From IMG/VR virus record IMGVR_UViG_3300021057_000011, positions 1 through 64,000 of that record: a stretch of DNA of 64,000 nucleotides; one strand, 5' to 3'. Each line of letters opens with the position of its first letter. Position 1 is the stretch's first letter. This document shows, piece after piece, positions 1 through 64,000 of this stretch. The translations under genes and the position numbers were made by a program. The stretch is from a virus. The notes under the pieces are model-generated. The model worked only from the letters and a program-made list of their open reading frames with translations, searched no databases and had not been told where the DNA came from.

Positions 1-125
1 AGCCGGTTCTGATCCCTGTTGGTCAGGAGCTGGAAGCAGTATTCGCAGTGATGGGCGCTGTGGTCGTAGATCGGGCGCTGATTGCCGCAGCGGGAGCAGG
101 GGCGGGGTTTAGCTTTTGGAGGCAT
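1..125 (-). CDS. Zinc-ribbon mini-protein, 3' end beyond window
   Basis: The first 41 codons of a leftward gene are visible and the stop lies outside the window. A CxxC near residue 10 (CSRCG) and a second CxxC near residue 27 (CEYC), in a short basic protein, suggest a small treble-clef or zinc-ribbon fold. The start is the ATG at 123-125; it overlaps the end of the XRE-type gene to its right by 17 bases. The role is unknown. It is one of several tiny Cys-pair proteins in this left arm. Confidence 0.7.
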   Translation of the reverse strand, partial: MPPKAKPRPCSRCGNQRPIYDHSAHHCEYCFQLLTNRDQNR

Positions 126-498
126 CGGTTTCCTCCTGCAGGATGTTCAGGACCTCATCTATCGCTGCCGGCCGATCATAGCTGTGCCATTCGTCCTTCA
201 GGTGTTGGCTCGCCCGCTCAATCCGCCCCTCCAACTCCCGGATCCGGGCCTGGGCGGCGGTGAGGGGGTCAATTGGCCCTTGGCCTTTGCCGGTGATGAA
301 CCAGCCCACCTCACACCCGTAGAGCTGCGCGAACTGCTCCAACTCTGTCGCCCGCACATTCCGGCGGCCGGCTTCAATCTCCGAAACGGTCGGGCGATGC
401 CATTGTAGGCGCCGGGCCACTTCGCTCTGAGAGAGCTTGGAGGCCTTGCGGGCAAGGGAGATACGCTCTGCAATCGCGGCTTTATTCATCGTCGTCAT
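109..498 (-). CDS. XRE-type helix-turn-helix regulator
   Basis: A 129-residue protein whose first 65 residues form a canonical HTH_3/XRE domain (LSQSEVARRLQWHRPTVSEI core, then EAGRRNVRATELEQFAQLYG). The C-terminal half is predicted helical (REAR/LEGRIER heptads) and has no LexA/CI peptidase motif, so it resembles a small Cro/CI-like DNA-binding protein without self-cleavage. It may start at 498 or at the ATG at 489. It overlaps the 53-codon zinc gene to its right. Its operator and target promoter are not evident, because no promoter gap adjoins the gene. Confidence 0.85.
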   Translation of the reverse strand: MTTMNKAAIAERISLARKASKLSQSEVARRLQWHRPTVSEIEAGRRNVRATELEQFAQLYGCEVGWFITGKGQGPIDPLTAAQARIRELEGRIERASQHLKDEWHSYDRPAAIDEVLNILQEETDASKS

Positions 499-643
499 CG
501 ATCATGTCCTCGATCATCCAGTTCAGTTCGTCGCAGCAGTCCTTGCACATAGGGTCAAAGGGGCACTCCGGGCAGTCGTGGTCCGTCTGGGCCTTGCATT
601 GCCTGCAATGCCGCCAATCTGTTTCTTTGGCTGTTTTACTCAT
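482..643 (-). CDS. Small cysteine-rich zinc-binding protein
   Basis: A 53-codon gene in the same leftward series. It has at least four Cys pairs (CRQC, CPEC, CKDCC) followed by a strongly acidic tail ending DDDDE. The cysteine spacing suggests one or two structural zinc sites. It starts at the ATG at 641-643, which overlaps the end of the next gene, and its own 3' end overlaps the XRE gene start. Function is not recognised. Confidence 0.75.
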   Translation of the reverse strand: MSKTAKETDWRHCRQCKAQTDHDCPECPFDPMCKDCCDELNWMIEDMIDDDDE

Positions 644-1028
644 GGCTCAGGCCCTCGATCTGCTCGATCAGGGCCAGCAGAGCGGGCATACGGTCTATAG
701 CCAGCATCCAGAATTTCTCCTGATAGTAGTCGGCAAGTTCTTCAGTCAGCATGGTGTGGCGCTTGGACTCCGCTTGCTTCAACTCTTCCACCACCGGCCG
801 CGCCTCAGCGAGCAGGCGGCGGATCTGCTCCCGCTCGGATTCGAGGGTGGCGAGGCGGGAATAAGCGGCGGTCAGTAGCTCGGCTTCGGACTCAAAGGGA
901 CGGGCCTCGTGCCGCTTGCCGGTATAGTGTCGCCATGTCTCCCCATCCAGCACGATGGGATCCTCGCAGGTATGGCAGGTAGATTCAGGCAACCTGTTTG
1001 GGTTTCGGTTTGTCCCGACGTCGTTCAT
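636..1028 (-). CDS. Hypothetical protein, Cys pair plus coiled coil
   Basis: A 130-residue protein. The N-terminus has a CHTC pair near residue 18; residues 45-130 are Glu/Arg/Leu-rich and likely coiled coil. The start chosen is the ATG overlapping the stop of the gene on the right (TGATG), preferred over an in-frame TTG upstream. Unrecognised family; the architecture recalls phage proteins with a zinc knuckle and a helical dimerisation arm. Confidence 0.75.
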   Translation of the reverse strand: MNDVGTNRNPNRLPESTCHTCEDPIVLDGETWRHYTGKRHEARPFESEAELLTAAYSRLATLESEREQIRRLLAEARPVVEELKQAESKRHTMLTEELADYYQEKFWMLAIDRMPALLALIEQIEGLSHE

Positions 1029-1246
1029 CACCAATCGCCTCCGTCGTTTTCAATCTTGACCGTCGCCACCACATACTCCTGATCCATGCCGCCTGTGGGT
1101 GTGGTGGCTCGTTGTCCGTTCTTTTTCTTGCACACGCTCAAGCCTATGCTGCCATTGGCGAACAGCCACAGGCTTTTGGGCCAGGTCTTGGCGAGCCTCT
1201 GCAGAGCGGCAATGGCCTTTGTCTCGGCGGGGGTCAAATCAGGCAT
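1028..1246 (-). CDS. Hypothetical protein, 72 aa
   Basis: A small globular protein (LTPAETKAIAALQRLAKTW helix, then a beta-rich half with SIGLSVCKKKNG). It overlaps neighbours at both ends by 1-8 bases, supporting a real gene in a coupled series. No family is recognised. Confidence 0.75.
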   Translation of the reverse strand: MPDLTPAETKAIAALQRLAKTWPKSLWLFANGSIGLSVCKKKNGQRATTPTGGMDQEYVVATVKIENDGGDW

Positions 1247-1493
1247 TCGGGGCCTCCTTCACAGGTTTTACGATCTTGCCGCAGAAGAAGCAGCGCACCC
1301 GCTTCTGATCCACGGCATGGGCGGTCAGGGTGTCCCGATACTCGCCCTGGTTATCCACCAGCCACACCTCACGGCTATCCGCCTTGCGAGTGAACAGGCG
1401 CTCATTGCCGCACTTGCAGCGGTATTTGGGGTTCGGCTCGGCTCCGACGTGGTGGTGATAGGGGAGATTTCCATCAAGAGGCTCCTCAAACAT
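1239..1493 (-). CDS. Zinc-ribbon mini-protein (GEY family member)
   Basis: An 84-residue protein with CKCG and CFFCGK cysteine pairs flanking a beta segment, REVWLVDNQGEYRDTL. The same layout (Cys pair, charged stretch, V-D-x-x-GEY-like strand, second Cys pair) recurs at 15184-15603, 15596-15805 and 15971-16180. It is probably a two-knuckle zinc ribbon. Ligands could be DNA, RNA or protein; nothing here decides. Confidence 0.75.
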   Translation of the reverse strand: MFEEPLDGNLPYHHHVGAEPNPKYRCKCGNERLFTRKADSREVWLVDNQGEYRDTLTAHAVDQKRVRCFFCGKIVKPVKEAPNA

Positions 1494-1713
1494 CCCGCTT
1501 CATCTCCCTTTCCGCCACGCCCTTACAAGCGTCGACGATGGCGATGCAGTCGGGGCAATCAACCTGCGCGTCTGTTTTTCGGGTGAAGGTGGCAGATGCG
1601 CCGCAAAGGGTCATGTCGTCGTCGTAGGTGCACTCAAAATGGGTCAGGGAGCATTCTATTTCCAGCCCCCGATCTTCGAGGCATTCATACTCGATGTGCC
1701 TGAGCTTAGCCAT
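1486..1713 (-). CDS. Cys-rich hypothetical protein, 75 aa
   Basis: Several cysteines (CSLTHFEC, CGAS, CPDC) distributed over 75 residues in an acidic protein. A metal site is plausible. It overlaps both neighbours by 8 bases. Unrecognised. Confidence 0.75.
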   Translation of the reverse strand: MAKLRHIEYECLEDRGLEIECSLTHFECTYDDDMTLCGASATFTRKTDAQVDCPDCIAIVDACKGVAEREMKRDV

Positions 1714-2041
1714 CCTTCCCCTCCTCCTCCCTCTGCCGCTCCCAATCCAGCCGCCAGTCGATCATCCAGGCGTAATTCGCCAGGTGGCGCAGATGGCGCT
1801 GAGCCTGCTCACGATCTCCGATGGCATGTCCATCCCGCGCCGCTTCGAGATGCCGACCTATGCGGCTCAGCAGCTCCTCCGTCGAAGCGGCCGTGGGATC
1901 CTCGCCGGTCAGGTAGCGCTGGCACTGCTCCCAATTACCTTTGGTGGGCTCGTATTGCTTCTCCATCAGCAGTCCTTGCAGTTTTCGGGCAAATTTCTGC
2001 AGCGGCGAATCCGGACCGTCATTCCATGATCTTTTACGCAT
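1706..2041 (-). CDS. Hypothetical protein, 111 aa, helical
   Basis: A charged, mainly helical protein (QKFARKLQGLLMEKQ, EELLSRIGRHLEAARDG, REQAQRHLRHLANYAWMIDWRL) with no cysteines. Terminal overlaps of 8 bases connect it to the genes on both sides. No family recognised. Confidence 0.75.
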   Translation of the reverse strand: MRKRSWNDGPDSPLQKFARKLQGLLMEKQYEPTKGNWEQCQRYLTGEDPTAASTEELLSRIGRHLEAARDGHAIGDREQAQRHLRHLANYAWMIDWRLDWERQREEEGKDG

Positions 2042-2618
2042 CTTTCACTTCCTCCTGTGCTTCTTTCGTCTGCTCCCCCACCAGCGCCTGCAGCTCCGCG
2101 ATGCCGGCGAGCAGAGCCTCCAGTTTGGGACTGAGATGCTCACGGGTTTCCTCATCGGGGATCCATGCCTGCTCCAACTCTGCCGCCAGCGGGGCGAGGG
2201 CAGCGAGGCGCTCCCTGATCGTGGCCAGATGGGCGCGGGCTTCGTCACGCTGGATGGCCACCATTGTTGTAACGCGCTGCTCTTTGTAGATGAATTCAAG
2301 AGCCGTTTCAGCGCCCCTTTCCAGCCTTTCCACCTCGGCCGCCAACTCAGCCACCCGCTGCCGCTCTGCTGCAAGCTCGGCGTGGGCCTGCGTTAACTCA
2401 GCCGAAAGCCCATCCCGATACGGACTCAGATCAGAGCAGGCCATATGCCCGTAGGTATCGCTGGTGTACTGGCATTTCACCACCCACTGATTGCAAAGGA
2501 AATCGGGATAATCCATGACCAGCAGCATTTGCCGATCCCGATAATCCACCAACATTCCGGGGTGTATCCATACGTACTCTTCCGGGCAGGCTGGCCCGTT
2601 ACTTGCTATGCCACTCAT
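2034..2618 (-). CDS. PACPEE-leader protein with long coiled coil
   Basis: A 194-residue protein. Residues 9-70 form a module that begins PACPEEYVWIHPG and closes MACSDLSP; residues 75-190 are an Ala/Glu/Arg/Leu coiled coil. The first module is clearly related to that of the next gene to the right (PACPEEWWWMKPG ... MRCADLAP), so the two arose by duplication. Function unknown. Confidence 0.8.
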   Translation of the reverse strand: MSGIASNGPACPEEYVWIHPGMLVDYRDRQMLLVMDYPDFLCNQWVVKCQYTSDTYGHMACSDLSPYRDGLSAELTQAHAELAAERQRVAELAAEVERLERGAETALEFIYKEQRVTTMVAIQRDEARAHLATIRERLAALAPLAAELEQAWIPDEETREHLSPKLEALLAGIAELQALVGEQTKEAQEEVKDA

Positions 2619-3248
2619 TGCGAATCCTTTCCATCAGTTCCAGTCGTGTCTCGTAGCCCGGCGTGTCGGGGGTGAGGTCGATGTAGCCGGCGGCTTTCAC
2701 CAGCAGCGCGTCGAGGCGCTGGATCTTCTGCTGTGCCGCTTCAAGCTGGGAGCGGAGGCTGTCGGCTTCGGAGGGTGGGGCTGGATGTGGCGCTAAGTCA
2801 GCGCAGCGCATCGAGCCTTTGATATGGGATTTGCCCTCCGTGACGCCGTTGATCACCTGAACTTCCCATTTGCCCCGGACAATGGCCGGCTTCCCGTCGA
2901 TCACATAAGGCTCTTCGCGGCCCGTTACCCAGGCCCATGTTCCCGGCTTCATCCACCACCACTCTTCCGGGCAGGCTGGCTCAGTGCCCGTCAAATTCGG
3001 GGAGTCGGTCATACTCGCGCTTCGTCCTTTCTACGATCTCAAGGGTGACTTTTGTTCCGGGCTCGGCGTCGCAAAACTCGCCGTCGATGATGTTGCTGAT
3101 TTGATCGAAAGGTTGCAGGTAGGTTCCGCCGCCTTCGACCGTGACCTTGACGAACAGGCCAACCTGATCGCCTTCGGCTTTGACGCGGGCCAGGGCGTCC
3201 TCTGCGGCAGCCAGAAGAGGCTGAAAGGCTTCCGGGCAGGCCGGCTCA
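2576..3248. repeat. Threefold repeat encoding the PACPE leader
   Basis: A 20-base segment at 2576-2595 is repeated exactly at 2961-2980, and a close copy lies at 3229-3248. Each lies near the 5' end of one of three consecutive minus-strand genes and encodes PACPE(E). The repeat marks local duplication or recombination between adjacent genes. Confidence 0.8.
2599..3012 (-). CDS. PACPEE-leader protein, paralogue
   Basis: A 137-residue paralogue of the 2034-2618 product. Its residues 12-75 match that N-terminal module, including the paired Cys in PACPEE and MRCADLAP, while the coiled coil is much shorter. At the DNA level, 20 bases encoding PACPEE are identical in both genes. It overlaps its left neighbour by 20 bases. 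Confidence 0.8.
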   Translation of the reverse strand: MTDSPNLTGTEPACPEEWWWMKPGTWAWVTGREEPYVIDGKPAIVRGKWEVQVINGVTEGKSHIKGSMRCADLAPHPAPPSEADSLRSQLEAAQQKIQRLDALLVKAAGYIDLTPDTPGYETRLELMERIRNEWHSK

Positions 3249-3277
3249 GGCCCTGCGGTGGGGGTGTTACTCTGCAT
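2981..3277 (-). CDS. PACPE-leader protein, third copy of leader only
   Basis: A 98-residue protein that starts with the same PEPACPE leader as the two genes to its left but continues with an unrelated alpha/beta domain (VGLFVKVTVEGGGTYLQPF, TKVTLEIVERTKREYD). Either the leader was exchanged between genes, or three proteins keep a shared short targeting or metal-binding motif. The start has a GAGG ribosome site. Confidence 0.75.
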   Translation of the reverse strand: MQSNTPTAGPEPACPEAFQPLLAAAEDALARVKAEGDQVGLFVKVTVEGGGTYLQPFDQISNIIDGEFCDAEPGTKVTLEIVERTKREYDRLPEFDGH

Positions 3278-3740
3278 GGGATTTCCTCCTCAGAATCACG
3301 TATCTCGAATGCTCATCTCGGCCAAATTTGGCAGCGTAGCGATCGGGGCAATGGAACACGTCCGTCCAGGTGAATCCCCATTTGCCAAATTCAGCGAACC
3401 CTTTATCGGGGCGGTTCATGGCCATCGGCTGGCCTGCATTGGTGGCGCCGTCCTCTATCTCGCGGATATACAGATCGTCCGCAAAACTAGCGGGCACCTT
3501 CCCTTTGAACTCACCGTTGCCGAAGGGGCAATTCTGACAATCGCCGCCGTTTGTACAGTAGTCGTAGGAGTCGCTCCATTGAGCCCGGCTTGTGTCGTGA
3601 GCCTCCCACAAAGCCGCGTAGGTGCGGGGCTTAAAGGCACAGCGAGGCTGTGGGCTGATGGCGTCCACACGCAAGCGATTGCGGCCTTGGCCGTCTGGGC
3701 CACTGGGGTTGTAGGGGTCGTAGGTCAGATAGATCGGCAT
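3267..3740 (-). CDS. Hypothetical protein with Cys-rich loop, 157 aa
   Basis: The middle of the protein carries a compact cysteine loop (CTNGGDCQNCPFGNG near residues 62-76) and the protein is rich in aromatic residues throughout. A strong GGGAGGTGA ribosome site supports the start at 3740. The family was not recognised; a metal or Fe-S site is possible but unproven. Confidence 0.8.
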   Translation of the reverse strand: MPIYLTYDPYNPSGPDGQGRNRLRVDAISPQPRCAFKPRTYAALWEAHDTSRAQWSDSYDYCTNGGDCQNCPFGNGEFKGKVPASFADDLYIREIEDGATNAGQPMAMNRPDKGFAEFGKWGFTWTDVFHCPDRYAAKFGRDEHSRYVILRRKSHAE

Positions 3741-4054
3741 CCCTCACCTCCCGCGCGCGTGCTGCCGCCGGGCTGGGCTGCTACCAGCGGCCGAATGCTG
3801 AGAATCGCCCAGCCGTCCTGTAGCCCGTACGCAGGCCCTGTCATGACACCGAGAACCAAGCAGACTATTTCGCGGCCGGTGTAGACCAAGGGCTTGCCCT
3901 GTGCCATCTCCCCGCCCGTGTACAGGGTTTCTTTCAGGCGCAGTCCGTCGTTCGGCTTGAAATCCCGATCCGCCTTGCGAATCTCAAAGGTCTTGGTGCC
4001 GTCTAAGACTTGCTGAAACACGGGGGAATCGGTTTTGAGTTCGTGGATATTCAT
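3725..4054 (-). CDS. DUF3850 / ASCH-like domain protein
   Basis: A 109-residue protein that matches the DUF3850 pattern: HELKT at the start, F..VLDG.KTFEIRKADRDFK, then LRLKE, YTGREI and a closing GLQDGWAILSI. This family has an ASCH/PUA-like barrel thought to bind RNA or a modified base, and is common in phages. The DR(D)F motif and the closing strand are intact, with a 25-residue Gly/Arg-rich tail added. ATGA overlap with the gene to its left. Confidence 0.85.
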   Translation of the reverse strand: MNIHELKTDSPVFQQVLDGTKTFEIRKADRDFKPNDGLRLKETLYTGGEMAQGKPLVYTGREIVCLVLGVMTGPAYGLQDGWAILSIRPLVAAQPGGSTRAGGEGCRSI

Positions 4055-4503
4055 GCGTTGCTTTCCTCTCTGTGATTTGTGCCGCCGGGCTGGGTCTGCT
4101 GCTGGCCCGAGGGCTGAGCTTCTTTTGGGTCATCGCCCTTCAGCAAGCCCAGGTAAGTCTGATACTGCTCTCTCAGCCCCCTGTGCCGCTCTATATTTGC
4201 GGGCGTCGTGGTAATGCTCACCTCGCAGTAGAACGCTTCAAGTAGTTGATTGGCTGCTGCAAACCGTGCCTGATAATCGCCGGCCACCTTGCGGGCGTGG
4301 TCCTGGCCAAAGAGAGCCTCGTCCCGTTCTCGCTCCAGGGTCCGCACCAGGGCGAGCAGTTCCCGGCGATACTCCCAAAAATGATTGGTCATCTGCCGCT
4401 TGAGTTGAGCATCGCCAAGAGCAGACGGAGAAGCATTGATCCATTGCTTCTCCAGATCTTCGAGCATGATGATGTAGTCGGGGGTGGGGGTGGGGTTCGT
4501 CAC
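4051..4503 (-). CDS. Hypothetical protein, 150 aa
   Basis: A predominantly helical protein (LLALVRTLERERDEALFG..., DYQARFAAANQLLEAFY) with a Gln/Pro/Gly-rich disordered tail from about residue 125. It is coupled to both neighbours by 4-base overlaps. Unrecognised. Confidence 0.75.
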   Translation of the reverse strand: MTNPTPTPDYIIMLEDLEKQWINASPSALGDAQLKRQMTNHFWEYRRELLALVRTLERERDEALFGQDHARKVAGDYQARFAAANQLLEAFYCEVSITTTPANIERHRGLREQYQTYLGLLKGDDPKEAQPSGQQQTQPGGTNHREESNA

Positions 4504-4862
4504 GCTATAAATCCTCCGTTCATCAAATCCCGTGATTCCGGGGTGCTGTTGTGCTCTTTCCAGCGCTCGAATTCCTCTTGCAGGCTGTCGAGCCGCTCCT
4601 GCAGGTCTTCCTTGTCCCGCCTCGCCGCCGCGACCTCGTCCCGCAGCCGGCGCAGGAGGGGCAAGCCATCGTTTCTCAGGCTGATCAGAAGCTCGGCATC
4701 ATTCATCCCGATGTTCGATACCTCGACCACCACAGGCTTTGCGGCAGATGCGAAATACCCGAGGGCAGAGTGGATCACCTCAAGCCTCCACGGCCCCGGT
4801 GTCGCCTCTGCGTCCAGGGCCTCGAAGCGGGCGATCGCCTGGTCGATGTCGTCGATGGTCAT
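4500..4862 (-). CDS. Phage 'ATPGPW' family protein
   Basis: A 120-residue protein with the ATPGPW motif near residue 20 and NDAELLISLRNDGLPLLRRL near residue 60, a combination often seen in small hypothetical phage proteins, followed by a coiled coil. The start at 4862 follows GGAGGAGG. Function is unknown across the family. Confidence 0.8.
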   Translation of the reverse strand: MTIDDIDQAIARFEALDAEATPGPWRLEVIHSALGYFASAAKPVVVEVSNIGMNDAELLISLRNDGLPLLRRLRDEVAAARRDKEDLQERLDSLQEEFERWKEHNSTPESRDLMNGGFIA

Positions 4863-5071
4863 GATTCCTCCTCCACGTGTTGATGCCGGCGCCGATACTC
4901 CCAGCTGTCTTTCTCGGCGAAAAACGCCTGCAAGGCGAACCCCAGCACCATGAAAATCATGTTGTTGGCGGGGCTGGCGGTGCCTGCCCACAGCTGCCAG
5001 GTGTGGTACACCACCCCGACAGCCGAGAGGCAAACCATAAACCCGGCGGCATAGAATCCAATGGCGGCCAT
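4859..5071 (-). CDS. Small two-span membrane protein
   Basis: A 70-residue protein with two hydrophobic segments (residues 3-22 and 36-51) and a charged C-terminus (EKDSWEYRRRHQH). The topology would fit a holin-like, anti-holin or superinfection-exclusion protein, but no lysis gene adjoins, so function is left open. ATGA overlap with the gene to its left. Confidence 0.75.
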   Translation of the reverse strand: MAAIGFYAAGFMVCLSAVGVVYHTWQLWAGTASPANNMIFMVLGFALQAFFAEKDSWEYRRRHQHVEEES

Positions 5072-5394
5072 TATTGGTATAAAACATCCTTTCGGTCATA
5101 CTCCTGCAGGGCCTTCTCACTGCCCGCCCCCACGGCGATTTTCAGCCCGCCGTGAATGCTCAGCCACACCCCGGAGTGCCAGCACTGCACCATCACCGCC
5201 CCGCTGCCATCGGTGGACAGCTTGTAGGTGTTGATGTCCACTTCCAGGGCTTTGACCAATTTACCGGCGTCGTAGAGCTCGAGCTGCCCGTAGACCTTTT
5301 CCTTCGGCGGCGGGGAGGCCATGGGCAGGCGTTTGATCTGTAGGGTGGGTTCCGGGGGCGTGTCGAGTCGAATCAGGCGTTTCTTCGGGGGCAT
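5071..5394 (-). CDS. Hypothetical protein, 107 aa
   Basis: An N-terminal Pro/Lys-rich tail (about 30 residues) followed by a compact beta-rich domain (YGQLELYDAGKLVKALEVDI ... GAVMVQCWHSGVWLSIHGGLK). One-base overlap (ATG/TAA type) with its neighbour. Unrecognised. Confidence 0.75.
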   Translation of the reverse strand: MPPKKRLIRLDTPPEPTLQIKRLPMASPPPKEKVYGQLELYDAGKLVKALEVDINTYKLSTDGSGAVMVQCWHSGVWLSIHGGLKIAVGAGSEKALQEYDRKDVLYQ

Positions 5395-5424
5395 AGGGCA
5401 TCCTTCAGGGATGATGTTTGCGGA

Positions 5425-5706
5425 TCAAGTGGGCCAGGGAGATCCCCACGGGCCGGGAAGGGGTCTGTTCGATCTCTCATGGGGTGGAGGAAGGGGAGGG
5501 GGCTTCTTTTTCGGTGCCGCCTTTTTAGGGGCCTTTACGGGCCTCTTAGGGGGATCGACTTCATTCACGATGCCGCAGGTTTTCTTTTTGGGGGCGAGAC
5601 GAACTCCACAGTTCCAGCAGTAGATTTGATTGGTTGTTTCGGACGTGGTCTGAGTGTAGTTGGCCCAAGAAGTGCGGGGGCAGTCAAGGTGAGCCGTGAC
5701 ACTCAC
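5425..5706 (-). CDS. CxxC protein with Lys/Pro-rich tail, 93 aa, GTG start
   Basis: It starts with GTG overlapping the stop of the upstream gene (GTGA). An N-terminal half with Cys residues (CPRTSW, CWNCG, CGIV) precedes a tail made largely of Lys, Pro and Ala (residues 53-80), probably disordered and nucleic-acid binding. Function unknown. Confidence 0.7.
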   Translation of the reverse strand: MSVTAHLDCPRTSWANYTQTTSETTNQIYCWNCGVRLAPKKKTCGIVNEVDPPKRPVKAPKKAAPKKKPPPLPPPHERSNRPLPGPWGSPWPT

Positions 5707-5924
5707 TTCCGGTAGCACCCCAAGGCGGCATAGAGCAGATACAGGGGCAGCGCCAGCAGGGCAATCACCAGCCAGGGGAGATGCTCCCTGGCGAAGGCCC
5801 ACTTTTCCGGCCAGCCCCAGGGGATTTCCTTTCGCTCGAGTTTGCCGCGCAGCCGCTGGAGCTCCAGGCCCCGCTGCGCGATTTCAAGAAGCAACGCCTG
5901 AACATTCGACGGTGTGGGAAGCAT
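5703..5924 (-). CDS. Single-span membrane protein, 73 aa
   Basis: Residues 1-45 are helical and charged; residues 50-68 (LPWLVIALLALPLYLLYAAL) form one clear transmembrane helix with a short basic tail. It could be a membrane anchor or a spanin/exclusion-type protein. First gene after a terminator at 5946-5971. Confidence 0.75.
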   Translation of the reverse strand: MLPTPSNVQALLLEIAQRGLELQRLRGKLERKEIPWGWPEKWAFAREHLPWLVIALLALPLYLLYAALGCYRK

Positions 5925-5945
5925 AGGAAATGTCCTTTCTGATCG

Positions 5946-5971
5946 AAAAAGGCGCCCTGATCAAGGACGCC
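5946..5971 (-). terminator. Rho-independent terminator
   Basis: Minus-strand hairpin with an 8-bp stem (one G-U pair) and 5-base loop, followed by five U residues. It lies just left of the 30-codon basic peptide gene and separates it from the gene starting at 5924. Confidence 0.8.
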
Positions 5972-6000
5972 TCGAATGATGAGCAGAGCTCAAACCTGGA

Positions 6001-6093
6001 TCAACAGGATTTCTTCTTGCCGCCCATTTTGGGCGGGAATTTGGGCGGCTGCTTGGAGCCGGTCTTGGGTGCGGGTTTCTTCTTGTCGGCCAT
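6001..6093 (-). CDS. 30-residue Lys/Pro-rich peptide
   Basis: The ATG at 6091-6093, preceded by GGAGG nine bases upstream, opens a 30-codon frame starting MADKKKPAPKTG and ending GGKKKSC. About a third of the residues are Lys and a quarter are Pro, so it is probably disordered and might bind nucleic acid or an acidic protein surface. It sits alone between the 356-codon gene and a terminator. No family recognised. Confidence 0.55.
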   Translation of the reverse strand: MADKKKPAPKTGSKQPPKFPPKMGGKKKSC

Positions 6094-6154
6094 GGGGAAG
6101 GACCTCCGGGGTGGGGATCCTTTTAGCCTACCCGATGGGATCGGCAAAAACAAG

Positions 6155-7225
6155 CTAGGGGTCGAACAAATAATCAAAGCGCTCGGAGACCACCGGGGTG
6201 GGCTCGAGCGGAGTGTCGGGATGGATGTCCAGGTAGGACCAGATCAGGGGCGGGAGCTCTTTCGTGGCCGCTTGTTTGGCGGCTGTATGGACTCCCTCTG
6301 CCGGCCAAAGAGGCTCTTTCACCGTCAACAGGGTCCGGTTGGGGCGGATAGCGTGCAGCACCTTCCCATCCAGGCAAAAATACACCGGCACGAAGGTGAG
6401 GGCTTTGGTAGCTTCCTCCCGATGCTGACGGGAGTGTGCCACGATCCGTTCCCGGTTTTGAGCATACTCCGCATCGGACAGGTTGCGGAGGGTCTCAGCG
6501 ACAGTCTCTTCAGCGAGGTTGACGGGCCTCGCGGTCAGCGGATAAAGCCGCCCTGACGTGACATCCCTAGCGGTCAGCTGATACTCCCCTTCCTCCGGCG
6601 GCGCAGTACGAAGCTGCAGGGCCTCCAACCGGTCCCGGATCTGCTCAATGGTGATCCCGGGGACCAGGGTGACCCGATCGCCGCAATGGGGCTCGGCATT
6701 CTCCCCTGTGGGGGCGACGATCTGTGCATGCGGCCTACGGCTAGAAGCCAAGCGTCTAAATTGCCGGCCACCCATGAACGTGTGCTTGCCCACGAAATCT
6801 TCCCGCTCGGTCACCGCCCGGTCAATCAGGGACTGCAAAAAAGCACTGACCGGCAGGTTGGTGAGGACTTCGAGGTTGAGGACATCCGCACGGGTCAGGC
6901 AGTCTCCCGGGCCCCAGGAAAAGTCGATCACGACCCGGACCTGGCCCTGGGAATTGTAGCGACAGTCGGTGCAGTCCACCGTCAGGGTGAAGGCGGGCTG
7001 CAGGATCCGATTGATCGTTTTTGGGCCCAGATCCCCTACCAAATGCCCGCGCAGTTCCAGTTGAGCGGCGGTATAGGAGAGAATCTTCCCCCAGGCCGCG
7101 CTATGGTGGTCTCCCATCAGGGTGGGAAGATGCGTTTCGCGGCGGCTGGAATAACTTCCTTCGAACTGGAGCAGGATCTGGGCGAGGGTATCGTGGAAGT
7201 GGAAGTCGAAGCGGGTGACGTTCAT
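6155..7225 (-). CDS. Hypothetical protein, 356 aa
   Basis: One of the larger unknowns of the left arm. The N-terminus begins MNVTRFDFHFHDTLAQ. A CTDC pair lies near residue 88, and a low-homology region near residues 150-190 includes HCGDRVTLVPG. The last 100 residues are alpha/beta. No catalytic motif was identified. TGATG-type overlap with the 52-codon gene on its right. Confidence 0.8.
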   Translation of the reverse strand: MNVTRFDFHFHDTLAQILLQFEGSYSSRRETHLPTLMGDHHSAAWGKILSYTAAQLELRGHLVGDLGPKTINRILQPAFTLTVDCTDCRYNSQGQVRVVIDFSWGPGDCLTRADVLNLEVLTNLPVSAFLQSLIDRAVTEREDFVGKHTFMGGRQFRRLASSRRPHAQIVAPTGENAEPHCGDRVTLVPGITIEQIRDRLEALQLRTAPPEEGEYQLTARDVTSGRLYPLTARPVNLAEETVAETLRNLSDAEYAQNRERIVAHSRQHREEATKALTFVPVYFCLDGKVLHAIRPNRTLLTVKEPLWPAEGVHTAAKQAATKELPPLIWSYLDIHPDTPLEPTPVVSERFDYLFDP

Positions 7226-7380
7226 CGATCCTCGTCCTGCAATAAAATCTGCCTCAAATACTTCGACAGGTGCTCAAGCAACTCTGCCGCCCGATCTCGG
7301 TCTTCCAGGTCAATGTAGCCACAGCCGCGCTCCCAATCCTTGAGCTCGAGAAAACGGTAATCCTCAGACGTAGTGGACAT
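7222..7380 (-). CDS. 52-residue helical protein
   Basis: The ATG at 7378-7380 opens a 52-codon frame (MSTTSEDYRFLELKDWERG then ARAELLEHLSKYLRQILLQ-like helix), ending with TGA that overlaps the start of the 356-codon gene. Amphipathic helix at the C-terminus; probably a small binding protein. Unrecognised. Confidence 0.65.
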   Translation of the reverse strand: MSTTSEDYRFLELKDWERGCGYIDLEDRDRAAELLEHLSKYLRQILLQDEDR

Positions 7381-7594
7381 AGATCAACTCCTTTTTCACG
7401 GCCTCGTAGTCCTTCTCCCAGCGCTGCTGCACCAATTCATGATCCCCCTTAAAGCGACTGTAATAGGACACCTCTTGCGCGCTCCAATACCCATTGTCTT
7501 TTTCGTAATTGAAACGCACACGGTATTCATGATCGTAATCCTTGCGTTCATCTGCCTGGGATTTAATCCGCGCTTTTAGATCTTTAGTGCTCAT
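7364..7594 (-). CDS. Charged hypothetical protein, 76 aa
   Basis: Rich in Lys, Glu, Asp and Tyr (KDYDHEYRVRFNYEKDNGYW, EKDYEAVKKELIYVHYV). It overlaps the start of the 52-codon gene to its left. No recognised domain. Confidence 0.75.
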   Translation of the reverse strand: MSTKDLKARIKSQADERKDYDHEYRVRFNYEKDNGYWSAQEVSYYSRFKGDHELVQQRWEKDYEAVKKELIYVHYV

Positions 7595-7647
7595 GGGGAT
7601 TACCTCTGGGGGTAGAATGGATCGGATCCGGGGGAGGGGTCAAGGGG

Positions 7648-8013
7648 TCAGATGCCGAAGCGGCGAGGCGGCCCACTAAACGAAGAGGTTTGCTGCGTAG
7701 CGAGAAACGCATCGATGGGGTCTCGGCCTGTCGCAATCGCAGCCTGTATTAGGCCTCGCGCAACAGAATCTACGTTCCGCATTCCTGCCCACTCCAAGCG
7801 TCGTTTGAAGTCATCGAACAGCTGCCGCATAGGTTGCGTCATATCCGGGGCGTCGGGGTTGTACACCCCAACAAGCGTATCCAGGGCTCGTTGAAAGGCC
7901 CTGAAGTGGTAAGTGCGCTGCACCGCCATCTGAGAAGCCACCAGGTGCCCTCTCGCTCGATTCTCCCGGTAGACCCGGTAGACCCGCAGCCAGGCACGGC
8001 GGGTGGGGTTCAT
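7648..8013 (-). CDS. Basic hypothetical protein, 121 aa
   Basis: An Arg-rich N-terminal half (NPTRRAWLRVYRVYRENRARG) and a helical C-terminal half. The start at 8013 overlaps the stop of the gene to its right (TGATG). The 53-base gap on its left contains only the ribosome-free end of the next gene's leader. Unrecognised. Confidence 0.75.
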   Translation of the reverse strand: MNPTRRAWLRVYRVYRENRARGHLVASQMAVQRTYHFRAFQRALDTLVGVYNPDAPDMTQPMRQLFDDFKRRLEWAGMRNVDSVARGLIQAAIATGRDPIDAFLATQQTSSFSGPPRRFGI

Positions 8014-8240
8014 CAAATAAAATCCATCAGAAGATCACAGTAAACCGGAAGACGCTCTACGGGTGTCAGCACCTCTGAGACGTACTTCCCCACTGTATGA
8101 GCATCGTAGCGCAGCACCTTCATCCTACCGCCTTTGGTGAGAATAAACTCGACCCGATGCCGATTGGTGTCGGCTTCCTTGAAGGCATTCGTGGCGATAT
8201 GCTTCCAGCCCTCGGCCAGCAGCTGTTTGAGTTTGGTCAT
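8013..8240 (-). CDS. Hypothetical protein, 75 aa
   Basis: A small alpha/beta protein (MTKLKQLLAEGWKHIATNAF; RVEFILTKGGRMKVLRYDA). Coupled at both ends. Unrecognised. Confidence 0.75.
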   Translation of the reverse strand: MTKLKQLLAEGWKHIATNAFKEADTNRHRVEFILTKGGRMKVLRYDAHTVGKYVSEVLTPVERLPVYCDLLMDFI

Positions 8241-8989
8241 CGGTAGCTCCTTACATAGTCTCGTGCCGCGGAGCTGAGCTCCGCGCGCACGGTGCTGAAT
8301 TCGGGGTAGCGGCCTTCGAGATCCGCCAGGCGTAGCTGAATGTGCCGGGCCGTCAAGCGGTGGTCGCGGTTCATCTGGGTCCGGGCCTGATGGAAGCTTT
8401 TATGTCGCTCCCGAATATGCCAGTCCAAAGCCTGAGCGAACTGGGTCGAGGGACTTCTGTCGTAAGGGATCCAGCTCTCCGGGTCATGGGGACTGGGGGC
8501 GCCATGAAAGAGCCGATCGAAGGCTTCGGTCTCAGCATAGTACATCAGGACGAAGAACTCCTCCCAGTCACGCTCGGAGGGTTCAATCGGCCTACGCATC
8601 TCTCGCGGCCGCAACACTCCCCATTGCTCCCCGTTGTGAAACGGAACTGTCTCTTCGATGATCATGTAGTGAAGAGTTCTAGAGCGTATGGACATCCAAG
8701 GTCTATGCCGCCGCGGGCGGCGCGAGACGAGCACCTCTGTCAGCTCATTACTCAACTCCATCCAAGCGTACTGAAACGTGTAGGGAGAGCGGCTTGACGG
8801 ATGAAATTCAATTCGCCCCGTACTATCTTGTCCCGCTGCCCAGATCGCCACCCCGTCCCGTATGAAAATGACCGCCACGCCCGCAGAAAGGGAGGTCGTG
8901 ATCTGGAGCTGCAGCTCATTCTGCAGCCCGGCCCGGACAATCTTCCGCCGCAGTTTTTTGGCCTCGCGGTAGAGCCACGACCGGGTCAT
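8237..8989 (-). CDS. AKK-RRKI family protein, long form
   Basis: A 250-residue protein that opens with the basic amphipathic motif LYREAKKLRRKIVRAG, followed by a strand LQLQITTSLSAGVAVIFI. The same opening is found in the adjacent 8986-9318 gene and in a 42-codon gene at 17461-17589. The rest is Arg/Glu-rich and helical. ATGA overlaps on both sides. Function unknown; the basic helix might bind nucleic acid or membrane. Confidence 0.8.
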   Translation of the reverse strand: MTRSWLYREAKKLRRKIVRAGLQNELQLQITTSLSAGVAVIFIRDGVAIWAAGQDSTGRIEFHPSSRSPYTFQYAWMELSNELTEVLVSRRPRRHRPWMSIRSRTLHYMIIEETVPFHNGEQWGVLRPREMRRPIEPSERDWEEFFVLMYYAETEAFDRLFHGAPSPHDPESWIPYDRSPSTQFAQALDWHIRERHKSFHQARTQMNRDHRLTARHIQLRLADLEGRYPEFSTVRAELSSAARDYVRSYR

Positions 8990-9318
8990 GCAGCCCTCCG
9001 TTCTCGTTGCCGCGCAATAAAGGAGTTCAGCAGCTGATCGGCCTGGGTGAAGAAACTTTCCAGCAACGTCTCGGTGGAGGTGTAGTCCAGATCGAAGGGT
9101 CGGCGACCCGTGATGGCGCTGAACCCGCTGGCCGAAATATCCATATCGCACTCCGACAGCTCACTCGTATGGCGGTAATTCCCCATCGGCCGGCTGACCG
9201 TGATCTGCAGGCTTCCAGGGTGGATAGATATCCGAAGCTGCATCTCCCGCTTCAACCCCGCGCGGAAGATCTTGCGGCGGAGCTTCTTGGCCCGTTTGTA
9301 AAGGCGGCCGAGGTTCAT
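8986..9318 (-). CDS. AKK-RRKI family protein, short form
   Basis: 110 residues beginning MNLGRLYKRAKKLRRKIFRAG and then MQLRISIHPGSLQITV, matching the first 45 residues of its left neighbour. The remainder (RPFDLDYTSTETLLESFF) is not shared. A tandem duplication with divergent C-termini is the simplest explanation. Confidence 0.8.
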   Translation of the reverse strand: MNLGRLYKRAKKLRRKIFRAGLKREMQLRISIHPGSLQITVSRPMGNYRHTSELSECDMDISASGFSAITGRRPFDLDYTSTETLLESFFTQADQLLNSFIARQRERRAA

Positions 9319-9770
9319 TTCCTATGCCGCCCCACAAGGATTAGAAGCAATGCATCCGCGGCATCGTGGAGGCTCTTGAAGCCAGGCTCCAAATCCTCAG
9401 AGTCTGCCAGCTCATACCCGTACCCGCCGTATTCCAGTTCAAACGCGCGACCCAAATAAGTATTTGCCTCTGAAATCAGGGGCGCATCATGGTCCCCAAT
9501 ATCATAGAGCGACATCTGAAAGGCGTTACCCAAGGAATCCTCATCTGTCTGCCACATCCAAGATTCCGGCTCCTCGTACCAACGAATAGGTTCGTCTACT
9601 ATTATCTCCTCCCGAATCGGGTAGCGAGACAAATCCGCAGGACCTGCCAAGGTCTCCTCTAGGAAAGCGAAAATCGCGGGAAAAAGCGAACTCAACGCAA
9701 CTCCAGGCGGCAGCTCTATCTTTTTCAACTCCTCGAATTCCCGCTCTAGGTTTTCACGGTTGATCGTCAT
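9315..9770 (-). CDS. Acidic hypothetical protein, 151 aa
   Basis: A Glu/Asp-rich protein (REEIIVDEPIRWYEEPESW, ELADSEDLEPGF) with a helical start. The ATG at 9768-9770 is chosen because the gene to its right ends at 9754 and a GAAAGGAC ribosome site precedes it. Acidic phage proteins of this size sometimes mimic DNA; nothing specific supports that here. Confidence 0.75.
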   Translation of the reverse strand: MTINRENLEREFEELKKIELPPGVALSSLFPAIFAFLEETLAGPADLSRYPIREEIIVDEPIRWYEEPESWMWQTDEDSLGNAFQMSLYDIGDHDAPLISEANTYLGRAFELEYGGYGYELADSEDLEPGFKSLHDAADALLLILVGRHRK

Positions 9771-10068
9771 GATCCTGTCCTTTCTTCTGCGCCAGGGTGG
9801 CTTCGACCAGGGCGAAAATGAGGGGGAACTCTGACTGATCCCGTCCATCATCATCCAGGGCAGTAATCAGCTCCCACTTCTCTTTCTCCATCGCCGCAAA
9901 ATCAACGTCTGAATACACGTCCAGGACCCACTGCCACTCGTCCTCCAGCGGAGGTGAACGACGGGCAGACAGTTTCTCGCAGCGGCTGCACGTTGCCACA
10001 CCCGTGGCGATCGGGGGCGGGGGTTTCATGTCTTGAATGTGCCCGCAGTGGGGGCATTTGGCTTTCAT
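9754..10068 (-). CDS. Zinc-ribbon N-terminus plus acidic domain, 104 aa
   Basis: CPHCGH at residues 5-10 and CSRC near residue 28 form a typical zinc ribbon; the remainder is acidic and helical (FALVEATLAQKKGQDHDDQ). The N-terminus is similar to those of the 10065-10499 and 11395-11613 products. ATGA overlap with the gene on its right. Confidence 0.8.
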   Translation of the reverse strand: MKAKCPHCGHIQDMKPPPPIATGVATCSRCEKLSARRSPPLEDEWQWVLDVYSDVDFAAMEKEKWELITALDDDGRDQSEFPLIFALVEATLAQKKGQDHDDQP

Positions 10069-10499
10069 GCGTCCGCCCTGCCGCCAAGATAGCCGTTCTC
10101 TTTGAGCAACCCGACCACCGTGGCGATGTTGCCGGCATCGGGATTTCCGGTCCACAGCTCGCGGCTGATCTGAAGCAGCAAATTATCCAGCCGCTCGACC
10201 TTGGCTTCCAGTTCCTCGGGGGTGTCTTCGTGCTTCAAATCGGCGAACATGTCCTCGACCGAAGCATAGGACGTCAGGCCAATGCCCTTGTCACTGTCCT
10301 CGAGAGCCTGGATCGTTTCGGCATTGGGTTCGTGGGAATGGGGGCAAAGGACTATCCAGTTCCACCCGTGAGGTTGGGGATCGACAAAAGGATATTCGTG
10401 ACAAGTGGGACACTGCCGGCGATTCACCACAGCTGTAGGGGTCGCGGGAGTAACATCGATATCAGAGACGGTATCACAATAGGGGCATTGGGCTCTCAT
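10065..10499 (-). CDS. Zinc-ribbon N-terminus plus helical domain, 144 aa
   Basis: CPYC at residues 5-8 and CPTC near residue 30 give a zinc ribbon related to that of its left neighbour; residues 60-144 form a helical domain (EELEAKVERLDNLLLQISRE). Tandem duplication of the ribbon is likely. Role unknown. Confidence 0.8.
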   Translation of the reverse strand: MRAQCPYCDTVSDIDVTPATPTAVVNRRQCPTCHEYPFVDPQPHGWNWIVLCPHSHEPNAETIQALEDSDKGIGLTSYASVEDMFADLKHEDTPEELEAKVERLDNLLLQISRELWTGNPDAGNIATVVGLLKENGYLGGRADA

Positions 10500-10705
10500 G
10501 ATTGCTGTTTCCTTTCGTCGACTTGCCGCAGGGCCTCTTTCAGCATCGCTTCAACTTCGTCCAGGGTGTCGCCGGCATAGAGGGACTGTGTGTAATACCC
10601 TTGTGCCGCGATTTGACTGTCTTGGTCGGCAGTAATCTGGAGCTTCCAACAGAGGAGTTCAGATTGCCCCTCGGGTTGAACGGAATACAGGGAGACGTGG
10701 GTCAT
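10496..10705 (-). CDS. Hypothetical protein, 69 aa
   Basis: A small beta-alpha protein (THVSLYSVQPEGQSELLCWK ... DEVEAMLKEALRQVDE). The ATG at 10705 is chosen over one at 10723 because GAGGAA precedes it at proper spacing. ATGA overlap at its 3' end. Confidence 0.75.
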   Translation of the reverse strand: MTHVSLYSVQPEGQSELLCWKLQITADQDSQIAAQGYYTQSLYAGDTLDEVEAMLKEALRQVDERKQQS

Positions 10706-10735
10706 AGGCTTCCTCACATGCATAGGGATCTAGTT

Positions 10736-10755
10736 TAGCCCCTCGAAAGGGGCAA
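10736..10755. other. Hairpin in a short intergenic gap
   Basis: A near-perfect hairpin, GCCCCT stem with a 4-base loop and no U-tract, in the 67-base gap between two leftward genes. It may stabilise or process mRNA; it does not look like an efficient terminator. Confidence 0.4.
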
Positions 10756-10772
10756 GAGGTATCTGGACCCTC

Positions 10773-11144
10773 TCAGGGGGCAGAGGGGCCTTCTTGGACC
10801 TCTGAGAGGCTCTGGTGGGGCTCCCGGATCGCTTCGAAAAGGACCAGCAACAACCGGTAAGCTGTATCCGGATCGCCGGTCATCTCTCGCAGGTACTCGG
10901 TCCAGTAAATCGGGTCAAAGGGCAGCTTCTCCCGCCGCCTGAGGCGATAATGGCGCCAGAGCGACTTCCACTGCACCCGGGCCCGGTAGGACAGTTCCGC
11001 AGGGTCAGGTCCAACGGGTTTGATGATCACCGCCCGCCGCGGCTGGATAATGCCAAACCCACGGTGCGCAATCCAGGTAGGAACGACATAGGACAGTTCG
11101 GGGGGCTTTGAAATGGCGAATTCGCGGGGCAAAATTAAATTCAC
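10773..11144 (-). CDS. Basic hypothetical protein, 123 aa, GTG start
   Basis: The start is GTG at 11142-11144, overlapping the upstream stop (TAGTG) and preceded by AAGGAGG. The middle is Arg-rich (RARVQWKSLWRHYRLRRREK). Family not recognised. Confidence 0.75.
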   Translation of the reverse strand: MNLILPREFAISKPPELSYVVPTWIAHRGFGIIQPRRAVIIKPVGPDPAELSYRARVQWKSLWRHYRLRRREKLPFDPIYWTEYLREMTGDPDTAYRLLLVLFEAIREPHQSLSEVQEGPSAP

Positions 11145-11398
11145 TAGCGCCCCTCCTTGAGATCGGTGATCAGCATAGCCCAAAAGCAGACGGCTTCCCG
11201 CTGCTCATAGGGCATGTTCTTCGTCACCGGCTGAAAGGCCTGCATCTGCGCACGGAAGTAGGCCTCCAGCATCGTGTCGTAATTCGCTTTGCTGCTGGCG
11301 GCGCAATAAATATCCTCGCAGTGCATCAGCTTCTCGCGGGTGAGAAGGTGGGGGAATTTGCGGTGGTACTCCGCCAGGGCGTTGGGGGTCAGGCTCAT
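11144..11398 (-). CDS. Hypothetical protein, 84 aa
   Basis: Helical, with two Cys (MHCEDIYCAAS). Coupled to both neighbours by 1-4 base overlaps. Unrecognised. Confidence 0.75.
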   Translation of the reverse strand: MSLTPNALAEYHRKFPHLLTREKLMHCEDIYCAASSKANYDTMLEAYFRAQMQAFQPVTKNMPYEQREAVCFWAMLITDLKEGR

Positions 11399-11613
11399 AT
11401 CAGCTCCCAGGAGGGATCTTCAATCCGCACGATGAACCTTGCGACTTTCTCCGCGGAGGCTTGAAACACATCCATCGGCATAGCAGGTAACTCATCCAGC
11501 CGGCGGGAGGGGGTGTACCTGCATTTCTGACAGGTCGCCACCCCGTTGAAGACGGTTACCGCAGAAGGTTCACCGCAGTGCGGACAATCCAGGTAAATAG
11601 GGGTATGTCTCAT
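11395..11613 (-). CDS. Zinc-ribbon protein, 72 aa
   Basis: CPHCGEP at residue 10 and CQKCRY near residue 30 form a zinc ribbon like those at 9754-10499 (shared VATC.KC). The C-terminal half is a short helical/beta tail. ATGA overlap with the gene to its right decides the start. Confidence 0.8.
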   Translation of the reverse strand: MRHTPIYLDCPHCGEPSAVTVFNGVATCQKCRYTPSRRLDELPAMPMDVFQASAEKVARFIVRIEDPSWELI

Positions 11614-11909
11614 ACCAGGTCCCAAAACTCCTCATCAACCATGTTCACAAATTCAGGCGGGCAGTCTTCCATCCCCGCCGCCAACGTATGGTAGAAATCG
11701 TGCAGGATCTGCAGCTGCTCGGCTTCGGTATAGCGCAGCACAGGTTTTGGCTGTGGCGCAGGGGTGGCGATGTACTCGGCAGGGGTGGACCGCTGCGACG
11801 ACTGGACCATCTCCTGCAGCCGCTTCAAGGTCGCCGGATGGGTGGTGTGCGCGTCGATAATGTGCCCCTCGGAGGGGCGGTAGGTCCGGGCAATCACGCA
11901 ATGCTCCAT
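11610..11909 (-). CDS. Hypothetical protein, 99 aa
   Basis: A small protein with a central helix (TLKRLQEMVQSSQRS), a Pro-rich linker and an acidic end (PPEFVNMVDEEFWDLV). Overlaps its right neighbour by 16 bases. Unrecognised. Confidence 0.75.
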   Translation of the reverse strand: MEHCVIARTYRPSEGHIIDAHTTHPATLKRLQEMVQSSQRSTPAEYIATPAPQPKPVLRYTEAEQLQILHDFYHTLAAGMEDCPPEFVNMVDEEFWDLV

Positions 11910-12109
11910 TTCGTCAGCTCGGGCTTGGTGTCGAGAATATCGACCTCCTCGGCCGTGGCGGGATCCACCTGGTCGAGGATTTGCTTGCTGCGCCGGCGGT
12001 AGTGACGCTTGGCTTCCGCCTTGCGGCGTTTCATTTCCGTGCGGCCAATGCAGACCACATCCTTAGCGCGTTTGGTATCCTGGGTCACTCGAAACTTTTC
12101 GCGGGCCAT
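11894..12109 (-). CDS. Basic 71-residue protein
   Basis: Very Lys/Arg-rich (EMKRRKAEAKRHYRRRSKQ, residues 25-43), suggesting a nucleic-acid-binding helix. Start at 12109 with GGAGGAG. First gene left of a strong terminator, so it probably has its own promoter or depends on read-through. Confidence 0.75.
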   Translation of the reverse strand: MAREKFRVTQDTKRAKDVVCIGRTEMKRRKAEAKRHYRRRSKQILDQVDPATAEEVDILDTKPELTKWSIA

Positions 12110-12133
12110 AGACTCCTCCAGGGGATTGAGATG

Positions 12134-12167
12134 AAAAAAAGCCGGGGGAGGAAGCAATTCCCCCGGC
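12134..12167 (-). terminator. Strong rho-independent terminator
   Basis: Minus-strand hairpin with a perfect 9-bp G+C-rich stem, 9-base loop and seven U residues, just left of the gene ending at 12187. Confidence 0.9.
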
Positions 12168-12186
12168 CCCGTCGCAAACAGAAAGG

Positions 12187-12690
12187 CTACTTGTACGCCG
12201 CTTGCAATTCAGCGGCAAAGGCGGCCAGGGCCAGGTACTCTTCCTCGTGAATGACGAGGATATAGTCACCGGTGTCTTCTTCGGCCCAGGGCTCGCCGAT
12301 AATTTGCCGGGCACGAGCACGCACACCCGGCTTTTCCAGATGGGTTTCGATTACGGCGATGGCGGCGAGAAGCTTGTCGAAGGCATCATCATCGCCGCTT
12401 TCAGCAGAGGCGCCCCCCTCTTCGACAGCATCCTCCTCGTCCTCATCGGCACTCAGCAAGATGCCCTTCCAGGGCCAGATGTTGGAGCAATACTGCTCGG
12501 GCACAAACTGCCAGACGGTGAACATAAAGTCGATGACCCGTTGGTCTTGTTCATCTTGTGCCGCTTCCAGGTCTTGCGCCGAGGGCACAGGAACCTCTTG
12601 GACAACGAGCTCATCGGCACCGGTGCCGGTATCGACCCCCATCGTATGGGGGGCATCGGGATAGGCAAAACGTCTCGGGTCAGTGGTCAT
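12187..12690 (-). CDS. Acidic hypothetical protein, 167 aa
   Basis: A central strongly acidic block (ADEDEEDAVEEGGASAESGD, residues 80-100) between two helical parts. Last gene before the terminator at 12134-12167. Highly acidic phage proteins can mimic DNA or bind basic partners; no direct evidence here. Confidence 0.8.
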   Translation of the reverse strand: MTTDPRRFAYPDAPHTMGVDTGTGADELVVQEVPVPSAQDLEAAQDEQDQRVIDFMFTVWQFVPEQYCSNIWPWKGILLSADEDEEDAVEEGGASAESGDDDAFDKLLAAIAVIETHLEKPGVRARARQIIGEPWAEEDTGDYILVIHEEEYLALAAFAAELQAAYK

Positions 12691-12850
12691 CGGAAGACTC
12701 CTTCTTACGTGTGGATTTGGGGTGAATCGGCCGGTTGCGTCCCAGCCCGGTCTCGAAGCGTTCGATCAGGTTGAAGCTGCAGCGCAGGCCCAGGTACGCA
12801 TCGCAAAAGTCCTGAAAAAGGAGGGCATAGACTTCCTCTTCAGGGCTCAC
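12680..12850 (-). CDS. 56-residue protein, GTG start
   Basis: GTG at 12848-12850 overlaps the stop of the gene on its right (GTGA) and opens 56 codons (MSPEEEVYALLFQDFCDAYL, then FNLIERFETGLGRNRP). The end overlaps the start of the acidic gene by 11 bases. Unrecognised. Confidence 0.65.
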   Translation of the reverse strand: MSPEEEVYALLFQDFCDAYLGLRCSFNLIERFETGLGRNRPIHPKSTRKKESSDDH

Positions 12851-13203
12851 GAGACTTTCTCCAGCTCAGCGACCTCGTGGATTTCCCGCTTGATGCTGCA
12901 GCCGACCTGCCACTCTTTGAGGCAAAGCTCCCCCACGGGCGGATCGTCCTGGATGCGGGCGAGAAAGGCCTGCCGGGAATCGGTCACGAGCAGGGCCCGG
13001 ACCAGGGTGAGCAGAACAATGGAGTAGGGGGTGGTGGGATCGTGGCGCAGGAGGATTTCCTGCTGCCGCTGAAAGGCCCGCTGGGCGGTGTGGGCACTCA
13101 TGCCGAGGCCCACCTGGACCTTTTCCACCAGGCAGAAGGTCCAGTCCTGCTGGACGAGGTAGGCCTGGAGCAGGTCGACGAGATCATGACGCAGCGTACT
13201 CAT
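12847..13203 (-). CDS. Hypothetical protein, 118 aa
   Basis: Helical (LRHDLVDLLQAYLVQQDW; SAHTAQRAFQRQQEILLRH) with no cysteine motif. ATGA overlap with the DUF1599 gene to its right. Unrecognised. Confidence 0.75.
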   Translation of the reverse strand: MSTLRHDLVDLLQAYLVQQDWTFCLVEKVQVGLGMSAHTAQRAFQRQQEILLRHDPTTPYSIVLLTLVRALLVTDSRQAFLARIQDDPPVGELCLKEWQVGCSIKREIHEVAELEKVS

Positions 13204-13583
13204 ACCCGAAGGATTTCCGTCTCAAAACGGGCGTGCAAGTGGTCGACATAGGCCTGCGGCTCAGCCGAAGAGATGGGGCGCTTCGCAGCCAAATAGGCCC
13301 GTAAGATGGCCAGATAGTTGATGGCGTCGAGGAGGGTGTCGTCGAGGGATTCGTCCGTCACCGCCGGCGCTTTGCCGCCGATCAAATTGCTCAGGCGGGC
13401 GAACTTGTCGCATAAGCGAACCATGATGCCGGTTTCCACGGAGGTGAGGTCCAGGTGGCCGACCAAGCGGAAGTTCTTGAAGGGGTCGGAATCGGCCCCG
13501 TAATCCTGGTTCTTCTTGGTGACGATGGCGAGGGCCTCGGCGTAGGTCTTTTCTAAGTGCTGGACGAATTGGGTTCGGTTCAT
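13200..13583 (-). CDS. DUF1599 / nucleotide modification associated domain 1 protein
   Basis: A 127-residue protein with the family signature: AEALAIVTKKNQDYGADSDPFKNFRLV near residues 15-42, a middle helix with GIMVRLCDKFARLSNLI, and D.LLDAINYLAILRAYL. This helical family is found in phages and was linked to nucleotide modification by gene neighbourhood (established family knowledge); it resembles all-alpha NTP pyrophosphohydrolases, so hydrolysis or sanitising of a nucleotide is the best guess. Essentially full length. The neighbours do not indicate a substrate, though a TGT/DpdA-like gene lies at 31.0-32.6 kb. Confidence 0.85.
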   Translation of the reverse strand: MNRTQFVQHLEKTYAEALAIVTKKNQDYGADSDPFKNFRLVGHLDLTSVETGIMVRLCDKFARLSNLIGGKAPAVTDESLDDTLLDAINYLAILRAYLAAKRPISSAEPQAYVDHLHARFETEILRV

Positions 13584-13831
13584 TCTGTCTCCTTGGGTTG
13601 CTGCTCGAGTTTAGCGAGGCACTCCGCATGCAGCTGGGCCAATTGCTTGAAGGCAAAGGCCATCCGCATGGGGGAGTAGCCAAAATGAGGGATGATGGTG
13701 AGTTCGTCGGTGAGATGGGAGGGGAAGTAGCGTTCCCGCTCGGCTTTCTGTGCCGCCACAAAGTCATTCAGCGGCGGGGATTGAAACATGCCGTGGGTCT
13801 TGGCGTGGTGGTTGAGCAGCGGTTCAGCCAT
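13580..13831 (-). CDS. Hypothetical protein, 83 aa
   Basis: A helical protein (NDFVAAQKAERERYF; MAFAFKQLAQLHAECLAKLE). The start at 13831 follows AAGGATG. ATGA overlap with the DUF1599 gene suggests co-translation. Confidence 0.75.
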   Translation of the reverse strand: MAEPLLNHHAKTHGMFQSPPLNDFVAAQKAERERYFPSHLTDELTIIPHFGYSPMRMAFAFKQLAQLHAECLAKLEQQPKETE

Positions 13832-13887
13832 AGGAGCATCCTTTTGGGTGAGGGATCCTCCTATTCTGGCCGATTGCCGCGGGGGAA

Positions 13888-14220
13888 TCAATGCATTTTT
13901 TCGTGCCAGGGTTCCACCTTTTGCTTCCAGAGTTTCAGCCACTGCCGCACGCCTGAGCCCAGCGGGCCGCTGACATCCGCCCAGGGGTTGTCAGCAGGAT
14001 GTAGCTCGAGGTGGTGGAAATGCCGCTCGATTTGCCCCTTGAGATCGTTGTAGAGAATCTGGCGGCAGTAATCCCCCAGCGCCTCGAAGTGGACAAAGAG
14101 CCAGTCCGCGGTGTGTTCCGAAATGCCGCCGGATTGGCGAGCAAAAGCGTGGCGCCAGGCGGAGATCAGGACATCGTCGGGGACAGCCGAGAGGGTGTTG
14201 TGGGCGGCAGGAAAGGTCAT
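13888..14220 (-). CDS. Hypothetical protein, 110 aa
   Basis: His-rich, mainly helical (ALGDYCRQILYNDLKGQIER, HFHHLELHPADNPW). The 56 bases to its left hold no gene. Unrecognised. Confidence 0.75.
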   Translation of the reverse strand: MTFPAAHNTLSAVPDDVLISAWRHAFARQSGGISEHTADWLFVHFEALGDYCRQILYNDLKGQIERHFHHLELHPADNPWADVSGPLGSGVRQWLKLWKQKVEPWHEKMH

Positions 14221-14597
14221 TTTTCAAGCAGCCCCCAGTCCTGCAGCTTGTAAATCATATCGCCACCGATGTCTTTGCACAGTCGGTCCCGGACCTGGGC
14301 CGGCAGGACGTCTTGATCGGGATACGGCCGTTTGGCGGCGGCAAGGGAAGCGTTCACCATCGCCACCAGCTCGTCGAGAAGGGCCTGGGCATCGGGCATC
14401 TGCGGCAGCAGGATCACCTGTTTCGTGGCGTGGAAGAAAATCTGGGGTCCGTCGGTGGACGCCAGCACCCCCAGCAGCTGCGAGGAGATCTCGCGGATCT
14501 CCCACACCGTGCCCGAACCGGGGAGGGTGAATCGCCGCCCGATCAGGGCCGTTCTGTACCGGTCGATCAAGACCTGAATCGTCACGGGCTCAGACAT
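14217..14597 (-). CDS. Hypothetical protein, 126 aa
   Basis: An N-terminal beta-rich domain (RRFTLPGSGTVWEIREI...GVLAS) and a C-terminal helical part. Coupled to both neighbours. No motif recognised. Confidence 0.75.
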   Translation of the reverse strand: MSEPVTIQVLIDRYRTALIGRRFTLPGSGTVWEIREISSQLLGVLASTDGPQIFFHATKQVILLPQMPDAQALLDELVAMVNASLAAAKRPYPDQDVLPAQVRDRLCKDIGGDMIYKLQDWGLLEK

Positions 14598-14943
14598 GGG
14601 CCTGCTCCTTTTCGATAAGTTTAAACCGTCCGTCGAGGCTGCTGAAGCTGCCTTGGATCAGCTCGGTGCCTTGGCGGTCGCTAAACTGGACTGAGGCCAT
14701 CTGAGACACGGAGCTTGTGGCTTTCACCACCCCTCTGCGGCCGCAATACAAAATCTCATCGCGCGGCTCGAGGATATGAAAGGTAACGGTTTCAATCTCT
14801 CCGACTTCCCCGTTGCAGCGCTCAGCTTTTTCAAGAGCCTCTTGCAGAATACCGTCCGCCTCGGGGCACTCCCGCAACCAAGGACCATAAGGATTTCCTG
14901 GCCGATCATGCCAGTGGATGCGCTGCCAGGTGTGATGTTTCAT
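14590..14943 (-). CDS. Hypothetical protein, 117 aa
   Basis: Starts MKHHTWQRIHWHDRPGNPYG; the second half is beta-rich (EILYCGRRGVVKATSSVSQM). Two Cys near residues 28 and 43. Unrecognised. Confidence 0.75.
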   Translation of the reverse strand: MKHHTWQRIHWHDRPGNPYGPWLRECPEADGILQEALEKAERCNGEVGEIETVTFHILEPRDEILYCGRRGVVKATSSVSQMASVQFSDRQGTELIQGSFSSLDGRFKLIEKEQAHV

Positions 14944-15203
14944 AGGGTTTGCTCCTTTTGCTGAACCTCTTCATAGATGTCGCGCGCCATCAGGATGCAG
15001 ATGGTCCGCTTGGTCGTATGGATGGAGTCTTGTCCGCCAAAATCCACTTCCAGCGCCGTCTGGTGTTCTACAAAGCGCCGGGTGAATTCTGTTCGATCCA
15101 TCTCCAGCAACGTGTCGACCAAGGCCTTGTGCAGGTCGGTTGCCGTCGGGGCTTTGAACCACAGGTGGACCAAGACCGTGTATTCAAGCTCCGTGAGTCG
15201 CAT
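14940..15203 (-). CDS. Hypothetical protein, 87 aa, helical
   Basis: The start at 15203 is chosen by coupling to the next gene. Helices such as TATDLHKALVDTLLEMDRTE and ILMARDIYEEVQQKEQ dominate. Its first 15 residues (LTELEYTVLVHLWFK) resemble the first helix of a winged-helix fold, but this is weak. Confidence 0.7.
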   Translation of the reverse strand: MRLTELEYTVLVHLWFKAPTATDLHKALVDTLLEMDRTEFTRRFVEHQTALEVDFGGQDSIHTTKRTICILMARDIYEEVQQKEQTL

Positions 15204-15603
15204 CGGCGTGCTCCTTTTGCCGCTCGTGTGCCCATACCTTGCGGCGCCAGTAATTGTAGTTCTGGCGCTCCAGATCGAAGCCCACCGGATCCATCTGCCG
15301 CCACTGTGCCGCACCGGTAAAAACGGACGGCCACAGGGCCTTTTCGCGGATGTAGGCTTCAAAGGCGTCCAGATCCAAATGCGCCGGCGGCGGAATGATC
15401 TTCTCCACCGCTTCCCGGCAGTGCACACAAAACACCCCGGGACGCTCGGGATCCAGGGTAAAATCGGATTCGTCCTGAGCATCCCCTTCGCCGGTTTCTC
15501 CGTCCGGGTAGACCTCAATCTCATAGAGCCTGTGCTCGATTTCGAACTGAAAGAAATGCTCTCCGTTATCGCATTTCAGGCAGTAGTACTGGGGTTCAGG
15601 CAT
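15184..15603 (-). CDS. Zinc-ribbon protein, 139 aa (GEY-type family)
   Basis: YYCLKCDNGEHFF at residue 6 and VFCVHCREA near residue 60 form the two knuckles; residues 75-139 are a helical C-terminal domain absent from the shorter paralogues at 15596-15805 and 15971-16180. It overlaps both neighbours. Confidence 0.8.
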   Translation of the reverse strand: MPEPQYYCLKCDNGEHFFQFEIEHRLYEIEVYPDGETGEGDAQDESDFTLDPERPGVFCVHCREAVEKIIPPPAHLDLDAFEAYIREKALWPSVFTGAAQWRQMDPVGFDLERQNYNYWRRKVWAHERQKEHADATHGA

Positions 15604-15805
15604 CGCTTTCCTCCTGAGCGTCAATCTCATCCGCCGGCGCATTGCAGTGGCGACACAAAACCCCACTGCAATCAATAGACTCCTCGCTCTTGGTCGTGAT
15701 GTACTCACCGAATTTATCGACAATATTAATCTGCCGCACGGTATCGTCTTCCCAAAAATCGTCACCGTTGTGACAACGGTGACAAAAATACTGTTTATCC
15801 GGCAT
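15596..15805 (-). CDS. Zinc-ribbon protein, 69 aa (GEY-type family)
   Basis: YFCHRCHNGDDFW at residue 6, INIVDKFGEYITT in the middle and VLCRHCNAP near residue 52. It is a close paralogue of its left neighbour's N-terminus and lacks the C-terminal domain. Confidence 0.8.
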   Translation of the reverse strand: MPDKQYFCHRCHNGDDFWEDDTVRQINIVDKFGEYITTKSEESIDCSGVLCRHCNAPADEIDAQEESDA

Positions 15806-15974
15806 AAGCGTCCTCCGGTCGTACCACTTCCCGGATTTCCGACAGGAAAAGCTCGTCCAGGATGTCCTGTTTGCTTAGCTTGTCCAGCTTTAGCTCCGCC
15901 CGATGATTCGCTTCGTCTTGGCTCTCGGCGTCCACCGTGATCTGAAGCTCATAGCTGACGATGTACCGTTTCAT
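15795..15974 (-). CDS. Hypothetical protein, 59 aa
   Basis: A small alpha/beta protein (MKRYIVSYELQITVDAESQD, EANHRAELKLDKLSKQDIL). The start at 15974 is set by ATGA overlap with the gene on its right. Unrecognised. Confidence 0.75.
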   Translation of the reverse strand: MKRYIVSYELQITVDAESQDEANHRAELKLDKLSKQDILDELFLSEIREVVRPEDAYAG

Positions 15975-16180
15975 TCCTCTTCGTCTCCTTCTTCGAAAAT
16001 GTTCCGGCCGCAATTGTCACAGTAGACCTCCGTACCCTCTTCCAGGGTATCCACCATCATGCTTTCAACTTCCTCGACATAATCCTCGAAGGCATCGAGA
16101 ACCCATGTCACCCGCCGTTCTTCGGTATCGGTGCGGATAAAGCGTTGCTGTCCGGGGCAGTGGGGGCAGGTATAGCTCAT
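15971..16180 (-). CDS. Zinc-ribbon protein, 69 aa (GEY-type family)
   Basis: CPHCPGQQRF at residue 5 and VYCDNCGRN near residue 53 with an acidic spacer and acidic tail. Third member of a local cluster of similar two-knuckle ribbons. Confidence 0.8.
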   Translation of the reverse strand: MSYTCPHCPGQQRFIRTDTEERRVTWVLDAFEDYVEEVESMMVDTLEEGTEVYCDNCGRNIFEEGDEEE

Positions 16181-16509
16181 TCTTCTTCCTCGCTTTCGTC
16201 ATCCCATTCGCCGGTTTCTTCGTAGAACTCTTTCGCCGCCAGGGCGGCCATATGCCAGGGATCGTTCGGATCCTCCTCCAGGTAGTCTCGAACCTCGCCG
16301 GGCCCATCGAGCAGAACGCAGCCGGCAGAGCAACCGAATGAAATCGTCTCGTAGTTCTCGAGGACCCCTTCCACCCGATCCGGCTCGAGCGCACAGAGGG
16401 CGAGCGCCTGCTCCTCGGTCGCCTTCACAAGGACCTTGCCGCCTTTGGCGCGGACAAGGACATGCACCCACTCGGGATCGTTTGTACATTCGGAGCTTGG
16501 GTCCATCAT
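16177..16509 (-). CDS. Acidic hypothetical protein, 110 aa
   Basis: A small domain (WVHVLVRAKGGKVLVKATEEQ) with a CSAGC pair near residue 62 and a poly-acidic tail (WDDESEEEE). Two ATGs at 16506 and 16509; the upstream one has the better spacing to GGGGAG. Confidence 0.75.
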   Translation of the reverse strand: MMDPSSECTNDPEWVHVLVRAKGGKVLVKATEEQALALCALEPDRVEGVLENYETISFGCSAGCVLLDGPGEVRDYLEEDPNDPWHMAALAAKEFYEETGEWDDESEEEE

Positions 16510-17102
16510 CGGCAGCTCCCCACCGGCAGGATCAAATCGTCAACTCGCCGCACCCTGCATTCGATCTCCATCTGCCGGATATCCACATCTCGGAACGCGG
16601 TAGGAGACCCCGGGACAAACGGACACGTCCACTGCCCCTCACTATCCCGCATCAGAATCATGCCGGCGTGGTAAAGCCGATCATAGCCTCGGGTCAGGAC
16701 ATAGATCGGCGGCGGAGAGGGAGTTTCTGAAACCCCGACCAGGTCTCCCAGCAACTTCTCGGTCAGATCGTGATTGAATTTCTGCCGCAGCATCCCAAAG
16801 ACCTCATAGAAGCCCCAGAGACAGGCCTTGGTTCCCGGGGTAAATCGGACCGAATACGTATCGAACCCTTCGCCGCCACAAATGCGAAACTCGCCGACCT
16901 CGGTCTTCCACTCCTGTAGGGGCGCAACAACGATCATTTCGTGCGTCAGTTCACGGCCATCGCGAAAAACCAAGGTCCGCTGGATCAGATCCCCAACTTC
17001 ATTCTCTACGGCGGAAACCACCTGGGCCAAATCGAATTGCCAGGTCATCTCGATCTCATCGTCCTCGGTGTGCTTCTCGAGCACCAGGGTTTTAATGTAC
17101 AT
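16506..17102 (-). CDS. Hypothetical protein, 198 aa
   Basis: Beta-rich with a C-terminal helical part; it begins MYIKTLVLEKHTEDDEIEMT. First gene left of a terminator, with AAAGGAGG lying inside a 14-bp palindrome, so translation or transcription initiation may be controlled there. No family recognised. Confidence 0.8.
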   Translation of the reverse strand: MYIKTLVLEKHTEDDEIEMTWQFDLAQVVSAVENEVGDLIQRTLVFRDGRELTHEMIVVAPLQEWKTEVGEFRICGGEGFDTYSVRFTPGTKACLWGFYEVFGMLRQKFNHDLTEKLLGDLVGVSETPSPPPIYVLTRGYDRLYHAGMILMRDSEGQWTCPFVPGSPTAFRDVDIRQMEIECRVRRVDDLILPVGSCR

Positions 17103-17113
17103 ATCTATCCTCC

Positions 17114-17127
17114 TTTAAGATCTTAAA
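17114..17127. promoter_or_regulatory. 14-bp palindrome over the ribosome site
   Basis: TTTAAGATCTTAAA is a perfect palindrome whose left half provides the AAA of the AAAGGAGG ribosome site of the 16506-17102 gene and whose right half overlaps the U-tract of the preceding terminator. It could be a protein operator or an RNA element that masks the ribosome site. Confidence 0.4.
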
Positions 17128-17147
17128 AAGCCCCGCTGGGGGGGCTT
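17125..17147 (-). terminator. Rho-independent terminator
   Basis: Minus-strand AAGCCCC/GGGGCTT stem, 6-base loop and UUUUU-type tail. It lies downstream of the 17180-17446 gene. Confidence 0.85.
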
Positions 17148-17179
17148 AGACAAACTAAACGATTCGATCAGCTTAAGCT

Positions 17180-17446
17180 TTAAACTTCTTTCAGACGCAG
17201 TAATTTAGCCGCCTTACCTTTTCGCCGTAATTTTTCAAGTAAAAAACGACCCTCACGCATATGGCTGAACCATCCGGCTATATACCAAGTAGCCTGGGCG
17301 AAATCATAAGCAACGACAACAAACTGTAACATGGTCTGACTGATTCGCCGACCGAGCAAAGTTTCCTCAAACATCACCCAATGCGCATGGTCGCCTGCTC
17401 CGATCGCAGACCGGTAGCCCTGTATATCTACTAAGTCTTTTCCCAT
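17180..17446 (-). CDS. Hypothetical protein, 88 aa
   Basis: A hydrophobic central part (MLQFVVVAYDFAQATWYIAG) and a basic C-terminal helix (LLEKLRRKGKAAKLLRLKEV). It may associate with membrane. Base composition is slightly A+T-richer than neighbours. Unrecognised. Confidence 0.75.
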   Translation of the reverse strand: MGKDLVDIQGYRSAIGAGDHAHWVMFEETLLGRRISQTMLQFVVVAYDFAQATWYIAGWFSHMREGRFLLEKLRRKGKAAKLLRLKEV

Positions 17447-17460
17447 ACTACCTCAGTTCA

Positions 17461-17589
17461 TTACCACGCTCGTGGGGAACAGACGATGCTCCCGCCACGG
17501 ATCCGAATCAGCAGCTTGAGCGACCCTTCCACCCGGGCCCGGTAAATCTTTCGCCGGACCTTCTTGGCCAGGCGGAGCAGGGAATTCAT
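17461..17589 (-). CDS. 42-residue AKK-RRKI mini-protein
   Basis: A 42-codon frame (MNSLLRLAKKVRRKIYRARV, then LKLLIRIRGGSIV) that matches the first 40 residues of the 8237-8989 and 8986-9318 products. ATGA overlap with the gene on its right and a proper stop argue that it is a complete mini-gene and not a remnant, although a truncated paralogue cannot be excluded. Confidence 0.7.
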   Translation of the reverse strand: MNSLLRLAKKVRRKIYRARVEGSLKLLIRIRGGSIVCSPRAW

Positions 17590-17912
17590 GCCAGCACCTC
17601 GTCCTCGAGCTTCAGGATTTTCAAAAAGTCCCACAGGGCCTTCTTGGTGAAGGTCTGCCAGTGGTAGTCCCCAGGCAGGAAAAGCGCAGGCCGCCCCGAC
17701 TCAGGAATCATAAATATCAGCTCCCCCTTGCCTCCTGGCATCCACGGCTCTTCCGGGACGATGTAGGGGATGCGCCAGGACAGTCCACCGGAACGAGGAC
17801 GGACTTCTTTCCGCACCTCACCAGCGGGCAAATAACTGAAGGTTTCATCGCCGCGGCGACAGAACCAAAATTCAATTCGATGAGTGCTGTGCTGCTCAAC
17901 TGCGTTGATCAT
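17586..17912 (-). CDS. Hypothetical protein, 108 aa
   Basis: Beta-rich (HRIEFWFCRRGDETFSYLP; GELIFMIPESGRPALFLPG) with a helical end. It lies left of the recombinase terminator and is coupled to the 42-codon gene. Unrecognised. Confidence 0.75.
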   Translation of the reverse strand: MINAVEQHSTHRIEFWFCRRGDETFSYLPAGEVRKEVRPRSGGLSWRIPYIVPEEPWMPGGKGELIFMIPESGRPALFLPGDYHWQTFTKKALWDFLKILKLEDEVLA

Positions 17913-17960
17913 AGGGTGCCTCCTGGGGGATCTTACTAGTATAGAAAATTTCTCCAGACC

Positions 17961-17985
17961 AAAAGCCCCTGTGTTCCAGGGGCTT
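17961..17985 (-). terminator. Terminator downstream of the serine recombinase
   Basis: Minus-strand 8-bp stem (AGCCCCTG/CAGGGGCT) followed by UUUU. It is 20 bases past the recombinase stop. The adjoining 17940-17960 segment (AGAAAATTTCT core) is a place to look for an attachment site. Confidence 0.85.
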
Positions 17986-18005
17986 GAGCAAAGTTTGTGC
18001 GGGGG

Positions 18006-19580
18006 TCAGGCGGGTATGAGAGCCCGCAAAAGCGCATAGACAGGGGTTCCTACCTGCCTGTGAGAGCGTGTGGAATGATCCAAGTAGCCGGGATGGTAGT
18101 TGGCGCTTTCCACAAATTCCAGGGCATAGGCCTCGGGGATATAAGCGAGGTGAATATCGACCGCTCCGGGGCTGATGATGAGGTGCTCGACGAGCTGTTC
18201 CAGCTGTCGGTTTTTTTGCTCGGTGGAGAAGTCGTCCCAGTGGGCCAGGACCCGCTGGGCACTCTCGACGGCAGCGGAGGTCGCGTAGGACTGGGTGCGC
18301 AGATGGGCAAGCTCGCCTTCGAGGCGGGGGATTTCCTGCTCGAGGGCTTTTTTCTGGGCCTCGAACTTCGCGTCCATCGCAGCGAAACGCTCCTCGCTCC
18401 ATTTGCCCGAGAGAAAGAGCTGGAAGGTTTTTTCCTGGTCTCTGAGGGTCTGAGCCAGGTCTTTCTTGGCGCCGGCGAGCAGGGTTTCCTTGGCCGTGAT
18501 GTGGGTCTCGAGCTGCTCAATCGGTTGGGTCAGGGCTTCCGGGGCCGCAAAGAAGGTGGTCAATCGCTGCCGGAAAATCGCTTCGAGCACGGTGAGCCGG
18601 ATCTGGGTGTGGCAGGCCCGGCAGCGGAATTTTTGGGTCTTGTGCTGCTTGCGGTCGTCGCAGTACATCTTCTTGCCGCAGTGGCATTTGACAAAGCCAC
18701 TGAAGGGGTAAACCCCTTTCTTGGACTTCGCCGGCGGGCGCTTGGTGTAGTCGGCCATCAATATATGATAGGTGGCCTGCCAGAGCTCCCGAGGGATGAT
18801 CGGCAGGGTGGTGTGGTAGAGCCACTCCGCTTCGGGCTTGGGGAGGCAGGTGCTGGTTTTCAGCCCGCGCTTGAGGGTCGAGTAATTCGCCTTGCGCCGC
18901 CCGATGCCGGTTTCGTCCAGCAGCAGGTAGCGGACCGAGGAATCGCTCCAAGCCCCGCCGCGCTGAGTTTTGTAGCCGCGGCGGTTCATCTCGGTCGCCA
19001 CCGTGCGGCAGCGGCGGTGCTCCAGAAACAGGGTGTGCAGTTCGAGCCGAATCGAGGCCGTGGGCGGATGGGGCACCAGGACCCCGTCCTGCCATTCGTA
19101 CCCAAACGGCGCTTTGCCGCCGAGGTGCTTGCCGAGCTGGGCCCGGACCTTGACACTGGCCACCATGCGTGAGCGGATGTTCTCCCAGTCCCACTCCGCC
19201 AGCACGGCGATGATGCCGTAGAGCATCCGGCCGTGGGGGGTGGAGGTATCGAGGTTCATGTCCAGGCAAATCAAGGCCGCATTTTTTTCCTGGCACAGGT
19301 CCGCGACATTCAACAGCACCTTGCGCCGGCGGGCGAGACGTTCGAGCTTGGAGAACATCAGGCCCTTGATGCGGCCGGCGGTGATATCGTCGACCATGCG
19401 CAGGTACTCCGGGTGCTCCTCGACGATCATGCCGCTGACCCCGTCGAGGACATAGACCGCGGCCACCTCGCGCTGGGAGCGCTCGGCATAGGCTTTGCAC
19501 GCAATCAAATGGTGCTCGAGGCTGTCGGAATCGGGATCATCTTTCGAGACCCGGGCCCACACGCCAACGGGAATACTCAT
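18006..19580 (-). CDS. Large serine recombinase (integrase)
   Basis: A 524-residue protein that would integrate or excise the phage genome by serine-linked strand exchange. The resolvase domain occupies residues 1-150: VGVWARVSKDD (nucleophilic Ser in RVS), SLEHH (usual family form SLExQ), FSKLERLARR and GRMLYGIIAVLAEWDWENIRSR. A recombinase domain follows with GKAPFGYEW. The zinc ribbon is CHCGKKMYC..CRAC near residues 305-330, followed by a long coiled coil. The start MSIPVG at 19580 overlaps the next gene by ATGA, so it is co-translated with a small gene. A terminator lies immediately downstream. The gene points to a temperate lifestyle; no attP was proven. Confidence 0.92.
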   Translation of the reverse strand: MSIPVGVWARVSKDDPDSDSLEHHLIACKAYAERSQREVAAVYVLDGVSGMIVEEHPEYLRMVDDITAGRIKGLMFSKLERLARRRKVLLNVADLCQEKNAALICLDMNLDTSTPHGRMLYGIIAVLAEWDWENIRSRMVASVKVRAQLGKHLGGKAPFGYEWQDGVLVPHPPTASIRLELHTLFLEHRRCRTVATEMNRRGYKTQRGGAWSDSSVRYLLLDETGIGRRKANYSTLKRGLKTSTCLPKPEAEWLYHTTLPIIPRELWQATYHILMADYTKRPPAKSKKGVYPFSGFVKCHCGKKMYCDDRKQHKTQKFRCRACHTQIRLTVLEAIFRQRLTTFFAAPEALTQPIEQLETHITAKETLLAGAKKDLAQTLRDQEKTFQLFLSGKWSEERFAAMDAKFEAQKKALEQEIPRLEGELAHLRTQSYATSAAVESAQRVLAHWDDFSTEQKNRQLEQLVEHLIISPGAVDIHLAYIPEAYALEFVESANYHPGYLDHSTRSHRQVGTPVYALLRALIPA

Positions 19581-19882
19581 GGCTGCGCGTGCCTCCCTGC
19601 ATACGCATTGAGATCCGGTGTGAAGCTCGGCAGCCAACCATCGAAGGCCGCATAATCATCGGGCCCTTTGATCCAGTCGTGCCGGCTTTTATTCATCCCC
19701 ATCGGGTGCCTTCCGGGTCGGCCCTTCAATTCCCAGAATGCTTGCCAAGCATCCCCGATGTACAGGATGAACCCCACCATCTGACCCCCGGGCCAGCGCT
19801 CCTGGTCGAGCGTCAGCATGGCGTCGGGTTCCAGCCCATGCAGTTCGCAATACCGAAGGTAACGCGGGTTCCAGCTGCTCAT
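19577..19882 (-). CDS. Hypothetical protein upstream of recombinase, 101 aa
   Basis: An aromatic-rich small protein (MSSWNPRYLRYCELHGLEPD; QMVGFILYIGDAWQAFWELK) that ends four bases inside the recombinase start. A directionality factor would be expected to be small and near the integrase, but this protein lacks a recognisable excisionase motif, so that role is speculation. Confidence 0.75.
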   Translation of the reverse strand: MSSWNPRYLRYCELHGLEPDAMLTLDQERWPGGQMVGFILYIGDAWQAFWELKGRPGRHPMGMNKSRHDWIKGPDDYAAFDGWLPSFTPDLNAYAGRHAQP

Positions 19883-20067
19883 GGTTGCCTCCGCAAGGCT
19901 TCGGCCGTCGTGAGGCGCAGCTGCTCCGCCCGGCGGGCGGCATCGGGCGGCCTCGAAAAGGAAATCGTCACGGTAAATCCCTCGATCTCATCGGTGATGG
20001 GGTCCGGAAGGATTAAAACCGGCGCAGGGATGGCTGTCTGTGATTCAGGGGTCTGTGAGGGTTGCAC
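19879..20067 (-). CDS. Hypothetical protein, 62 aa
   Basis: A Pro/Thr-rich N-terminus, a beta segment (EGFTVTISFSRPP) and an Arg/Ala-rich C-terminal helix. ATGA overlap with the 101-codon gene. First gene of the recombinase operon, after tandem terminators. Confidence 0.7.
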   Translation of the reverse strand: MQPSQTPESQTAIPAPVLILPDPITDEIEGFTVTISFSRPPDAARRAEQLRLTTAEALRRQP

Positions 20068-20116
20068 AATCGGTCACCTCATACGGAGAAGAGATGACCC
20101 TTGGAGCAAAAAACAC

Positions 20117-20151
20117 GAAAAGCCCCTGCCGGATTTTTCCAGCAAGGGCTT
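20117..20151 (-). terminator. Tandem terminator, left hairpin
   Basis: A 13-bp stem with two G-U pairs, 6-base loop and UUUU tail on the minus strand; second in the direction of transcription of a pair that isolates the recombinase operon. Confidence 0.8.
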
Positions 20152-20155
20152 CTGT

Positions 20156-20187
20156 AAAAACAGCCCTGACTAAGGGGCTTCAGGGCT
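20156..20187 (-). terminator. Tandem terminator, right hairpin
   Basis: AGCCCTGA/TCAGGGCT 8-bp stem with GUUUUU tail, 20 bases past the stop of the 20208-20489 gene. Confidence 0.85.
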
Positions 20188-20207
20188 CTCGATAATGTTA
20201 GATGTCT

Positions 20208-20489
20208 CTATTCTATCACGTAGTTTGGAAACCGCCCCTTAGCCGCCTCCAGCGTGCCCCAGGTCGAGACATAATCCAGCGTCCCGCTGGCGTACTCGAT
20301 CTGGGGGTTCGTCGGCGGGCTATGGGGGTTCCACCAGACCTTGTTGGCGTCGTCCCAGTGGGCCGTGGTGTACTGGCCGGTATCCTGCCGCCTCAACAGA
20401 TAACGATCCCCCTCCTGGGCGATGATTTCGACGGTGGTCTCGGCAAGCTCCTTGCCCAGAAATTTGGTAAAGGTCACAGGTCCAAACAT
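20208..20489 (-). CDS. Hypothetical protein, 93 aa
   Basis: A beta-rich protein (ETTVEIIAQEGDRYLLRRQD; YTTAHWDDANKVWWNPHSPP). Start MFGPVTF with AGGAGGAG. The 57-base leader contains a GCCC-UUCG-GGGC hairpin at about 20502-20519. Unrecognised. Confidence 0.75.
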   Translation of the reverse strand: MFGPVTFTKFLGKELAETTVEIIAQEGDRYLLRRQDTGQYTTAHWDDANKVWWNPHSPPTNPQIEYASGTLDYVSTWGTLEAAKGRFPNYVIE

Positions 20490-20546
20490 ACACTCCTCCT
20501 GAAGATGCCCCGAAGGGCGAATCCCCACATGCATGAGGAAGGGAGA

Positions 20547-20753
20547 TTACTCCTCTTTCACAAACCAGTACCCGTCGTACTGGAACGATCCATCGACCCT
20601 GTAGCAGGCCGTGAACTCTCCCCAGCCGCTCAGGGTTTCGACCCGGGTCACCGTTTCGGCGGAGGCCTGGACGGTCTCCCAGGCCACCTTCCGGCCGGTG
20701 GGTTCGTAGCGGCCCCGATCTTCGGCCACCAACAAAGCATAGTTCTGAGACAT
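20547..20753 (-). CDS. Hypothetical protein, 68 aa
   Basis: A beta-rich small protein (NYALLVAEDRGRYEPTG; GEFTACYRVDGSFQYDGYWF). Good GGAG ribosome site. The 107-base gap to its right has two short hairpins (CGGCCC stem at about 20826-20840) but no gene. Unrecognised. Confidence 0.75.
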   Translation of the reverse strand: MSQNYALLVAEDRGRYEPTGRKVAWETVQASAETVTRVETLSGWGEFTACYRVDGSFQYDGYWFVKEE

Positions 20754-20860
20754 AGCGGTTCTCCTTTGGACAAAGTGAATCGACCCGTGAGGGCTGTAAT
20801 CCGTGATTGTGTTTCAATCCTCGGCCCGAGGGGCCGCTATGCCTGTGGCAGGCGATCCGA

Positions 20861-21211
20861 TCATACCATGGAACGGGAATACTCCTCCCGGGCATTCAGC
20901 CATTTGCCGTTTTTATAGGCCACAATGTAGCTGCAGTCCTCGAGAATGATGCTCACCACCATGCCCACGTTGAAGTGATCGAGAATGTACACCCACTTGA
21001 TCTGCCGGAAGGGCTCCTGAAAAACGGCAACGGCCTGTTCCACAACGCTGTACTGCGTTTCATTGTCGCCGGCTTCGTAAAGCATCTGGCCCCAGTAGGT
21101 GTGGTTCTCTTCATGAAGCTTGCGGCCTTGAAACGTCCGCCAGGCGCGAATCCCGTTTTGCCCCCGGCCCTCGACTTTCTCGGCCACCTCGAAAAACGTC
21201 TCTGCGCGCAT
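20861..21211 (-). CDS. Hypothetical protein, 116 aa
   Basis: An alpha/beta protein (MRAETFFEVAEKVEGRG; VYILDHFNVGMVVSIILEDC). AGGAGG precedes the start. It is the first gene left of the structured RNA region, so its mRNA may begin within or after that element. Confidence 0.75.
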   Translation of the reverse strand: MRAETFFEVAEKVEGRGQNGIRAWRTFQGRKLHEENHTYWGQMLYEAGDNETQYSVVEQAVAVFQEPFRQIKWVYILDHFNVGMVVSIILEDCSYIVAYKNGKWLNAREEYSRSMV

Positions 21212-21284
21212 ACCATCCTCCTGTAAGTAAACGTCCCCATGGAATGGGGAAAAGAGGATCGATCAGATCGTATCATGAAACGGC

Positions 21285-21552
21285 GAAACCCTCCGGGAGG
21301 ATCTTTCGATCGCCGGAGGGCTTCAGGAGAGCGCCGAAGCGCTCAGGGGTGCTGCAGATGCGCGGGAGGAGAGTTGCCCCTCTCCCGGGGCCGGGCTGAG
21401 CCCATCCCACACGGCCGAAGCCGGGGAACAAACCGCCTGACGCACACCCTTGGCCGAAGCCACTATGCCCGCCGGAGCGGGTTTCTGCCTGCCGGGCAAC
21501 GGGTCCCGGGGTTAACCGGAAGGCCGCCGGCAGAGGAGGGAGCCATCTGCAA
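21285..21552 (-). ncRNA. Candidate structured RNA, about 265 nt, no known class
   Basis: Read on the minus strand, this G+C-rich segment folds into a chain of stable hairpins: CCCGC-UCCG-GCGGG (21468-21481), UGGC-UUCG-GCCA (21451-21462), CGGC-UUCG-GCCG (21412-21423), GGGC-UGA-type stem (21393-21403), a GGAGAG stem (21368-21385), GAGCGC-UUCG-GCGCUC (21329-21344) and a CCCUCCGG stem whose inner GAUC stem has a GAAA loop (21289-21320). A 7-bp helix pairs 21544-21550 with 21354-21360 and encloses most of them. UUCG, UCCG and GAAA loops arise only on the minus strand. A promoter-like TAGGCA-17-TATGAT lies at 21560-21588 and predicts a start near 21553. No protein frame with a ribosome site is present. 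I matched no motif of RNase P, tmRNA, 6S or SRP RNA. Confidence 0.6.
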
Positions 21553-21559
21553 CAACTTC

Positions 21560-21588
21560 ATCATAACCTAATCTTAAACGGATGCCTA
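21560..21588 (-). promoter_or_regulatory. Candidate promoter for the structured RNA
   Basis: Minus-strand TAGGCA (21583-21588), 17 bases, TATGAT (21560-21565; 5 of 6 to the sigma-70 consensus). The predicted start near 21553 is three bases before the closing helix of the RNA. The same -35 hexamer and spacing recur upstream of the SpoVS-like gene. Confidence 0.5.
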
Positions 21589-21618
21589 GTCCCCTAGCTA
21601 AAAATTTTTGAAAAAAGT

Positions 21619-22044
21619 TTAGGGGGCACTGAAAAGGGTGGGGGTTTTGGTATCGTCCTCGAGCAATTCGAAACGACCCTCGGCGGTAGCCAGGTAGACG
21701 ACCACGGGCTTTCCCTGCGCCCGCAGCTTGCAGACCGTATCGTAGGTGCCGCGGCTTTCTTTGAGGGGCTTGTCGACGATGGCGAGGCCGGCATTGGCAT
21801 CCCGGGCGATGAAGGTGTTGCGCTTGAACCCCGCCACCTTTCCGTATTCATCCCACTTAGCCGGGTGGATAATCGGCGGCTGAAGGGACAGACTGGTCGT
21901 CAGAGGCATCGTAAAGCCATCGGCTCCTCGAGCTCCTCCAGACACCAGCTGGGTTGTCTCGGGGAAGTGCTGCTTCACCGCCCGCAGGGCCTCGACCACA
22001 TAAGTGGGAGAGACGGTGCGGGATCCGATCATGGCGAGTTTCAC
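21619..22044 (-). CDS. SLOG / YspA-like (DUF2493-type) nucleotide-binding protein
   Basis: A 141-residue Rossmann-like protein with GSR near residue 6, VSGGARGADGF near residue 31, a KWDEYGKVAGFKRNTFIA segment and ESRGTYDTVCKLRAQGKPVVV. These match the SLOG family related to DprA and LOG lysine decarboxylase-like proteins, which bind nucleotides or their derivatives. GTG start at 22044 overlaps the stop of the HTH gene (GTGA). Some SLOG proteins act in defence signalling or ligand sensing; here only ligand binding is a fair inference. Confidence 0.8.
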   Translation of the reverse strand: MKLAMIGSRTVSPTYVVEALRAVKQHFPETTQLVSGGARGADGFTMPLTTSLSLQPPIIHPAKWDEYGKVAGFKRNTFIARDANAGLAIVDKPLKESRGTYDTVCKLRAQGKPVVVYLATAEGRFELLEDDTKTPTLFSAP

Positions 22045-22286
22045 GATCGCTGCAGCTCCTTCATCTGATGTTTGTGAATGCGGGATAAATTGATCCGGTT
22101 CACGCCCAGCTCCAGAAGCCGGGCGGTTTGGTAGCGCAGCAGCCGCTGGGGATTTTTCCGGCCGCTGGCAATGGCGCTGACCGAGCAGCCGATCAGGCGG
22201 GCGAACTGGGCATCGCTCAGGCCCAAGAGCTCTTTGGTATAGAGGGCCTCGTCCCACGAGTAGGTCAATTGCAAGGGTTCACGCAT
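22041..22286 (-). CDS. Small XRE-like HTH protein
   Basis: An 81-residue protein with LGLSDAQFARLIGCSVSAIA, a canonical helix-turn-helix, then GRKNPQRLLRYQTARLLELG. It is translationally coupled to the SLOG-like protein. The 67-base leader carries GATAGGTGGATAG-type repeats that could be its operator. Confidence 0.75.
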   Translation of the reverse strand: MREPLQLTYSWDEALYTKELLGLSDAQFARLIGCSVSAIASGRKNPQRLLRYQTARLLELGVNRINLSRIHKHQMKELQRS

Positions 22287-22353
22287 GTAGGTATCTCCGC
22301 TGATAGGTGGATAGTCTTAGTGTACTTCGGTCAGTGGGGGAAGGGGAGAGGGG

Positions 22354-22617
22354 CTAGGTTGTCTCCTTTTCTCTGTACCAGATCCCCACCGAGACGTTCC
22401 GACAAAAGCCTTTGTGCATCGATTCGGTCTGGTGGGTACGAACGATCTCGATGGGATTCTTTTTGAGCCAGGCGTCGATCTGCTTATCGATAGGGGCGGG
22501 GCAATAACGTCGCACGACACGGCCAGGCTTGTCGGCGGTGGTGGTCTTCGTGCGCTGGTACATCTTCTGGAGGGTCTTCACATGCTGGGTGAGGGAGGCG
22601 GGGTCGAGGGGGTTCAT
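22354..22617 (-). CDS. Hypothetical protein, 87 aa
   Basis: A basic protein (HVKTLQKMYQRTKTTTADKP; APIDKQIDAWLKKNPIEIVR). ATGA overlap with the gene on its right. Unrecognised. Confidence 0.75.
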   Translation of the reverse strand: MNPLDPASLTQHVKTLQKMYQRTKTTTADKPGRVVRRYCPAPIDKQIDAWLKKNPIEIVRTHQTESMHKGFCRNVSVGIWYREKETT

Positions 22618-23021
22618 TCTGCCGCCTCCGGATGAGCGTTTTCCCATGCCGCCACTTTTTGACAGATATCCGCCATATAGGACCGAACCACCGCAAGCGC
22701 ATCCCTGAACTCGTCAGCAAACTCGTAGTTGACGCCGACTTGGGCCAACGCCAACTGCCGCTGGCTGCCTTCTGTGGTAATATCCAGCAGCAAGTCCTGG
22801 AGCGCTTCAAGGGCATCATAGTTGTCCAGGGCTTGCTGGGCGGCCTCCCAGACCCCTTCGACCGCGGCTCGCTGCTCCGGGGAAACTTTGGGGGCGGGGT
22901 TGCAGACTTCCTGAAGTTTCTCCTCGGCCACCTGAAGGATCATAAGATTCTGATTGGCCCCGAGCAACGTCCGAAGGGTTTTCACTTCGGCGGCGAGCTG
23001 CTCTTTTTCCTGTTGATTCAT
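22614..23021 (-). CDS. Hypothetical helical protein, 135 aa
   Basis: Mostly helix (EQLAAEVKTLRTLLGANQNL; ALEALQDLLLDITTEG), acidic. Coupled to both neighbours. Unrecognised. Confidence 0.75.
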   Translation of the reverse strand: MNQQEKEQLAAEVKTLRTLLGANQNLMILQVAEEKLQEVCNPAPKVSPEQRAAVEGVWEAAQQALDNYDALEALQDLLLDITTEGSQRQLALAQVGVNYEFADEFRDALAVVRSYMADICQKVAAWENAHPEAAE

Positions 23022-23278
23022 TCTTCCTCGTCTCCTTCCACGATGCGAAAACCAATATCTATCTTGTCCTGGACCTCTTCGACCAGCTGATCGTAGATCC
23101 ACTCGTCTTCTTTTTCCTCGGGCACGTCGTCAGGAATGTCGAACTCGGATTCCGCTTCGTGCTCACCTTGTTCATTGATCCAGGAATACGACCAGCGCAC
23201 CTTGACAGTGCGGGACTTCTGGGCTTCCGCCTCACATTCGGCCTCGATATGGGAACGGATATAGTCAGAGGGGGGCAT
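23018..23278 (-). CDS. Acidic hypothetical protein, 86 aa
   Basis: Glu/Asp-rich (DVPEEKEDEWIYDQLVEEVQ) with one amphipathic beta segment. ATG at 23278 overlaps the upstream stop (TGATG). Unrecognised. Confidence 0.75.
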   Translation of the reverse strand: MPPSDYIRSHIEAECEAEAQKSRTVKVRWSYSWINEQGEHEAESEFDIPDDVPEEKEDEWIYDQLVEEVQDKIDIGFRIVEGDEEE

Positions 23279-23478
23279 CAGGTACTCTCCTTCTCGCAAT
23301 AGGTTTTTTCACGCTGCTCTTGGATCTCAATTGTGGAGTGATACTCCAGCTGATGCAGGAGCTGCTGTACTACCAGGCCGGCTTCCCGGGCGGTGGGGCC
23401 CAGGTGGATGGCTAAATGGGACTGCGCCCCGTCGCCGCAGAGATAGTACCCGTTACTGTCTTTCTGAAGTTCAGGCAT
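23278..23478 (-). CDS. Hypothetical protein, 66 aa
   Basis: A small protein (MPELQKDSNGYYLCGDGAQS; AGLVVQQLLHQLEYHS), probably alpha/beta. Start set by overlap with the stop at 23478. Unrecognised. Confidence 0.7.
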   Translation of the reverse strand: MPELQKDSNGYYLCGDGAQSHLAIHLGPTAREAGLVVQQLLHQLEYHSTIEIQEQREKTYCEKEST

Positions 23479-23654
23479 TATTCGTTTTCCTCCTCGTCTT
23501 TCAGTCCATGGGTTTTGACCAGCTCGCGGCAGAGGGCGAGCAGTTCCTGCCGCGCCGCTTTTTCGGCCGGCAGGATATGGGGATCCGCAAGATGGCCCCG
23601 GCAGTCTTTTAGACAATCCAGGGCCAGGCGAAAACGGAGATGAGATTCATTCAT
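23478..23654 (-). CDS. Hypothetical helical protein, 58 aa
   Basis: Two helices (HLRFRLALDCLKDCRGHLAD; RQELLALCRELVKTHGLKDE) with three Cys. ATGA overlap on its right. Unrecognised. Confidence 0.7.
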   Translation of the reverse strand: MNESHLRFRLALDCLKDCRGHLADPHILPAEKAARQELLALCRELVKTHGLKDEEENE

Positions 23655-24307
23655 ATGGGTGCCGCCCGGAGTTCTTTCAACCCATCCAGCAACCCGCGAA
23701 CGGTCCAATACCACGAAAGGTCGGCTTCCTGAAGCTCCACCAGCTTTGGTTCCAGTCGCTCGAGATGCAACCGCAAATCATAGGCGGCATTGATCAGAAC
23801 TTCCTGGTCATCAAGCGTCTCCTGCAGCTCCTCGAGCTTTCCTTCCAAAACCAGAATTTGGTCCTTGAGATTTTCAACCGAGGCCAGTTCTTTCTTTGCC
23901 GCTTTTTGTTCTTTGAGTAAATCGTCGATCCGCTGATTGAGACCGGTAATCTCATCCTTCAGATCCTGGATATCCCCTTCGGCCTGGAGGTAGAGGGCTT
24001 GGTAGTCCCTCTCGCCGCGTTTAAAGGAGTCAGAAGGGGTGTCAGGCGCTGCGGAGGGGGTGGGACCCTCCACTGCGTACAAGACGCCTGTAGCGGCCTC
24101 CAGCTGCCCCAGGATGTAGGCGAAGGGCGGGTAGGGGACCTCCAATTGAAAGGCCTGGTTGACCAGGGGGAACCCGCAGAGGTTGGCTACCTGCTGCGTC
24201 ACTTCCGTAATGGCCCCGTTGATCAGTCCGTAGCAGCGGAAATAGCCGGTGGTCTTGGTGTGCGCGATTTTCGAAATGAAGAGTTGGTCGGTATCAAGGT
24301 TCAGCAT
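23651..24307 (-). CDS. Coiled-coil hypothetical protein, 218 aa
   Basis: An N-terminal globular domain (to about residue 75), a Pro/Ser linker and a long coiled coil (residues 95-200, with EITGLNQRIDDLLKEQKAAK). Structure suggests oligomerisation. Unrecognised. Confidence 0.8.
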   Translation of the reverse strand: MLNLDTDQLFISKIAHTKTTGYFRCYGLINGAITEVTQQVANLCGFPLVNQAFQLEVPYPPFAYILGQLEAATGVLYAVEGPTPSAAPDTPSDSFKRGERDYQALYLQAEGDIQDLKDEITGLNQRIDDLLKEQKAAKKELASVENLKDQILVLEGKLEELQETLDDQEVLINAAYDLRLHLERLEPKLVELQEADLSWYWTVRGLLDGLKELRAAPI

Positions 24308-24824
24308 GTGATTGCAGCTCCTTCAGTTGAGTCAGGCATTCCTGAATACTTTCAATCAGCTCAGCATCGTCTTCGGGATCCCAGAGCTCTGTCACATCTT
24401 CCTGAAGGCAGGTTTCGATTTCCCGGATCATATCCTGCACGCCGCAGACTTCCTCTTCGGGTTGCACCGTGAGAACGGTATCTTCGTCCTCAGCGGTTTC
24501 GGCATACCGCAGTTGACGGTAGCGCATGTAAATTTCAAGGGCCTCATAATTATCAGCCACCGTCGCCAGAGCCTGACGATTGTCTTCGTCATAAGATGCC
24601 CAGACATACAACGTCTTGGGCAGCCGGAGGGTAGGATCCAATTCTTTCGAGATGAACCCGTTCAGCGGGGGATCCTCGGTCTGCAGCAGGACGATCGCGT
24701 TCTGGAGGAAGCACAGGGCCTCCTCTTTCGTGCGCCCGAGGTTGATGAACTGGGAGGTTCCGAAATCCGTGTGACGGACCAGGTCGAAACCGATCAGGGG
24801 GTTGTTGTAGAGTTTGATTCGCAT
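24294..24824 (-). CDS. Hypothetical protein, 176 aa
   Basis: Begins MRIKLYNNPLIGFDLVRHTD and has an acidic helical C-terminal half (EIETCLQEDVTELWDPEDDA). 14-base overlap with the coiled-coil gene. Unrecognised. Confidence 0.8.
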   Translation of the reverse strand: MRIKLYNNPLIGFDLVRHTDFGTSQFINLGRTKEEALCFLQNAIVLLQTEDPPLNGFISKELDPTLRLPKTLYVWASYDEDNRQALATVADNYEALEIYMRYRQLRYAETAEDEDTVLTVQPEEEVCGVQDMIREIETCLQEDVTELWDPEDDAELIESIQECLTQLKELQSHAEP

Positions 24825-24833
24825 GGCCGCTCC

Positions 24834-25607
24834 TTAATTGTGATGGGGTTTTTCGACAGGGTTCCGTTCGGCTTCGAGCATGGTACGCAGCTGGATGGTG
24901 GAGCCATAGGCTTCGCCGGCAAGGTAGAGAGCCCCGCTGTAGGTTTGACCCATAGGGGCGAGCTCCCGTTCTGTCTCTTTCCAGATCCCCAGTGCGCGAC
25001 ATTCTTGTTCCTGCTCGCCCATCAGCTCCTCGAGCTTGGTGTCCGGCACGAGCACGAGACCTTCCTGCTGCAGCTCCTGCTTGAGAACCTCTTCACTTTC
25101 GCTCAGGCGGGAGAACAGGTTGGCGACCACGCCCCGGAGGAAATCGCGGCGATAATTAGGTTCCAAAATGGCCCACTCCTCCTCGGTGTAATGGGACGCC
25201 AGGCCCGATTCGGTCACGACCTTTTCAAACAGAAACTGGTACTGCCGCAGCAGGAAGACAAACAGCTGGCCGGCAATTTTCACATGGTGCGGCAGACCAA
25301 ACCCCACCAACTGCGTGTTGAGATGTTGATGGTGCTCGTCCGGCTCGAGCAGGTTGAAGCGGACGTGGAAGAAGGCGATCAGCACCGGGCAGACGTACTC
25401 CAGCTCGAGAAACAGATGCTTGCCCTCCCAGAACAGCGCCTGGACGAATTCCTGCGGCTGCTTGAGCTGGTCGAGAGAAATCGAGTATTTCTCGATGAAG
25501 TACTGGGCCCGTTCCATCGCTCGCAGGGCCTCGTGCGGGTTATTTGATTCGGACAGATTCAGCAGGGCCTGAATCTTCTTGATGACTTTCTGTTCAGCGT
25601 CACTCAT
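24834..25607 (-). CDS. DUF2786 domain protein
   Basis: A 257-residue protein. Residues 5-50 fit DUF2786 (VIKKIQALLNLSESNNPHEA then AQYFIEKYSISLDQL), a helical domain common in phage and plasmid proteins. The middle contains a run HFLxx...HHVKIAGQLFVFLLRQYQFLFEKV; the C-terminal part includes LMGEQEQECRALG. It may be a nucleic-acid-related accessory protein; biochemical role is unknown. Start at 25607 by ATGA overlap. Confidence 0.8.
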   Translation of the reverse strand: MSDAEQKVIKKIQALLNLSESNNPHEALRAMERAQYFIEKYSISLDQLKQPQEFVQALFWEGKHLFLELEYVCPVLIAFFHVRFNLLEPDEHHQHLNTQLVGFGLPHHVKIAGQLFVFLLRQYQFLFEKVVTESGLASHYTEEEWAILEPNYRRDFLRGVVANLFSRLSESEEVLKQELQQEGLVLVPDTKLEELMGEQEQECRALGIWKETERELAPMGQTYSGALYLAGEAYGSTIQLRTMLEAERNPVEKPHHN

Positions 25608-25963
25608 AGCAAATTGAACCTCGCGAAAAAGGATTGGGATGTGGTGTGGGCGGCCTGGACCCGCTGGGCCAAGTCTTTCAGCTCGGCCATGACCTCTGCA
25701 ACCAGCTGCCGCCGTGCCGCTTCTTGGTTTTCCGGCCAGCAAAAGACGTAGGCGAGGTAAACCGGGCGGTCCATTCGCAGCACAGTGTGCTGAACCTGAC
25801 CCAACGACGCGGTCAGCACACATTTCAACGGGACGTTGTAGGGATAGGTGGACAGGATCTGGCGGCCCTGGCATTCGCGCAGCACAGGGTTTTCACTGCG
25901 CTCGAGCGACGGAAAGGCCTCCGGATCCGACAGATCGATCCGTAAGGAATAAGCAATCAGCAT
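25604..25963 (-). CDS. Hypothetical protein, 119 aa
   Basis: A beta-rich first half (LIAYSLRIDLSDPEAFPSLE; NVPLKCVLTASLG) and helical second half. Coupled to the DUF2786 gene. Unrecognised. Confidence 0.75.
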   Translation of the reverse strand: MLIAYSLRIDLSDPEAFPSLERSENPVLRECQGRQILSTYPYNVPLKCVLTASLGQVQHTVLRMDRPVYLAYVFCWPENQEAARRQLVAEVMAELKDLAQRVQAAHTTSQSFFARFNLL

Positions 25964-25997
25964 GGGGACTCCAGAGAAGGGTAAGTTAGGCCTGAAC

Positions 25998-26043
25998 GCT
26001 GCCGGCCCAGAGATATGTCAGGCCCGCCAGAAGGGGCCGGCAG
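25998..26043 (-). other. Long hairpin downstream of the micro-ORF
   Basis: GCTGCCGGCCC and GGGCCGGCAGC form an 11-bp perfect stem around a 24-base loop that itself contains a smaller hairpin. There is no U-tract, so it is more likely an mRNA stabiliser or processing site than a terminator. It lies between the 17-codon micro-ORF and the next gene. Confidence 0.5.
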
Positions 26044-26049
26044 CAGGGG

Positions 26050-26103
26050 TTAGCGGTAGTACCACATAATCCAGATAAAGATCACGACAATGAAGAGTTC
26101 CAT
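26050..26103 (-). CDS. 17-residue hydrophobic micro-peptide
   Basis: The ATG at 26101-26103 follows AGGAGGTG by six bases and opens MELFIVVIFIWIMWYYR, ended by TAA. The peptide is one uninterrupted hydrophobic helix with a C-terminal YYR. It lies between two leftward genes, 24 bases after the stop of the 26128-26754 gene. A similar peptide is encoded at 28607-28663 on the other strand. A membrane-active toxin-like, holin-regulator-like or membrane-marker peptide are possibilities; none is shown by the sequence. Confidence 0.6.
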   Translation of the reverse strand: MELFIVVIFIWIMWYYR

Positions 26104-26127
26104 CCGCGCCACCTCCTCTCTATTTGA

Positions 26128-26754
26128 TCATATCCCCTCGATCGAAACCAGGGCGAAGTCCTCGATGACGGCTACAATCTCGAGCCGCCAACGGGTTTCG
26201 CGGGTGAACTTCCGCAACGAGGCCGGGGATTGGATCAGGGAGTAGGGGACGAGGAAGTAGGTTTTCATCCACGCCGGCGCCTGGCGGCGGATGGCTTCCA
26301 TGTGCCGTAGCGCCACCTGGTGGCCGGTGTACTGCAAGGGGCCCAGGCGCGAAAGCGAAGGCAGCGACGCCCCCACCGGGGGCCGACACAGCAATACATG
26401 ACCCGGATCAGGTTCACCGACGTCGTAGACGTTGAACGCATGGGTGGAAATATCGAGGTCCGACCAGTTCGCTTTGGGCACCAGCACCTTGCCGATTTGC
26501 TGCTTGAAGGGATCGGGCTCGAAGCACATCAGCTGAATCCGGGCGGGGAAATTGGCGACGATATCCCCGATGCCGGCCCGGCCCACGATCAAGCGGGTGA
26601 CGGACTTAAACACCTCGACCCGCGCCAGCAAGGCCGGCACCCGCGGCGGCAGGGAATCGAACACATCCGGGGCTCGGGTGAGCAGCTCGCATTTCTCCTG
26701 CAAAGTGAAGCGGTACGTCGGGTCCGCCGTCTTGCAAATCAACTCGTACAGCAT
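26128..26754 (-). CDS. Hypothetical protein, 208 aa
   Basis: An alpha/beta protein with no recognised motif (VEVFKSVTRLIVGRAGIGD; VLVPKANWSDLDISTHAFN). It follows the terminator at 26793-26826, so it likely has its own promoter, which was not identified. Good AGAGG-type ribosome site. Confidence 0.8.
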   Translation of the reverse strand: MLYELICKTADPTYRFTLQEKCELLTRAPDVFDSLPPRVPALLARVEVFKSVTRLIVGRAGIGDIVANFPARIQLMCFEPDPFKQQIGKVLVPKANWSDLDISTHAFNVYDVGEPDPGHVLLCRPPVGASLPSLSRLGPLQYTGHQVALRHMEAIRRQAPAWMKTYFLVPYSLIQSPASLRKFTRETRWRLEIVAVIEDFALVSIEGI

Positions 26755-26792
26755 AGATCCTCTTTTATCAGTGGTTTCTCAAAACGCAGCCG

Positions 26793-26826
26793 AAAAAAAA
26801 GCCCCGGACGAATTGTCGTCCGGGGC
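26793..26826 (-). terminator. Strong rho-independent terminator
   Basis: A perfect 10-bp GCCCCGGACG/CGTCCGGGGC stem with 6-base loop and eight U residues, just left of the 419-codon gene. Confidence 0.95.
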
Positions 26827-26847
26827 CACGGTTTACATACAATCGGA

Positions 26848-28107
26848 TCATATCATCGCGCGCATGTCCGCGGCGAAGGCTTGCCAGGCACGGTCATAGG
26901 CCGTCAGGTGCGAGGTTTTCTCGGCCTGGTAGTAGAACTGATAGGTTTCGCCCTTTTTCATTTGCAGGCTCTTGTTGACCCGCAGCATGGGCAGCGTATG
27001 GTCCGGCGCCTTCGCGGCAAACGCTTCAGTAACGGCGCTGACCTTGTTGGTCTCTTGATCGTCGACGAAGAAGATATCTTTGAAGGCCAGATACAGACAC
27101 TTCGCCGCTTTGTCCCGCAACCGGGTTTCATCCGCCGGTTTCACAATTTCCAGACCGGCCGCCCAGTCCTTGATGTGAACGTGCTTTTCTTCTCTCAGCC
27201 GCGCGTAAAAGTCCTTGAGCAGGATGTACGCTTCCAGTGCATGCTGGGTCTGATACCGCTTGTGAAACTTTTTCACGGCGGCCATGAATTCCAACGGGCT
27301 GCCGGTTTTGCAGTCCTTGGCCAGCTTCGCCATCAGCTCCCCGCGCGGAATGTCGAAGAGCTTGGAGAGGTTCATGATCCACTGCGCGGTGATAATCCAG
27401 CCCGCTTTTTCTTTGTGCCATTTTTCAATGATGGTTTTGTGGTGGCGGTCTCCCACTTCCACGCTGACGGGGTGGGCTTCGCCATTGTCCAGAATAATGT
27501 AGTTGTCTTCAAAGGGACTGAAGTACTGGTGCAGCTGCCCGCCGTCAGCAATTCCGGCGGCTTGGCGATGCTTGCCGCGGTACACCACCACACGGGCCCG
27601 GATGTTTTCCGCCTTGGCCGCGTACCCTTCCAAGGTGACTTTGGTGTAACCGGCATCGGCATGCAACTGGAGCCATTTCTTCGCGCCGTCGCTGACAAAG
27701 GTCCCAGACGTGATGAACTTCACTTTCTTGGTGCCGTCTGGCTTGGAGATTTCCACGCGGCGACGGCGACGGCGGCCTTTCCGTTTCTCGCCGCACTCGG
27801 CACTGTAGCGCCAGTAGTTTTCAATCTGACTGTAGCTGCCGTTGGTCAACAGGCTGTCGAGCTGTTTCATCGACAGCGCGCGTTGGAGTCGGGCCACGGT
27901 CACCTCTTGCGGATAAACAGTATAGGCAAACTTGTTCCAGTTGAGAAAGCACTCAATCGCTACCAGCGTGGGGGCCAGTTCTTTCAAATTGCCGTAGTGA
28001 AAGTTATCAAGCCCGAAAAGTTTGGCCGGAAACACGGCGTTGTCTTCACTGTCGACAAACGCAATCATTGCCTTGGCACCTTTGGGATCTGAGAAAATCG
28101 GTTGCAT
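26848..28107 (-). CDS. Hypothetical protein, 419 aa, first gene after control region
   Basis: A 419-residue basic protein with an Arg tract (GRRRRRRVEISKPDG near residue 110). It starts with AAAGGAGAGG and ATG at 28107 and is bracketed by a control region and a strong terminator, so it forms a single-gene transcription unit. No domain was recognised. Position and isolation suggest high or early expression. Because of the Arg tract, DNA or RNA binding is possible. Confidence 0.85.
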   Translation of the reverse strand: MQPIFSDPKGAKAMIAFVDSEDNAVFPAKLFGLDNFHYGNLKELAPTLVAIECFLNWNKFAYTVYPQEVTVARLQRALSMKQLDSLLTNGSYSQIENYWRYSAECGEKRKGRRRRRRVEISKPDGTKKVKFITSGTFVSDGAKKWLQLHADAGYTKVTLEGYAAKAENIRARVVVYRGKHRQAAGIADGGQLHQYFSPFEDNYIILDNGEAHPVSVEVGDRHHKTIIEKWHKEKAGWIITAQWIMNLSKLFDIPRGELMAKLAKDCKTGSPLEFMAAVKKFHKRYQTQHALEAYILLKDFYARLREEKHVHIKDWAAGLEIVKPADETRLRDKAAKCLYLAFKDIFFVDDQETNKVSAVTEAFAAKAPDHTLPMLRVNKSLQMKKGETYQFYYQAEKTSHLTAYDRAWQAFAADMRAMI

Positions 28108-28201
28108 ATGTAAACCTCTCCTTTAAAAAAGTAATTCACCCGGGATGTGGGAGCTTTTTCAAGCACACACATGCCGGGCAGATACACACGTTGTCAGCGG
28201 A

Positions 28202-28329
28202 TTTTTTTTATCGGGCTCTGAAATTTTTCTGACCCATAGCTTTACCTACAGGCCATCAACTTTTTTTTTGCAGAGCCGGATTTTTTTTCTGAGCACTGAC
28301 TTTTTTTTGAGCCGGCTCAGATTTTTTTT
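28202..28329. repeat. Phased T-tracts (curved DNA)
   Basis: T-tracts start at 28202 (8 T), 28224 (5), 28261 (9), 28281 (8), 28301 (8) and 28322 (8). The last four are spaced 20, 20 and 21 bases, close to two helical turns, and the earlier ones fit the same phase with one gap. Phased A/T tracts bend DNA. A perfect 12-bp palindrome (TGAGCCGGCTCA, 28308-28319) lies between the last two tracts. Confidence 0.75.
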
Positions 28330-28368
28330 CCGCCTAGGGGTCCATATGGCTATGGGGTCCCTAAGTCT

Positions 28369-28397
28369 ATCTTAACATTAAGAATCTTAAATCCCAA
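28369..28397 (-). promoter_or_regulatory. Candidate promoter for the 419-codon gene
   Basis: Minus-strand TTGGGA (28392-28397), 17 bases, TAAGAT (28369-28374) with an extended TGn just upstream of the -10. Start would be near 28362, giving a leader of about 255 bases that contains the T-tracts (A-tracts in the RNA). Confidence 0.45.
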
Positions 28398-28404
28398 CCA
28401 AGAA

Positions 28405-28482
28405 GGTTAAGGATAGGTCAAGGAAGAGATTAAGCTTCGGTTAAGTTATCATATAACGTCTAGGTTATGAGCGTTTTCGCTC
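28405..28482. promoter_or_regulatory. GGTTAA / TCTAGGTTATG motif cluster
   Basis: GGTTAAGG (28405), GGTTAA (28439) and TCTAGGTTATG (28459-28469) occur in order, followed by a GAGCG-TTTT-CGCTC inverted repeat (28469-28482). GGTTAA to TCTAGG is 20 bases. The same motifs in the same order and with the same 20-base spacing are at 59336-59390. They could be iterons of an origin or a phage regulator's sites. Confidence 0.5.
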
Positions 28483-28497
28483 GATCGGATTTCTTTT

Positions 28498-28527
28498 TTG
28501 ATCCCATTCGCTCCTGTTCGATCCAAT
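28498..28527 (+). promoter_or_regulatory. Tentative plus-strand promoter for the micro-ORF
   Basis: TTGATC (28498-28503), 18 bases, TCCAAT (28522-28527). The predicted start near 28534 is immediately upstream of a long imperfect hairpin (28540-28580) in the micro-ORF leader. Each hexamer matches the consensus at only four positions. Confidence 0.3.
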
Positions 28528-28606
28528 TTGGATCTAAATGAAGAAAGGCTCAACCAGTACCAGTGGTGAGCCTATTCTTCAACCTAACAGAAAGGAGGTG
28601 CCAGCT

Positions 28607-28663
28607 GTGAACTGGATCCCTGTTGTTGCTTACGCCCTTCTGCTGACCTACTACAGCCGTTAG
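28607..28663 (+). CDS. 18-residue hydrophobic micro-peptide, plus strand
   Basis: AAAGGAGGTG (28591-28600) precedes GTG at 28607 and opens MNWIPVVAYALLLTYYSR, then TAG. It is the only convincing plus-strand gene in the window. The core is hydrophobic and the tail YYSR is like the YYR of the 26050-26103 peptide. A hairpin of 12-13 bp lies in its leader at 28540-28580. Features resemble type I toxin mini-genes (short hydrophobic peptide, structured leader), but no antisense RNA was demonstrated. Confidence 0.6.
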   Translation: MNWIPVVAYALLLTYYSR

Positions 28664-28703
28664 TATACCCGGTTATGGTCGGGTTTCACACCCAAGACGT
28701 CGC

Positions 28704-28925
28704 TTAAACCGGAGACGACGCCGGGGTCTCTTGCGCCTGATACTGATTCAGCCGCTTCTGCTGCGTCAGGATGAACAAATACATCGCCGCCATATCCAGC
28801 ACCACCAGCATGTTTCCATGCTGGGTGGCCCGGAGGATGTTGGAACACAGAATCAAAAACCAACCCACCACCATAATCCGGCTCCAGTCCGCGGGGGTCA
28901 GGGTAAGTTTCCAGTTAAAGGTCAT
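28704..28925 (-). CDS. Small two-span membrane protein, 73 aa
   Basis: Two hydrophobic stretches (IMVVGWFLILCSN near residue 17-29 and MLVVLDMAAMYLFIL near residue 39-53) and a polar Gln/Pro-rich tail. Probably an inner-membrane protein. Its 3' end faces the plus-strand micro-ORF (convergent). Confidence 0.75.
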   Translation of the reverse strand: MTFNWKLTLTPADWSRIMVVGWFLILCSNILRATQHGNMLVVLDMAAMYLFILTQQKRLNQYQAQETPASSPV

Positions 28926-28959
28926 AAGGGGTTCCTTTCAAAAGGGGGAAGTCCTTTTA

Positions 28960-29805
28960 CTATGCCAGGTTGTCGACTGAAAATCGATCCTGCGGCAGGA
29001 CAAAGCCCGGGGCCGCTTTCTTCGCCGGCCCTTTGGCCGTCAGCGCGACGATGACGCCCTGCGGATCAAGAAAGCGCAGGTCGTGGGTATCCCCATCGAT
29101 CACCCGCCGGCCCAGAAAGGTGGTAGGAAAGGGTTTGCGATCGAAGACCACGGCCAGGTTCATACCGGTCCGATGGGCCTCAGTCACCATCTGCCGCTGA
29201 AAGGACACGGTGGCTTCGGAGTAGGAAAGGGTCAGGTAGTAGTTCTCCGGGACCTGGCGGCCCCAGAGCTTGGTGTAATCGTAGAATTGCAGCTCGGGGA
29301 AGAGCTGCAGAATGGTTCGGTTCGTAGTGGGATCTTTCAGCCGCTCCCAGAGCAGATCGGAGGTCCCGTTCAGCCGAACGGCCGGGATCTGGTTGGCCAT
29401 CAGCGCCTGCGCCATCAGCGCGTGCAGATCGGCTTTAAGCATCGCGAAGAAGATCGCCGGCTCGAGGTAGAAGAGCAGGGTCTTGCGTATGCGCGCCAGC
29501 TGGGTTTTGTGGTAGCGGCCACGACCGGCACGATAGAGGCACAGGCTGGGGCAGCCGGCTTCGTGCGCGCGCGGACAGAGATTGAGGCCGGGGATCTCGG
29601 TGTTAGGGGCCAGGTAGAGAATGCCCGTCAGGTAACCTTGTTTCTCGCCTTTGATGGTCTTGGCGTTGTCACGGGTGAGAAGCTCTTCCAGCCGCCCGCG
29701 GAATCGGTGGCCGGTGAAGGTCTCGGTGACGGTGTTGAGGGCATCGAGCGGGTGCTGGGTGGGGCGTAAGGCCTGGTACTGGGACTGGATGTCACGAAAG
29801 TGCAT
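28960..29805 (-). CDS. gp88-like protein (GP88 family)
   Basis: A 281-residue protein with a Cys cluster LCPRAHEAGCPSLCLYRAGRG (C77, C85, C89) followed by Arg/Lys helices, KTQLARIRKTLLFYLEP, and IPAVRLNGTSDLLWE. These match the phage gene-product-88 family described from actinophages. The three Cys suggest an Fe-S or zinc site; the enzymatic role is not established. Start at 29805 with GGAGACCCC. Its leader contains two terminator-like hairpins. Confidence 0.7.
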   Translation of the reverse strand: MHFRDIQSQYQALRPTQHPLDALNTVTETFTGHRFRGRLEELLTRDNAKTIKGEKQGYLTGILYLAPNTEIPGLNLCPRAHEAGCPSLCLYRAGRGRYHKTQLARIRKTLLFYLEPAIFFAMLKADLHALMAQALMANQIPAVRLNGTSDLLWERLKDPTTNRTILQLFPELQFYDYTKLWGRQVPENYYLTLSYSEATVSFQRQMVTEAHRTGMNLAVVFDRKPFPTTFLGRRVIDGDTHDLRFLDPQGVIVALTAKGPAKKAAPGFVLPQDRFSVDNLA

Positions 29806-29820
29806 GGGGTCTCCTTTCCA

Positions 29821-29846
29821 AAAGAAAAGGCCCCTGACCAGGGGCC
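29821..29846 (-). terminator. Terminator-like hairpin in the gp88-like leader
   Basis: A GGCCCCT/AGGGGCC stem with 4-base loop and a UUUUCUUUU tail, 15 bases upstream of the gp88-like start. It could terminate upstream transcription or act as an attenuator. Confidence 0.8.
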
Positions 29847-29875
29847 GTTCGCCTGCAATGTTACGAGAATCATTT

Positions 29876-29917
29876 TGAAAAGGGTGAAGCCCCCGTCTCT
29901 GGCAAGTGGGGGGCTTC
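29876..29917 (-). terminator. Terminator-like hairpin
   Basis: GAAGCCCCC/GGGGGCTTC 9-bp stem with a 14-base loop and a downstream UUUU run after a short spacer. First of two in series after the 29998-30399 gene. Confidence 0.65.
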
Positions 29918-29997
29918 ATCGAAAGGACTACCCTGCGTGGGCGCGCATGGAACCTTTACCTTTTCACTGTACGGGATTGTGAAGCGGGTCACAAGCC

Positions 29998-30399
29998 CTA
30001 AGAGCCGGTTTTTCCGCGCTCGACCTCACAATCTTCAACCAGCTCCTGGGCTGCGAGCAGGGCCACGGCGAGGTTGGAGTAAGCCGTAACACGATGGCAC
30101 ATGGCCGCGACCTGGCCCGGGGTCAGGACCTGGCGCTGGTCGGGCTCGACCTCGTGCTGGAGCTGGGCGTGCTCCTGCTGCTTGAGGATCCAGAAGATAT
30201 AGATCTCGTCCTTGGCTGCCGCTTCATAGGTGGTGTACTGATCGCCAATGCCCGGATAGGAAATGGCACACAACCGCACACCGGTGGTCCCTCCAAGGAC
30301 AATTTCTTCGACCAGGATCAAATGGTCGCGGGTGCTGATCTGGGAGCGGTACTGGACGGTGGGGGTCTGAATTTCTTCGCCGGTCAGGGTTTTCAACAT
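29998..30399 (-). CDS. Hypothetical protein, 133 aa
   Basis: A beta-rich N-terminal domain (TRDHLILVEEIVLGGTTGVR) and helical C-terminus (VTAYSNLAVALLAAQELVED). AAGGAGT ribosome site. Unrecognised. Confidence 0.8.
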   Translation of the reverse strand: MLKTLTGEEIQTPTVQYRSQISTRDHLILVEEIVLGGTTGVRLCAISYPGIGDQYTTYEAAAKDEIYIFWILKQQEHAQLQHEVEPDQRQVLTPGQVAAMCHRVTAYSNLAVALLAAQELVEDCEVERGKTGS

Positions 30400-30408
30400 A
30401 TCGACTCC

Positions 30409-31146
30409 TTAGTAATGAGGGTAATAATCACGGGTCGGTTTGGACGGCAGACCGAGGTGGTCCCAGCGCCGCTGGATGTCCTGGCGCTGCTGATCGATCT
30501 CGGCTATCTCTTCCGTCCGCCGGATCCGCCGGCCAAGGGGGGTCTTGCGGACCGGGTCCTTGCTTTTGAGCCGCCGATCCGGCCGGGTGAGGTCTTCGTC
30601 CAAGCGCTGGACCAGCAGGACCAGAAAAAAAGCCACATCAAGATCGGTGTCGGTCGCCTCCTGCATGAAGATGGTGGATGCAAAGCAAAAGACCCGCATC
30701 GATTCCTGCAGCCGCGCGCGGAAGGCCCGATCGGTGCGCTCGGCGTGGAGAATGCGGGCAAAGAAAAAGCAGACCTGCCCCTGGAGAAAGTAGGGGCAGG
30801 AAGTGGCGAAGGCGCACTTGCTGCACCAGGGGGAATCGAAGTAGGGAACGGCTTTCAAGGCGGCCTTGGGGGTCAGGTTCTTGCCCTTGAAATGGGTGCG
30901 GAAGTTGAAGCGGGGTTTGGGATCGGGCGTGTGGATAAACTTGCGGGCCACGTCCAGGACGCAGTCCAGGTAGCTCAGGTGAAAGGCCTGGGCCAGCACC
31001 GAGCCGGATTTTTTTCCGTGCAGCGCGTAATCGTAGCGCGGGATGCTAGCTAAACCGGGATGGATCGAAAGGGTCCGGCTCGCCGGCAGCGCCGGGATCA
31101 TCCGTGTCTCGTTCCGATAGCGGAGTGGTGGGGTAGATTTCGCCAT
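30409..31146 (-). CDS. Cys-module protein next to the TGT-like gene
   Basis: A protein of about 245 residues. Residues 108-130 carry WCSKCAFATSCPYFLQGQVC (C108, C111, C117, C126) followed by FFFA and a helical block ending LDVAFFLVLLVQRLDEDL. The adjacent TGT-like protein has the same module near its C-terminus. Four cysteines in this spacing could hold zinc or Fe-S. The start is uncertain: 31146 (MAKSTP) or 31101 (MIPALP); either overlaps the neighbouring gene by 55-100 bases. Function unknown. Confidence 0.75.
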   Translation of the reverse strand: MAKSTPPLRYRNETRMIPALPASRTLSIHPGLASIPRYDYALHGKKSGSVLAQAFHLSYLDCVLDVARKFIHTPDPKPRFNFRTHFKGKNLTPKAALKAVPYFDSPWCSKCAFATSCPYFLQGQVCFFFARILHAERTDRAFRARLQESMRVFCFASTIFMQEATDTDLDVAFFLVLLVQRLDEDLTRPDRRLKSKDPVRKTPLGRRIRRTEEIAEIDQQRQDIQRRWDHLGLPSKPTRDYYPHY

Positions 31147-32599
31147 CGTCATCGTCCTCAAACAGATCTTTCACTTTGTCCTGGGTGGCCTGGGTGGGCA
31201 GCACCGTCTTGGCACCGACCTTGGGCATGGTGCGCTCGACCTTTTCCAGCTGCCCGAAGGCATTGGCCATCTTGATGAAGGTCCCGAGCTCCTTGCTCAG
31301 GGCCGGATCAAAACTGCCGCCGGTGCGGGCCTCGATCATGGCCCCGTGGTGGATGCGGTTGGCCTGCAACGACGAGAGAGCCCCGAGCACCCCCTTCATG
31401 TCGTTCATGGAGCCGATGGAGACCATGTTGGCGTAGTAGCAGCCGGCATCGGGCTTGTAAGCTTCGCAGGCAGACGGCGCATCCCCCAGCGGCCGCAGCT
31501 GGCAGGTATTGCACTGCCGCGGCATCAGCATGCGCGGGTCGATGTACGGGCTCAGGCCCTCGGGCAGCATGGTCTGGATCGGGGTGTTGCGAATCATCTC
31601 GGCGCTGCGGGCCACCTGGGTGTACTGGGCCTCGGCATCGGGGGTGACCCCCAAACCGAAGGTCTCGATCATCAGATCCTTGGCCTTGGCCTGCTCGGCG
31701 GCGGTGAGCCAGTAGGACTGGACGATGTGCAGCGCGGCATAATCGGCATAGCATTTCCAAGCGTGTGCGTTCATGGTGTGCACCGCAGCGGAGTCGTCCT
31801 TGAAAATGCCCTCGACATCAAGGCCCGCGGCGATGAACTTGTGCCGGTACTTGTTGCGGATCTCCTCTTTGTGATCGGAGTTAAAAGCCTGCAACCGGTG
31901 GTTGTCCCAGATGTAGGTGACCCCGTACTTGCCACCGGCGAGCCAGGACGCCGAGTCGACGGAGAAGTAGGGCGAGCGGTTGATCGAGCCTTCATCAACA
32001 GCCCCGTGGGCATGCATCAGGATGCCTTTGTCGGCGAAGCTGCGCTGGAGCCCCTGCAGCTCGGGGCTGACACTCTCGGTCAGCTCCGGGTGCAGGGCCA
32101 CGACCGGGAACTTGTAAAAGCCGTGCTCCTTGAGGGCGCCCAGATGGGCCCGGCGCACCACGGGCACGACCCGGATGCCGTTGTCGCGCAGCTCGTCGAG
32201 GTGGTCCTTGCGGAACTGCTCGGACAGCTGGCTGGCCAGGTCGACCTCGAAGACCCAGGTGAAGACCTCGGCCATCTCCTGCACGTACTCGAGGTACTCA
32301 GCGGTGTAGGCCTGGATCTCGGCGACGGTGGCCGGCTTGCCTTTTTTGGCCTGCTGGATGTAAGCCTGCCCGCCGGCATCGAGCAGCACATGGTCGAACT
32401 TCGCCAGCTGCTGTTTGACCTTGGTCGGGTTGTGGTTGCGCAGGTAGAAATAGGAGACCAGGATATTGCGGATCCCGGCTTTGTAGGCGTAGCTGCGCAG
32501 GGTGTCGTTCTCCGCGCCGCCGAGGAAAATCAGCTTGCCGTAGACCTCGTGCTGCAGCGGCCGCATCTTGGGGTACTCGGCATTGAAGTCACGATACAT
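31046..32599 (-). CDS. TGT / DpdA-like protein with C-terminal Cys module
   Basis: A 517-residue protein. The first 235 residues look like a tRNA-guanine transglycosylase-type TIM barrel: FLGGAE near residue 26, LVSYFYLR, HVLLDAGGQAY (D74, compare DSGGF in the family), WVFEVDLASQ, MHAHGAVDEG and YFSVDSASW (D215, in the place of the nucleophilic Asp). Phage DpdA enzymes of this superfamily insert 7-deazaguanines into DNA (established for other phages). Residues 363-390 hold C363, C366, C378 and C387 in a module shared with the next gene. preQ0-synthesis genes are not in this window, so substrate supply would come from elsewhere. The catalytic assignment is by motif inspection only. Confidence 0.55.
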   Translation of the reverse strand: MYRDFNAEYPKMRPLQHEVYGKLIFLGGAENDTLRSYAYKAGIRNILVSYFYLRNHNPTKVKQQLAKFDHVLLDAGGQAYIQQAKKGKPATVAEIQAYTAEYLEYVQEMAEVFTWVFEVDLASQLSEQFRKDHLDELRDNGIRVVPVVRRAHLGALKEHGFYKFPVVALHPELTESVSPELQGLQRSFADKGILMHAHGAVDEGSINRSPYFSVDSASWLAGGKYGVTYIWDNHRLQAFNSDHKEEIRNKYRHKFIAAGLDVEGIFKDDSAAVHTMNAHAWKCYADYAALHIVQSYWLTAAEQAKAKDLMIETFGLGVTPDAEAQYTQVARSAEMIRNTPIQTMLPEGLSPYIDPRMLMPRQCNTCQLRPLGDAPSACEAYKPDAGCYYANMVSIGSMNDMKGVLGALSSLQANRIHHGAMIEARTGGSFDPALSKELGTFIKMANAFGQLEKVERTMPKVGAKTVLPTQATQDKVKDLFEDDDDGEIYPTTPLSERDTDDPGAAGEPDPFDPSRFS

Positions 32600-32849
32600 G
32601 GATGTGCTTCGTCGCCTTGTCGTAGAAGTCGAAGCTCAGCTGATCGGGATCAGCATCGCCGGGCTCGATCCGCGTGTAGCTGAATTCGGTGTTGGCGACC
32701 AGGGCCTGGGCGACTTCCTTGCGGAAGGCCTCGCCTTTGCGCCGCATGCACAACGGATCCATCGCCTGGGCCGGGGAGACGGTGATCACCTTCTCGGCCG
32801 CAAACTCCGCATTTTTAAGACTAAGCCGGACGAAAACCGGGGGGGACAT
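32589..32849 (-). CDS. Hypothetical protein, 86 aa
   Basis: Start MSPPVFVRLSL at 32849 with AAGGAGGG. An alpha/beta small protein (EAFRKEVAQALVANTEFSYT). It overlaps the TGT-like gene start by 11 bases, so the two are probably co-translated. Confidence 0.75.
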   Translation of the reverse strand: MSPPVFVRLSLKNAEFAAEKVITVSPAQAMDPLCMRRKGEAFRKEVAQALVANTEFSYTRIEPGDADPDQLSFDFYDKATKHIHVS

Positions 32850-33081
32850 CGGCAGACCCTCCTTCCGCAACAGGCTCAGCAGCCGCACTTAAAAAGGCGT
32901 GCTTAATATCCTTCCCCTGGAGGTACACGAACGGGTACGGGGCCGGCAGATCCAGCAGCAAACTCTCATTGAACCGTGACGCCCGCTCCAGAAAGTCCTT
33001 TACCTCCTCCACCGCATCCAGAGGAAGGGGGATCGGATCCAACCAGACCCCGGGCTCGGAAAAGACATGCAGAAACAGCAT
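32821..33081 (-). CDS. Hypothetical protein, 86 aa
   Basis: Starts MLFLHVFSEPGVWLDPIPLP; a helix LDAVEEVKDFLERASRFN and a beta segment follow. 29-base overlap with its left neighbour. Unrecognised. Confidence 0.75.
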   Translation of the reverse strand: MLFLHVFSEPGVWLDPIPLPLDAVEEVKDFLERASRFNESLLLDLPAPYPFVYLQGKDIKHAFLSAAAEPVAEGGSADVPPGFRPA

Positions 33082-33083
33082 GG

Positions 33084-33377
33084 TCAACGTCCTTTCTGAT
33101 ACAGCGGCGAAGCCGGCTCATGGGTTTCGAAGTAGCGCATGACCTTGTCCAGGCTCAGGTTGGCGCGCATGGCTACCTGACCGGCGGTGAAGGGAAGACC
33201 CTTGTGGATCAAAACCGACACCGCGCGGGCCAGGACCTCTTTTTCCGCCGCGGTCAGGGGGCCCACCACAGAGACCCCCAACGCAGCGGCCATCCGGGCC
33301 TGGGCAAAGGTGTCGACCATGCCCAACCGAAGCTGACGCGCGACGGCCAGCACATGCTCAAAGCGATTGTCGGACAT
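33084..33377 (-). CDS. Hypothetical helical protein, 97 aa
   Basis: Helices such as RFEHVLAVARQLRLGMVDTF and a possible HTH-like end (TAGQVAMRANLSLDKVMRYF). The end could be a small DNA-binding domain, but the evidence is weak. Confidence 0.75.
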   Translation of the reverse strand: MSDNRFEHVLAVARQLRLGMVDTFAQARMAAALGVSVVGPLTAAEKEVLARAVSVLIHKGLPFTAGQVAMRANLSLDKVMRYFETHEPASPLYQKGR

Positions 33378-33381
33378 CGGC

Positions 33382-33720
33382 TCAGCGCTTCTGCAGGATG
33401 ATTTCCCAGCAGAAGACGGAGACCTTCCCCTCGCCGCTGCGATCGGGGGCTTCGACGAAATACACGTCGAGCAGGAAGTAGATGCCTCGCTGGGAGAGCT
33501 GAGACTTGGCCTTGGTCAGGGACTTTCCGGCCTGGTTGACGGCCTCCTGGCCGATGCAGCGGATCACGTAGCGGTGATCGGGATAGCCCTGGACCACGGC
33601 GGAGATGGCAGCGGCCAAGCGGGGCACGCTGCTCGAGGCGGTGGCTTTGAGAGAAACGGTCCCGTCTTTGATTGACGGCACGAAGCGAGGGTCATCCTGA
33701 GGTAAGGTGGTATCGTCCAT
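33382..33720 (-). CDS. SpoVS-like protein
   Basis: A 112-residue protein; residues 20-112 follow the SpoVS pattern: TVSLKATASSSVPRLAAAIS, VIRCIGQEAVNQAGKSLTKA and a C-terminal strand SVFCWEIILQK. SpoVS is an Alba-fold nucleic-acid-binding protein conserved in sporulating bacteria and some others (established). In a phage it could bind DNA or RNA or alter host regulation. The start MDDTTLP at 33720 follows GGAG; a 150-base leader with a promoter-like element precedes it. Confidence 0.75.
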   Translation of the reverse strand: MDDTTLPQDDPRFVPSIKDGTVSLKATASSSVPRLAAAISAVVQGYPDHRYVIRCIGQEAVNQAGKSLTKAKSQLSQRGIYFLLDVYFVEAPDRSGEGKVSVFCWEIILQKR

Positions 33721-33869
33721 TTTGGTGCTCCATTGATCTTCCAATCGGTAGAAGGGTCCGTGTGCGGACGGTGGTGCCAGTAGGGGCGGCAAACAGACAA
33801 AAAATGAAAACAGCGAAAACGGACGTATCAACGGGTGAACCAGTGCGCCTGGGGGTGTGTCTGTTTCCG

Positions 33870-33898
33870 ATACTAGCACATCGGGGAAGGTGTGCCTA
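33870..33898 (-). promoter_or_regulatory. Candidate promoter for the SpoVS-like operon
   Basis: Minus-strand TAGGCA (33893-33898), 17 bases, TAGTAT (33870-33875) with extended TGC before the -10. Same -35 and spacing as the element before the structured RNA at 21.56 kb. The leader has a GTCCG-CACA-CGGAC hairpin. Confidence 0.4.
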
Positions 33899-34333
33899 TA
33901 GGAGGGGGCCTTTGACACAGGAAAAATAGCATGTCGTGCCGTTTTCGAGGATATAAACATTCACGAAACTGTGATCGATCACACTGTGACGAAGATCCTG
34001 TATCATTCCGAAGTCACACAGCACTGTCACCACCGTGCCCGGTTTGAGAGCCGTGAAAAAACGGCGGTACGGCTCGCTGGCAACAATTTTCAGATCCTGC
34101 GGTTCGAGCGGAAGGAACACGTTGCTGTGCCGGGTATCCAGCGGCAGGCCTTCCGGATGAGAGAAGATATGAAAGAAACCCCGGTAGGTTTTCAGTTTCT
34201 GCCGCTGGGTGGCATTGCACAGAACCAAGGGCTTCTTTCGGAGGAACATCGCCTGGGTCACTTCCTGGCGCAGGTCCTCATCCGAGAGGATCGTTTTGAA
34301 ACACGTCGGGCGTGTGGAGAATCGTTCGGACAC
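33896..34333 (-). CDS. Hypothetical protein, 145 aa, GTG start
   Basis: GTG at 34331-34333 overlaps the RuvC-like gene by 56 bases and is preceded by GTGGAAG. An alpha/beta protein (AMFLRKKPLVLCNATQRQKL; FFTALKPGTVVTVLCDFGMI). Unrecognised. Confidence 0.7.
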   Translation of the reverse strand: MSERFSTRPTCFKTILSDEDLRQEVTQAMFLRKKPLVLCNATQRQKLKTYRGFFHIFSHPEGLPLDTRHSNVFLPLEPQDLKIVASEPYRRFFTALKPGTVVTVLCDFGMIQDLRHSVIDHSFVNVYILENGTTCYFSCVKGPLL

Positions 34334-34937
34334 TGGTTGGCTTCCACTCTTTCTTTCCTATGATCTCACACATCCCCCAGTTGGCCAATGCCAGGGCATC
34401 AGTCATGTTATTGTCAGCGAGGGGAATGCCGAACTTGATGCTCATCATGCTTATCATCAGTTCCTTGCCGGCTTTACCATTGCCCTTGCCGCAGGTATAC
34501 ATCTTCAAAGCAGCGGGAGCGATAAGGAGGTGCTCCCCAGGATACTGCGTGAGTAACCGTCTCACATCACCCCCAATTTCGGCCAGATCCAGGACGGAGC
34601 TTCCTTTCGCCGCGAAGGCGTAATCTTCGTGTACAATTTTCGCCGGTTGGTACTGGCGCGTATAGTACGCAATCGCATCCAGCGCATATGCATGAAGCTG
34701 CTCAGAGGGAACCCGGGGAATTGCACCGGGCTTCCGTTTGCCTGGATTTTTGGGTTCCTTTTTCGGCGGTGCCTCGGAATAGACATTCACAATATACACC
34801 GACCAATCCGGCAGGACATAGCACAGGCTCGTCCCCCGCAGGGTCGTATCATAGCCTGCCATGATCGCCTGGGGCTGGAACGGAGTGTCAAAATACGACG
34901 CACAGGCTGCGTTGAGTCTGTCAGTGAGATGTTTCAT
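34278..34937 (-). CDS. RuvC-like Holliday junction resolvase
   Basis: A 219-residue RNase H-fold nuclease that would cut branched DNA made by recombination or replication. Motifs: MAGYDTTLRG (D30), IVHEDYAFAAKG (E104) followed by DLAEIGGDVRRLL, and ADNNMTDALALA (D175/D180); the acidic triad order D-E-D is that of RuvC. A basic insert, KKEPKNPGKRKPG, lies at residues 59-71. The start MKHLTDR at 34937 follows GGAGAG. It neighbours the HTH gene and lies a few genes from the Cas4-like, PD-(D/E)XK and RecA-like genes, as expected for a recombination module. Confidence 0.85.
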   Translation of the reverse strand: MKHLTDRLNAACASYFDTPFQPQAIMAGYDTTLRGTSLCYVLPDWSVYIVNVYSEAPPKKEPKNPGKRKPGAIPRVPSEQLHAYALDAIAYYTRQYQPAKIVHEDYAFAAKGSSVLDLAEIGGDVRRLLTQYPGEHLLIAPAALKMYTCGKGNGKAGKELMISMMSIKFGIPLADNNMTDALALANWGMCEIIGKKEWKPTSVRTILHTPDVFQNDPLG

Positions 34938-35518
34938 GATACGTCTCTCCATTTACGCTGTTGTTTCCAGGGGACGGATGACTGACCGGTACGTTGCATG
35001 TATCGCTCGGCCGCCTCAATGTCAGCCAGCTTGACATACAAAACATTGCGAATCTTGACGGAGTCGATGTACCCATCACGGGCAGCGTCCCCAATCGTAT
35101 TCCCGGAGGCATGACCGTATCCGAGCCGTTTGGCTGCCTGCCTGGCGGTCAAGGCCGGCCAGGGGGCGCGGGTACGCAGATAGATCTGGATCAAAGGCTC
35201 AGCGGCATCCAACGGGACCATCCAGCGCCGACCGATTTTCTCCGCCTGAAGGAAACCAGTCTCCACCCGGTACTTCAAAACGTCCTTCTTTATGTTCAGC
35301 ATGTTGGCCAACTCAATCAAAGTGTAATGGGTTGGATAGCTCTCGAGTTCGGTACACCCCAGAACCCGTGCGGCTCGCTGGATGGTCGAGACATTGTACT
35401 GCGTCCCGAATTTCATATTGAAAGCCTCGGTACAGCCCTTACGGCCCCGGCGCGGATATTCCTTACGCACGAAGGCTTTCATGGCGTCACTCCAGCGCGA
35501 CGAAATCGAGTGTGTCAC
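34934..35518 (-). CDS. Multi-HTH DNA-binding protein, 194 aa
   Basis: GTG start overlapping the upstream stop (GTGA). Residues 8-50 (WSDAMKAFVRKEYPRRGRKG then NVSTIQRAARVLG) resemble a Myb/HTH repeat; residues 60-110 hold a MerR/excisionase-type wing (TLIELANMLNIKKDVLKYRV ... KIGRRWMVPLDA); a third similar segment (TARQAAKRLGYGHASGN) follows. Likely a site-specific DNA-binding regulator. Confidence 0.75.
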   Translation of the reverse strand: MTHSISSRWSDAMKAFVRKEYPRRGRKGCTEAFNMKFGTQYNVSTIQRAARVLGCTELESYPTHYTLIELANMLNIKKDVLKYRVETGFLQAEKIGRRWMVPLDAAEPLIQIYLRTRAPWPALTARQAAKRLGYGHASGNTIGDAARDGYIDSVKIRNVLYVKLADIEAAERYMQRTGQSSVPWKQQRKWRDVS

Positions 35519-35691
35519 CCGTCGAGGACCTCCGCCCAGGTCGTTCCGTTGGTCCACAGCGCCCCGTCATGCCAAAAATAGGCATGCTGGTACAGGTACT
35601 GGACCTCAGCCTGGCGGGTAGGAAACGCCAGGATCGCATCGGTGCACTCGGTATCGTACCCGTAGTCCTGATAAATCACCACCTCAACCAT
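35515..35691 (-). CDS. Hypothetical protein, 58 aa
   Basis: A small aromatic-rich protein (VIYQDYGYDTECTDAILAFP). ATG at 35691 with good coupling to neighbours. Unrecognised. Confidence 0.7.
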   Translation of the reverse strand: MVEVVIYQDYGYDTECTDAILAFPTRQAEVQYLYQHAYFWHDGALWTNGTTWAEVLDG

Positions 35692-36076
35692 GCGCCACCT
35701 CCGCATACCACCTTGATAAGAGCTGAACCACGTCTGCCCGGGTCAGGGGTTCCCAGTGAACCGGAAGAAAGCTTTGGCAGCGGTAAGACTGCTGCCGCCC
35801 GATGAGGAGGGAGTCGGTAAACACATCGGGCACGGCAGGGTTTCGCAGATGCAGGTCCATCATCCCCCTCAGCTGGAAGGGTCCGCTCCGTGGGTAGCGG
35901 AAGTACCAGCCGAGCAGGGTGTCGTACAGGGTCCGCTGGGTGATGCGGACCAAGCGATCGTCGGCATAGAGCAGGTAATGCCGGGGCTCCAGTAACAGGA
36001 ACACCGGCTTGTAAGGGTTGGGATGGTCGATCAGCACTGCATTCGTACCGGGTCGCACATACCGCCGCTCAGACAT
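35684..36076 (-). CDS. Hypothetical protein, 130 aa
   Basis: Start MSERRYVRPG at 36076, overlapping the next gene by 8 bases. Beta-rich first part (PVFLLLEPRHYLLYADDRLV). Unrecognised. Confidence 0.75.
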   Translation of the reverse strand: MSERRYVRPGTNAVLIDHPNPYKPVFLLLEPRHYLLYADDRLVRITQRTLYDTLLGWYFRYPRSGPFQLRGMMDLHLRNPAVPDVFTDSLLIGRQQSYRCQSFLPVHWEPLTRADVVQLLSRWYAEVAHG

Positions 36077-36569
36077 TTTCCATCCCCCGGCGTGACATGT
36101 CCCGCGATAAGTGCGCCGCCAGTTTTTCAACTGAGGCATACTTGCGTTTGAGGCTGTTGTAGAGGATCTCGTACTCGAGCTCGAGCTCCTTGATCTGCAG
36201 CAGGGTGGGATTGTCCTGGACATAATCCTTGGCATAGGTGGGCTTCACCTCGCCGCGGTCGACGGCGGCCTTGGCCAGCTGGCGCTCGTACTGCTTGACG
36301 GTCGCTGAGACGGTCATCAGGCGCCCTTCCGCACGCGACAGGGAATCCGAGAGCCAAACCCCATAGGCGACCACTTGCGAGGCGTACTGGCCCAATTCCG
36401 GCAGCGTCAGCTCGGTCACGTCGAGCTTGACCGGCAGCTGGAAGCTGCCCGCGAAATCGACGTCCTCGTAATTGAACTGGGGCAGCTGGTACGCGACCTC
36501 GGCCACGAAGCGGTCGACCTGCTCGGCGGTGTAAAAGGACAGGGGACTGTAGGCAGCGGGTTCAGGCAT
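36069..36569 (-). CDS. Helical hypothetical protein, 166 aa
   Basis: A helical protein (YASQVVAYGVWLSDSLSRAE; LELEYEILYNSLKRKYASVE). Size and location in a recombination cluster are reminiscent of a UvsY-type mediator, but no diagnostic motif supports this and it should be treated as unknown. Confidence 0.75.
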   Translation of the reverse strand: MPEPAAYSPLSFYTAEQVDRFVAEVAYQLPQFNYEDVDFAGSFQLPVKLDVTELTLPELGQYASQVVAYGVWLSDSLSRAEGRLMTVSATVKQYERQLAKAAVDRGEVKPTYAKDYVQDNPTLLQIKELELEYEILYNSLKRKYASVEKLAAHLSRDMSRRGMENV

Positions 36570-36723
36570 CGTCGTCCTCCTCGGGCTCGCAGGTCTCGAT
36601 TTCGATGTGGCCACACAGCGGACAGTCGATCGTGTAAACCTGACGCTCGCTGACGTAGGTCAGGGTGGCCAGCAGCCCCATGGCGCAGTGACCACAGTAG
36701 ACCTGGACGCTTCGGTTTTTCAT
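36562..36723 (-). CDS. Zinc-ribbon mini-protein, 53 aa
   Basis: CGHC at residue 10 and CPLCGH at residue 34 with an acidic tail EEDDDA. ATG at 36723 overlaps the stop of the Cas4-like gene (ATGA), so it is a coupled small partner of that nuclease. Confidence 0.75.
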   Translation of the reverse strand: MKNRSVQVYCGHCAMGLLATLTYVSERQVYTIDCPLCGHIEIETCEPEEDDDA

Positions 36724-37574
36724 GCACGTGTCTCCTTGTCGTAGGCTTTGCAGGTGTCTTTCATCCAGCACCAGTCTTTGTAGCGCCCGTTGGCGCAGAG
36801 AATATGCTCCGTCGGCAGCGCAGGGTGTTCCTTCGCCGCCCACAGATAGGCCGCTTTCTCGCGGATGTAGTCGATGATCGCCGGCTGGTAAGGAATACGG
36901 AATTCCTTGTAGCGGGGGAAGGCCTTGCAGGCATAGAGCAGCACGGCGGACCGGGTATAACCGGTGATCCACATGTAAATGTGAACCTGGAGGACGTGCT
37001 CGGGCAGAGGCTCGCGCAGCCCGTCGAAGTAATCGATCCGGAGGGTCTTGATCTCGAAGATCTCCGGGTAATCCATCAGTTGGATCTTTCCGTCGCGGCT
37101 GCCGGAGAGCACGAGCCGAATGGTGCCGTTCATCGCAGCAGCCCAGTCGGTAAAGGAGGCCAGCACTCCGGCAGTTGCCGTGGCTTTGTCGAGATAAATG
37201 TCCCCAAGCTGAGCCACGTCCTCGGTGGTGGAAAAGAACCAGGCCTGATACCCCGTGCCCGTGGCAACCACGGCGGCCCGGAGCACATACCGGCCCCGAG
37301 GAGTATCGACTTCCATCCCACAAAGCCAGGTTTCCTCCCCGGTCAGTTTGCCGGTCTTGCGGAGCAGGCCCTGCAGCTGGGCATGCTTGCTGTGGCCGTC
37401 CTCGAAAATCTGCAGGGTCTGGGTATCGGGAACCGGTCCATCCTGGCCGCGGGCATGCTGGTGCAAAATTCGCGCGCAGCGATAAAACTGCGAGGCGTGA
37501 AAGGCCCCGTCCCAGACCCGGTGCTCGTACTGGGCCTCCAGCTGCTGGCTGAGCAGGTCAATCACACTAGACAT
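36720..37574 (-). CDS. Cas4/RecB-type PD-(D/E)XK nuclease
   Basis: A 284-residue nuclease. Residues 27-70 (HASQFYRCARILHQH, FEDGHSKHAQLQGLL) match the N-terminal motif with Cys33; GSRDGKI (D161), FEIKT (E174-I-K176) and QVHIYMWITG (Q196) are the D...ExK...QxxY core. Cysteines in ILCANGRYKDWCWMKDTCK near the C-terminus and Cys33 fit the Fe-S cluster of Cas4-like enzymes. It could resect DNA ends for recombination together with the RecA-like protein. Confidence 0.85.
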   Translation of the reverse strand: MSSVIDLLSQQLEAQYEHRVWDGAFHASQFYRCARILHQHARGQDGPVPDTQTLQIFEDGHSKHAQLQGLLRKTGKLTGEETWLCGMEVDTPRGRYVLRAAVVATGTGYQAWFFSTTEDVAQLGDIYLDKATATAGVLASFTDWAAAMNGTIRLVLSGSRDGKIQLMDYPEIFEIKTLRIDYFDGLREPLPEHVLQVHIYMWITGYTRSAVLLYACKAFPRYKEFRIPYQPAIIDYIREKAAYLWAAKEHPALPTEHILCANGRYKDWCWMKDTCKAYDKETRA

Positions 37575-38379
37575 GGTCGAGGGCCTCCGTATGGGCCACC
37601 ACAGCCGAGTAGAGCGGCATGTCGATCCGCTGGGCCGCCGGCAGGCTGTTGAAGGTCACCCGGTCGTACTCGAGTCCGCAGCGCGCAAGCCAGGCCAGGG
37701 TCTCGTGCAGGAACTCGATCGGGCGCTGGGCATCAACCACCAGCTGCCGCTGGTGCAGTTTTTTTGCGGCGTTGAGTTCGGCGATCAGCAGATGATCCGG
37801 TTCTGCCGCGGCGTACTGCGTGGCCGTGAAGCGCTGACTCAACCGGGGACTGTCCGGGTGCAGGGCCAGGGTGTGGTCCAGCAGCACGGCGATCACGGGG
37901 GCTTCATACGGCGCGCGCAGCTGGCGGTTGAGCTCGTAGTAATCGATCCCAAAGGGCTGTAGCACGGCCTCGCCGAACTTTTTCAGGTGCGCGTAGAGCT
38001 TGACCGTGGCAAAGTAAAACTGACTCAACAACTGGTCGTTCGGGTTGAAGTCCACCAGCCGCGCCGTGATGGGATCGGAGGTATAGACCTCGCGCCAGCT
38101 GTGTGTGGGCCGGCGGTCGAAGAAGCGGGAGTCGTCGATCTCGAAGAGAATCCGGTCCTGATTAGGGCCGATCAGGCGCAGGCGCAGCTTGGCGAAGTGC
38201 CGGTGCAGCACACTGGTCCCGTTGAGCTGGGCCACCACGGCGGTCAGATCGAGCAGGGCCTCGGCCCCGTCGAGCTGGGCGATCAGGGGCACGATCGCCA
38301 CGGCCGGGCTGAGGTAGGGGTAGTCCTGCTTCCAGGTGGTCACCCACTTGCTGACGAAACTGTGAAAGACTCTATCCAC
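37567..38379 (-). CDS. Hypothetical protein in recombination cluster, 270 aa
   Basis: An alpha/beta protein (LIAQLDGAEALLDLTAVVAQ; DRILFEIDDSRFFDRRPTHS; DHLLIAELNAAKKLHQRQLV). No family was recognised. It sits between the Cas4-like and PD-(D/E)XK genes with 8-base overlaps at both ends, suggesting a recombination or repair role by association only. Confidence 0.8.
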   Translation of the reverse strand: MDRVFHSFVSKWVTTWKQDYPYLSPAVAIVPLIAQLDGAEALLDLTAVVAQLNGTSVLHRHFAKLRLRLIGPNQDRILFEIDDSRFFDRRPTHSWREVYTSDPITARLVDFNPNDQLLSQFYFATVKLYAHLKKFGEAVLQPFGIDYYELNRQLRAPYEAPVIAVLLDHTLALHPDSPRLSQRFTATQYAAAEPDHLLIAELNAAKKLHQRQLVVDAQRPIEFLHETLAWLARCGLEYDRVTFNSLPAAQRIDMPLYSAVVAHTEALDHV

Positions 38380-38710
38380 GCTGCGCCTCCAGCATCTGTT
38401 TGAAATAGTCGTAATCGTGCCGCGTCAAGGCATACAGCTCCAGCCCGCTCCCAAAAGTAATGACAAGCACCGGGGTCTTGGAGACTTGGCTGGCTTCCTG
38501 AATGACCTTGGTGAACCAGGCCTCATGCAGGGTGATGGATTTGCCGCCGCAGTCTTTATGCTCAAGCAGCACCAGATCGTCCTGCATGTCCCCCTTTTTT
38601 CGCAGCGCCCCGCTTTGCTTTGTCAGATGCATGTTGAGGCTTTTTGCGAGCTTTTTTTCCTGCGTCTGGCTTTCCTGCTTCGTCGTCCGTATACTCTGAT
38701 ACCGTTTCAT
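38372..38710 (-). CDS. Small PD-(D/E)XK (Hjc-like) nuclease
   Basis: A 112-residue protein with SGALRKKGDMQDD (D41), LLEHKDCGG (E50, K52) and AWFTKVIQEASQVSKTPVLV. This is the core of small phage Holliday-junction or structure-specific nucleases. It overlaps the 3' end of the recA-like gene by 149 bases in another frame, including the catalytic motif. GAGG precedes the start. Confidence 0.75.
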   Translation of the reverse strand: MKRYQSIRTTKQESQTQEKKLAKSLNMHLTKQSGALRKKGDMQDDLVLLEHKDCGGKSITLHEAWFTKVIQEASQVSKTPVLVITFGSGLELYALTRHDYDYFKQMLEAQRG

Positions 38711-39878
38711 CCGGGTCCTCACTGGGGGGAAAATTATAGGTCACGCCGTCCTTGTAAACCATCTCGTCCATCTTGTCGTACAGGTACGTGAGGAACTTAG
38801 CATCCTGTCGCACCCGCTCCATGAGCTGTACATCGCCCTGTACCTTCAGACCGTCGATGGTGTACCAGGTCCCGGTCTTTTGGATCAGACCCAGATCCTT
38901 GCCCGCGGTGACAAGCGACTCTTCGCGATCAAAACCGAAACCCATGAAGGCATTGGGGGAAGGGTATTTCAACGCGGTGGTGTACAGGTCGGCATAGGTT
39001 GTCCGCCCTTCGTAGGGGCTGCGAACCTTCTGCATCTCGTAAGCGATCCGCTTGCCGATGCGACCGCCCATGATAAAAGCCCCGGTCTGGTCATTGGGGT
39101 CATTGGGGTCGTACCAGCCCTTGTCAAACTGGTATGTGAGCTCCTTTTCCACCGACAAAATGATCGAGGTGTCCACAAAGAAATTCACCGACTTGGCGCT
39201 GGCAGGTTCCCGCCGGGTAAAGGTCATGCCCCCAGGCCCTTTGTACATGCCCGTCCGCAGCTGGTTGATGAACACCACCGCGGTCCGGTTGGGCATCACT
39301 TTCTTTTTCACCGGGTCATAGTACGTCTGCAGGCTGACCATCAGCTGCCGGCAAAAACGCTCGAGCAAGGCCGCCCGCTCCGACATTTTGGCGGAGGCCG
39401 CCAGGGACTTCTCGGTTTCCTTTTCACCGATCAAGCTGGCAATGTCGTCCACCACGATCAGGTCAACCAGATTGGCCTTGGCAAACGCAGCCGCCTGGTC
39501 CAAACCCAGCTCATGGGTTTCGGCATTGATCAGGTGAATCCGGTTCAGATCAACTTTGTACTTCTTCATCAGCTCGACCTGGGCGGTCCATGCATTCTGA
39601 ATATTCACCACCACGGCGAAAAAATCGGCATTGATCGCATGGTTAAAGCCGATGGTCTGCATCACGGTACCGGTTTTTCCAGTGGCATACTCCCCCGAAA
39701 TCATCGACGCCTGGCTTCGCAACAGACCACCGTTGAGGTAGAGATCCAAGCTGGGAATCCCGGTCGGAATGTACCCGGGCTGGATCCCGATCAGCTCACT
39801 GCCGCGGACGACCGACCCGGGTTTCTTACTGTGAAAATTGGCAATCAAGGCATCAATTTCATTGGCTTTGGAACTCAT
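38562..39878 (-). CDS. RecA/UvsX-like recombinase
   Basis: A 438-residue RecA-fold ATPase that would form filaments on ssDNA for strand exchange. Walker A is GEYATGKT (62-69), Walker B LIVVDDIA (140-147), and the INQLRTGMYKG loop 2 region is present. At the place of the catalytic Glu of RecA (E96) the sequence is NIQNAW, with Gln at residue 94. The C-terminus beyond about residue 385 is an acidic then Lys/Ala-rich tail. Start MSSKAN is preferred because AAGG lies too close to the upstream ATG. The 3' end overlaps the PD-(D/E)XK gene. Confidence 0.85.
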   Translation of the reverse strand: MSSKANEIDALIANFHSKKPGSVVRGSELIGIQPGYIPTGIPSLDLYLNGGLLRSQASMISGEYATGKTGTVMQTIGFNHAINADFFAVVVNIQNAWTAQVELMKKYKVDLNRIHLINAETHELGLDQAAAFAKANLVDLIVVDDIASLIGEKETEKSLAASAKMSERAALLERFCRQLMVSLQTYYDPVKKKVMPNRTAVVFINQLRTGMYKGPGGMTFTRREPASAKSVNFFVDTSIILSVEKELTYQFDKGWYDPNDPNDQTGAFIMGGRIGKRIAYEMQKVRSPYEGRTTYADLYTTALKYPSPNAFMGFGFDREESLVTAGKDLGLIQKTGTWYTIDGLKVQGDVQLMERVRQDAKFLTYLYDKMDEMVYKDGVTYNFPPSEDPDETVSEYTDDEAGKPDAGKKARKKPQHASDKAKRGAAKKGGHAGRSGAA

Positions 39879-39895
39879 GTCCATCCTTCTTTCTG

Positions 39896-41941
39896 TTAGT
39901 TCTTGTCGGCCCAGGAGCGGCCGATGGTCGGAATGGCTTCGAGCGGAACCCGCAGTTTGTATGAAGATTCCAGGATCTGCTGCATCACGGGCGCGATGGT
40001 TTCAGCGTCGTGTTCCCAACACTCGACGATCAGTTCGTCGTGCACCTGGAGGACAATCCCGGCACCCGGATGATGGGTCTCGAGATAGGCATCCAGACGG
40101 ATCATGGCCAGTTTCATGATGTCGGCCTCTGAGCCCTGAATATGACAGGCAAACAGGGAGCGTTCCGCTGCCGCCCGGCGCCATTTCAGCTTGTCGTCGT
40201 GCCCTTTGTAGGTGGCATCAAGATCGGTGATATACCGGCCGGCCAGGGTCTGCGTCGTGCCGTGCTTGTTCATGGTCCGGTTATGTGCCGCAACATAGTT
40301 GGCGGCCACCGGATGCACCACGCGCCAGCCTTTGATGAAATACTCCGGCACGCCCAGCGTTTCCGCGCCTCCTTGAAATAATACGCCGAAGTTCACGTTT
40401 TTCATCGCTTTTCGCCATTTTTGAAACTGACCCAGCGGAGCGATTTCACCCATCTGCTGCAGCTTCTCCGCGTGCTCTTTCTCGGCCTTAAGGCCAGCGA
40501 GAAAGTCGTCAATCGGAATGCGATGAATCTGGGCGGCCCCAATACTGTGCAGGTCCTTGCCGGTGTTGAAGGCATCGACCATCACCGGATCCTGGCTGAA
40601 ATGGGCCATGATGCGCAGCTGCAACTGACCATAGTCCGCCATCACGAAAACCTTTCCCGGAGCTGGCACAAAGGCCGCGCGGAAGCGAGGATCCCCAGGG
40701 ATGTTCTGTAGATTCGGTTTGTCACTGGACAAACGGCCTGAATCGGTGCCTACGTTGTTGTAGCTGGTATGAATCCGGGACTCGTGATCTACCAGGTAAG
40801 GCAACTTGCTGGTGAACATTTTGATGAAGGTCGCCGCCCGAGAAAATTCCGCCAGATGTTTAGCGATCTCATGGCCTTGTTTGGCGAGCTGATCGAGCGT
40901 TTTCAGATTGGTGGCTTTCTTGCCCCCATCCGTGTAGTTATCCGTGTGCAGTTTCAATTTGTCGTAGAGGATGTAGCGGAGCTGATCGCCGGAGGTAATT
41001 TTGAAACTCTCGCCGGCGATCTCGAAAACCTTCTCCATCCGCTCGCGCTTAATGGCTTGGGAAATTGCTTCGAGCTCATGGATCATGTCAGGACGAAGGC
41101 GAATTCCCCGATGCTCCATCCTCGCCAGCACACTGATGTAGGGCAGCTCAATCCGTGTGTAATGCTCAAGCAGGTTCCGCTGCTTGAGCTTGGGGATAAA
41201 AGTCTGATACATCTTGGGCGGCAGCTGAACGTCCTGGACGGTGTACTCGACAAACTCCGGCGCCCAGATATCCGCCGGGCATTTTTTTCCGAAGCTCTTG
41301 AGAGAAATGGTGTCCTTTGTTAGCCGCTCGTGAACCGCCCGGGTCTTCAGACCCTTGGGGGCTTTCACATCCACCAGGTAACCTGCCACCTGGGTATCTT
41401 CAATGTTCGCCAGGTTGATCCCCAGCCGCCACATCGCCCGCTGGTCAAACCCGATGTTGTGTCCAAGGAAGGTCTTGGCTGGGTCCTCGAAGAAGGGCTT
41501 CAGATCCCGCGCTATGCACTCGCGCGGGATGTTGACATCAAAGAGTGTCCGGTGTCCGATCGAGACATAGAACCCGTGGGTGACACATGGTGCAATCGGC
41601 AGAATCGACAGACCCACGACCTTGGCCCAGGCCTCGAGCCCCTCGGTCTCTGTGTCAAAGCTGAAGAAGGTGTACATCGACAGCATCAGCAGCATGACGT
41701 GAAGCATCTCCTCGGTCTGCACGAGCACTTTGTCGATGAAATCGGGCTTGTTGTACTTCTGCTGGTACAGCGAGACACAGCCGGCACAGCGGATCTGGTT
41801 CTCTTCCGAGGCCGCTTCAAAGACGGATTTGGTCTGGCTCAGGTCATCTTTGGCCGCGCCACAAAGATTTCGGCGCTCAGAGGCCGAGTACAAATGGCGC
41901 GCGCGGATCGTGGTTAAGTAGCTGGGAGCCGTAACGGACAT
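39896..41941 (-). CDS. polA: Family A DNA polymerase with 3'-5' exonuclease
   Basis: A 681-residue polymerase that would replicate the phage genome. Exonuclease motifs: SFDTETEG (D96, E98), LGHNIGFD (D166) and YTVQD (Y233, D237). Polymerase motifs: TDSGRLSSDKPNLQNIP (399-415), motif A ADYGQLQLR (D436), O-helix RKAMKNVNFG (R510, K514, F518) and LQVHDEL (632-637). The 5' nuclease domain is absent, as in most phage polymerases. Unusual: motif A has Gln441 where Pol I has the steric-gate Glu, and Phe522-Gln523 replace the usual Tyr-Gly. The start MSVTAP follows AAAGGAG; a terminator lies upstream. Confidence 0.95.
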   Translation of the reverse strand: MSVTAPSYLTTIRARHLYSASERRNLCGAAKDDLSQTKSVFEAASEENQIRCAGCVSLYQQKYNKPDFIDKVLVQTEEMLHVMLLMLSMYTFFSFDTETEGLEAWAKVVGLSILPIAPCVTHGFYVSIGHRTLFDVNIPRECIARDLKPFFEDPAKTFLGHNIGFDQRAMWRLGINLANIEDTQVAGYLVDVKAPKGLKTRAVHERLTKDTISLKSFGKKCPADIWAPEFVEYTVQDVQLPPKMYQTFIPKLKQRNLLEHYTRIELPYISVLARMEHRGIRLRPDMIHELEAISQAIKRERMEKVFEIAGESFKITSGDQLRYILYDKLKLHTDNYTDGGKKATNLKTLDQLAKQGHEIAKHLAEFSRAATFIKMFTSKLPYLVDHESRIHTSYNNVGTDSGRLSSDKPNLQNIPGDPRFRAAFVPAPGKVFVMADYGQLQLRIMAHFSQDPVMVDAFNTGKDLHSIGAAQIHRIPIDDFLAGLKAEKEHAEKLQQMGEIAPLGQFQKWRKAMKNVNFGVLFQGGAETLGVPEYFIKGWRVVHPVAANYVAAHNRTMNKHGTTQTLAGRYITDLDATYKGHDDKLKWRRAAAERSLFACHIQGSEADIMKLAMIRLDAYLETHHPGAGIVLQVHDELIVECWEHDAETIAPVMQQILESSYKLRVPLEAIPTIGRSWADKN

Positions 41942-42018
41942 GGGACACTCCTTTCGATAACTGGGATCCGCTTGAGGGAAGCGGCATGTGAACCGGTCAC
42001 CACCTCCGTGAAGCGGAC

Positions 42019-42046
42019 AAAAACCGGGGGCCCAGAGGCCCCCGGG
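42019..42046 (-). terminator. Terminator upstream of polA
   Basis: Minus-strand CCGGGGGCC/GGCCCCCGG 9-bp stem with 4-base loop and UUUUU tail, between the 42103-42390 gene and polA. polA therefore probably has its own promoter in 41942-42018, not identified. Confidence 0.85.
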
Positions 42047-42102
42047 ACGTATCTGTAGCAAACAGGTGAATCAGAATGGGCTAGTCGATAACCTCGGCCT
42101 CC

Positions 42103-42390
42103 TTACAGCGTGATATACAGGGAGTGCTCGGAATCGCGCGCGTCACCCGTAAAGTGCTGAACGGTGTATCCGACCTCTCGGAGCCACTCCGCGACATCGA
42201 CCATGGCCTGGGCATTCCAGGCTTTTTGCGGAACAAAAAGGGTCGTTTGTCCCCGCCGCTTGGCGTCGATCATCCAGTCCTGGACCGCGGTCTTGAGCTG
42301 AACGAAGTCGGAGTCCTTCGACTTCCGGTACTCTTCACTCGCCGCCGCCATGCGGGCGCGAAACTCGTCGTTGGATAACATGACCGGCAT
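42103..42390 (-). CDS. Hypothetical protein, 95 aa
   Basis: Start MPVMLSNDEFRARMAAASEE at 42390 with AGGAGGGG. An alpha/beta protein (QAMVDVAEWLREVGYTVQHF). Unrecognised. Confidence 0.75.
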   Translation of the reverse strand: MPVMLSNDEFRARMAAASEEYRKSKDSDFVQLKTAVQDWMIDAKRRGQTTLFVPQKAWNAQAMVDVAEWLREVGYTVQHFTGDARDSEHSLYITL

Positions 42391-42400
42391 CCCGCCCCTC

Positions 42401-43423
42401 CTAGACATACTTCGAGGCCGGTTGATAGGCCGGATCGATCGGCTGCGCTGGAGGAGTCATGATGGTGACCGGCGGCCCCTGCACAGGGGGCACCGGGGCA
42501 CCCACCGGGGCCTGGCCGGGCTGGATGAAGGCTCCACCCTGCGACGGCGACACATAGCCCTGCTGTGTACCAGTCTGTGGCCAGGGCGGCACGCTGCCGG
42601 GGGCCGGCACCGGAATCTGCACGCCAAGGACCACCGAGGGCTGTGTCGGTCCCTGCGGCTGGGTCAGATCGGTCTGGGTGCCCAAGCTGTTGCTGGCCTT
42701 GGCAGCTTCCTGCTCGCGCTGGCGGCGCAGCATCACACAGAAGGCCTCCATTTCCTCGGCCGTGGGGGTGCCGAAATCCATCTCGGCGTCCCAGTTGATG
42801 GTCTGCAGCTTGGCCAGCAGCTCGTGGTCGATCGGCTGCAGCTGGCCGGGCACGACCCCGTCCATCAGCTTGGGCAGGAAGGAGTATTCCTTGCTGTTGG
42901 AGTTGTCAGCGATCCGGGTGACGGACAGGGGAAACTGCATCATCGAGCCGTAGTTCTTGATGACTTCGAGCATCTTGTTGAGGCAGAGCATGCTGATGCC
43001 ACGCCAGATCAGAATCTGATTGTCCTGGCTGTACTGCTTGCCGGATTTTTTGGAGGTGTAGACTCCGCCGATGTGGCGCCCTGCAATAAAGCCGACCGTG
43101 CGCGGGGTATCGTGCTCCTCGTCGCAGGCCCGGCAGGGTCCGACATAGACGACCTTGGAAGGATCGCTGGGGTCCGACTGGGCAGACTTGGTGCAGGTCA
43201 CCTTGTCCTTGCCGTTGTTGGTTTCGTGCTGACGGTACTTGCCAAAGCACGGCATCAGGAACTGCATAATCTTGGTTTCGCCAGGATTGAACCAGGTGTA
43301 GCGGAAGTTCTTGTTTTCGTTTTCTGCCCGCTCGGCCTGGCGCTTGGCCTGCTCTTCGGCCTGCATCTGGGCTTCCGCCTGGACTTCGGCGATCACGTTC
43401 ATTCCGAATGAAAGACTGGACAT
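42401..43423 (-). CDS. Putative gp32-like ssDNA-binding protein
   Basis: A 340-residue protein. The N-terminus is a Glu/Ala/Gln helix; residues 39-105 (FRYTWFNPGETKIMQFLMPC, ending GPCRACDEEHDTPR) suggest an OB-fold core with a zinc site; a Pro/Gln-rich disordered tail from about residue 260 would fit partner binding. The layout resembles phage T4 gp32-type proteins (zinc site in an OB fold). It lies next to PolA and RecA, as in other phages. Identity is by pattern, so moderate confidence. Confidence 0.55.
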   Translation of the reverse strand: MSSLSFGMNVIAEVQAEAQMQAEEQAKRQAERAENENKNFRYTWFNPGETKIMQFLMPCFGKYRQHETNNGKDKVTCTKSAQSDPSDPSKVVYVGPCRACDEEHDTPRTVGFIAGRHIGGVYTSKKSGKQYSQDNQILIWRGISMLCLNKMLEVIKNYGSMMQFPLSVTRIADNSNSKEYSFLPKLMDGVVPGQLQPIDHELLAKLQTINWDAEMDFGTPTAEEMEAFCVMLRRQREQEAAKASNSLGTQTDLTQPQGPTQPSVVLGVQIPVPAPGSVPPWPQTGTQQGYVSPSQGGAFIQPGQAPVGAPVPPVQGPPVTIMTPPAQPIDPAYQPASKYV

Positions 43424-43450
43424 ATTAAAGGGTCTCCTTGGAAGGAAAGG

Positions 43451-43852
43451 TTAAAGTTTTTGAAGCTGGGACTTGAATTCCGGCAGCAGGGTCTCGCACA
43501 GCCGCTCGAAGTTTTCCTTGAGCTTGCGGTGCTGGAACGCGCTGTGTTCGGCTTCCGGGGTTCCGACGTCGCGGGCGCGGCGCTCGGAGAGCTCGAAGCT
43601 GACATAGTGATGCTTGCGCGGATCCGGGGTGTCGATCGCGAAGGTGCATTTCATCACGGCGGTGGACTCGATCAGATTGCTCTTGCCCGCCTCGTCGTAA
43701 ATGCGGTTGGCGTCCACCAGCCGAATTTCCTTCGGTGTGGTGGTCACGGTCTCTTGTAAAATCGCCAGCTGCTCTCCCAGGGTTTGCACCTGGGCGTGGA
43801 GTTGCTGCAGCAGGGCGAGCTCTTCGGTATGGGGAACGGTCTCTGGGTTCAT
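43451..43852 (-). CDS. Hypothetical coiled-coil protein, 133 aa
   Basis: Residues 8-40 are a coiled coil (EELALLQQLHAQVQTLGEQL); the rest is alpha/beta. AAGG-type ribosome site. Last gene before the putative ssDNA-binding protein. Unrecognised. Confidence 0.75.
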   Translation of the reverse strand: MNPETVPHTEELALLQQLHAQVQTLGEQLAILQETVTTTPKEIRLVDANRIYDEAGKSNLIESTAVMKCTFAIDTPDPRKHHYVSFELSERRARDVGTPEAEHSAFQHRKLKENFERLCETLLPEFKSQLQKL

Positions 43853-43856
43853 GGGG

Positions 43857-44333
43857 TCACTCCGTAAAGGGATGGCTTTGGTACAGGGCACGGTTGGTTT
43901 CGAGGTAGGTGCGAATATCCTCCTTGAGCGTGGTCCAGGATTTGTCTTCGAGCTCGGCGTCCTCCAGCGCCGCTTCAATCGCATCGCAAATCAGGTGGTA
44001 GTCCGCATCGCCGTAGCCGTACTGGTAGCGGCGGAACTTGGTCGGAGCTGGAAGAATCCCCACCCGCTTGAGCTGCTCGACCTGCTCGAGGCTCAGGCCG
44101 GTGGTGGCGGAAATGGCAGCCAGGGTGAACACGTCGTAGGAGAGCGTCACCTTGTCCGCCGCGGCCTTGAGCTTGCGCGAAAAATAGGGGTAGCTGATCG
44201 GCACCTCGACCGGTTCGGTATGCTCGCCGGCGGTGGGGTGGACATGCCCGTTCTTGCGCGTGCCGATCGGTTTCCCCAGGGCGGTAGCGCGGGCTTTCTG
44301 CTTTTTCCAGGCATTCCTTAGCGGGACTGACAT
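43857..44333 (-). CDS. Hypothetical protein, 158 aa
   Basis: A basic start (RNAWKKQKARATALGKPIGT) and an HTH-like middle (TLAAISATTGLSLEQVEQLK). It may bind DNA. Overlaps the helicase gene by 16 bases. Confidence 0.75.
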   Translation of the reverse strand: MSVPLRNAWKKQKARATALGKPIGTRKNGHVHPTAGEHTEPVEVPISYPYFSRKLKAAADKVTLSYDVFTLAAISATTGLSLEQVEQLKRVGILPAPTKFRRYQYGYGDADYHLICDAIEAALEDAELEDKSWTTLKEDIRTYLETNRALYQSHPFTE

Positions 44334-45688
44334 CCGAGCCTCGCATAGACCTGTTTGCGCTTGGCGCCCATCTTGATCAGCATGATGTTGCCGGTGTCGG
44401 TCAGATCCACCACCAGCGGCGTTTTCTTGTTGGGCGCGACCCGAGACACGCGGCCGAGAACCTGCTCGACCAGGCCGTGCGAGGAAAAGGGTGAACCGAA
44501 AATCGCGGTGTCGAGCTCGGGCAAATCCAGTCCCTGCTTCACAATTTGCAGCTGACCGAAAATCAGGGGCTTCTCATAGGCCTCCTCATACTCCCAGGGC
44601 TTCATCCCGCCGCGAAGAAACCCATAATCCACGGGACCCCAGGCGGCTTCCACGAGCTCCACGAGACGCTCGACATGGGCATGGCGCTCGACAATCACCA
44701 GAATCTTTCGCCCGGCCAGCAGACATTTCCGAATCACATCCGCCAGAACATCATTGCGACCCGCATCCAGAGCCATTTCGGTTTTGGTCTTGACCAGGTC
44801 CAACTCGCCGCCGCGTTTGGTTTTGAGATAGGCCGTGCTGCGGTGGGAGAGATGGACCACCTCCGGCACAAGAATAATGCCGGCATCGACAAGCTCCTGG
44901 TGGCTGATGCGGTAGCTGATCTCACCCGTACCATAGACCATCACGGGCTCGAGGCCGTCATCGCGTGGCGTGGCGGTCAACCCCGTCCGGCGCGCAGCCG
45001 GCAAAGGCCACAGAGCCTTTTGCCATTCCATCGCGGCGATGCCGTGGCACTCGTCGGTGATGACATGGCCGACATCCTGCAGCTCGGGATACTCCTCCGG
45101 GGGTTTACCAGACAGGGTCTGAACCATTGCCAGGGTGATGTCCCGCACGTCCCGCTTTTTGCCCTTGATCAGGCCCGGATCGTAGTCCATGAACTTCTGC
45201 ATCCGCCGGCGCCACTGGTCGAGCAGCTGCTCGGTCTGGGTCAGAATCAGGGTCTTGACCGGAATCCGCTCGATCAGACCCAACCCCATGGTGGTCTTGC
45301 CCGAGCCGCAGGGCGAGCAGAGAATCTGGTCGCCGGGGTTCCAGACGACATGGTTGATGCCCGAAAGCTGGAAGGCATGAAAGGTGATGTCCAGTCGCGG
45401 GGGCGCAATGGGAGCTCCCACGACCGTCCGGTCCTCAAGCCGGGCATAGGGGAGCAGGGACCGGATCGGGTAGTTTCGGGGCAGCCAGTACTCGTCCCCC
45501 ATGCGGTGGATGTAGCTGAGCGTGGGCGGCGCGGTTCGTTGATGCGCCGCGGCCTTGTTCTCGACTTCGAAATGCGAGAGCATGCTGTCGGGCAACAGCT
45601 CGCAAGGGATACGGAGCACAGAATCCCGAAGAATCGTGTTAGAAAGGGTTCCAAGCACAAAGAGCCTCCAGTTGATGCATGCGGACAT
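44318..45688 (-). CDS. SF2 DEAD/DEAH-type helicase (SSL2/UvsW-like)
   Basis: A 456-residue helicase. Motif I CSPCGSGKTT, motif II VITDECHG, motif III GLTATP and motif VI VEQVLGRVSR; also HGLVEQ and DLPELDTAIF in the C-terminal RecA-like lobe. Likely a branch-migration or replication-restart helicase like UvsW. The start at 45688 overlaps the primase by 50 bases; an internal in-frame ATG lies at about 45583 (MLSHFEVE) and either may be used. Confidence 0.9.
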   Translation of the reverse strand: MSACINWRLFVLGTLSNTILRDSVLRIPCELLPDSMLSHFEVENKAAAHQRTAPPTLSYIHRMGDEYWLPRNYPIRSLLPYARLEDRTVVGAPIAPPRLDITFHAFQLSGINHVVWNPGDQILCSPCGSGKTTMGLGLIERIPVKTLILTQTEQLLDQWRRRMQKFMDYDPGLIKGKKRDVRDITLAMVQTLSGKPPEEYPELQDVGHVITDECHGIAAMEWQKALWPLPAARRTGLTATPRDDGLEPVMVYGTGEISYRISHQELVDAGIILVPEVVHLSHRSTAYLKTKRGGELDLVKTKTEMALDAGRNDVLADVIRKCLLAGRKILVIVERHAHVERLVELVEAAWGPVDYGFLRGGMKPWEYEEAYEKPLIFGQLQIVKQGLDLPELDTAIFGSPFSSHGLVEQVLGRVSRVAPNKKTPLVVDLTDTGNIMLIKMGAKRKQVYARLGCQSR

Positions 45689-46625
45689 CCGCGATGTTGA
45701 TCGCCAAATCCAGTTGGGCCCGGATCTGGTAGTAGGGAGTTTCCCCGAAGTCTTTTTTGCCCGCCGCCATCGGCACGAAAAAGAGACGCAGGTTTTCGCT
45801 CTCGAGCGTGCGCAAGGCCGGACCGAAGGTGCAGTCGTAATAGTCCCCAGCGGGTTTCAGTTGCAGGCTGGCCCGCTGTCCTGCCAGGTCGTTGTCGAAG
45901 GCCAGGTACAGGGTGGTCACGCCCATCTCACGCAAATCTCGCAACTTCAGCGGCGTGATCGAGAGGCCCAGCGCAGCAGCTGCAGGAAAGCCTGCATAGT
46001 GCACTGCCAGATAATCAAACGGACCTTCCACCAGCACGAGCGTGTCGGTGGCGGTGTGGTGGGTGAAGAGATGGGCATCTCCAAAGGTGCGGCCTTTGCC
46101 GGTGAGGTATTTTTGGACATAGTTCTTGCCGCTCCAAAACATCAGGGATTCGGATTCCGCGTGGTAGCGACAATCCATTGGCAACCGGCCGACCTCTCCC
46201 AGTCGCCGCGTGAGATAGTCGACGGCCGCCGGGTATTTGGAAATCGGCTCGCAAGCATCGAACAGGCGCTCGCCCATTTCCAGGGTTTCCTGCTCGGGCA
46301 CGAGAAACTCGTTGAAGGGAATGTAGGAGGTCTCCGTCACATGCACGGCGGTCTCGGCAAAGCCCGTGTCCCGGACGCCGAGCTTCTTCCAGAACTCCCT
46401 GCCCGAAAGCCCGTGCCGGGGACGCCCCGCACTGTCGTGACCGAAGACACAGCCCCCGAAGCAGTAGAACAGGTGCTTGTGCACCGAGTACCGGGCGGAC
46501 AGCCGGCGGCCGGAGTTGGCATGAAACGGACAGGGAAAGGCGTACTGGGGATTGCTGCTGCCCTGGCCCTCCAGCTTCACGTTTAAGATGCCGGCGGCCG
46601 TCAGACGACTCAGGATATCATTCAC
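45639..46625 (-). CDS. DnaG-type primase
   Basis: A 328-residue primase. An N-terminal zinc site is formed by C32, H35, C55 and C59 (CPFH...CFGGC), and the Toprim domain has LVLVEGPFDYL and LAFDNDLAG (E and DxD metal ligands). It lacks a helicase domain, which is encoded separately at 46962-48296. Makes primers for the PolA-type polymerase. Confidence 0.9.
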   Translation of the reverse strand: MNDILSRLTAAGILNVKLEGQGSSNPQYAFPCPFHANSGRRLSARYSVHKHLFYCFGGCVFGHDSAGRPRHGLSGREFWKKLGVRDTGFAETAVHVTETSYIPFNEFLVPEQETLEMGERLFDACEPISKYPAAVDYLTRRLGEVGRLPMDCRYHAESESLMFWSGKNYVQKYLTGKGRTFGDAHLFTHHTATDTLVLVEGPFDYLAVHYAGFPAAAALGLSITPLKLRDLREMGVTTLYLAFDNDLAGQRASLQLKPAGDYYDCTFGPALRTLESENLRLFFVPMAAGKKDFGETPYYQIRAQLDLAINIADVRMHQLEALCAWNPF

Positions 46626-46959
46626 GGTCCTTGAACCTCTCTAAGGCCAATTTGCGGATGCGTGGGGGGCATTCCCGCGGGCAGAAAATCACATCCGGCT
46701 TTTTCTTCATCCGCCCGACGCGATCGGGAATCCTGGCCGGGTGGCCCCCCATGTACAAAAACACGTTGTTGCGCAGCTGCAGCACGTAACACTCCGGGTG
46801 CGCGACCCGGGTCGGGAATAAATCCAGATCCACCAGGCGGTGGATGATGGTGCGGAACATGGTCTTGTTCCGACACACCACGACGATATTGAAACTGGCC
46901 GGGTCGGAGTACTTCCGGCAGATCCAGTACAAATCGTCGAGGGTGTCGGCCAGGGCCAT
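46618..46959 (-). CDS. Hypothetical protein, 113 aa, in replisome operon
   Basis: An alpha/beta protein (SFNIVVVCRNKTMFRTIIHR; YVLQLRNNVFLYMGGHPARI) between helicase and primase. May be a small replisome accessory; the pattern is not recognised. 8-base overlap with the primase start. Confidence 0.8.
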   Translation of the reverse strand: MALADTLDDLYWICRKYSDPASFNIVVVCRNKTMFRTIIHRLVDLDLFPTRVAHPECYVLQLRNNVFLYMGGHPARIPDRVGRMKKKPDVIFCPRECPPRIRKLALERFKDRE

Positions 46960-46961
46960 CG

Positions 46962-48296
46962 TCAGGACTGGTCCTCCCGCGACACGGCGAACAGGGGCAT
47001 CCCATGCCCGTCGGTTTGCTCCATCCGTGCCTGCGTCTGCGACAGATCCGCCCGGTAGCCGAAGGCCATGCGCTCAAAGTCCCAGTCGCAGGTCCATTTC
47101 ACCCGTCGCTGAAAGCCGTCGCGCAGCTTGATCGCCTCGATGCCCATAAAGGGCAGGTCCCCACCATCAGACACCAGACGCAAAACCACCGAAGCATCGT
47201 TGACATAGGTCGGGGAATTGGCCGCGGCGGTGGAGGAGCCCTTGGACCCTTCCTGGTTGGTGACGATGCCGGGGATGTTATTGAGCATCAGCGCGTCCTT
47301 GAACCCGCCGGTGAGCTCCCCTTGCTTCTCCCATTTGTAACCGCCGGCAAAGAGATAGCCCCCGTCGAGGCCGACGATGTCGGGCTTGATCGCCCGGATC
47401 TTGGCCTGCATCAGCTGGATGCCCCCGCTGTCGGAGCCCTGGTCGATATAGAAGGGAGACAGGTTGCCCGATGCCCGCTTGTGGGCCAGGTCCTGCAGGA
47501 AGGCGAAATACTCCGCTTCCTGGATCGGATCGAGCTCGCTGCGGGCCAGGGCCCGGTACGGTAGGCCCGACATCAGAGCATCGAGGCGCAGACCCAGCTG
47601 CCGGATCGTCATTTCCTTGGTGAAGAGCAGGACCTTCTTCCCCATGCGGCTGGCGTGGACCAGGCACAGCAGCATCAGCCAGGTTTTTCCCAGGCCGGAT
47701 TTGCCGAGAATCGTCACAAGATCGCCGCCCTGAAAACCGATGATCTGCTCGTTGAGCGGTTCCCAGGGTGTGGGGATGAAGGTCTTGCGGATGTACTCGG
47801 GATCCTTGCGCCGCTGGTAATCCTGGTCTCGGACCTGGATATTGGCCGTGACGTCATCCGTCTCGGACTTCGCCAGCGACAAGGCATACTGGCTGGTGAA
47901 GTCCATTACGAGCTTCTCGAGATCCGCGACCAGCATCTGCTGCTGCGGAATCGGAGCCGCCTTTGCCGCCTCATTTTTGTCGATGATTTCCTTGGCCAGC
48001 CCAAGAAGGGATTCCTTGCGCTTGCGATCCTTGACCCGGTCGCAGTAGAAGCGCAGGGTTTCTTTCGGCGCGGCATAGAAAAACCCGAAGCGGGCCTGAA
48101 CGGTTTCCGGGTCCGGGACCTTACCGAACTGAACGTAGAAATTCTTGAGGAAGGTGAAAATATCGTCGTAGGGCTCCTTCAGCCAATTGGGCTCGATCTT
48201 TTCCTTAAGCGCGAGCGCGATATCGTTCTCGGCGATCAGGCTGCAGACGAAGCCCTTGTCGATATCAAGGGGTTGGACAGGCAGTTGCAGAGACAT
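46962..48296 (-). CDS. DnaB-type replicative helicase
   Basis: A 444-residue protein. The N-terminal domain (1-150) is helical; the RecA-like motor has Walker A LGKSGLGKT (198-205), LLFTKEMTIRQLGLRLDAL, and a later VGLDGGYLFAG in place of Walker B. It would unwind DNA ahead of the polymerase. The start MSLQLP overlaps the stop of the upstream gene (TGATG) with GGAG. Confidence 0.9.
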   Translation of the reverse strand: MSLQLPVQPLDIDKGFVCSLIAENDIALALKEKIEPNWLKEPYDDIFTFLKNFYVQFGKVPDPETVQARFGFFYAAPKETLRFYCDRVKDRKRKESLLGLAKEIIDKNEAAKAAPIPQQQMLVADLEKLVMDFTSQYALSLAKSETDDVTANIQVRDQDYQRRKDPEYIRKTFIPTPWEPLNEQIIGFQGGDLVTILGKSGLGKTWLMLLCLVHASRMGKKVLLFTKEMTIRQLGLRLDALMSGLPYRALARSELDPIQEAEYFAFLQDLAHKRASGNLSPFYIDQGSDSGGIQLMQAKIRAIKPDIVGLDGGYLFAGGYKWEKQGELTGGFKDALMLNNIPGIVTNQEGSKGSSTAAANSPTYVNDASVVLRLVSDGGDLPFMGIEAIKLRDGFQRRVKWTCDWDFERMAFGYRADLSQTQARMEQTDGHGMPLFAVSREDQS

Positions 48297-48730
48297 CAGT
48301 GCAGTAACTCCTCGAAAAGTGCTAGGGCCCGGGCCCATTTCGGGCTGGGCTTTTTGATTTTGGCCTTGACCTTGGTCACCAGCCGGCCGGCCCGGTGGGC
48401 GGCGGCCCAAACCGGATCGGCGGTAAAAAACACCACGCACTCGACCCGGCCGAGGTGGTAGCGCTCGCACACGAGAACCGTCGGTGCGATGTCCTCGAAC
48501 AGCGTGGCGAGCTCGTAGGAGGTCACCACGACAGTGTTCTGGTCGTAGAGCTTCGCCGCGTGCTCGAGGTTGTTGAGAGTGATCGGGTTCCAGCGGAAGG
48601 CATAGGGAGCGAGCCGGGGACATCTCCGCAGCAGCCAGCGCAGCAGCTTGGGGGTGTCCGTGTCGATGAAGAGACGGTAGTCCCAGGCCGCAGTGTGGCC
48701 GAAGTCGTTGGAGATGTCCCCGTGCTGCAT
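48296..48730 (-). CDS. Hypothetical protein, 144 aa, in replisome operon
   Basis: Starts MQHGDISNDFGHTAAW at 48730, overlapping the upstream stop (TGATG). An alpha/beta protein (TVVVTSYELATLFEDIAPTV; ECVVFFTADPVWAAAHRAGR) with a Lys-rich C-terminal part. Possibly a regulator or small nuclease-like protein, unproven. Confidence 0.75.
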   Translation of the reverse strand: MQHGDISNDFGHTAAWDYRLFIDTDTPKLLRWLLRRCPRLAPYAFRWNPITLNNLEHAAKLYDQNTVVVTSYELATLFEDIAPTVLVCERYHLGRVECVVFFTADPVWAAAHRAGRLVTKVKAKIKKPSPKWARALALFEELLH

Positions 48731-50070
48731 CAGGCGATGGCCGTCGCGCGGGTACGCTTGCCCTTCTTGTCCTGGCCCAGCAACCAACCGGCGACGTTTT
48801 CCTCGACATCGACCCGGAACTTGGGATTGAGGTTCTGGGCGAGCTCGGTGACGTCGTAGACCAGGTCGTAGGCCCCGATCCGCTTTTCGTCCTCGAGCCC
48901 CTGCGGCACCCGCTTTTCGTAGATCGGCTCTTCGATGCTGCGGGCGAGGTCCTTGGGAATCCGGCCCAGGAACTGGTTGAGCACGGCCTGGGCTTCGTTC
49001 TTGTTGTAGAGCACCTCTTCGGTGATCAGGGCGTGCATCCGGTCGATGATTTCGCCGCTGCCACCGTTGGCGAACCAACGGATGGCTTTGGCGATCAGGA
49101 TGTGAATAGCGTCCTCGGGCACGTTGATGTTCTTCTGGTTGAAGAGCTCGACCGCGCCGATCAGATCGACCACCCCGTTGAGACACTGCACGCACGTCCA
49201 GCTCGGTGAGAACTTGGACTTGCAGTAGTCGTTCTCGGAGTTCTGGAAAAAGATGCCCGGCCGGTAGACATGCCGGTTGGGCAGAATTTTTTCCTCGGCG
49301 CCGCCGAGAATCAGACGGAAGCTCATCATGTCGGCGGTGAGGTGGGCCTTGAGAACCTCATAACTACCGCCGCGCTCGGCCAGCTCCGACTTGAGGGCCT
49401 TGAGCAGCTGCAGCTGGGTCATCTGCTTTTTGTTGTGGGTCGTGATGCCCCGGACGATGTTTTCCCCGCCGACAGAAATCGTGCGCAGCGTCAGCGTCGG
49501 ATTTTCCTTGAGCTTGTTCTCAAGGATGTACTGGCGCATGAAGGCCTTCTGCTCGCTGTACCAGCCGGCGGGAATGTTGCCGGCGGACGTCAGCAGCTTG
49601 CTCTGCCCGAAGCTCGACAGCTTGTAGCCTTCGCCCCTGCAGATCAGCAGATCCACCGGCTGGCCATCGATGTCCCGGCTTTCGACCCGGACATCGTCGA
49701 CATCGAAGGTCCGCTCGCGGGTATTGGCGTTGAGCTCCTCGGCCACGAGGATCATGTCGTCGAGGGTGGGATTCTGCCGCCCGTTGCCGTAGTAGGTCTG
49801 CAGCAGGTTGTTGCCGGTGAGAATATCCACGGGCTTCAGGCCCGGTCGTACACTGGATGCCGGGGCCGGCACAGTATCGAGGAAGGCCGCGGACACCGGA
49901 TCGAGAGCCGGGGCATCGAACGTGTCCGCCTCGATGACGACGTCGCCGCCCTCGAAGCTGCCGGCATCGAAATCGGCCGGGGCCTCGGTCGGTTCGGCGT
50001 AGCCCGTCTCGGGTGCGTCCAGGGTCGCGGTGGTATCGGTGAAGTGATCGGGATTGAAGGTAAAGGTCAT
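48730..50070 (-). CDS. DUF932-like protein, 446 aa
   Basis: Residues 130-330 have the order of features seen in DUF932 proteins: a GQSKLLTSAGNIPAGWYS helix, LRTISVGGENIVRGITTHN, an AHLTADMMSFRLILGG region and RPGIFFQNSENDY then SWTCVQCLNGVV. The first 90 residues are acidic and Ala/Pro-rich. DUF932 proteins are found on phages and plasmids with unknown role. Start at the ATG at 50070 behind AAAGGAA. Confidence 0.55.
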   Translation of the reverse strand: MTFTFNPDHFTDTTATLDAPETGYAEPTEAPADFDAGSFEGGDVVIEADTFDAPALDPVSAAFLDTVPAPASSVRPGLKPVDILTGNNLLQTYYGNGRQNPTLDDMILVAEELNANTRERTFDVDDVRVESRDIDGQPVDLLICRGEGYKLSSFGQSKLLTSAGNIPAGWYSEQKAFMRQYILENKLKENPTLTLRTISVGGENIVRGITTHNKKQMTQLQLLKALKSELAERGGSYEVLKAHLTADMMSFRLILGGAEEKILPNRHVYRPGIFFQNSENDYCKSKFSPSWTCVQCLNGVVDLIGAVELFNQKNINVPEDAIHILIAKAIRWFANGGSGEIIDRMHALITEEVLYNKNEAQAVLNQFLGRIPKDLARSIEEPIYEKRVPQGLEDEKRIGAYDLVYDVTELAQNLNPKFRVDVEENVAGWLLGQDKKGKRTRATAIA

Positions 50071-50125
50071 GGGCAAAGATTCCTTTTCAATGTTTTTTTG
50101 TGTGGGTCAGGGTAAAAGCCAGAGA

Positions 50126-50761
50126 CTAGCGACTGTGACCACCTCCCATCAGTTTTTTCATCACGGCTTCTTTGGCCCGCGGCCGGTAATCGACCTCGGG
50201 CAGTTCCACCGTCACGTTCAACGCAAGGATCTCGTCCAGAAGAGAAGCGCCCAGCGCACTCTCGAGCTCGGCGTGGGTGGCGGAGGTGACGAAGAAGGTG
50301 ATTTTTCCGTTTTGACGCCGGCGCTTGAGCACATAGGCGACCAGCTCCGAAAGCGGCCGGGCCTTGGCTCGTGAGGCATCGAGCAGCCGGGGAAAATCGT
50401 CCAGGATCAGGACCGAGCAGGTCAGCAGATGCTGCACCCGTTCTGTCTGTGCCTCGGAGCTGTACTGAAAAACGGTTTCCGCCACGGCATCGAGATCGAC
50501 GCATTCCGGCTGCAGCGCGTAGGTCGCGCACAGATGCTTGGCGATGATCGACACCAGGGTGGTTTTCCCCGATCCCGGGATGCCCGTGATGGTCAGGCCC
50601 GTCTGCGTTGGGATCATGTCGGTGAAATTCTGGACGTAGGCCCGCGCGACACGCTGGGTCAGTTTATCCTCCAAGCTCTCGAAATCGAACTTCAACAGAT
50701 CGAGCCGAAAGCCGTGCTGAGTCAGGGCGTTGTACACCCACGGGGGCGTTGGGTCGGTCAT
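50126..50761 (-). CDS. DnaC/IstB-type helicase loader
   Basis: A 211-residue AAA+ ATPase: TGIPGSGKTTL Walker A, VLILDDFPRLLD Walker B, SATHAELESALGASLLDEIL sensor region. It would load the DnaB-type helicase. It starts at ATG 50761 behind GGAGGAAACC; a second ATG (50779) overlaps the previous stop and could add six residues. Confidence 0.85.
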   Translation of the reverse strand: MTDPTPPWVYNALTQHGFRLDLLKFDFESLEDKLTQRVARAYVQNFTDMIPTQTGLTITGIPGSGKTTLVSIIAKHLCATYALQPECVDLDAVAETVFQYSSEAQTERVQHLLTCSVLILDDFPRLLDASRAKARPLSELVAYVLKRRRQNGKITFFVTSATHAELESALGASLLDEILALNVTVELPEVDYRPRAKEAVMKKLMGGGHSR

Positions 50762-50775
50762 GGTTTCCTCCGTAG

Positions 50776-51837
50776 TCATGGGGTTTCAAAATCCTCCAAC
50801 GAAAAATCCGCTCGCAACACGCGAACCGGTCCCCTCGTCCCCGTCCGCGTCGGGTGACGGGTTTCCAGTTCCGCGGCGACATGGGTGACCATCTGCACCA
50901 GGCCACCCAGGGTCGGCAAATCCCAGCTCAGCCGCTCCATGCACTTGAGGGTCTTGAACTGGGTGATCCAGAACGTCACCAGAGCCCGGGAACGGACCAC
51001 ATCGCCCTGGTAGGCGGCCAGAAGGACTTTGGCCTTACCGACCTCAGCCCCGCGGCTGGAAGCGGCCTTTACGGGCAAATGGGGGTAAGTCTCGAGAAAG
51101 ACCTGGTAATAATGCTGAACCAGCTCGGCCGCCGGGCTGGGGGGGCGGCCGGTTCGGGGGGGCTTTTTAGCGGCCGCATTCGAATGCTTGACCAGAGCGG
51201 CTTCTTCCGCCTGTTTGATTCGGGCCAATTTATCAGCGGCGGAGGGTTTTTGACCAGACGGAGAGGGAGAGTAGCCAGGTGAGTCTTCAGCCGCTCTTTT
51301 TTGCTCTTCTTCCAAAGGGAGAGGATACCGAAACCCTTCTCCCTCTTCCTGGTTTTTCTCCTGGTCCGACTTTTCTGCTGCAGAAGAAGAATACGTAGTA
51401 TTCTTCTTCTTTTCTTTTAGTAATTGTTTATTAGACTGTGTATGGTCTGCCGACAGTCGGTTTTTCCCGCGTGTGGGTAAATCATACACACGGCTCGACC
51501 CGCATGAATCCTGGGGTTTAGGCTTCGGGGGTTTCAAAACCCATTTTTTTCCGCAAAACTGCTTTGTTTCCGGGTGTAGCTTGTTCTTGATTTCGAGCAA
51601 GTCGGCGTCTTTGAGTTCCTTGGTGGCCTTCCGCACCAGATGGTCGCTGCCTAAAAAGCTCTCGAGCACCTTCCGCTTGATTTCCCAACGGGAAATATTG
51701 GAGTTGAGATAGCCATACAGGGCTCTGGCTGCCAGGCTCAAATCATCTCGCATAAAGATGACGCGAGGCGTCATGACGAAACCTTCAGAGCCGCAGCCGG
51801 ATTCGTTTTCTAGTTCAATGCTTTCGTCATTCGCCAT
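50776..51837 (-). CDS. Replication initiator-like winged-helix protein
   Basis: A 353-residue protein. Residues 15-75 (FVMTPRVIFMRDDLSLAARA; LESFLGSDHLVRKATKELKD) look like the winged-helix domain of phage/plasmid replication initiators. A long disordered linker and a C-terminal helical domain follow (residues 240-330). It precedes the loader and helicase genes in the operon, so origin recognition is likely; the site it binds is unknown. Confidence 0.75.
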   Translation of the reverse strand: MANDESIELENESGCGSEGFVMTPRVIFMRDDLSLAARALYGYLNSNISRWEIKRKVLESFLGSDHLVRKATKELKDADLLEIKNKLHPETKQFCGKKWVLKPPKPKPQDSCGSSRVYDLPTRGKNRLSADHTQSNKQLLKEKKKNTTYSSSAAEKSDQEKNQEEGEGFRYPLPLEEEQKRAAEDSPGYSPSPSGQKPSAADKLARIKQAEEAALVKHSNAAAKKPPRTGRPPSPAAELVQHYYQVFLETYPHLPVKAASSRGAEVGKAKVLLAAYQGDVVRSRALVTFWITQFKTLKCMERLSWDLPTLGGLVQMVTHVAAELETRHPTRTGTRGPVRVLRADFSLEDFETP

Positions 51838-51839
51838 CG

Positions 51840-53057
51840 TTATGTCTCCATCAGGGTTTTAAAAGTGATTTGCTCGGTCTGTCGATCGCTGGTCGAGGGC
51901 TGGACCCTATAGATCCGCAGCGGCGTGTGCGGCGCGAGGGTATCCGCCAGCACAGCGACCCTCGCCACGTCGCGCCAGATAGGCCTAGAAGCGTCTTTGA
52001 CCACCCGGGAGGGGACAGATATCTTCGGGGTGAACGGCACCCCTTCTGAGCCCTCCCAGAGGCCCAATTGAAGGCGGCAGGTTTCGCCCTGGTTTTCGAA
52101 GTGCAGCAGCAGGAAGGTGTACCAGCGGGTGCCGGGGGAAAGGGCGGCCCCGTGGGAGTAGATGTAGGGCTTCTGATCGCAGTGGCGAAAGACCAGGGTC
52201 TGGCCCGGAGCCCCTTCCTTGGGGCACTCCGTCGCCGGCCGCAGGCCGATGGATTCGGCAATCGCCGGCAGGAGCTTCTTGCGGGCGCTCCAGCGGTGGC
52301 GGGAGTAGTCCTGCCCCCAGTACAGGACATCGGCCAGGGTCCAGGCCGGGGTGTCGGTGTAGGGGTCTGTCGAGTGGACAGTAAAGACCAGGCCGAAGTC
52401 CCGTTTGACCTTGCGCAGCTGGCTCAAAAAGGCGGCATGGCGAACGCTGGGTAATTCTGTCTTGATCCACTGCTTGCGGCTGTGGGGAACCTGCTTGAGG
52501 CTGTAGCCGTAGAAGGTGTTGTTGAGCTTGTAGAGCAGCCAGATCGTAAAGGGCCCGCTGTGGCGGTAGACCAGGTCGAAGTCCTTGCTGGTCAGCAATT
52601 TGTACTGGGCGGCAGTGGAAGCTCGCCAGAGTGGCCGGAGCCAGGGGACCGGCAGGCATTTCAAATACTTCTCGAGCAGGGTGTAGAGCCCGGTGAGGTC
52701 GGTGGCGAACTTGGGCCCGCCGTTGCGGAGGTTGAAGGAGTAGGGAAAACTTTCGTTCACCGGCATCACCCAGCTGGTGTGCGCGCTGTAGTGCTCATTA
52801 TGCGGGTCGGTGGTGTAGCGGTAGTTCCGCAGGGAGGTGGGGTGGGTATGGATCTTGGTGAAGCAGAGCTCGGCGATGGCGAGCAGGTTCTTCAGGGGCA
52901 GCTGCTTCCAAAAAGCGGCGGGAAGGTGGCAGGGGGTTCCCCCGGATTTGAACAGGACCGTGGCCAGGCCCCAATCGGTCAAGGCCCGCTTGGCTTGAAC
53001 CATGCCAGCGGCACAAAAGGTGTGAAATTTCCAGATACGTCGGTCGCGCGCGCCCAT
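51840..53057 (-). CDS. Hypothetical protein, 405 aa
   Basis: A large unrecognised protein in front of the initiator gene; basic, aromatic-rich alpha/beta (LTDWGLATVLFKSGGTPCHL; IWLLYKLNNTFYGYSLKQVP). The start at 53057 has only a weak ribosome site; MVQAKRAL 17 residues later is an alternative. Confidence 0.75.
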   Translation of the reverse strand: MGARDRRIWKFHTFCAAGMVQAKRALTDWGLATVLFKSGGTPCHLPAAFWKQLPLKNLLAIAELCFTKIHTHPTSLRNYRYTTDPHNEHYSAHTSWVMPVNESFPYSFNLRNGGPKFATDLTGLYTLLEKYLKCLPVPWLRPLWRASTAAQYKLLTSKDFDLVYRHSGPFTIWLLYKLNNTFYGYSLKQVPHSRKQWIKTELPSVRHAAFLSQLRKVKRDFGLVFTVHSTDPYTDTPAWTLADVLYWGQDYSRHRWSARKKLLPAIAESIGLRPATECPKEGAPGQTLVFRHCDQKPYIYSHGAALSPGTRWYTFLLLHFENQGETCRLQLGLWEGSEGVPFTPKISVPSRVVKDASRPIWRDVARVAVLADTLAPHTPLRIYRVQPSTSDRQTEQITFKTLMET

Positions 53058-53224
53058 GAGAAGGTGACCATGCCAGAGAGGATGGTGAGACCTGTGATAG
53101 CTAAGTAGCTACGGGGTAGACCGATGTGACCTGCAAGCAGATCTGAGACCAGAGGGTGACCCAATCAGCAAAGCATGCCCTTTAGGCTAAGTCAATACCC
53201 TCGTTCAACCCTATAGGGTGGAGC
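53058..53224. other. Intergenic gap with 12-bp palindrome
   Basis: 167 bases without a convincing gene. A perfect 12-bp palindrome ACCCTATAGGGT lies at 53209-53220. A tRNA-like GTTCAA motif lies nearby, but no acceptor stem can be built. Confidence 0.5.
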
Positions 53225-53875
53225 CTATGCTTTACGATTTGCGGCAGCCTCCGGTGACACAAATGTGTATCCTTCGAGCTCCTGGTCTGTGTCGAGGTAT
53301 GTTTTAGCCAGTATCCTATGGCTCGTAAATCCCAAATATTTTTTGGCAGCTTTAAATGTGTGGAAGGCGCCTACGAGTTCAGAACCTTTATACACAACAA
53401 CTGGCTTGAAATTTTTTGAATAGTTTCCGTACCATGTGGTTACCCGAATGTTATCTAGACTATATCCTTTGGAATCATCTAGGCGATCTAGGCTAGGTTT
53501 GAAATTTCTGTTTTTATCTCCATCTAGCCAAGTCGTGTAGATCTTCAGATATACCGGATCGTTCAGGTACCGGTCTATTAGTTCTGCCAAGGTATATGTT
53601 GGTGGAGGATGTCCCCTTCTTTTACTATTTATTACTTGAGCGCTGAACAACATATGCAAGATTCCTTTCGGAGTCTCCTCCCACTTTTCACCATAGCCCA
53701 GCTCCTTAACCGTGTTACCAAGGGGAAGTTCGTTGGTGCACGTCGGGGGGTATTTGACTGAGGGGTCCTCGCCGTACCTTGCTACTTGCCTCAGCCAAGC
53801 ATTTCTTCGTCGTGTCTCATTTCGTTTGATTTGTGCTGCTATGACTAGTTGATCGCGACCCTTATCATCCGACAT
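53225..53875 (-). CDS. HNH homing-type endonuclease with NUMOD1-like end
   Basis: A 216-residue protein. SLDRLDDSKGYSLDNIR (128-144) is the HNH core seen in phage homing endonucleases; the C-terminus from residue 156 (KPVVVYKGSELVGAFHTFKA) resembles a NUMOD1 DNA-binding helix-turn-helix. It is visibly richer in A+T than its neighbours, consistent with a recently acquired free-standing homing gene. No intron boundary was found next to it. Start MSDDKG at 53875 behind AAAGGTG. Confidence 0.8.
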   Translation of the reverse strand: MSDDKGRDQLVIAAQIKRNETRRRNAWLRQVARYGEDPSVKYPPTCTNELPLGNTVKELGYGEKWEETPKGILHMLFSAQVINSKRRGHPPPTYTLAELIDRYLNDPVYLKIYTTWLDGDKNRNFKPSLDRLDDSKGYSLDNIRVTTWYGNYSKNFKPVVVYKGSELVGAFHTFKAAKKYLGFTSHRILAKTYLDTDQELEGYTFVSPEAAANRKA

Positions 53876-53950
53876 AAGTTTCACCTTTCTGGTTTTAGCT
53901 ATTCTTCGTCAAGATCCATTACTTTAAGGGGGTCGGATGGTTTGCATGGG

Positions 53951-54157
53951 TTAACTCTCTCCTTCGGTAGTCATGAGTTGTCGGTACATCTGCCAGCGTT
54001 TTTCAACGTCGGCCAAGTAGCGGTTGAGCTGGTCGAAGCTGTGGGGTTTGGTTTCATCGCCTTGATCCAGCAGCTCGTCCAAAAAGGCGGCAGCAGAGGA
54101 CAGGGCATAGTAGAGCTGCTCCGCGATCGGGTAGACGGAAACGGCGTTAGGTTTCAT
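53951..54157 (-). CDS. Hypothetical helical protein, 68 aa
   Basis: A single helical domain (AEQLYYALSSAAAFLDELLD; FDQLNRYLADVEKRWQMYRQ). ATG 54157 or 54160. Overlaps its right neighbour. Unrecognised. Confidence 0.7.
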   Translation of the reverse strand: MKPNAVSVYPIAEQLYYALSSAAAFLDELLDQGDETKPHSFDQLNRYLADVEKRWQMYRQLMTTEGES

Positions 54158-54503
54158 CACAGTGGGGCTCCTTATTCAAGATCATGTGGATGTAGCGGAG
54201 CTCCTCTTCGAAATCAAGGGTGAGGAGTTTAGTGAGGCCGTGCTGTGCCGCCTCCAGGGTGGGGTACGTTTCGAAATCACCCAGCTCATACCGCCCATCT
54301 GGTTCGGCGTTGTAGAGCCGGGCCTGGACGTTGTAGTACCAGCCAGGATCAAACACCGGGTCGGTTTCTTTCATCAGGGTGCAGATGTCGAACACCCTGC
54401 CGGGTTTAGTTGGGTGTGGAATATGGGCCCGCCATTCCGTCCCTGGTGAGGACTCAGTCCAGATAAGTCCCATGTAGCGACGCGGAGAATCAACCTGTGA
54501 CAT
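54147..54503 (-). CDS. Hypothetical protein, 118 aa
   Basis: Begins MSQVDSPRRYMGLIWTESSP; a WYYNVQARLYN segment and an LEAAQHGLTKLLTLDFEEEL end suggest an alpha/beta domain. Coupled at both ends. Unrecognised. Confidence 0.75.
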   Translation of the reverse strand: MSQVDSPRRYMGLIWTESSPGTEWRAHIPHPTKPGRVFDICTLMKETDPVFDPGWYYNVQARLYNAEPDGRYELGDFETYPTLEAAQHGLTKLLTLDFEEELRYIHMILNKEPHCDET

Positions 54504-55083
54504 GGAAGATCTCCCACTGCTTGGCTTCCTGCCGCTCTTTTTTAACTGCTTCAACGACCTCGGCCAGCTCTTCTTTCAGCCGCTCCTCGGCATACTCCTG
54601 CCCGACATAGCCCCAGCAGGAATCCCGGTCCTCGCCATCGACTTCGATCACCCAGCCCCAGCAGTTGCCATTGCACCAGTCGCTGTACTCCTGCAGGCAG
54701 TGGGTGATTTGCTTTTGCAGCCGCTCCTCGGGGGTGACGGTATCCCAGGGGTCTTGCTTGTAGGCCGCGTGGTCCTCGATCAGATTGGGGCCGAGGATGA
54801 AGTAGCCGGCGAAGGAAACGTCCCATTCCCGGTCCGGGTAATCGCCCTGATCGCGCAGTCCGTAATGCACCAGCCCGTGCTCGTAGCGTTCGATCGGGAA
54901 GGCCAACGGATCATCCTGGTACTGCTCCAAAAGGCTGTGGTTGTAGTTCATCCGGCCGCGCTCGAAGAGCTTCAGCTCTCCGTCGTCACCCAAGGGGCAG
55001 GAGCAATCTGGGTCCTGCTCGAGCCAGCCTCGGATGGCAACCCCTTCGACAATGATCGTTTGTTCGCATTCACGGTGTACCAT
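54490..55083 (-). CDS. Hypothetical protein with Cys cluster, 197 aa
   Basis: Cys/Trp-rich (CSCPLGDDGE, CNGNCWGW) with a helical C-terminus (ERLKEELAEVVEAVKKERQE). Unrecognised; metal binding is possible. Confidence 0.75.
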   Translation of the reverse strand: MVHRECEQTIIVEGVAIRGWLEQDPDCSCPLGDDGELKLFERGRMNYNHSLLEQYQDDPLAFPIERYEHGLVHYGLRDQGDYPDREWDVSFAGYFILGPNLIEDHAAYKQDPWDTVTPEERLQKQITHCLQEYSDWCNGNCWGWVIEVDGEDRDSCWGYVGQEYAEERLKEELAEVVEAVKKERQEAKQWEIFHVTG

Positions 55084-55573
55084 CTTCCCAAATCAGTCCT
55101 TTCGCAAAGTAATAGCCGTCCCGGATCGGCGGGCCGTGGAAATCCGTCTGAATGTTCGGAGCCCGGTCCCCGCTGTAGGTTTTTGTCTTGCTCTCCGGGT
55201 GCTTGGCGAAGAGACAGTAGTAATAGACCTCATAGCCGGAGGCCCGGTTGACATAGCCCGTGACGCGGAACCCGGTCCAGACCAGCTCATTGGAGGCTTT
55301 GAGCAGATCCTTCAGGTAGGCCAAAATGGCGAGTGGGTCCGCGTCCCGTAGCCAGTTCAGGTAGTTTTTGGCCTTAGGTAGATGCCTATCCCCGGCGGCC
55401 TTGCGCTGCTCATAGGGGAGCCGGTCGCCGTAAGCGTTCCAGAATTTGTCCCGTTCCTCATAGATGTCGGGGAACTCGAACTGGCGGATCAGCATGTTGT
55501 TCGCCGGCCGCGGGTTAGAGTAATGCATCGCCCCAAACCGATACGGTTCAGCATGGCTAACTCGACGTTCCAT
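55070..55573 (-). CDS. Hypothetical protein, 167 aa
   Basis: Start at 55573 behind GGAGGTGGG. An aromatic-rich alpha/beta protein (YEVYYYCLFAKHPESKTKTY). Unrecognised. Confidence 0.75.
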   Translation of the reverse strand: MERRVSHAEPYRFGAMHYSNPRPANNMLIRQFEFPDIYEERDKFWNAYGDRLPYEQRKAAGDRHLPKAKNYLNWLRDADPLAILAYLKDLLKASNELVWTGFRVTGYVNRASGYEVYYYCLFAKHPESKTKTYSGDRAPNIQTDFHGPPIRDGYYFAKGLIWEDGTP

Positions 55574-56042
55574 CTCCCACCTCCTTTTCGCACAGATCTT
55601 GCAGGGTGTGAAGAATCCGCTCGGCCCAGTCATAGGCGCAATCGGCCTCTTCCTGGTTGCGGGCATCGCGTTCCCATATCGCCAGAATGCGCTGAAACCG
55701 TTCCAGCGGCGGCAGAGGAATCCGCCCATCCGCCAATTGCTCCAACTCGAGCTTGATGCACAGCCACTCAAACTCCTCTTCGACGGGCGAGTAGGTCTGC
55801 TCCAGCCCGGGCTTGGTGATATAGGTCCGGCCGTAGCCATCGAGATGCGTGAAGTGTTCCCCCCGCTCGGTCTGGCTGGTTAGGTGGTAATGGAAGCGCA
55901 GGGTCGGCATGGGCGGGGCCAAATGGGTCGGTCCCCCGGGCGTGAGGGTGTACTTTTTCTGCGCGACGGGTTGAATGTTGTCGACTGTGGCGCGCACCAG
56001 AAGCTGCCCCACCTGTCGTTCATAGTAAATGGTCTCGGCCAT
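55557..56042 (-). CDS. Hypothetical protein, 161 aa
   Basis: A beta-rich first half (TIYYERQVGQLLVRATVDNI) and helical second half (RFQRILAIWERDARNQEEAD). Unrecognised. Confidence 0.75.
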   Translation of the reverse strand: MAETIYYERQVGQLLVRATVDNIQPVAQKKYTLTPGGPTHLAPPMPTLRFHYHLTSQTERGEHFTHLDGYGRTYITKPGLEQTYSPVEEEFEWLCIKLELEQLADGRIPLPPLERFQRILAIWERDARNQEEADCAYDWAERILHTLQDLCEKEVGDGTSS

Positions 56043-56568
56043 AGGGATCCTCCTTGGTGAGTTCGGTTTCGATCAGGGTGCGGATGTCTTCGAGCCTTTC
56101 TGCCTTCAGATTGAGCAGCTGAATAGGCGTGAGGGAGGAACACATTTGCGGCGGCATCAGGATTTGAATCTGCCGCGCCAGGGGGGGCTCTTTCAGCCGC
56201 CGCTGGTATTCCTCCCAGATGAGATCGCTGACAGTCTGGATAGCGTCAACGAAATCCGTAGAGAGGTCTTCCGGCCCTTCGTCTTCCAGGGTGCTGTTGA
56301 GCCGCAGGCGGGCTTCACAGAGCATCTGGAACCAGCTTTTGGGCCGGTACAGAGCCAATGTTTCGGTGAAGCGTTGTTCAGCGAGTTCCCGATCCTGGCG
56401 GCAGTACCGGCCCTCGAAATACTCCGAGGACTGACAATTGAACTTGTAGACGTGGTAGTCCCGGCTTCCGTCTTGTGCTTCCCAGTAGAGCAGCACCAGC
56501 CAGATTTCCGGCCGGGTTTCGATCTGCGCCTTTCGGAGGATATTGGGCTGGTTAAGGAGTGGGTGCAT
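56020..56568 (-). CDS. Hypothetical protein, 182 aa
   Basis: A helical and beta protein (EIWLVLLYWEAQDGSRDYHV; AERLEDIRTLIETELTKEDP). TGATG overlap at its right end. Unrecognised. Confidence 0.75.
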   Translation of the reverse strand: MHPLLNQPNILRKAQIETRPEIWLVLLYWEAQDGSRDYHVYKFNCQSSEYFEGRYCRQDRELAEQRFTETLALYRPKSWFQMLCEARLRLNSTLEDEGPEDLSTDFVDAIQTVSDLIWEEYQRRLKEPPLARQIQILMPPQMCSSLTPIQLLNLKAERLEDIRTLIETELTKEDPYGRDHLL

Positions 56569-56969
56569 CAGATGTCTCCTTCGTCAAACAGATTCATGGG
56601 ATCCTCGCACCACAGAACCGGGGGATCCGGTAGCGGAACCCGCGTGGCCTGGTGGTGGATTTTCAGCTCCGTGTAGGCCGGGCCCATCGGGTCGAGCATA
56701 GAGCCGTACTCACAGGTCGAGACCTGGAAGTTGCCTTCGCGGATGGCGAAGGACATTTGCAGCTTCTCGTTGTAATTGATGGGCCGCAGGGTTTTGTCGC
56801 GGGGAAAGGTGCGCCAGAGGGCTCCGTCTTTCCAGACGAATTCCCCGATGCCGCCGACGATTCCAAACACTGCTTGGAGGCGGTGCTGAGGCTGCTCGGC
56901 CAGCATCCGCCAGGCCTCCAGAATGGTTGTGACATCCGAGCCGAGCGAGGGAAGAGTTGGCTTAGTCAT
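56568..56969 (-). CDS. Hypothetical protein, 133 aa
   Basis: A beta-rich protein (LQAVFGIVGGIGEFVWKDGA) ending with an acidic tail. Coupled to both neighbours. Unrecognised. Confidence 0.75.
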   Translation of the reverse strand: MTKPTLPSLGSDVTTILEAWRMLAEQPQHRLQAVFGIVGGIGEFVWKDGALWRTFPRDKTLRPINYNEKLQMSFAIREGNFQVSTCEYGSMLDPMGPAYTELKIHHQATRVPLPDPPVLWCEDPMNLFDEGDI

Positions 56970-57132
56970 CCCAGCCCTCCTCTGCCCGGATCACCGGGTC
57001 ATCGAAATAAAACCGCTCCATGTCCATGTAGCACAGCTCCGTGGCGAGGTTGTAAGGCAGCACGGGCCGCTGCGGGGCGTTGTTGTCGGGCAGAATCAGA
57101 GCGAAGCGGGAAAAAGTTTTAGCTCTGGGCAT
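56962..57132 (-). CDS. 56-residue protein
   Basis: MPRAKTFSRFALILPDNNAP at 57132 behind ACAGGAGG. Short protein with an acidic end (DPVIRAEEGWDD). Overlaps the start of the 68-codon gene to its right. Unrecognised. Confidence 0.65.
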   Translation of the reverse strand: MPRAKTFSRFALILPDNNAPQRPVLPYNLATELCYMDMERFYFDDPVIRAEEGWDD

Positions 57133-57325
57133 TCGTTTCCTCCTGTAAGGCCAGAGCGGCCAGTTCATTGCGGTACGTGTGCAGCAGTTTCGTGCCCCGC
57201 GCTTTTTGTCTTTGGCGGGCAGTAAGCTTCCTGTCCTCGGTTTGTGTGAGGAGGTAGGCATCGAGCTTGGTGAGGGTGTCTTCGAGAGCCCAAACCATTT
57301 CTTCAAGCGTTTGGCGGCGAGACAT
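57119..57325 (-). CDS. Helical protein, 68 aa
   Basis: Mostly helical (LEEMVWALEDTLTKLDAYLL; RNELAALALQEETNAQS). The start is ATG at 57325 (or 57328), overlapping the stop of the next gene. Unrecognised. Confidence 0.7.
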   Translation of the reverse strand: MSRRQTLEEMVWALEDTLTKLDAYLLTQTEDRKLTARQRQKARGTKLLHTYRNELAALALQEETNAQS

Positions 57326-57606
57326 CAACTGTCTCCTTTCAGTGCCGCCAGCGCCGCTGTCAGCTCGGGGTTTTCAATCAGCCCATAGAACTCCTGGCGG
57401 CGCAGAAGTTCCGCATCGAACTCCGCCTGGGATCCTGCGAACCAATGGCTCGTATCCCCCTCACAGTAGGAGAAGAACTCCAGCGTGGTGGGGTTGTACA
57501 TGTCCCGCAGCAGACCTGGGCATTCGCCGGTCTCGAGGTCGATAAACCCGGGCAGATCGAAATCGTGCCCGGTGAGCTGAAGCGTGAAGCCGGTTTTGCG
57601 AATCAT
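57325..57606 (-). CDS. Hypothetical protein, 93 aa
   Basis: An alpha/beta protein (GFTLQLTGHDFDLPGFIDLE; EFDAELLRRQEFYGLIENPE). ATGA overlap with the gene to its right. Unrecognised. Confidence 0.75.
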   Translation of the reverse strand: MIRKTGFTLQLTGHDFDLPGFIDLETGECPGLLRDMYNPTTLEFFSYCEGDTSHWFAGSQAEFDAELLRRQEFYGLIENPELTAALAALKGDS

Positions 57607-57938
57607 ACAGAAACCTCCGTTTCAACTTTGATTTCAGCGCCGAAGGCATGGCAGACAATCGGCCCGCCTAGTTTCTCCGGCACCAGATTCCAGTCGTTCG
57701 GGTAGGGGATCAGCGGAAACTCGTCCCGCTTGGCTTGCTGGATCCGCCAGGCCGGCGGATCGTCCAGCAGGACACACACGCCCAGGTAGCCGTCCTCGGT
57801 GAAGTAGCCCACCGCCGTCCCGCTGCCCAGGCCGTTGAAGCAGACCCGAACCCGGCTCCCGATGGCGGGAATCCCGGCGGGATTCGACCACTTCAGCGGC
57901 GGCACAGGTTCGCTATGCGCAAAGTACTGGGTGCTCAT
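57603..57938 (-). CDS. Hypothetical protein, 111 aa, coupled to SSB
   Basis: A beta-rich protein (GSRVRVCFNGLGSGTAVGYF; YLGVCVLLDDPPAWRIQQAK). The 4-base ATGA overlap with the SSB gene suggests joint expression. Unrecognised. Confidence 0.75.
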   Translation of the reverse strand: MSTQYFAHSEPVPPLKWSNPAGIPAIGSRVRVCFNGLGSGTAVGYFTEDGYLGVCVLLDDPPAWRIQQAKRDEFPLIPYPNDWNLVPEKLGGPIVCHAFGAEIKVETEVSV

Positions 57939-58303
57939 GCCAGCGCCTCCTGAATGAACTCGGGCAAGGTATCGCCTTTGCGGCGGCCCAAAAATTCGAA
58001 CTGCGTGGCCCTGACATAGACCTTCTGGCGGCGCTGGCCGTCGTTTTCCCAGCTGTCGATGCGCAGGCTGCCCATCACCGACAGCAGCATGCCTTTGGCG
58101 GCATACTGTGCCAGGACTTCGGCCTGGCGATCCCAGAACTGGCAGCCGACCCAATCCGTAATCTGCTCGCCGTCGCGGGCATTGCCCGGGCGAGGAACGG
58201 CCAGGCGCAGCTCCACCACGGCCGAGCCCTCGACATAGCGCAGAGTGTCACGGACCTCATTTCCGACGTAGCCGATCAAGACAACTTGATTGTTTGTACT
58301 CAT
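57935..58303 (-). CDS. ssb: Single-stranded DNA-binding protein (OB fold)
   Basis: A 122-residue bacterial-type SSB: QVVLIGYVGNEVRDTLRYVE opening strand, VELRLAVPRP, WVGCQFWDRQAEVLAQYAAK and GMLLSVMGSLRIDSW. It would coat ssDNA at forks. It lacks the long acidic C-terminal tail of many host SSBs. Starts MSTNNQ behind GAGGAGG. A second ssDNA-binding candidate lies at 42401-43423. Confidence 0.85.
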   Translation of the reverse strand: MSTNNQVVLIGYVGNEVRDTLRYVEGSAVVELRLAVPRPGNARDGEQITDWVGCQFWDRQAEVLAQYAAKGMLLSVMGSLRIDSWENDGQRRQKVYVRATQFEFLGRRKGDTLPEFIQEALA

Positions 58304-58316
58304 GCTGGCTTCCTCC

Positions 58317-58907
58317 TCAGGGCACCGCATGCGCGGCAGCGTAATTGCTGATCTCGTCCATCGACGGCATCCGTGGCCGCACTTTGTCGTCTCCGATTTC
58401 GACCTGGTCGAGCCGGTAGCGGCGCACGACATCGAAGAAGACCCGGTAATCGTCCGGGTGGGCATCTTCGAGACATTCAATGAAGTAATTTTCAGATGCC
58501 TCATCGTGGTCGATGGTGCCGCCGAGATGGTGCCAGGCCAGGGCGTATAGCGCCTTGATCAGGCAATCGTAACTTTTGCGGGCGGTTTTGGTGAAGGTGA
58601 AGGGTTCTTCATTTTCACGGTAGTCAGGGTTTTGAATCAGCAGATCTTCGTGCGGACCCATGACGTGGATGCGCTCAAGAGGATCGCCGTCCTCCGCCGG
58701 CCACAGCTTCCAGCGGCAGCACTCCCTCACGGCCTGCCCGTCCTGGTAGGCATCGTAGAGAGGATCGCCTTCTTCGCGGAGGGCCATGAAGGTCTCGTCG
58801 GCTTCGGGCACCTGAAAGGCTTTCAGTATGTCCAAGGCGGCGGCATTGAAAGCCGCCATTGTCTCCGGGGTCTCGGTCCAATTACTGTAGTACGCGGTGT
58901 ATCCCAT
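58317..58907 (-). CDS. Phage protein, 196 aa (MGYTAYYSNW start)
   Basis: Start at 58907 behind AAAAGGAG, at the left end of the control region, so it heads the leftward operon with the SSB. Acidic, with a Cys pair in VRECCRWKLW. Similar N-termini (G-YT-YY) are seen in small phage proteins of unknown function. No domain recognised. Confidence 0.8.
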   Translation of the reverse strand: MGYTAYYSNWTETPETMAAFNAAALDILKAFQVPEADETFMALREEGDPLYDAYQDGQAVRECCRWKLWPAEDGDPLERIHVMGPHEDLLIQNPDYRENEEPFTFTKTARKSYDCLIKALYALAWHHLGGTIDHDEASENYFIECLEDAHPDDYRVFFDVVRRYRLDQVEIGDDKVRPRMPSMDEISNYAAAHAVP

Positions 58908-58942
58908 AATCGTCTCCTTTTTCAGTGGGCTCAAAAAACGGC

Positions 58943-58974
58943 AAAAGCCCGGAAGGGAATCCCTTCCGGGCTTT
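58943..58974. terminator. Bidirectional-type terminator hairpin
   Basis: AAAGCCCGGAAGGG/CCCTTCCGGGCTTT 14-bp stem with minimal loop; U runs follow on the minus strand. It lies just upstream of the 58907 start, so it may act on transcripts entering from the right. Confidence 0.85.
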
Positions 58975-59050
58975 GTCCGGGTCATAAGCGCCAGCGACAT
59001 AACCAACGATACAAAGCGATGTTCACAGTTCCTCCTGCAAATCGACAGAT

Positions 59051-59087
59051 AAAAAAAGGGCCCGGAGCTCACTCAAGCTCCGGGCCC
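59051..59087 (-). terminator. Rho-independent terminator
   Basis: GGGCCCGGAGCT/AGCTCCGGGCCC 12-bp stem with 6-base loop and seven U on the minus strand. Confidence 0.9.
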
Positions 59088-59160
59088 GAAAGGTTTACAT
59101 AGGAATATTTTTTCTAAGGGGATCCGATAGACAGTTCTTGGGAAACGGAATGGCGGCTCA

Positions 59161-59178
59161 AATAACGTACACGTTATT
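59161..59178. promoter_or_regulatory. Inverted repeat AATAACGT-AC-ACGTTATT
   Basis: A perfect 8-2-8 inverted repeat between T-tracts in the control region, of the size of a dimeric repressor site. Confidence 0.45.
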
Positions 59179-59221
59179 CAGATTTTTTTCCGAGCCACTC
59201 TTTTTTCTACAGGCTCCCTAT

Positions 59222-59259
59222 AAAAATCAGCCGCTGCATATAACAGCGGCTGATTTTTT
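59222..59259. terminator. Bidirectional terminator
   Basis: AAAATCAGCCGCTG/CAGCGGCTGATTTT stem with 7-base loop and U runs in both directions; it separates the structural/late genes to the right from the leftward operon. Confidence 0.9.
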
Positions 59260-59335
59260 CTGCCACGGGACCGCCCTGTGGCCTAGAGAATTCAAGCACT
59301 TTCAGATTAAGAGCCGTTTATGATAGGGTTATCAA

Positions 59336-59390
59336 GGTTAAGGTTTAGGGTTAAACTTTGGTTAACAAAACCCATGGCCTCTAGGTTATG
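59336..59390. promoter_or_regulatory. GGTTAA / TCTAGGTTATG motif cluster, second copy
   Basis: GGTTAAGG (59336), GGTTAAA (59349), GGTTAA (59360) and TCTAGGTTATG (59380-59390). The last two are 20 bases apart as in the 28.4-kb copy. Adjacent T-tracts (59183-59189, 59201-59206) echo the other control region. Confidence 0.5.
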
Positions 59391-59397
59391 CGGCTTT

Positions 59398-59799
59398 TTA
59401 GGCGGCGACCAGGAAATCGGTTTTCAGCTGCCGCTGCAGCGCGGATTTTTTATTGGGGGCCGGGATGAAGCTGTAGCCCGTGCACTTTTCCAGAAAGGCC
59501 AGGTCCATGTCCACCGGCCGGTTGATCAGCAGCCAGGTCTGCATTCCAGGGTGCCGGCGAACCAGCTGATCGGCCAGGGTCTTGCCGGTGAGCTCGTCCC
59601 CGGAGATGTAGAGATCGCTGATCAGCAGGCTCAGGTGCTCTTCAAAGTCGGGCGAGGACAGCGTAAACAAGGCCGCCTGCGCCGAGGTAAACGCCAAGAC
59701 CTTTATCCCTTTGCGTTCAAACCAGGTGCGAATCAGCCCCCGGGTTTCCGAGCTCGTGTCAATCACGGCGACCAGGGCATTTTTGTCCAAATGCATCAT
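59398..59799 (-). CDS. Response-regulator receiver-like protein (pseudo-receiver)
   Basis: A 133-residue protein with the order of a CheY-like domain: VAVIDTSSETRGLIRTWFER, KVLAFTSAQAAL, LLISDLYISGDELTG (phospho-acceptor-like Asp), HPGMQTWLLINRP and YSFIPAPNKKSAL. Only one acidic residue remains in the first pocket, the usual Thr/Ser is Asn, and the conserved Lys-Pro is Ala-Pro, so phosphorylation by the usual mechanism is doubtful. It ends the virion-side operon. Start 59799 or 59796. Confidence 0.7.
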   Translation of the reverse strand: MMHLDKNALVAVIDTSSETRGLIRTWFERKGIKVLAFTSAQAALFTLSSPDFEEHLSLLISDLYISGDELTGKTLADQLVRRHPGMQTWLLINRPVDMDLAFLEKCTGYSFIPAPNKKSALQRQLKTDFLVAA

Positions 59800-60155
59800 C
59801 CGTTGGGGCTCCTTTTCTCCGGATGCTTGAGTTCCCAAATGCGATCATCGAGCGTCTTGAGGCGCAGATCGGTTTCCAGTTTTTCCGCCTTGTGGTTCCA
59901 AAGGTTGTGCTGTTCCATTTCGAGTCGCGACAGCCGTTCGTCGGTCTTGGTCTTGTACTCGCTGGTGCTGGTCGCGGAGGCCTTGCCTTCGAGGTCCTTG
60001 ATCAGATCCATCTCGAGTTTGTCGATCGCGGTCTTGAGATCCGACAGCGGCTCGACGATTTCTTTCTTGATCCACCAGCCGATCAAGGTTGCAAGGGCCC
60101 CCAGAATCACCAGTGCCACCGGCCAAAAGGTCCGGATCAACTCGAGCCAACTCAT
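59796..60155 (-). CDS. Membrane-anchored coiled-coil protein, 119 aa
   Basis: One transmembrane helix (residues 8-29, FWPVALVILGALATLIGWW) followed by a long coiled coil (residues 30-105). Its place after fibre genes and its topology recall small phage proteins with holin-associated or DUF2730-like layouts; lysis function is possible but unproven. Weak ribosome site. Confidence 0.75.
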   Translation of the reverse strand: MSWLELIRTFWPVALVILGALATLIGWWIKKEIVEPLSDLKTAIDKLEMDLIKDLEGKASATSTSEYKTKTDERLSRLEMEQHNLWNHKAEKLETDLRLKTLDDRIWELKHPEKRSPNG

Positions 60156-60270
60156 GGATTAATCTTTCTATTTTTTAGTATAACCACTTGTTTTAACATT
60201 CTCAAGACTCGCTCTGTCTATTTTTTAAGACGTTCTTTACGCTTTCGTTTTATTACATCTTTTTTCTTAT

Positions 60271-60300
60271 AAAAAAGGCCAGGAGCGGAGGCCCCCGGCC
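60271..60300 (-). terminator. Terminator after the fibre genes
   Basis: 10-bp stem with two G-U pairs and a UUUUUU tail on the minus strand, 20 bases past the stop of the 60320 gene. Together with A+T-rich 60160-60270 it separates the fibre operon from the membrane/coiled-coil gene. Confidence 0.8.
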
Positions 60301-60319
60301 AGTGGATGGAAACACCCGG

Positions 60320-60706
60320 TTACGAGGTCAAGGCCTGCACGACCTCTTCCTCGGTCAGGTATTGCTTTTCAATCAGCAGGTCGATCAGTTTGGGGGCATT
60401 GTCCGACGTGATCTTGAGGGCCTGCGCCAGCTGCCAGGCCGCCTCAAGGGCCACTTCGTCAGCCACGGTGTCCAGCGCGAGCTGCTCCATTGCTGCCCGG
60501 TCTTCGGCCGAGGCCCATTTGTCCGCCGGCAGTAGGGGCTCCCCGGCATCGTCGACGAGCTCGGGCCCGTGAAACAGGATCCGGATCTGACTCAGGGGAT
60601 CGGGGTGCGTGTGCAGGCCGTTGTTGCAGCCCACGCCCCCGTACCGGGTACCATAGCCGGCGGCATCGAAGGCCTTGGAAATTTCATGGGCCAGACTGAA
60701 GCGCAT
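60320..60706 (-). CDS. Hypothetical protein after tail spike, 128 aa
   Basis: Starts MRFSLAHEISKAFDAAGYG at 60706, overlapping the spike stop (TGATG). Mostly helical; its position suggests a tail-fibre assembly or accessory protein. Confidence 0.75.
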   Translation of the reverse strand: MRFSLAHEISKAFDAAGYGTRYGGVGCNNGLHTHPDPLSQIRILFHGPELVDDAGEPLLPADKWASAEDRAAMEQLALDTVADEVALEAAWQLAQALKITSDNAPKLIDLLIEKQYLTEEEVVQALTS

Positions 60707-62331
60707 CAGAACCACCCCTCTATGTGAAGTCCGGTTTGAAGGTAGGCCACGTTGTTGTCTCCGTAAAACGTCGCTGTGCCGCCGCTGGAGTAGTCCAGCG
60801 CGCTGATGAAATGGCTCCCCGCGGCCAACTGCCCCTTCCACCAGGCGTGCTGGGTCTGGGTCGCGCTCTGGGGGTTGTAGGTGTTGTAGCCCGAGCGGGC
60901 GGACGTGGAATCCACCCCGATCCCCGGAGCTCCGGCCGTGCTGGCCGGGGTCGTTACCTGGAGCAGGAAGCGGGCCTTGAACTGCTCGAGGCCTTCCCCC
61001 ACCATGAACGTCGCACGGTAGTTCGTGCTGCCGCCATTCGGCGCAGCCCAGGTCGAGTTGTTGGCATGGGTCCAGGAATTGGCGGAATCCCAGACGCTGA
61101 AGCCGACCTCCACGCGGTTGAACTGGTTCCAGATCGACCAGAAGCCGGCGGTGGCATCGCCGCCAAAGCTCGTGGCCACTTCCCCGTCGGTCGCGGTGAT
61201 CAGGATCGCGCCCACACGCTTGTAGCGGGCATCGCCATCCTTGATCCCGAAGCCGAGGGAAGTGTCGATCGCCGTGCTGCGGGTCGTGGCATTGGTCCAG
61301 GCGGCGGAGAAGGTCAGCCGCGGCACCCCGGTGATGGCGTCGAGGAACAGGTCGTATTGGGCATTCGCCGGGCACTTAAACGTCAGCGACACGCTGCCGG
61401 TGCCGGTGGCGGCATTGTTGAGGGTGATGCTTGAGGTCGTTGGAATCGTGGCGATCGTGGTGTTGGCCGGGATGTTCGTCCCCGTCACCTTCATGCCGAC
61501 CACCAGCTGATCCGTGTCGAGTCCGGTGACCGTGGTTGAGGTATTGGTGGTGCTGCCGGTCTGGGTGTCGGTGGTTTTGATGCTGGGGCTGGTGATCGTG
61601 TACTCGCGCCAGAAGATGCCCTGGGTGTCGTCTGAGAGGGACACGCGATGCCCTTTGTCCGAGGGCAGCAGGTAGATCTGGGTCTTGGCCGTCTGGCTGG
61701 TCTGAACATACGCCACTGTGCTCGAGAGTGACAGATAGCCCTCGCACAGACTCGGAGAGACCCCACGGCCGAGGTTGACCAGCTCCGGCACCGTTGTTCC
61801 TGCGCGGATCTCGGAATCGCGCAACAGCAAGCGGGCTGAGGCATTGGTGTCCCCGGAGCCGTCGGTGAAGGTCACTTCGTCCTCGAAGACACAGTCCACG
61901 GCCAGCAGATCGGCCGCGGTGTCGTTGCCGGTGACGTTGATGTCCGCCGAGATGCCGGAGCTCCCCGGCACGCGGATCCCATCGAGAATCACATAGTGCC
62001 CGGAGGACGATACGATGTTGATCCGGTTGATTGCCACCCCGTAATTTTCCGGGCCCAGGGTGACCCCGCCGGCGAGCCCTTCGTTGGCGCTGCGGGTGAG
62101 GGCCTGGAGCGTCAGGTTCTTGTCGGTAACGGTGACGGTTTCGCTGTACGTGCCCGGGGCGATCAGGATCGAGGCGCCGCTAGCCGCGGCGTTGACAGCC
62201 GATTGGACGGTCGTGAAGGGGGTGGATGTATTCGTGGTGTCGTCGCCGGGGTGGGACGGATCGACGACCAGGACGGCCCCGCCCGTGCCCAGGCCCCAGT
62301 TGGCGGCAGCGTTGATGGTTTTCGTGGCCAT
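60706..62331 (-). CDS. Tail spike/fibre-like protein with beta-helix
   Basis: A 541-residue structural protein. Residues 40-165 form a pectate-lyase-like beta-helix (SILIAPGTYSETVTVTDKNL then LQALTRS; YVILDGIRVPGSSGI); a Thr/Asn/Gly-rich insert (residues 250-320) resembles a repeated beta domain, and a large beta-rich C-terminal domain follows. Likely binds host surface polysaccharide; no catalytic residues were identified. TGATG overlaps on both sides. Confidence 0.8.
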   Translation of the reverse strand: MATKTINAAANWGLGTGGAVLVVDPSHPGDDTTNTSTPFTTVQSAVNAAASGASILIAPGTYSETVTVTDKNLTLQALTRSANEGLAGGVTLGPENYGVAINRINIVSSSGHYVILDGIRVPGSSGISADINVTGNDTAADLLAVDCVFEDEVTFTDGSGDTNASARLLLRDSEIRAGTTVPELVNLGRGVSPSLCEGYLSLSSTVAYVQTSQTAKTQIYLLPSDKGHRVSLSDDTQGIFWREYTITSPSIKTTDTQTGSTTNTSTTVTGLDTDQLVVGMKVTGTNIPANTTIATIPTTSSITLNNAATGTGSVSLTFKCPANAQYDLFLDAITGVPRLTFSAAWTNATTRSTAIDTSLGFGIKDGDARYKRVGAILITATDGEVATSFGGDATAGFWSIWNQFNRVEVGFSVWDSANSWTHANNSTWAAPNGGSTNYRATFMVGEGLEQFKARFLLQVTTPASTAGAPGIGVDSTSARSGYNTYNPQSATQTQHAWWKGQLAAGSHFISALDYSSGGTATFYGDNNVAYLQTGLHIEGWF

Positions 62332-63209
62332 TATTGATTCACCGTTAAGCTGCCGATGCTATGCACCAGCAGGAAATCCGTGTTCGCCGCGATGCAGCGC
62401 AGGCGCGCGCAGTCATAGCGGTGCGTGCTCTCGAGGTAGCCTCCCGTGCCCGTGGCGCTGTCGCCCATCGTGGTGTGAATGACCTGGTTGGCGTTTTGGG
62501 CGATCTTCCAGCCGCCGGCCCCTTTGCCGTCGACCTCGAACTCGTCGCCAAGGGCGGCCGTGGTCGGCAGGGTGTAGGTGACCCGCGAGGCGTTGTTGGC
62601 AAAGTAGCCGTTGCCTTTGACCAGGCTTGCCGAGGTGCCAGTGGTTTCGTTCCAGATCAGTCCGCCGCCGATTTGGCCCGGCTGAAGCAGAGCGATCGTG
62701 ACCGAGGTGTACTCATCGGCGCTGAGGTCCGTGACCGCGTTGCCATAGTGGACCCAGACCTTGGTGCCGGCCGTGAGGTAGGCCATCGTATCGATGTTGG
62801 TGACGAACTGGACATTTGGAACGGTGGCCCCGGCCAGGATGTTCGCTTCGGTGAACGTGTTCGTGGCGGCCGAAGCGTGGGCCATGATCGTGACGTTGGC
62901 ACCGGCAACGTCGCCGCAGACCGTCGTGCTGAGGGTGTAGTAGCCGGCGATCCCAATGGTGAAGATGGAGCCGTCCGTGGCGGCGGAAGCATCGTTGTGG
63001 GTGATGGTGCCCACCGAGTACCGGGCCGTGGCGAAGCGCACGATGTTGGTGTTCGTGCTGCCTTTGGAGTTGGCCCCGATCCGGCGGATCGCATGCAAGG
63101 CGGCCGCACCGGAAAATTCCGCGCCGCCGGCATCGCGCAGGGTCGCCCCTGCCGGCAAGGTGAGGGTCTTGCCGGCCGCGTCGATGACCAGAGGAGGGTA
63201 CGCGACCAT
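62331..63209 (-). CDS. Tail fibre-like protein with C1q-type region
   Basis: A 292-residue structural protein. The middle (GSIFTIGIAGYYTLSTTVCG) matches the C1q/TNF-like jelly-roll common in phage fibre tips; the C-terminal 120 residues form a second beta-rich domain (DEFEVDGKGAGGWKIAQNAN). Coupled to the spike gene by TGATG. Confidence 0.75.
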   Translation of the reverse strand: MVAYPPLVIDAAGKTLTLPAGATLRDAGGAEFSGAAALHAIRRIGANSKGSTNTNIVRFATARYSVGTITHNDASAATDGSIFTIGIAGYYTLSTTVCGDVAGANVTIMAHASAATNTFTEANILAGATVPNVQFVTNIDTMAYLTAGTKVWVHYGNAVTDLSADEYTSVTIALLQPGQIGGGLIWNETTGTSASLVKGNGYFANNASRVTYTLPTTAALGDEFEVDGKGAGGWKIAQNANQVIHTTMGDSATGTGGYLESTHRYDCARLRCIAANTDFLLVHSIGSLTVNQ

Positions 63210-63210
63210 G

Positions 63211-64000
63211 TTAGCCGTCGTTCGGTTCGAGCTGCAGCATCAGGTAGCCGACCGTGTCCAGCGGCGCGAAGGAGCTGGTCGTGACCTGCATTCCGATCAC
63301 GTCCCCGGCGGCCACGGCGTAGTTGCTGTGCAGGCCGTAGGCGACCGTGGCGGAATCCTTCTGGGTATCCGTCCCGTCGATGACCAGATTCAAGCCCGTC
63401 TGCGTCAAGGCCGTACCGTTGACCGTGGGCTTGACCGTGATCGAGCCGGCGGTCCGAGCGTTTTTCATCCGGATGCTCGCCCCGACGAGATAGCCCGCGC
63501 GGGGGGCGGTGAATTCCATCACCTGCGCATCGGTGAGCTGGTTCTGACCGTCGAGATAAAACGTCTGCAAAAACTGCTCGCGGCGGCGGGTGGTTTTCTG
63601 CTCGACGAAGTTGATGTTGCTGCTGCCGACGGTCAGGCCGCCCATGGAATCGAGCAGCCAGACCGTGTTGCCAAACCGGGTCCCCTCGGTGATGCCGACG
63701 AGCACCGTGGCGTTGACTTCGGCCGAGGTGTCCATGTCGCTGTGGCGGACCCAGGTGCCGTTGGCCCCCGTCCCCAGGGTCTGGATCGTGTAGAGGCCGT
63801 TTTCGGTCGCATCGGTGTTGCCGGCGACCAGCACGGTGTCGGAGCCCGTCAGGGAGATCCCATCGTAGGTGTCCGGGGCGCTGCCGGCGAGGGTGATGTT
63901 GGTGGTCGTGACCACGCGGGCCTTGTGGGTGATTTTGTTGGTGTTGCCACCGACGCCATTGCCGCCAACGTCCTGCAGGGTATCGCCGCTGGGCAGCGGT
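63211..64000 (-). CDS. Tail protein, 5' end beyond window
   Basis: The reading frame continues to the window edge without a stop or a convincing start (VGGNGVGGNTNKITHKARVV precedes TTTNITLAGS), so the visible 263 codons are the C-terminal part. A conserved phage tail domain is seen: a VTTTNITLAG start, DTVLVAGNTDATENGLYTI, W.RHSDMDTSAEV. The C-terminal 120 residues (AGYLVGASIRMKNARTAGSI) are a beta-rich tip domain. Structural, fibre or baseplate. Confidence 0.75.
   Translation of the reverse strand, partial: PLPSGDTLQDVGGNGVGGNTNKITHKARVVTTTNITLAGSAPDTYDGISLTGSDTVLVAGNTDATENGLYTIQTLGTGANGTWVRHSDMDTSAEVNATVLVGITEGTRFGNTVWLLDSMGGLTVGSSNINFVEQKTTRRREQFLQTFYLDGQNQLTDAQVMEFTAPRAGYLVGASIRMKNARTAGSITVKPTVNGTALTQTGLNLVIDGTDTQKDSATVAYGLHSNYAVAAGDVIGMQVTTSSFAPLDTVGYLMLQLEPNDG

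What the first reader, a model, noticed from the sequence alone, without database searches (positions are those of the whole stretch)
21285..21590. Candidate novel structured RNA with its own promoter
Seen: about 265 nt on the minus strand contains seven or more stable hairpins, mostly capped with UUCG, UCCG or GAAA loops, plus a 7-bp helix (21544-21550 with 21354-21360) enclosing most of them. The promoter-like TAGGCA-17-TATGAT predicts a start near 21553, a few bases before that helix. No coding frame with a ribosome site fits. Established: C(UUCG)G and GNRA loops are typical of functional RNAs. Inference: this is a phage ncRNA of a class I cannot match.
Basis: partly seen in the sequence, partly recalled or inferred. 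Interest (0 to 1): 0.8.

Follow-up and report, generated by a model that had tools for sequence, protein, structure and literature searches.

The report
Orphan structured RNA in a phage
A 270-base non-coding stretch of an unusual phage genome very probably encodes a tightly folded RNA that matches no known RNA family, but no relative was found in any other sequence searched, so whether it acts alone or switches the gene after it cannot yet be told.

Summary
On the minus strand, 21285-21556 folds to about -145 kcal/mol (z -3.8 against shuffles; plus strand only -1.6) into a multi-branched domain closed by a long helix P1, followed by two strong hairpins. Its most unusual feature is four C(UYCG)G-capped hairpins in 272 nt: shuffles of the same sequence average 0.04, and none of 20,000 reached four. 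Every reading frame across it scores below every called phage gene. It lies in a 407-nt gap between a DprA/SLOG-like gene and an orphan 116-aa gene of a 101-kb tailed phage. No Rfam family matches, even permissively. Promoter matches as good as TAGGCA-17-TATGAT are at chance frequency in this window. The last hairpin lacks a proper T-run. The next gene begins only 74 nt further on, and its Shine-Dalgarno is predicted to be sequestered. No homologue was found in viral, phage, plasmid or about 1,000 bacterial genome records, so covariation could not be tested. Apparent hits proved to be coding sequence or matched control noise. I favour a phage-encoded stable structured RNA starting near 21553; a cis-acting leader is a close second.

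The parts
21600..21609 (-). A5T5 tract at -47 to -56 from the predicted start, where the distal part of an UP element would lie
   Evidence: sequence; UP-element position from general knowledge; inference
21560..21588 (-). promoter-like TAGGCA-17-TATGAT (-35 at 21583-21588, -10 at 21560-21565); predicted start about 21553
   Evidence: chance-level frequency in the window
21285..21553 (-). predicted structured RNA (about 269 nt)
21542..21553 (-). P1, 5' strand, pairs with 21351-21363; begins at the predicted transcript start
   Evidence: pair probability 0.8-1.0
21489..21533 (-). P2, long bulged hairpin, loop UUAACC
   Evidence: mostly 0.95-1.0
21429..21487 (-). P3, long arm with UUCG cap; competes with a local CCCGC-UCCG-GCGGG hairpin (21468-21481)
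21405..21428 (-). P4, UUCG-capped hairpin
   Evidence: core 4 bp at 0.97-0.99
21388..21403 (-). P5, small hairpin with two registers
   Evidence: 0.46 and 0.52
21364..21386 (-). P6, hairpin with GCAA loop
21351..21363 (-). P1, 3' strand
21329..21344 (-). P7, GAGCGC-UUCG-GCGCUC
   Evidence: 0.99-1.0
21285..21324 (-). P8, long GC-rich hairpin with GAAA cap, followed by TTTCGCCGTTT (weak terminator-like or processing hairpin)
21217..21257 (-). predicted hairpin hiding the Shine-Dalgarno AGGAGG (21217-21222) of the next gene
   Evidence: 0.69-1.0; rank 10 of 115 genes
20861..21211 (-). 116-aa gene downstream, no relative found
21619..22044 (-). upstream gene, DprA/SLOG-like, 141 aa

Best explanation
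A phage-encoded stable structured RNA is transcribed from the minus strand, starting near 21553 so that its first base pairs into the closing helix P1, and ending at or after hairpin P8 (about 269 nt). The P1-closed domain with tetraloop-capped arms, plus P7 and P8, most likely works as a folded RNA that binds a partner (a protein, the RNA polymerase or a host factor) rather than as a message or an antisense RNA. Shown: the sequence, the predicted fold, the excess of tetraloop hairpins, the lack of coding signal. Inferred: transcription, the start and end, stability and function.
For: Fold z -3.8 on the minus strand against -1.6 on the plus strand. Four C(UYCG)G hairpins in 272 nt, shuffle mean 0.043, 0 of 20,000 reaching 4; 5 of the 33 tetraloop hairpins of the 101-kb minus strand lie here. 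These loops exist only on the minus strand, which points to that strand as the RNA. No coding signal in any frame. P1 begins at the predicted +1, and an A5T5 tract lies where an UP element would.
Against: No homologue, hence no covariation. Promoter quality is at chance level. P8 lacks a proper T-run and is not called a terminator. The next gene starts 74 nt after P8 in the same direction. The fold energy is not exceptional once 70% GC is regressed out.
Confidence: 0.42

Rival explanations
1. It is a long structured 5' leader (342 nt from the predicted start to the ATG) of the 116-aa gene and the small genes after it. The folded domain controls translation, through the hairpin that hides the Shine-Dalgarno, or elongation, as a riboswitch-like or antitermination element.
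For: Same strand, 74 nt from P8 to the ATG, strong AGGAGG. The Shine-Dalgarno is predicted paired (0.69-1.0) with GATCCTC upstream, and a second GATCCTC lies inside P8, so the two could compete. No good terminator between. HK022 put RNA is a precedent for an RNA near a phage promoter that acts in cis on RNA polymerase (PMC9378689).
Against: Shine-Dalgarno sequestration ranks only 10th of 115 genes. The put RNAs are about 70 nt with two stem-loops, far smaller. No homologue shows conservation together with the gene.
Confidence: 0.33
2. It is an intercistronic block of stable hairpins in a long polycistronic transcript that slows, terminates or protects transcripts (processing or decay signals), without a specific tertiary fold.
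For: Other non-coding gaps of this phage are also rich in hairpins and terminators (58.9-59.4 kb). No promoter is needed.
Against: The tetraloop cluster and the P1 helix closing five arms are more than a row of hairpins; no other gap has such a tetraloop cluster.
Confidence: 0.13
3. It works as DNA, for example as a replication origin or recombination site: an AT-rich stretch beside GC-rich inverted repeats, 1.6 kb upstream of a large serine recombinase gene.
For: AT-rich 21590-21620 next to GC-rich repeats; recombinase at 18006-19580.
Against: The stability is strand-specific and the loops are RNA-type tetraloops on one strand only. No clear GC-skew turn at this place in the coarse profile.
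Confidence: 0.07

Closest known systems
GOLLD and ROOL phage RNAs
   Same: structured phage-encoded RNAs of unknown function with many helices (PMC12286853)
   Different: much larger (GOLLD often above 800 nt), conserved families, often near tRNA islands; no Rfam match here and no tRNA gene in the window
HK022 put RNA
   Same: phage RNA near a promoter, paired almost from its first base, acts through its fold (PMC9378689)
   Different: about 70 nt and two stem-loops; here about 270 nt and seven hairpins; no sequence relation tested
HEARO / omega RNA (IscB guide RNA)
   Same: multi-hairpin non-coding RNA of mobile elements (general knowledge)
   Different: no Rfam hit, and no IscB or TnpB among the neighbouring genes tested

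Membership tests
Any Rfam 15 family (4227) | match at or above the curated score | tested here: not met
   none in the window; at E up to 10 only two implausible hits, to human families, far below threshold
GOLLD / ROOL | covariance model match | tested here: not met
   no Rfam hit
HK022 put-like antitermination RNA | about 70 nt, two stem-loops, binds RNA polymerase and suppresses pausing and termination | tested here: not met
   size and architecture differ; activity not testable
Riboswitch-type leader | structured domain followed by an expression platform upstream of a gene | tested here: inconclusive
   Shine-Dalgarno hairpin predicted but only 10th of 115; no ligand class matches
Conserved structured RNA class | homologues with compensatory base changes | tested here: inconclusive
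   no homologue found
Protein-coding gene | frame with coding-type codon usage | tested here: not met

The most novel reading that the evidence does not exclude
A new class of phage structured RNA of about 270 nt, with a multi-branched, tetraloop-capped fold closed at its very 5' end, that binds a host or phage protein or RNA polymerase during infection.
Probability: 0.3. Interest if true: 0.7.

Novelty: new member of a known kind. Interest (0 to 1): 0.4.

Why it matters
Structured phage RNAs with no known function are few, and those known (GOLLD, ROOL) turned out to form unexpected assemblies. A compact candidate outside all Rfam families would be worth probing. As a single sequence without relatives it is a candidate, not yet a class.

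Tried and rejected
1) Six related phages hit the same RNA segment. Reading the loci showed what looks like coding sequence throughout, four of them one conserved gene and another the capsid gene, so rejected. 2) A Chloroflexota genome (G232) shares a 45-nt core with P2/P3 in a 196-bp element present twice. A reversed-sequence control in the same genomes gives 41 bits against 45.5, searches in other phyla give 42.8-43.7 bits, nearly all such hits lie in long open frames, and the core pattern occurs in no other of 400 Chloroflexota genomes. Kept only as an unproven lead. 3) The core pattern in viral contigs: two hits, one inside a 1,369-aa open frame and one in a 50% GC contig, neither with further similarity to the RNA. 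4) Single-sequence covariance model R1: only itself. 5) Close relatives through polymerase, helicase, capsid or neighbour genes: none in viral contigs; the capsid alignment finds only relatives at 34% identity or less. 6) Protein-coding explanation: rejected.

Full report
WHAT IS THERE. The window is part of a 101,449-base IMG/VR record of a tailed phage: DNA polymerase, DnaB-like helicase, UvsX-like recombinase; capsid and portal distantly like Streptomyces phage BRock; a terminase-like large protein (read by eye); a large serine recombinase at 18006-19580. Nearly all genes are on the minus strand. The finding lies in a 407-nt gap (21212-21618) between a DprA/SLOG-like gene (21619-22044) and a 116-aa gene without relatives (20861-21211). 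No frame across the gap has phage-like codon usage.

STRUCTURE. Minus strand 21285-21556 folds to -145.1 kcal/mol, z -3.82, against -1.57 for the plus strand. Pair probabilities give a long closing helix P1 (10 continuous pairs, 21544-21553 with 21351-21360, plus two more), five arms inside it (P2-P6), then P7 and P8. Caps are UUCG three times, GCAA and GAAA.

IS IT MORE THAN CHANCE. Energy alone is good but not unique: background windows have mean z -0.52 and sd 1.31, with one of 60 lower; terminator-rich gaps at 28 and 59 kb score lower; and after regressing on GC the region is ordinary. The tetraloops decide the matter: four C(UYCG)G hairpins, shuffle mean 0.043, none of 20,000 reaching four, none on the plus strand, and only ten in the whole minus strand of 101 kb; counting GNRA loops too, 5 of 33.

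PROMOTER AND END. TAGGCA-17-TATGAT is present and would start the RNA at about 21553, the first base of P1. An A5T5 tract lies at -47 to -56. But matches of this quality occur at chance frequency in this window (7 found, 6.8 expected), so the promoter is plausible by position and not shown. P8 is followed by TTTCGCCGTTT, a poor T-run. A terminator of this phage at 58944-58974 has a similar broken tail, TTTTGCCGTTTTTT, so weak termination is possible.

RELATIVES. None was found. DNA and pattern searches: phages, viral contigs, plasmids, 41 viral records that share the capsid, and about 1,000 genomes of the phyla of G049, G045, G050 and G044. A covariance model built from the single sequence finds only itself in 52 records and genomes. 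Two tempting leads were tested. Six phage hits at one segment look like coding sequence. A 45-nt core shared with a Chloroflexota element is only slightly above a reversed-sequence control (45.5 against 41 bits). Without relatives, covariation could not be tested.

HOW IT MAY WORK. The leading reading is a free, stable, folded RNA that binds a partner. The close rival is a structured leader of the 116-aa gene: its Shine-Dalgarno AGGAGG is predicted paired at 0.69-1.0 with an upstream GATCCTC, and a second GATCCTC sits inside P8, so a switch between two partners can be drawn. Sequestration this strong is found in about one gene in twelve here, so it is a hint only. HK022 put RNA shows that a phage RNA near a promoter can act on RNA polymerase through its fold (PMC9378689), but it is about 70 nt with two stem-loops. 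GOLLD and ROOL show large structured phage RNAs of unknown function (PMC12286853), but neither model matches.

VERDICT. Observation confirmed, interpretation partly supported: a credible orphan structured RNA, with promoter, end, conservation and function all open.

Noticed in passing
L008:15018-18308 (- strand; genome 98018-101308): The terminase large subunit seems to carry two intein-like insertions: one inside the Walker A motif (FARQ-CVHPDTYVL...LQHN-SGKTE) and one at KIRK-CLAGDTEIF...SSN-SISPMA. Judged by eye from the translation.
   Followed up: no
21563 (+), 28468 (-), 59389 (-): ATAACCTA occurs three times in the 101 kb, each time in a long non-coding gap; the copy at 21563 overlaps the putative -10 box on the opposite strand. 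Possibly a phage regulatory site.
   Followed up: partly
28108-28703: A 596-nt non-coding gap with low fold z (-5.1 in its first part), and on the minus strand a row of A7-A9 tracts separated by GC-rich words such as GAGCCGGCTC.
   Followed up: no
58908-59397: Non-coding gap with at least two strong intrinsic terminators in tandem and fold z -5.3.
   Followed up: partly
25964-26127: Possible tiny membrane-peptide frame on the minus strand (MELFIVVIFIWIMWYYR) with a Shine-Dalgarno-like AGAGGAGGT upstream, seen in the gap sequence.
   Followed up: no
31046-32599: Gene related to queuine tRNA-ribosyltransferase (phrog_887), suggesting a role in queuosine-type modification.
   Followed up: no
L116:1453-1648 and L121:1409-1604: A 196-bp element, 92% identical, occurs twice between genes of one Chloroflexota genome; GC-rich, no Rfam match in the copy scanned (L116); shares a 45-nt core with the phage RNA that is not clearly above chance.
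   Followed up: partly
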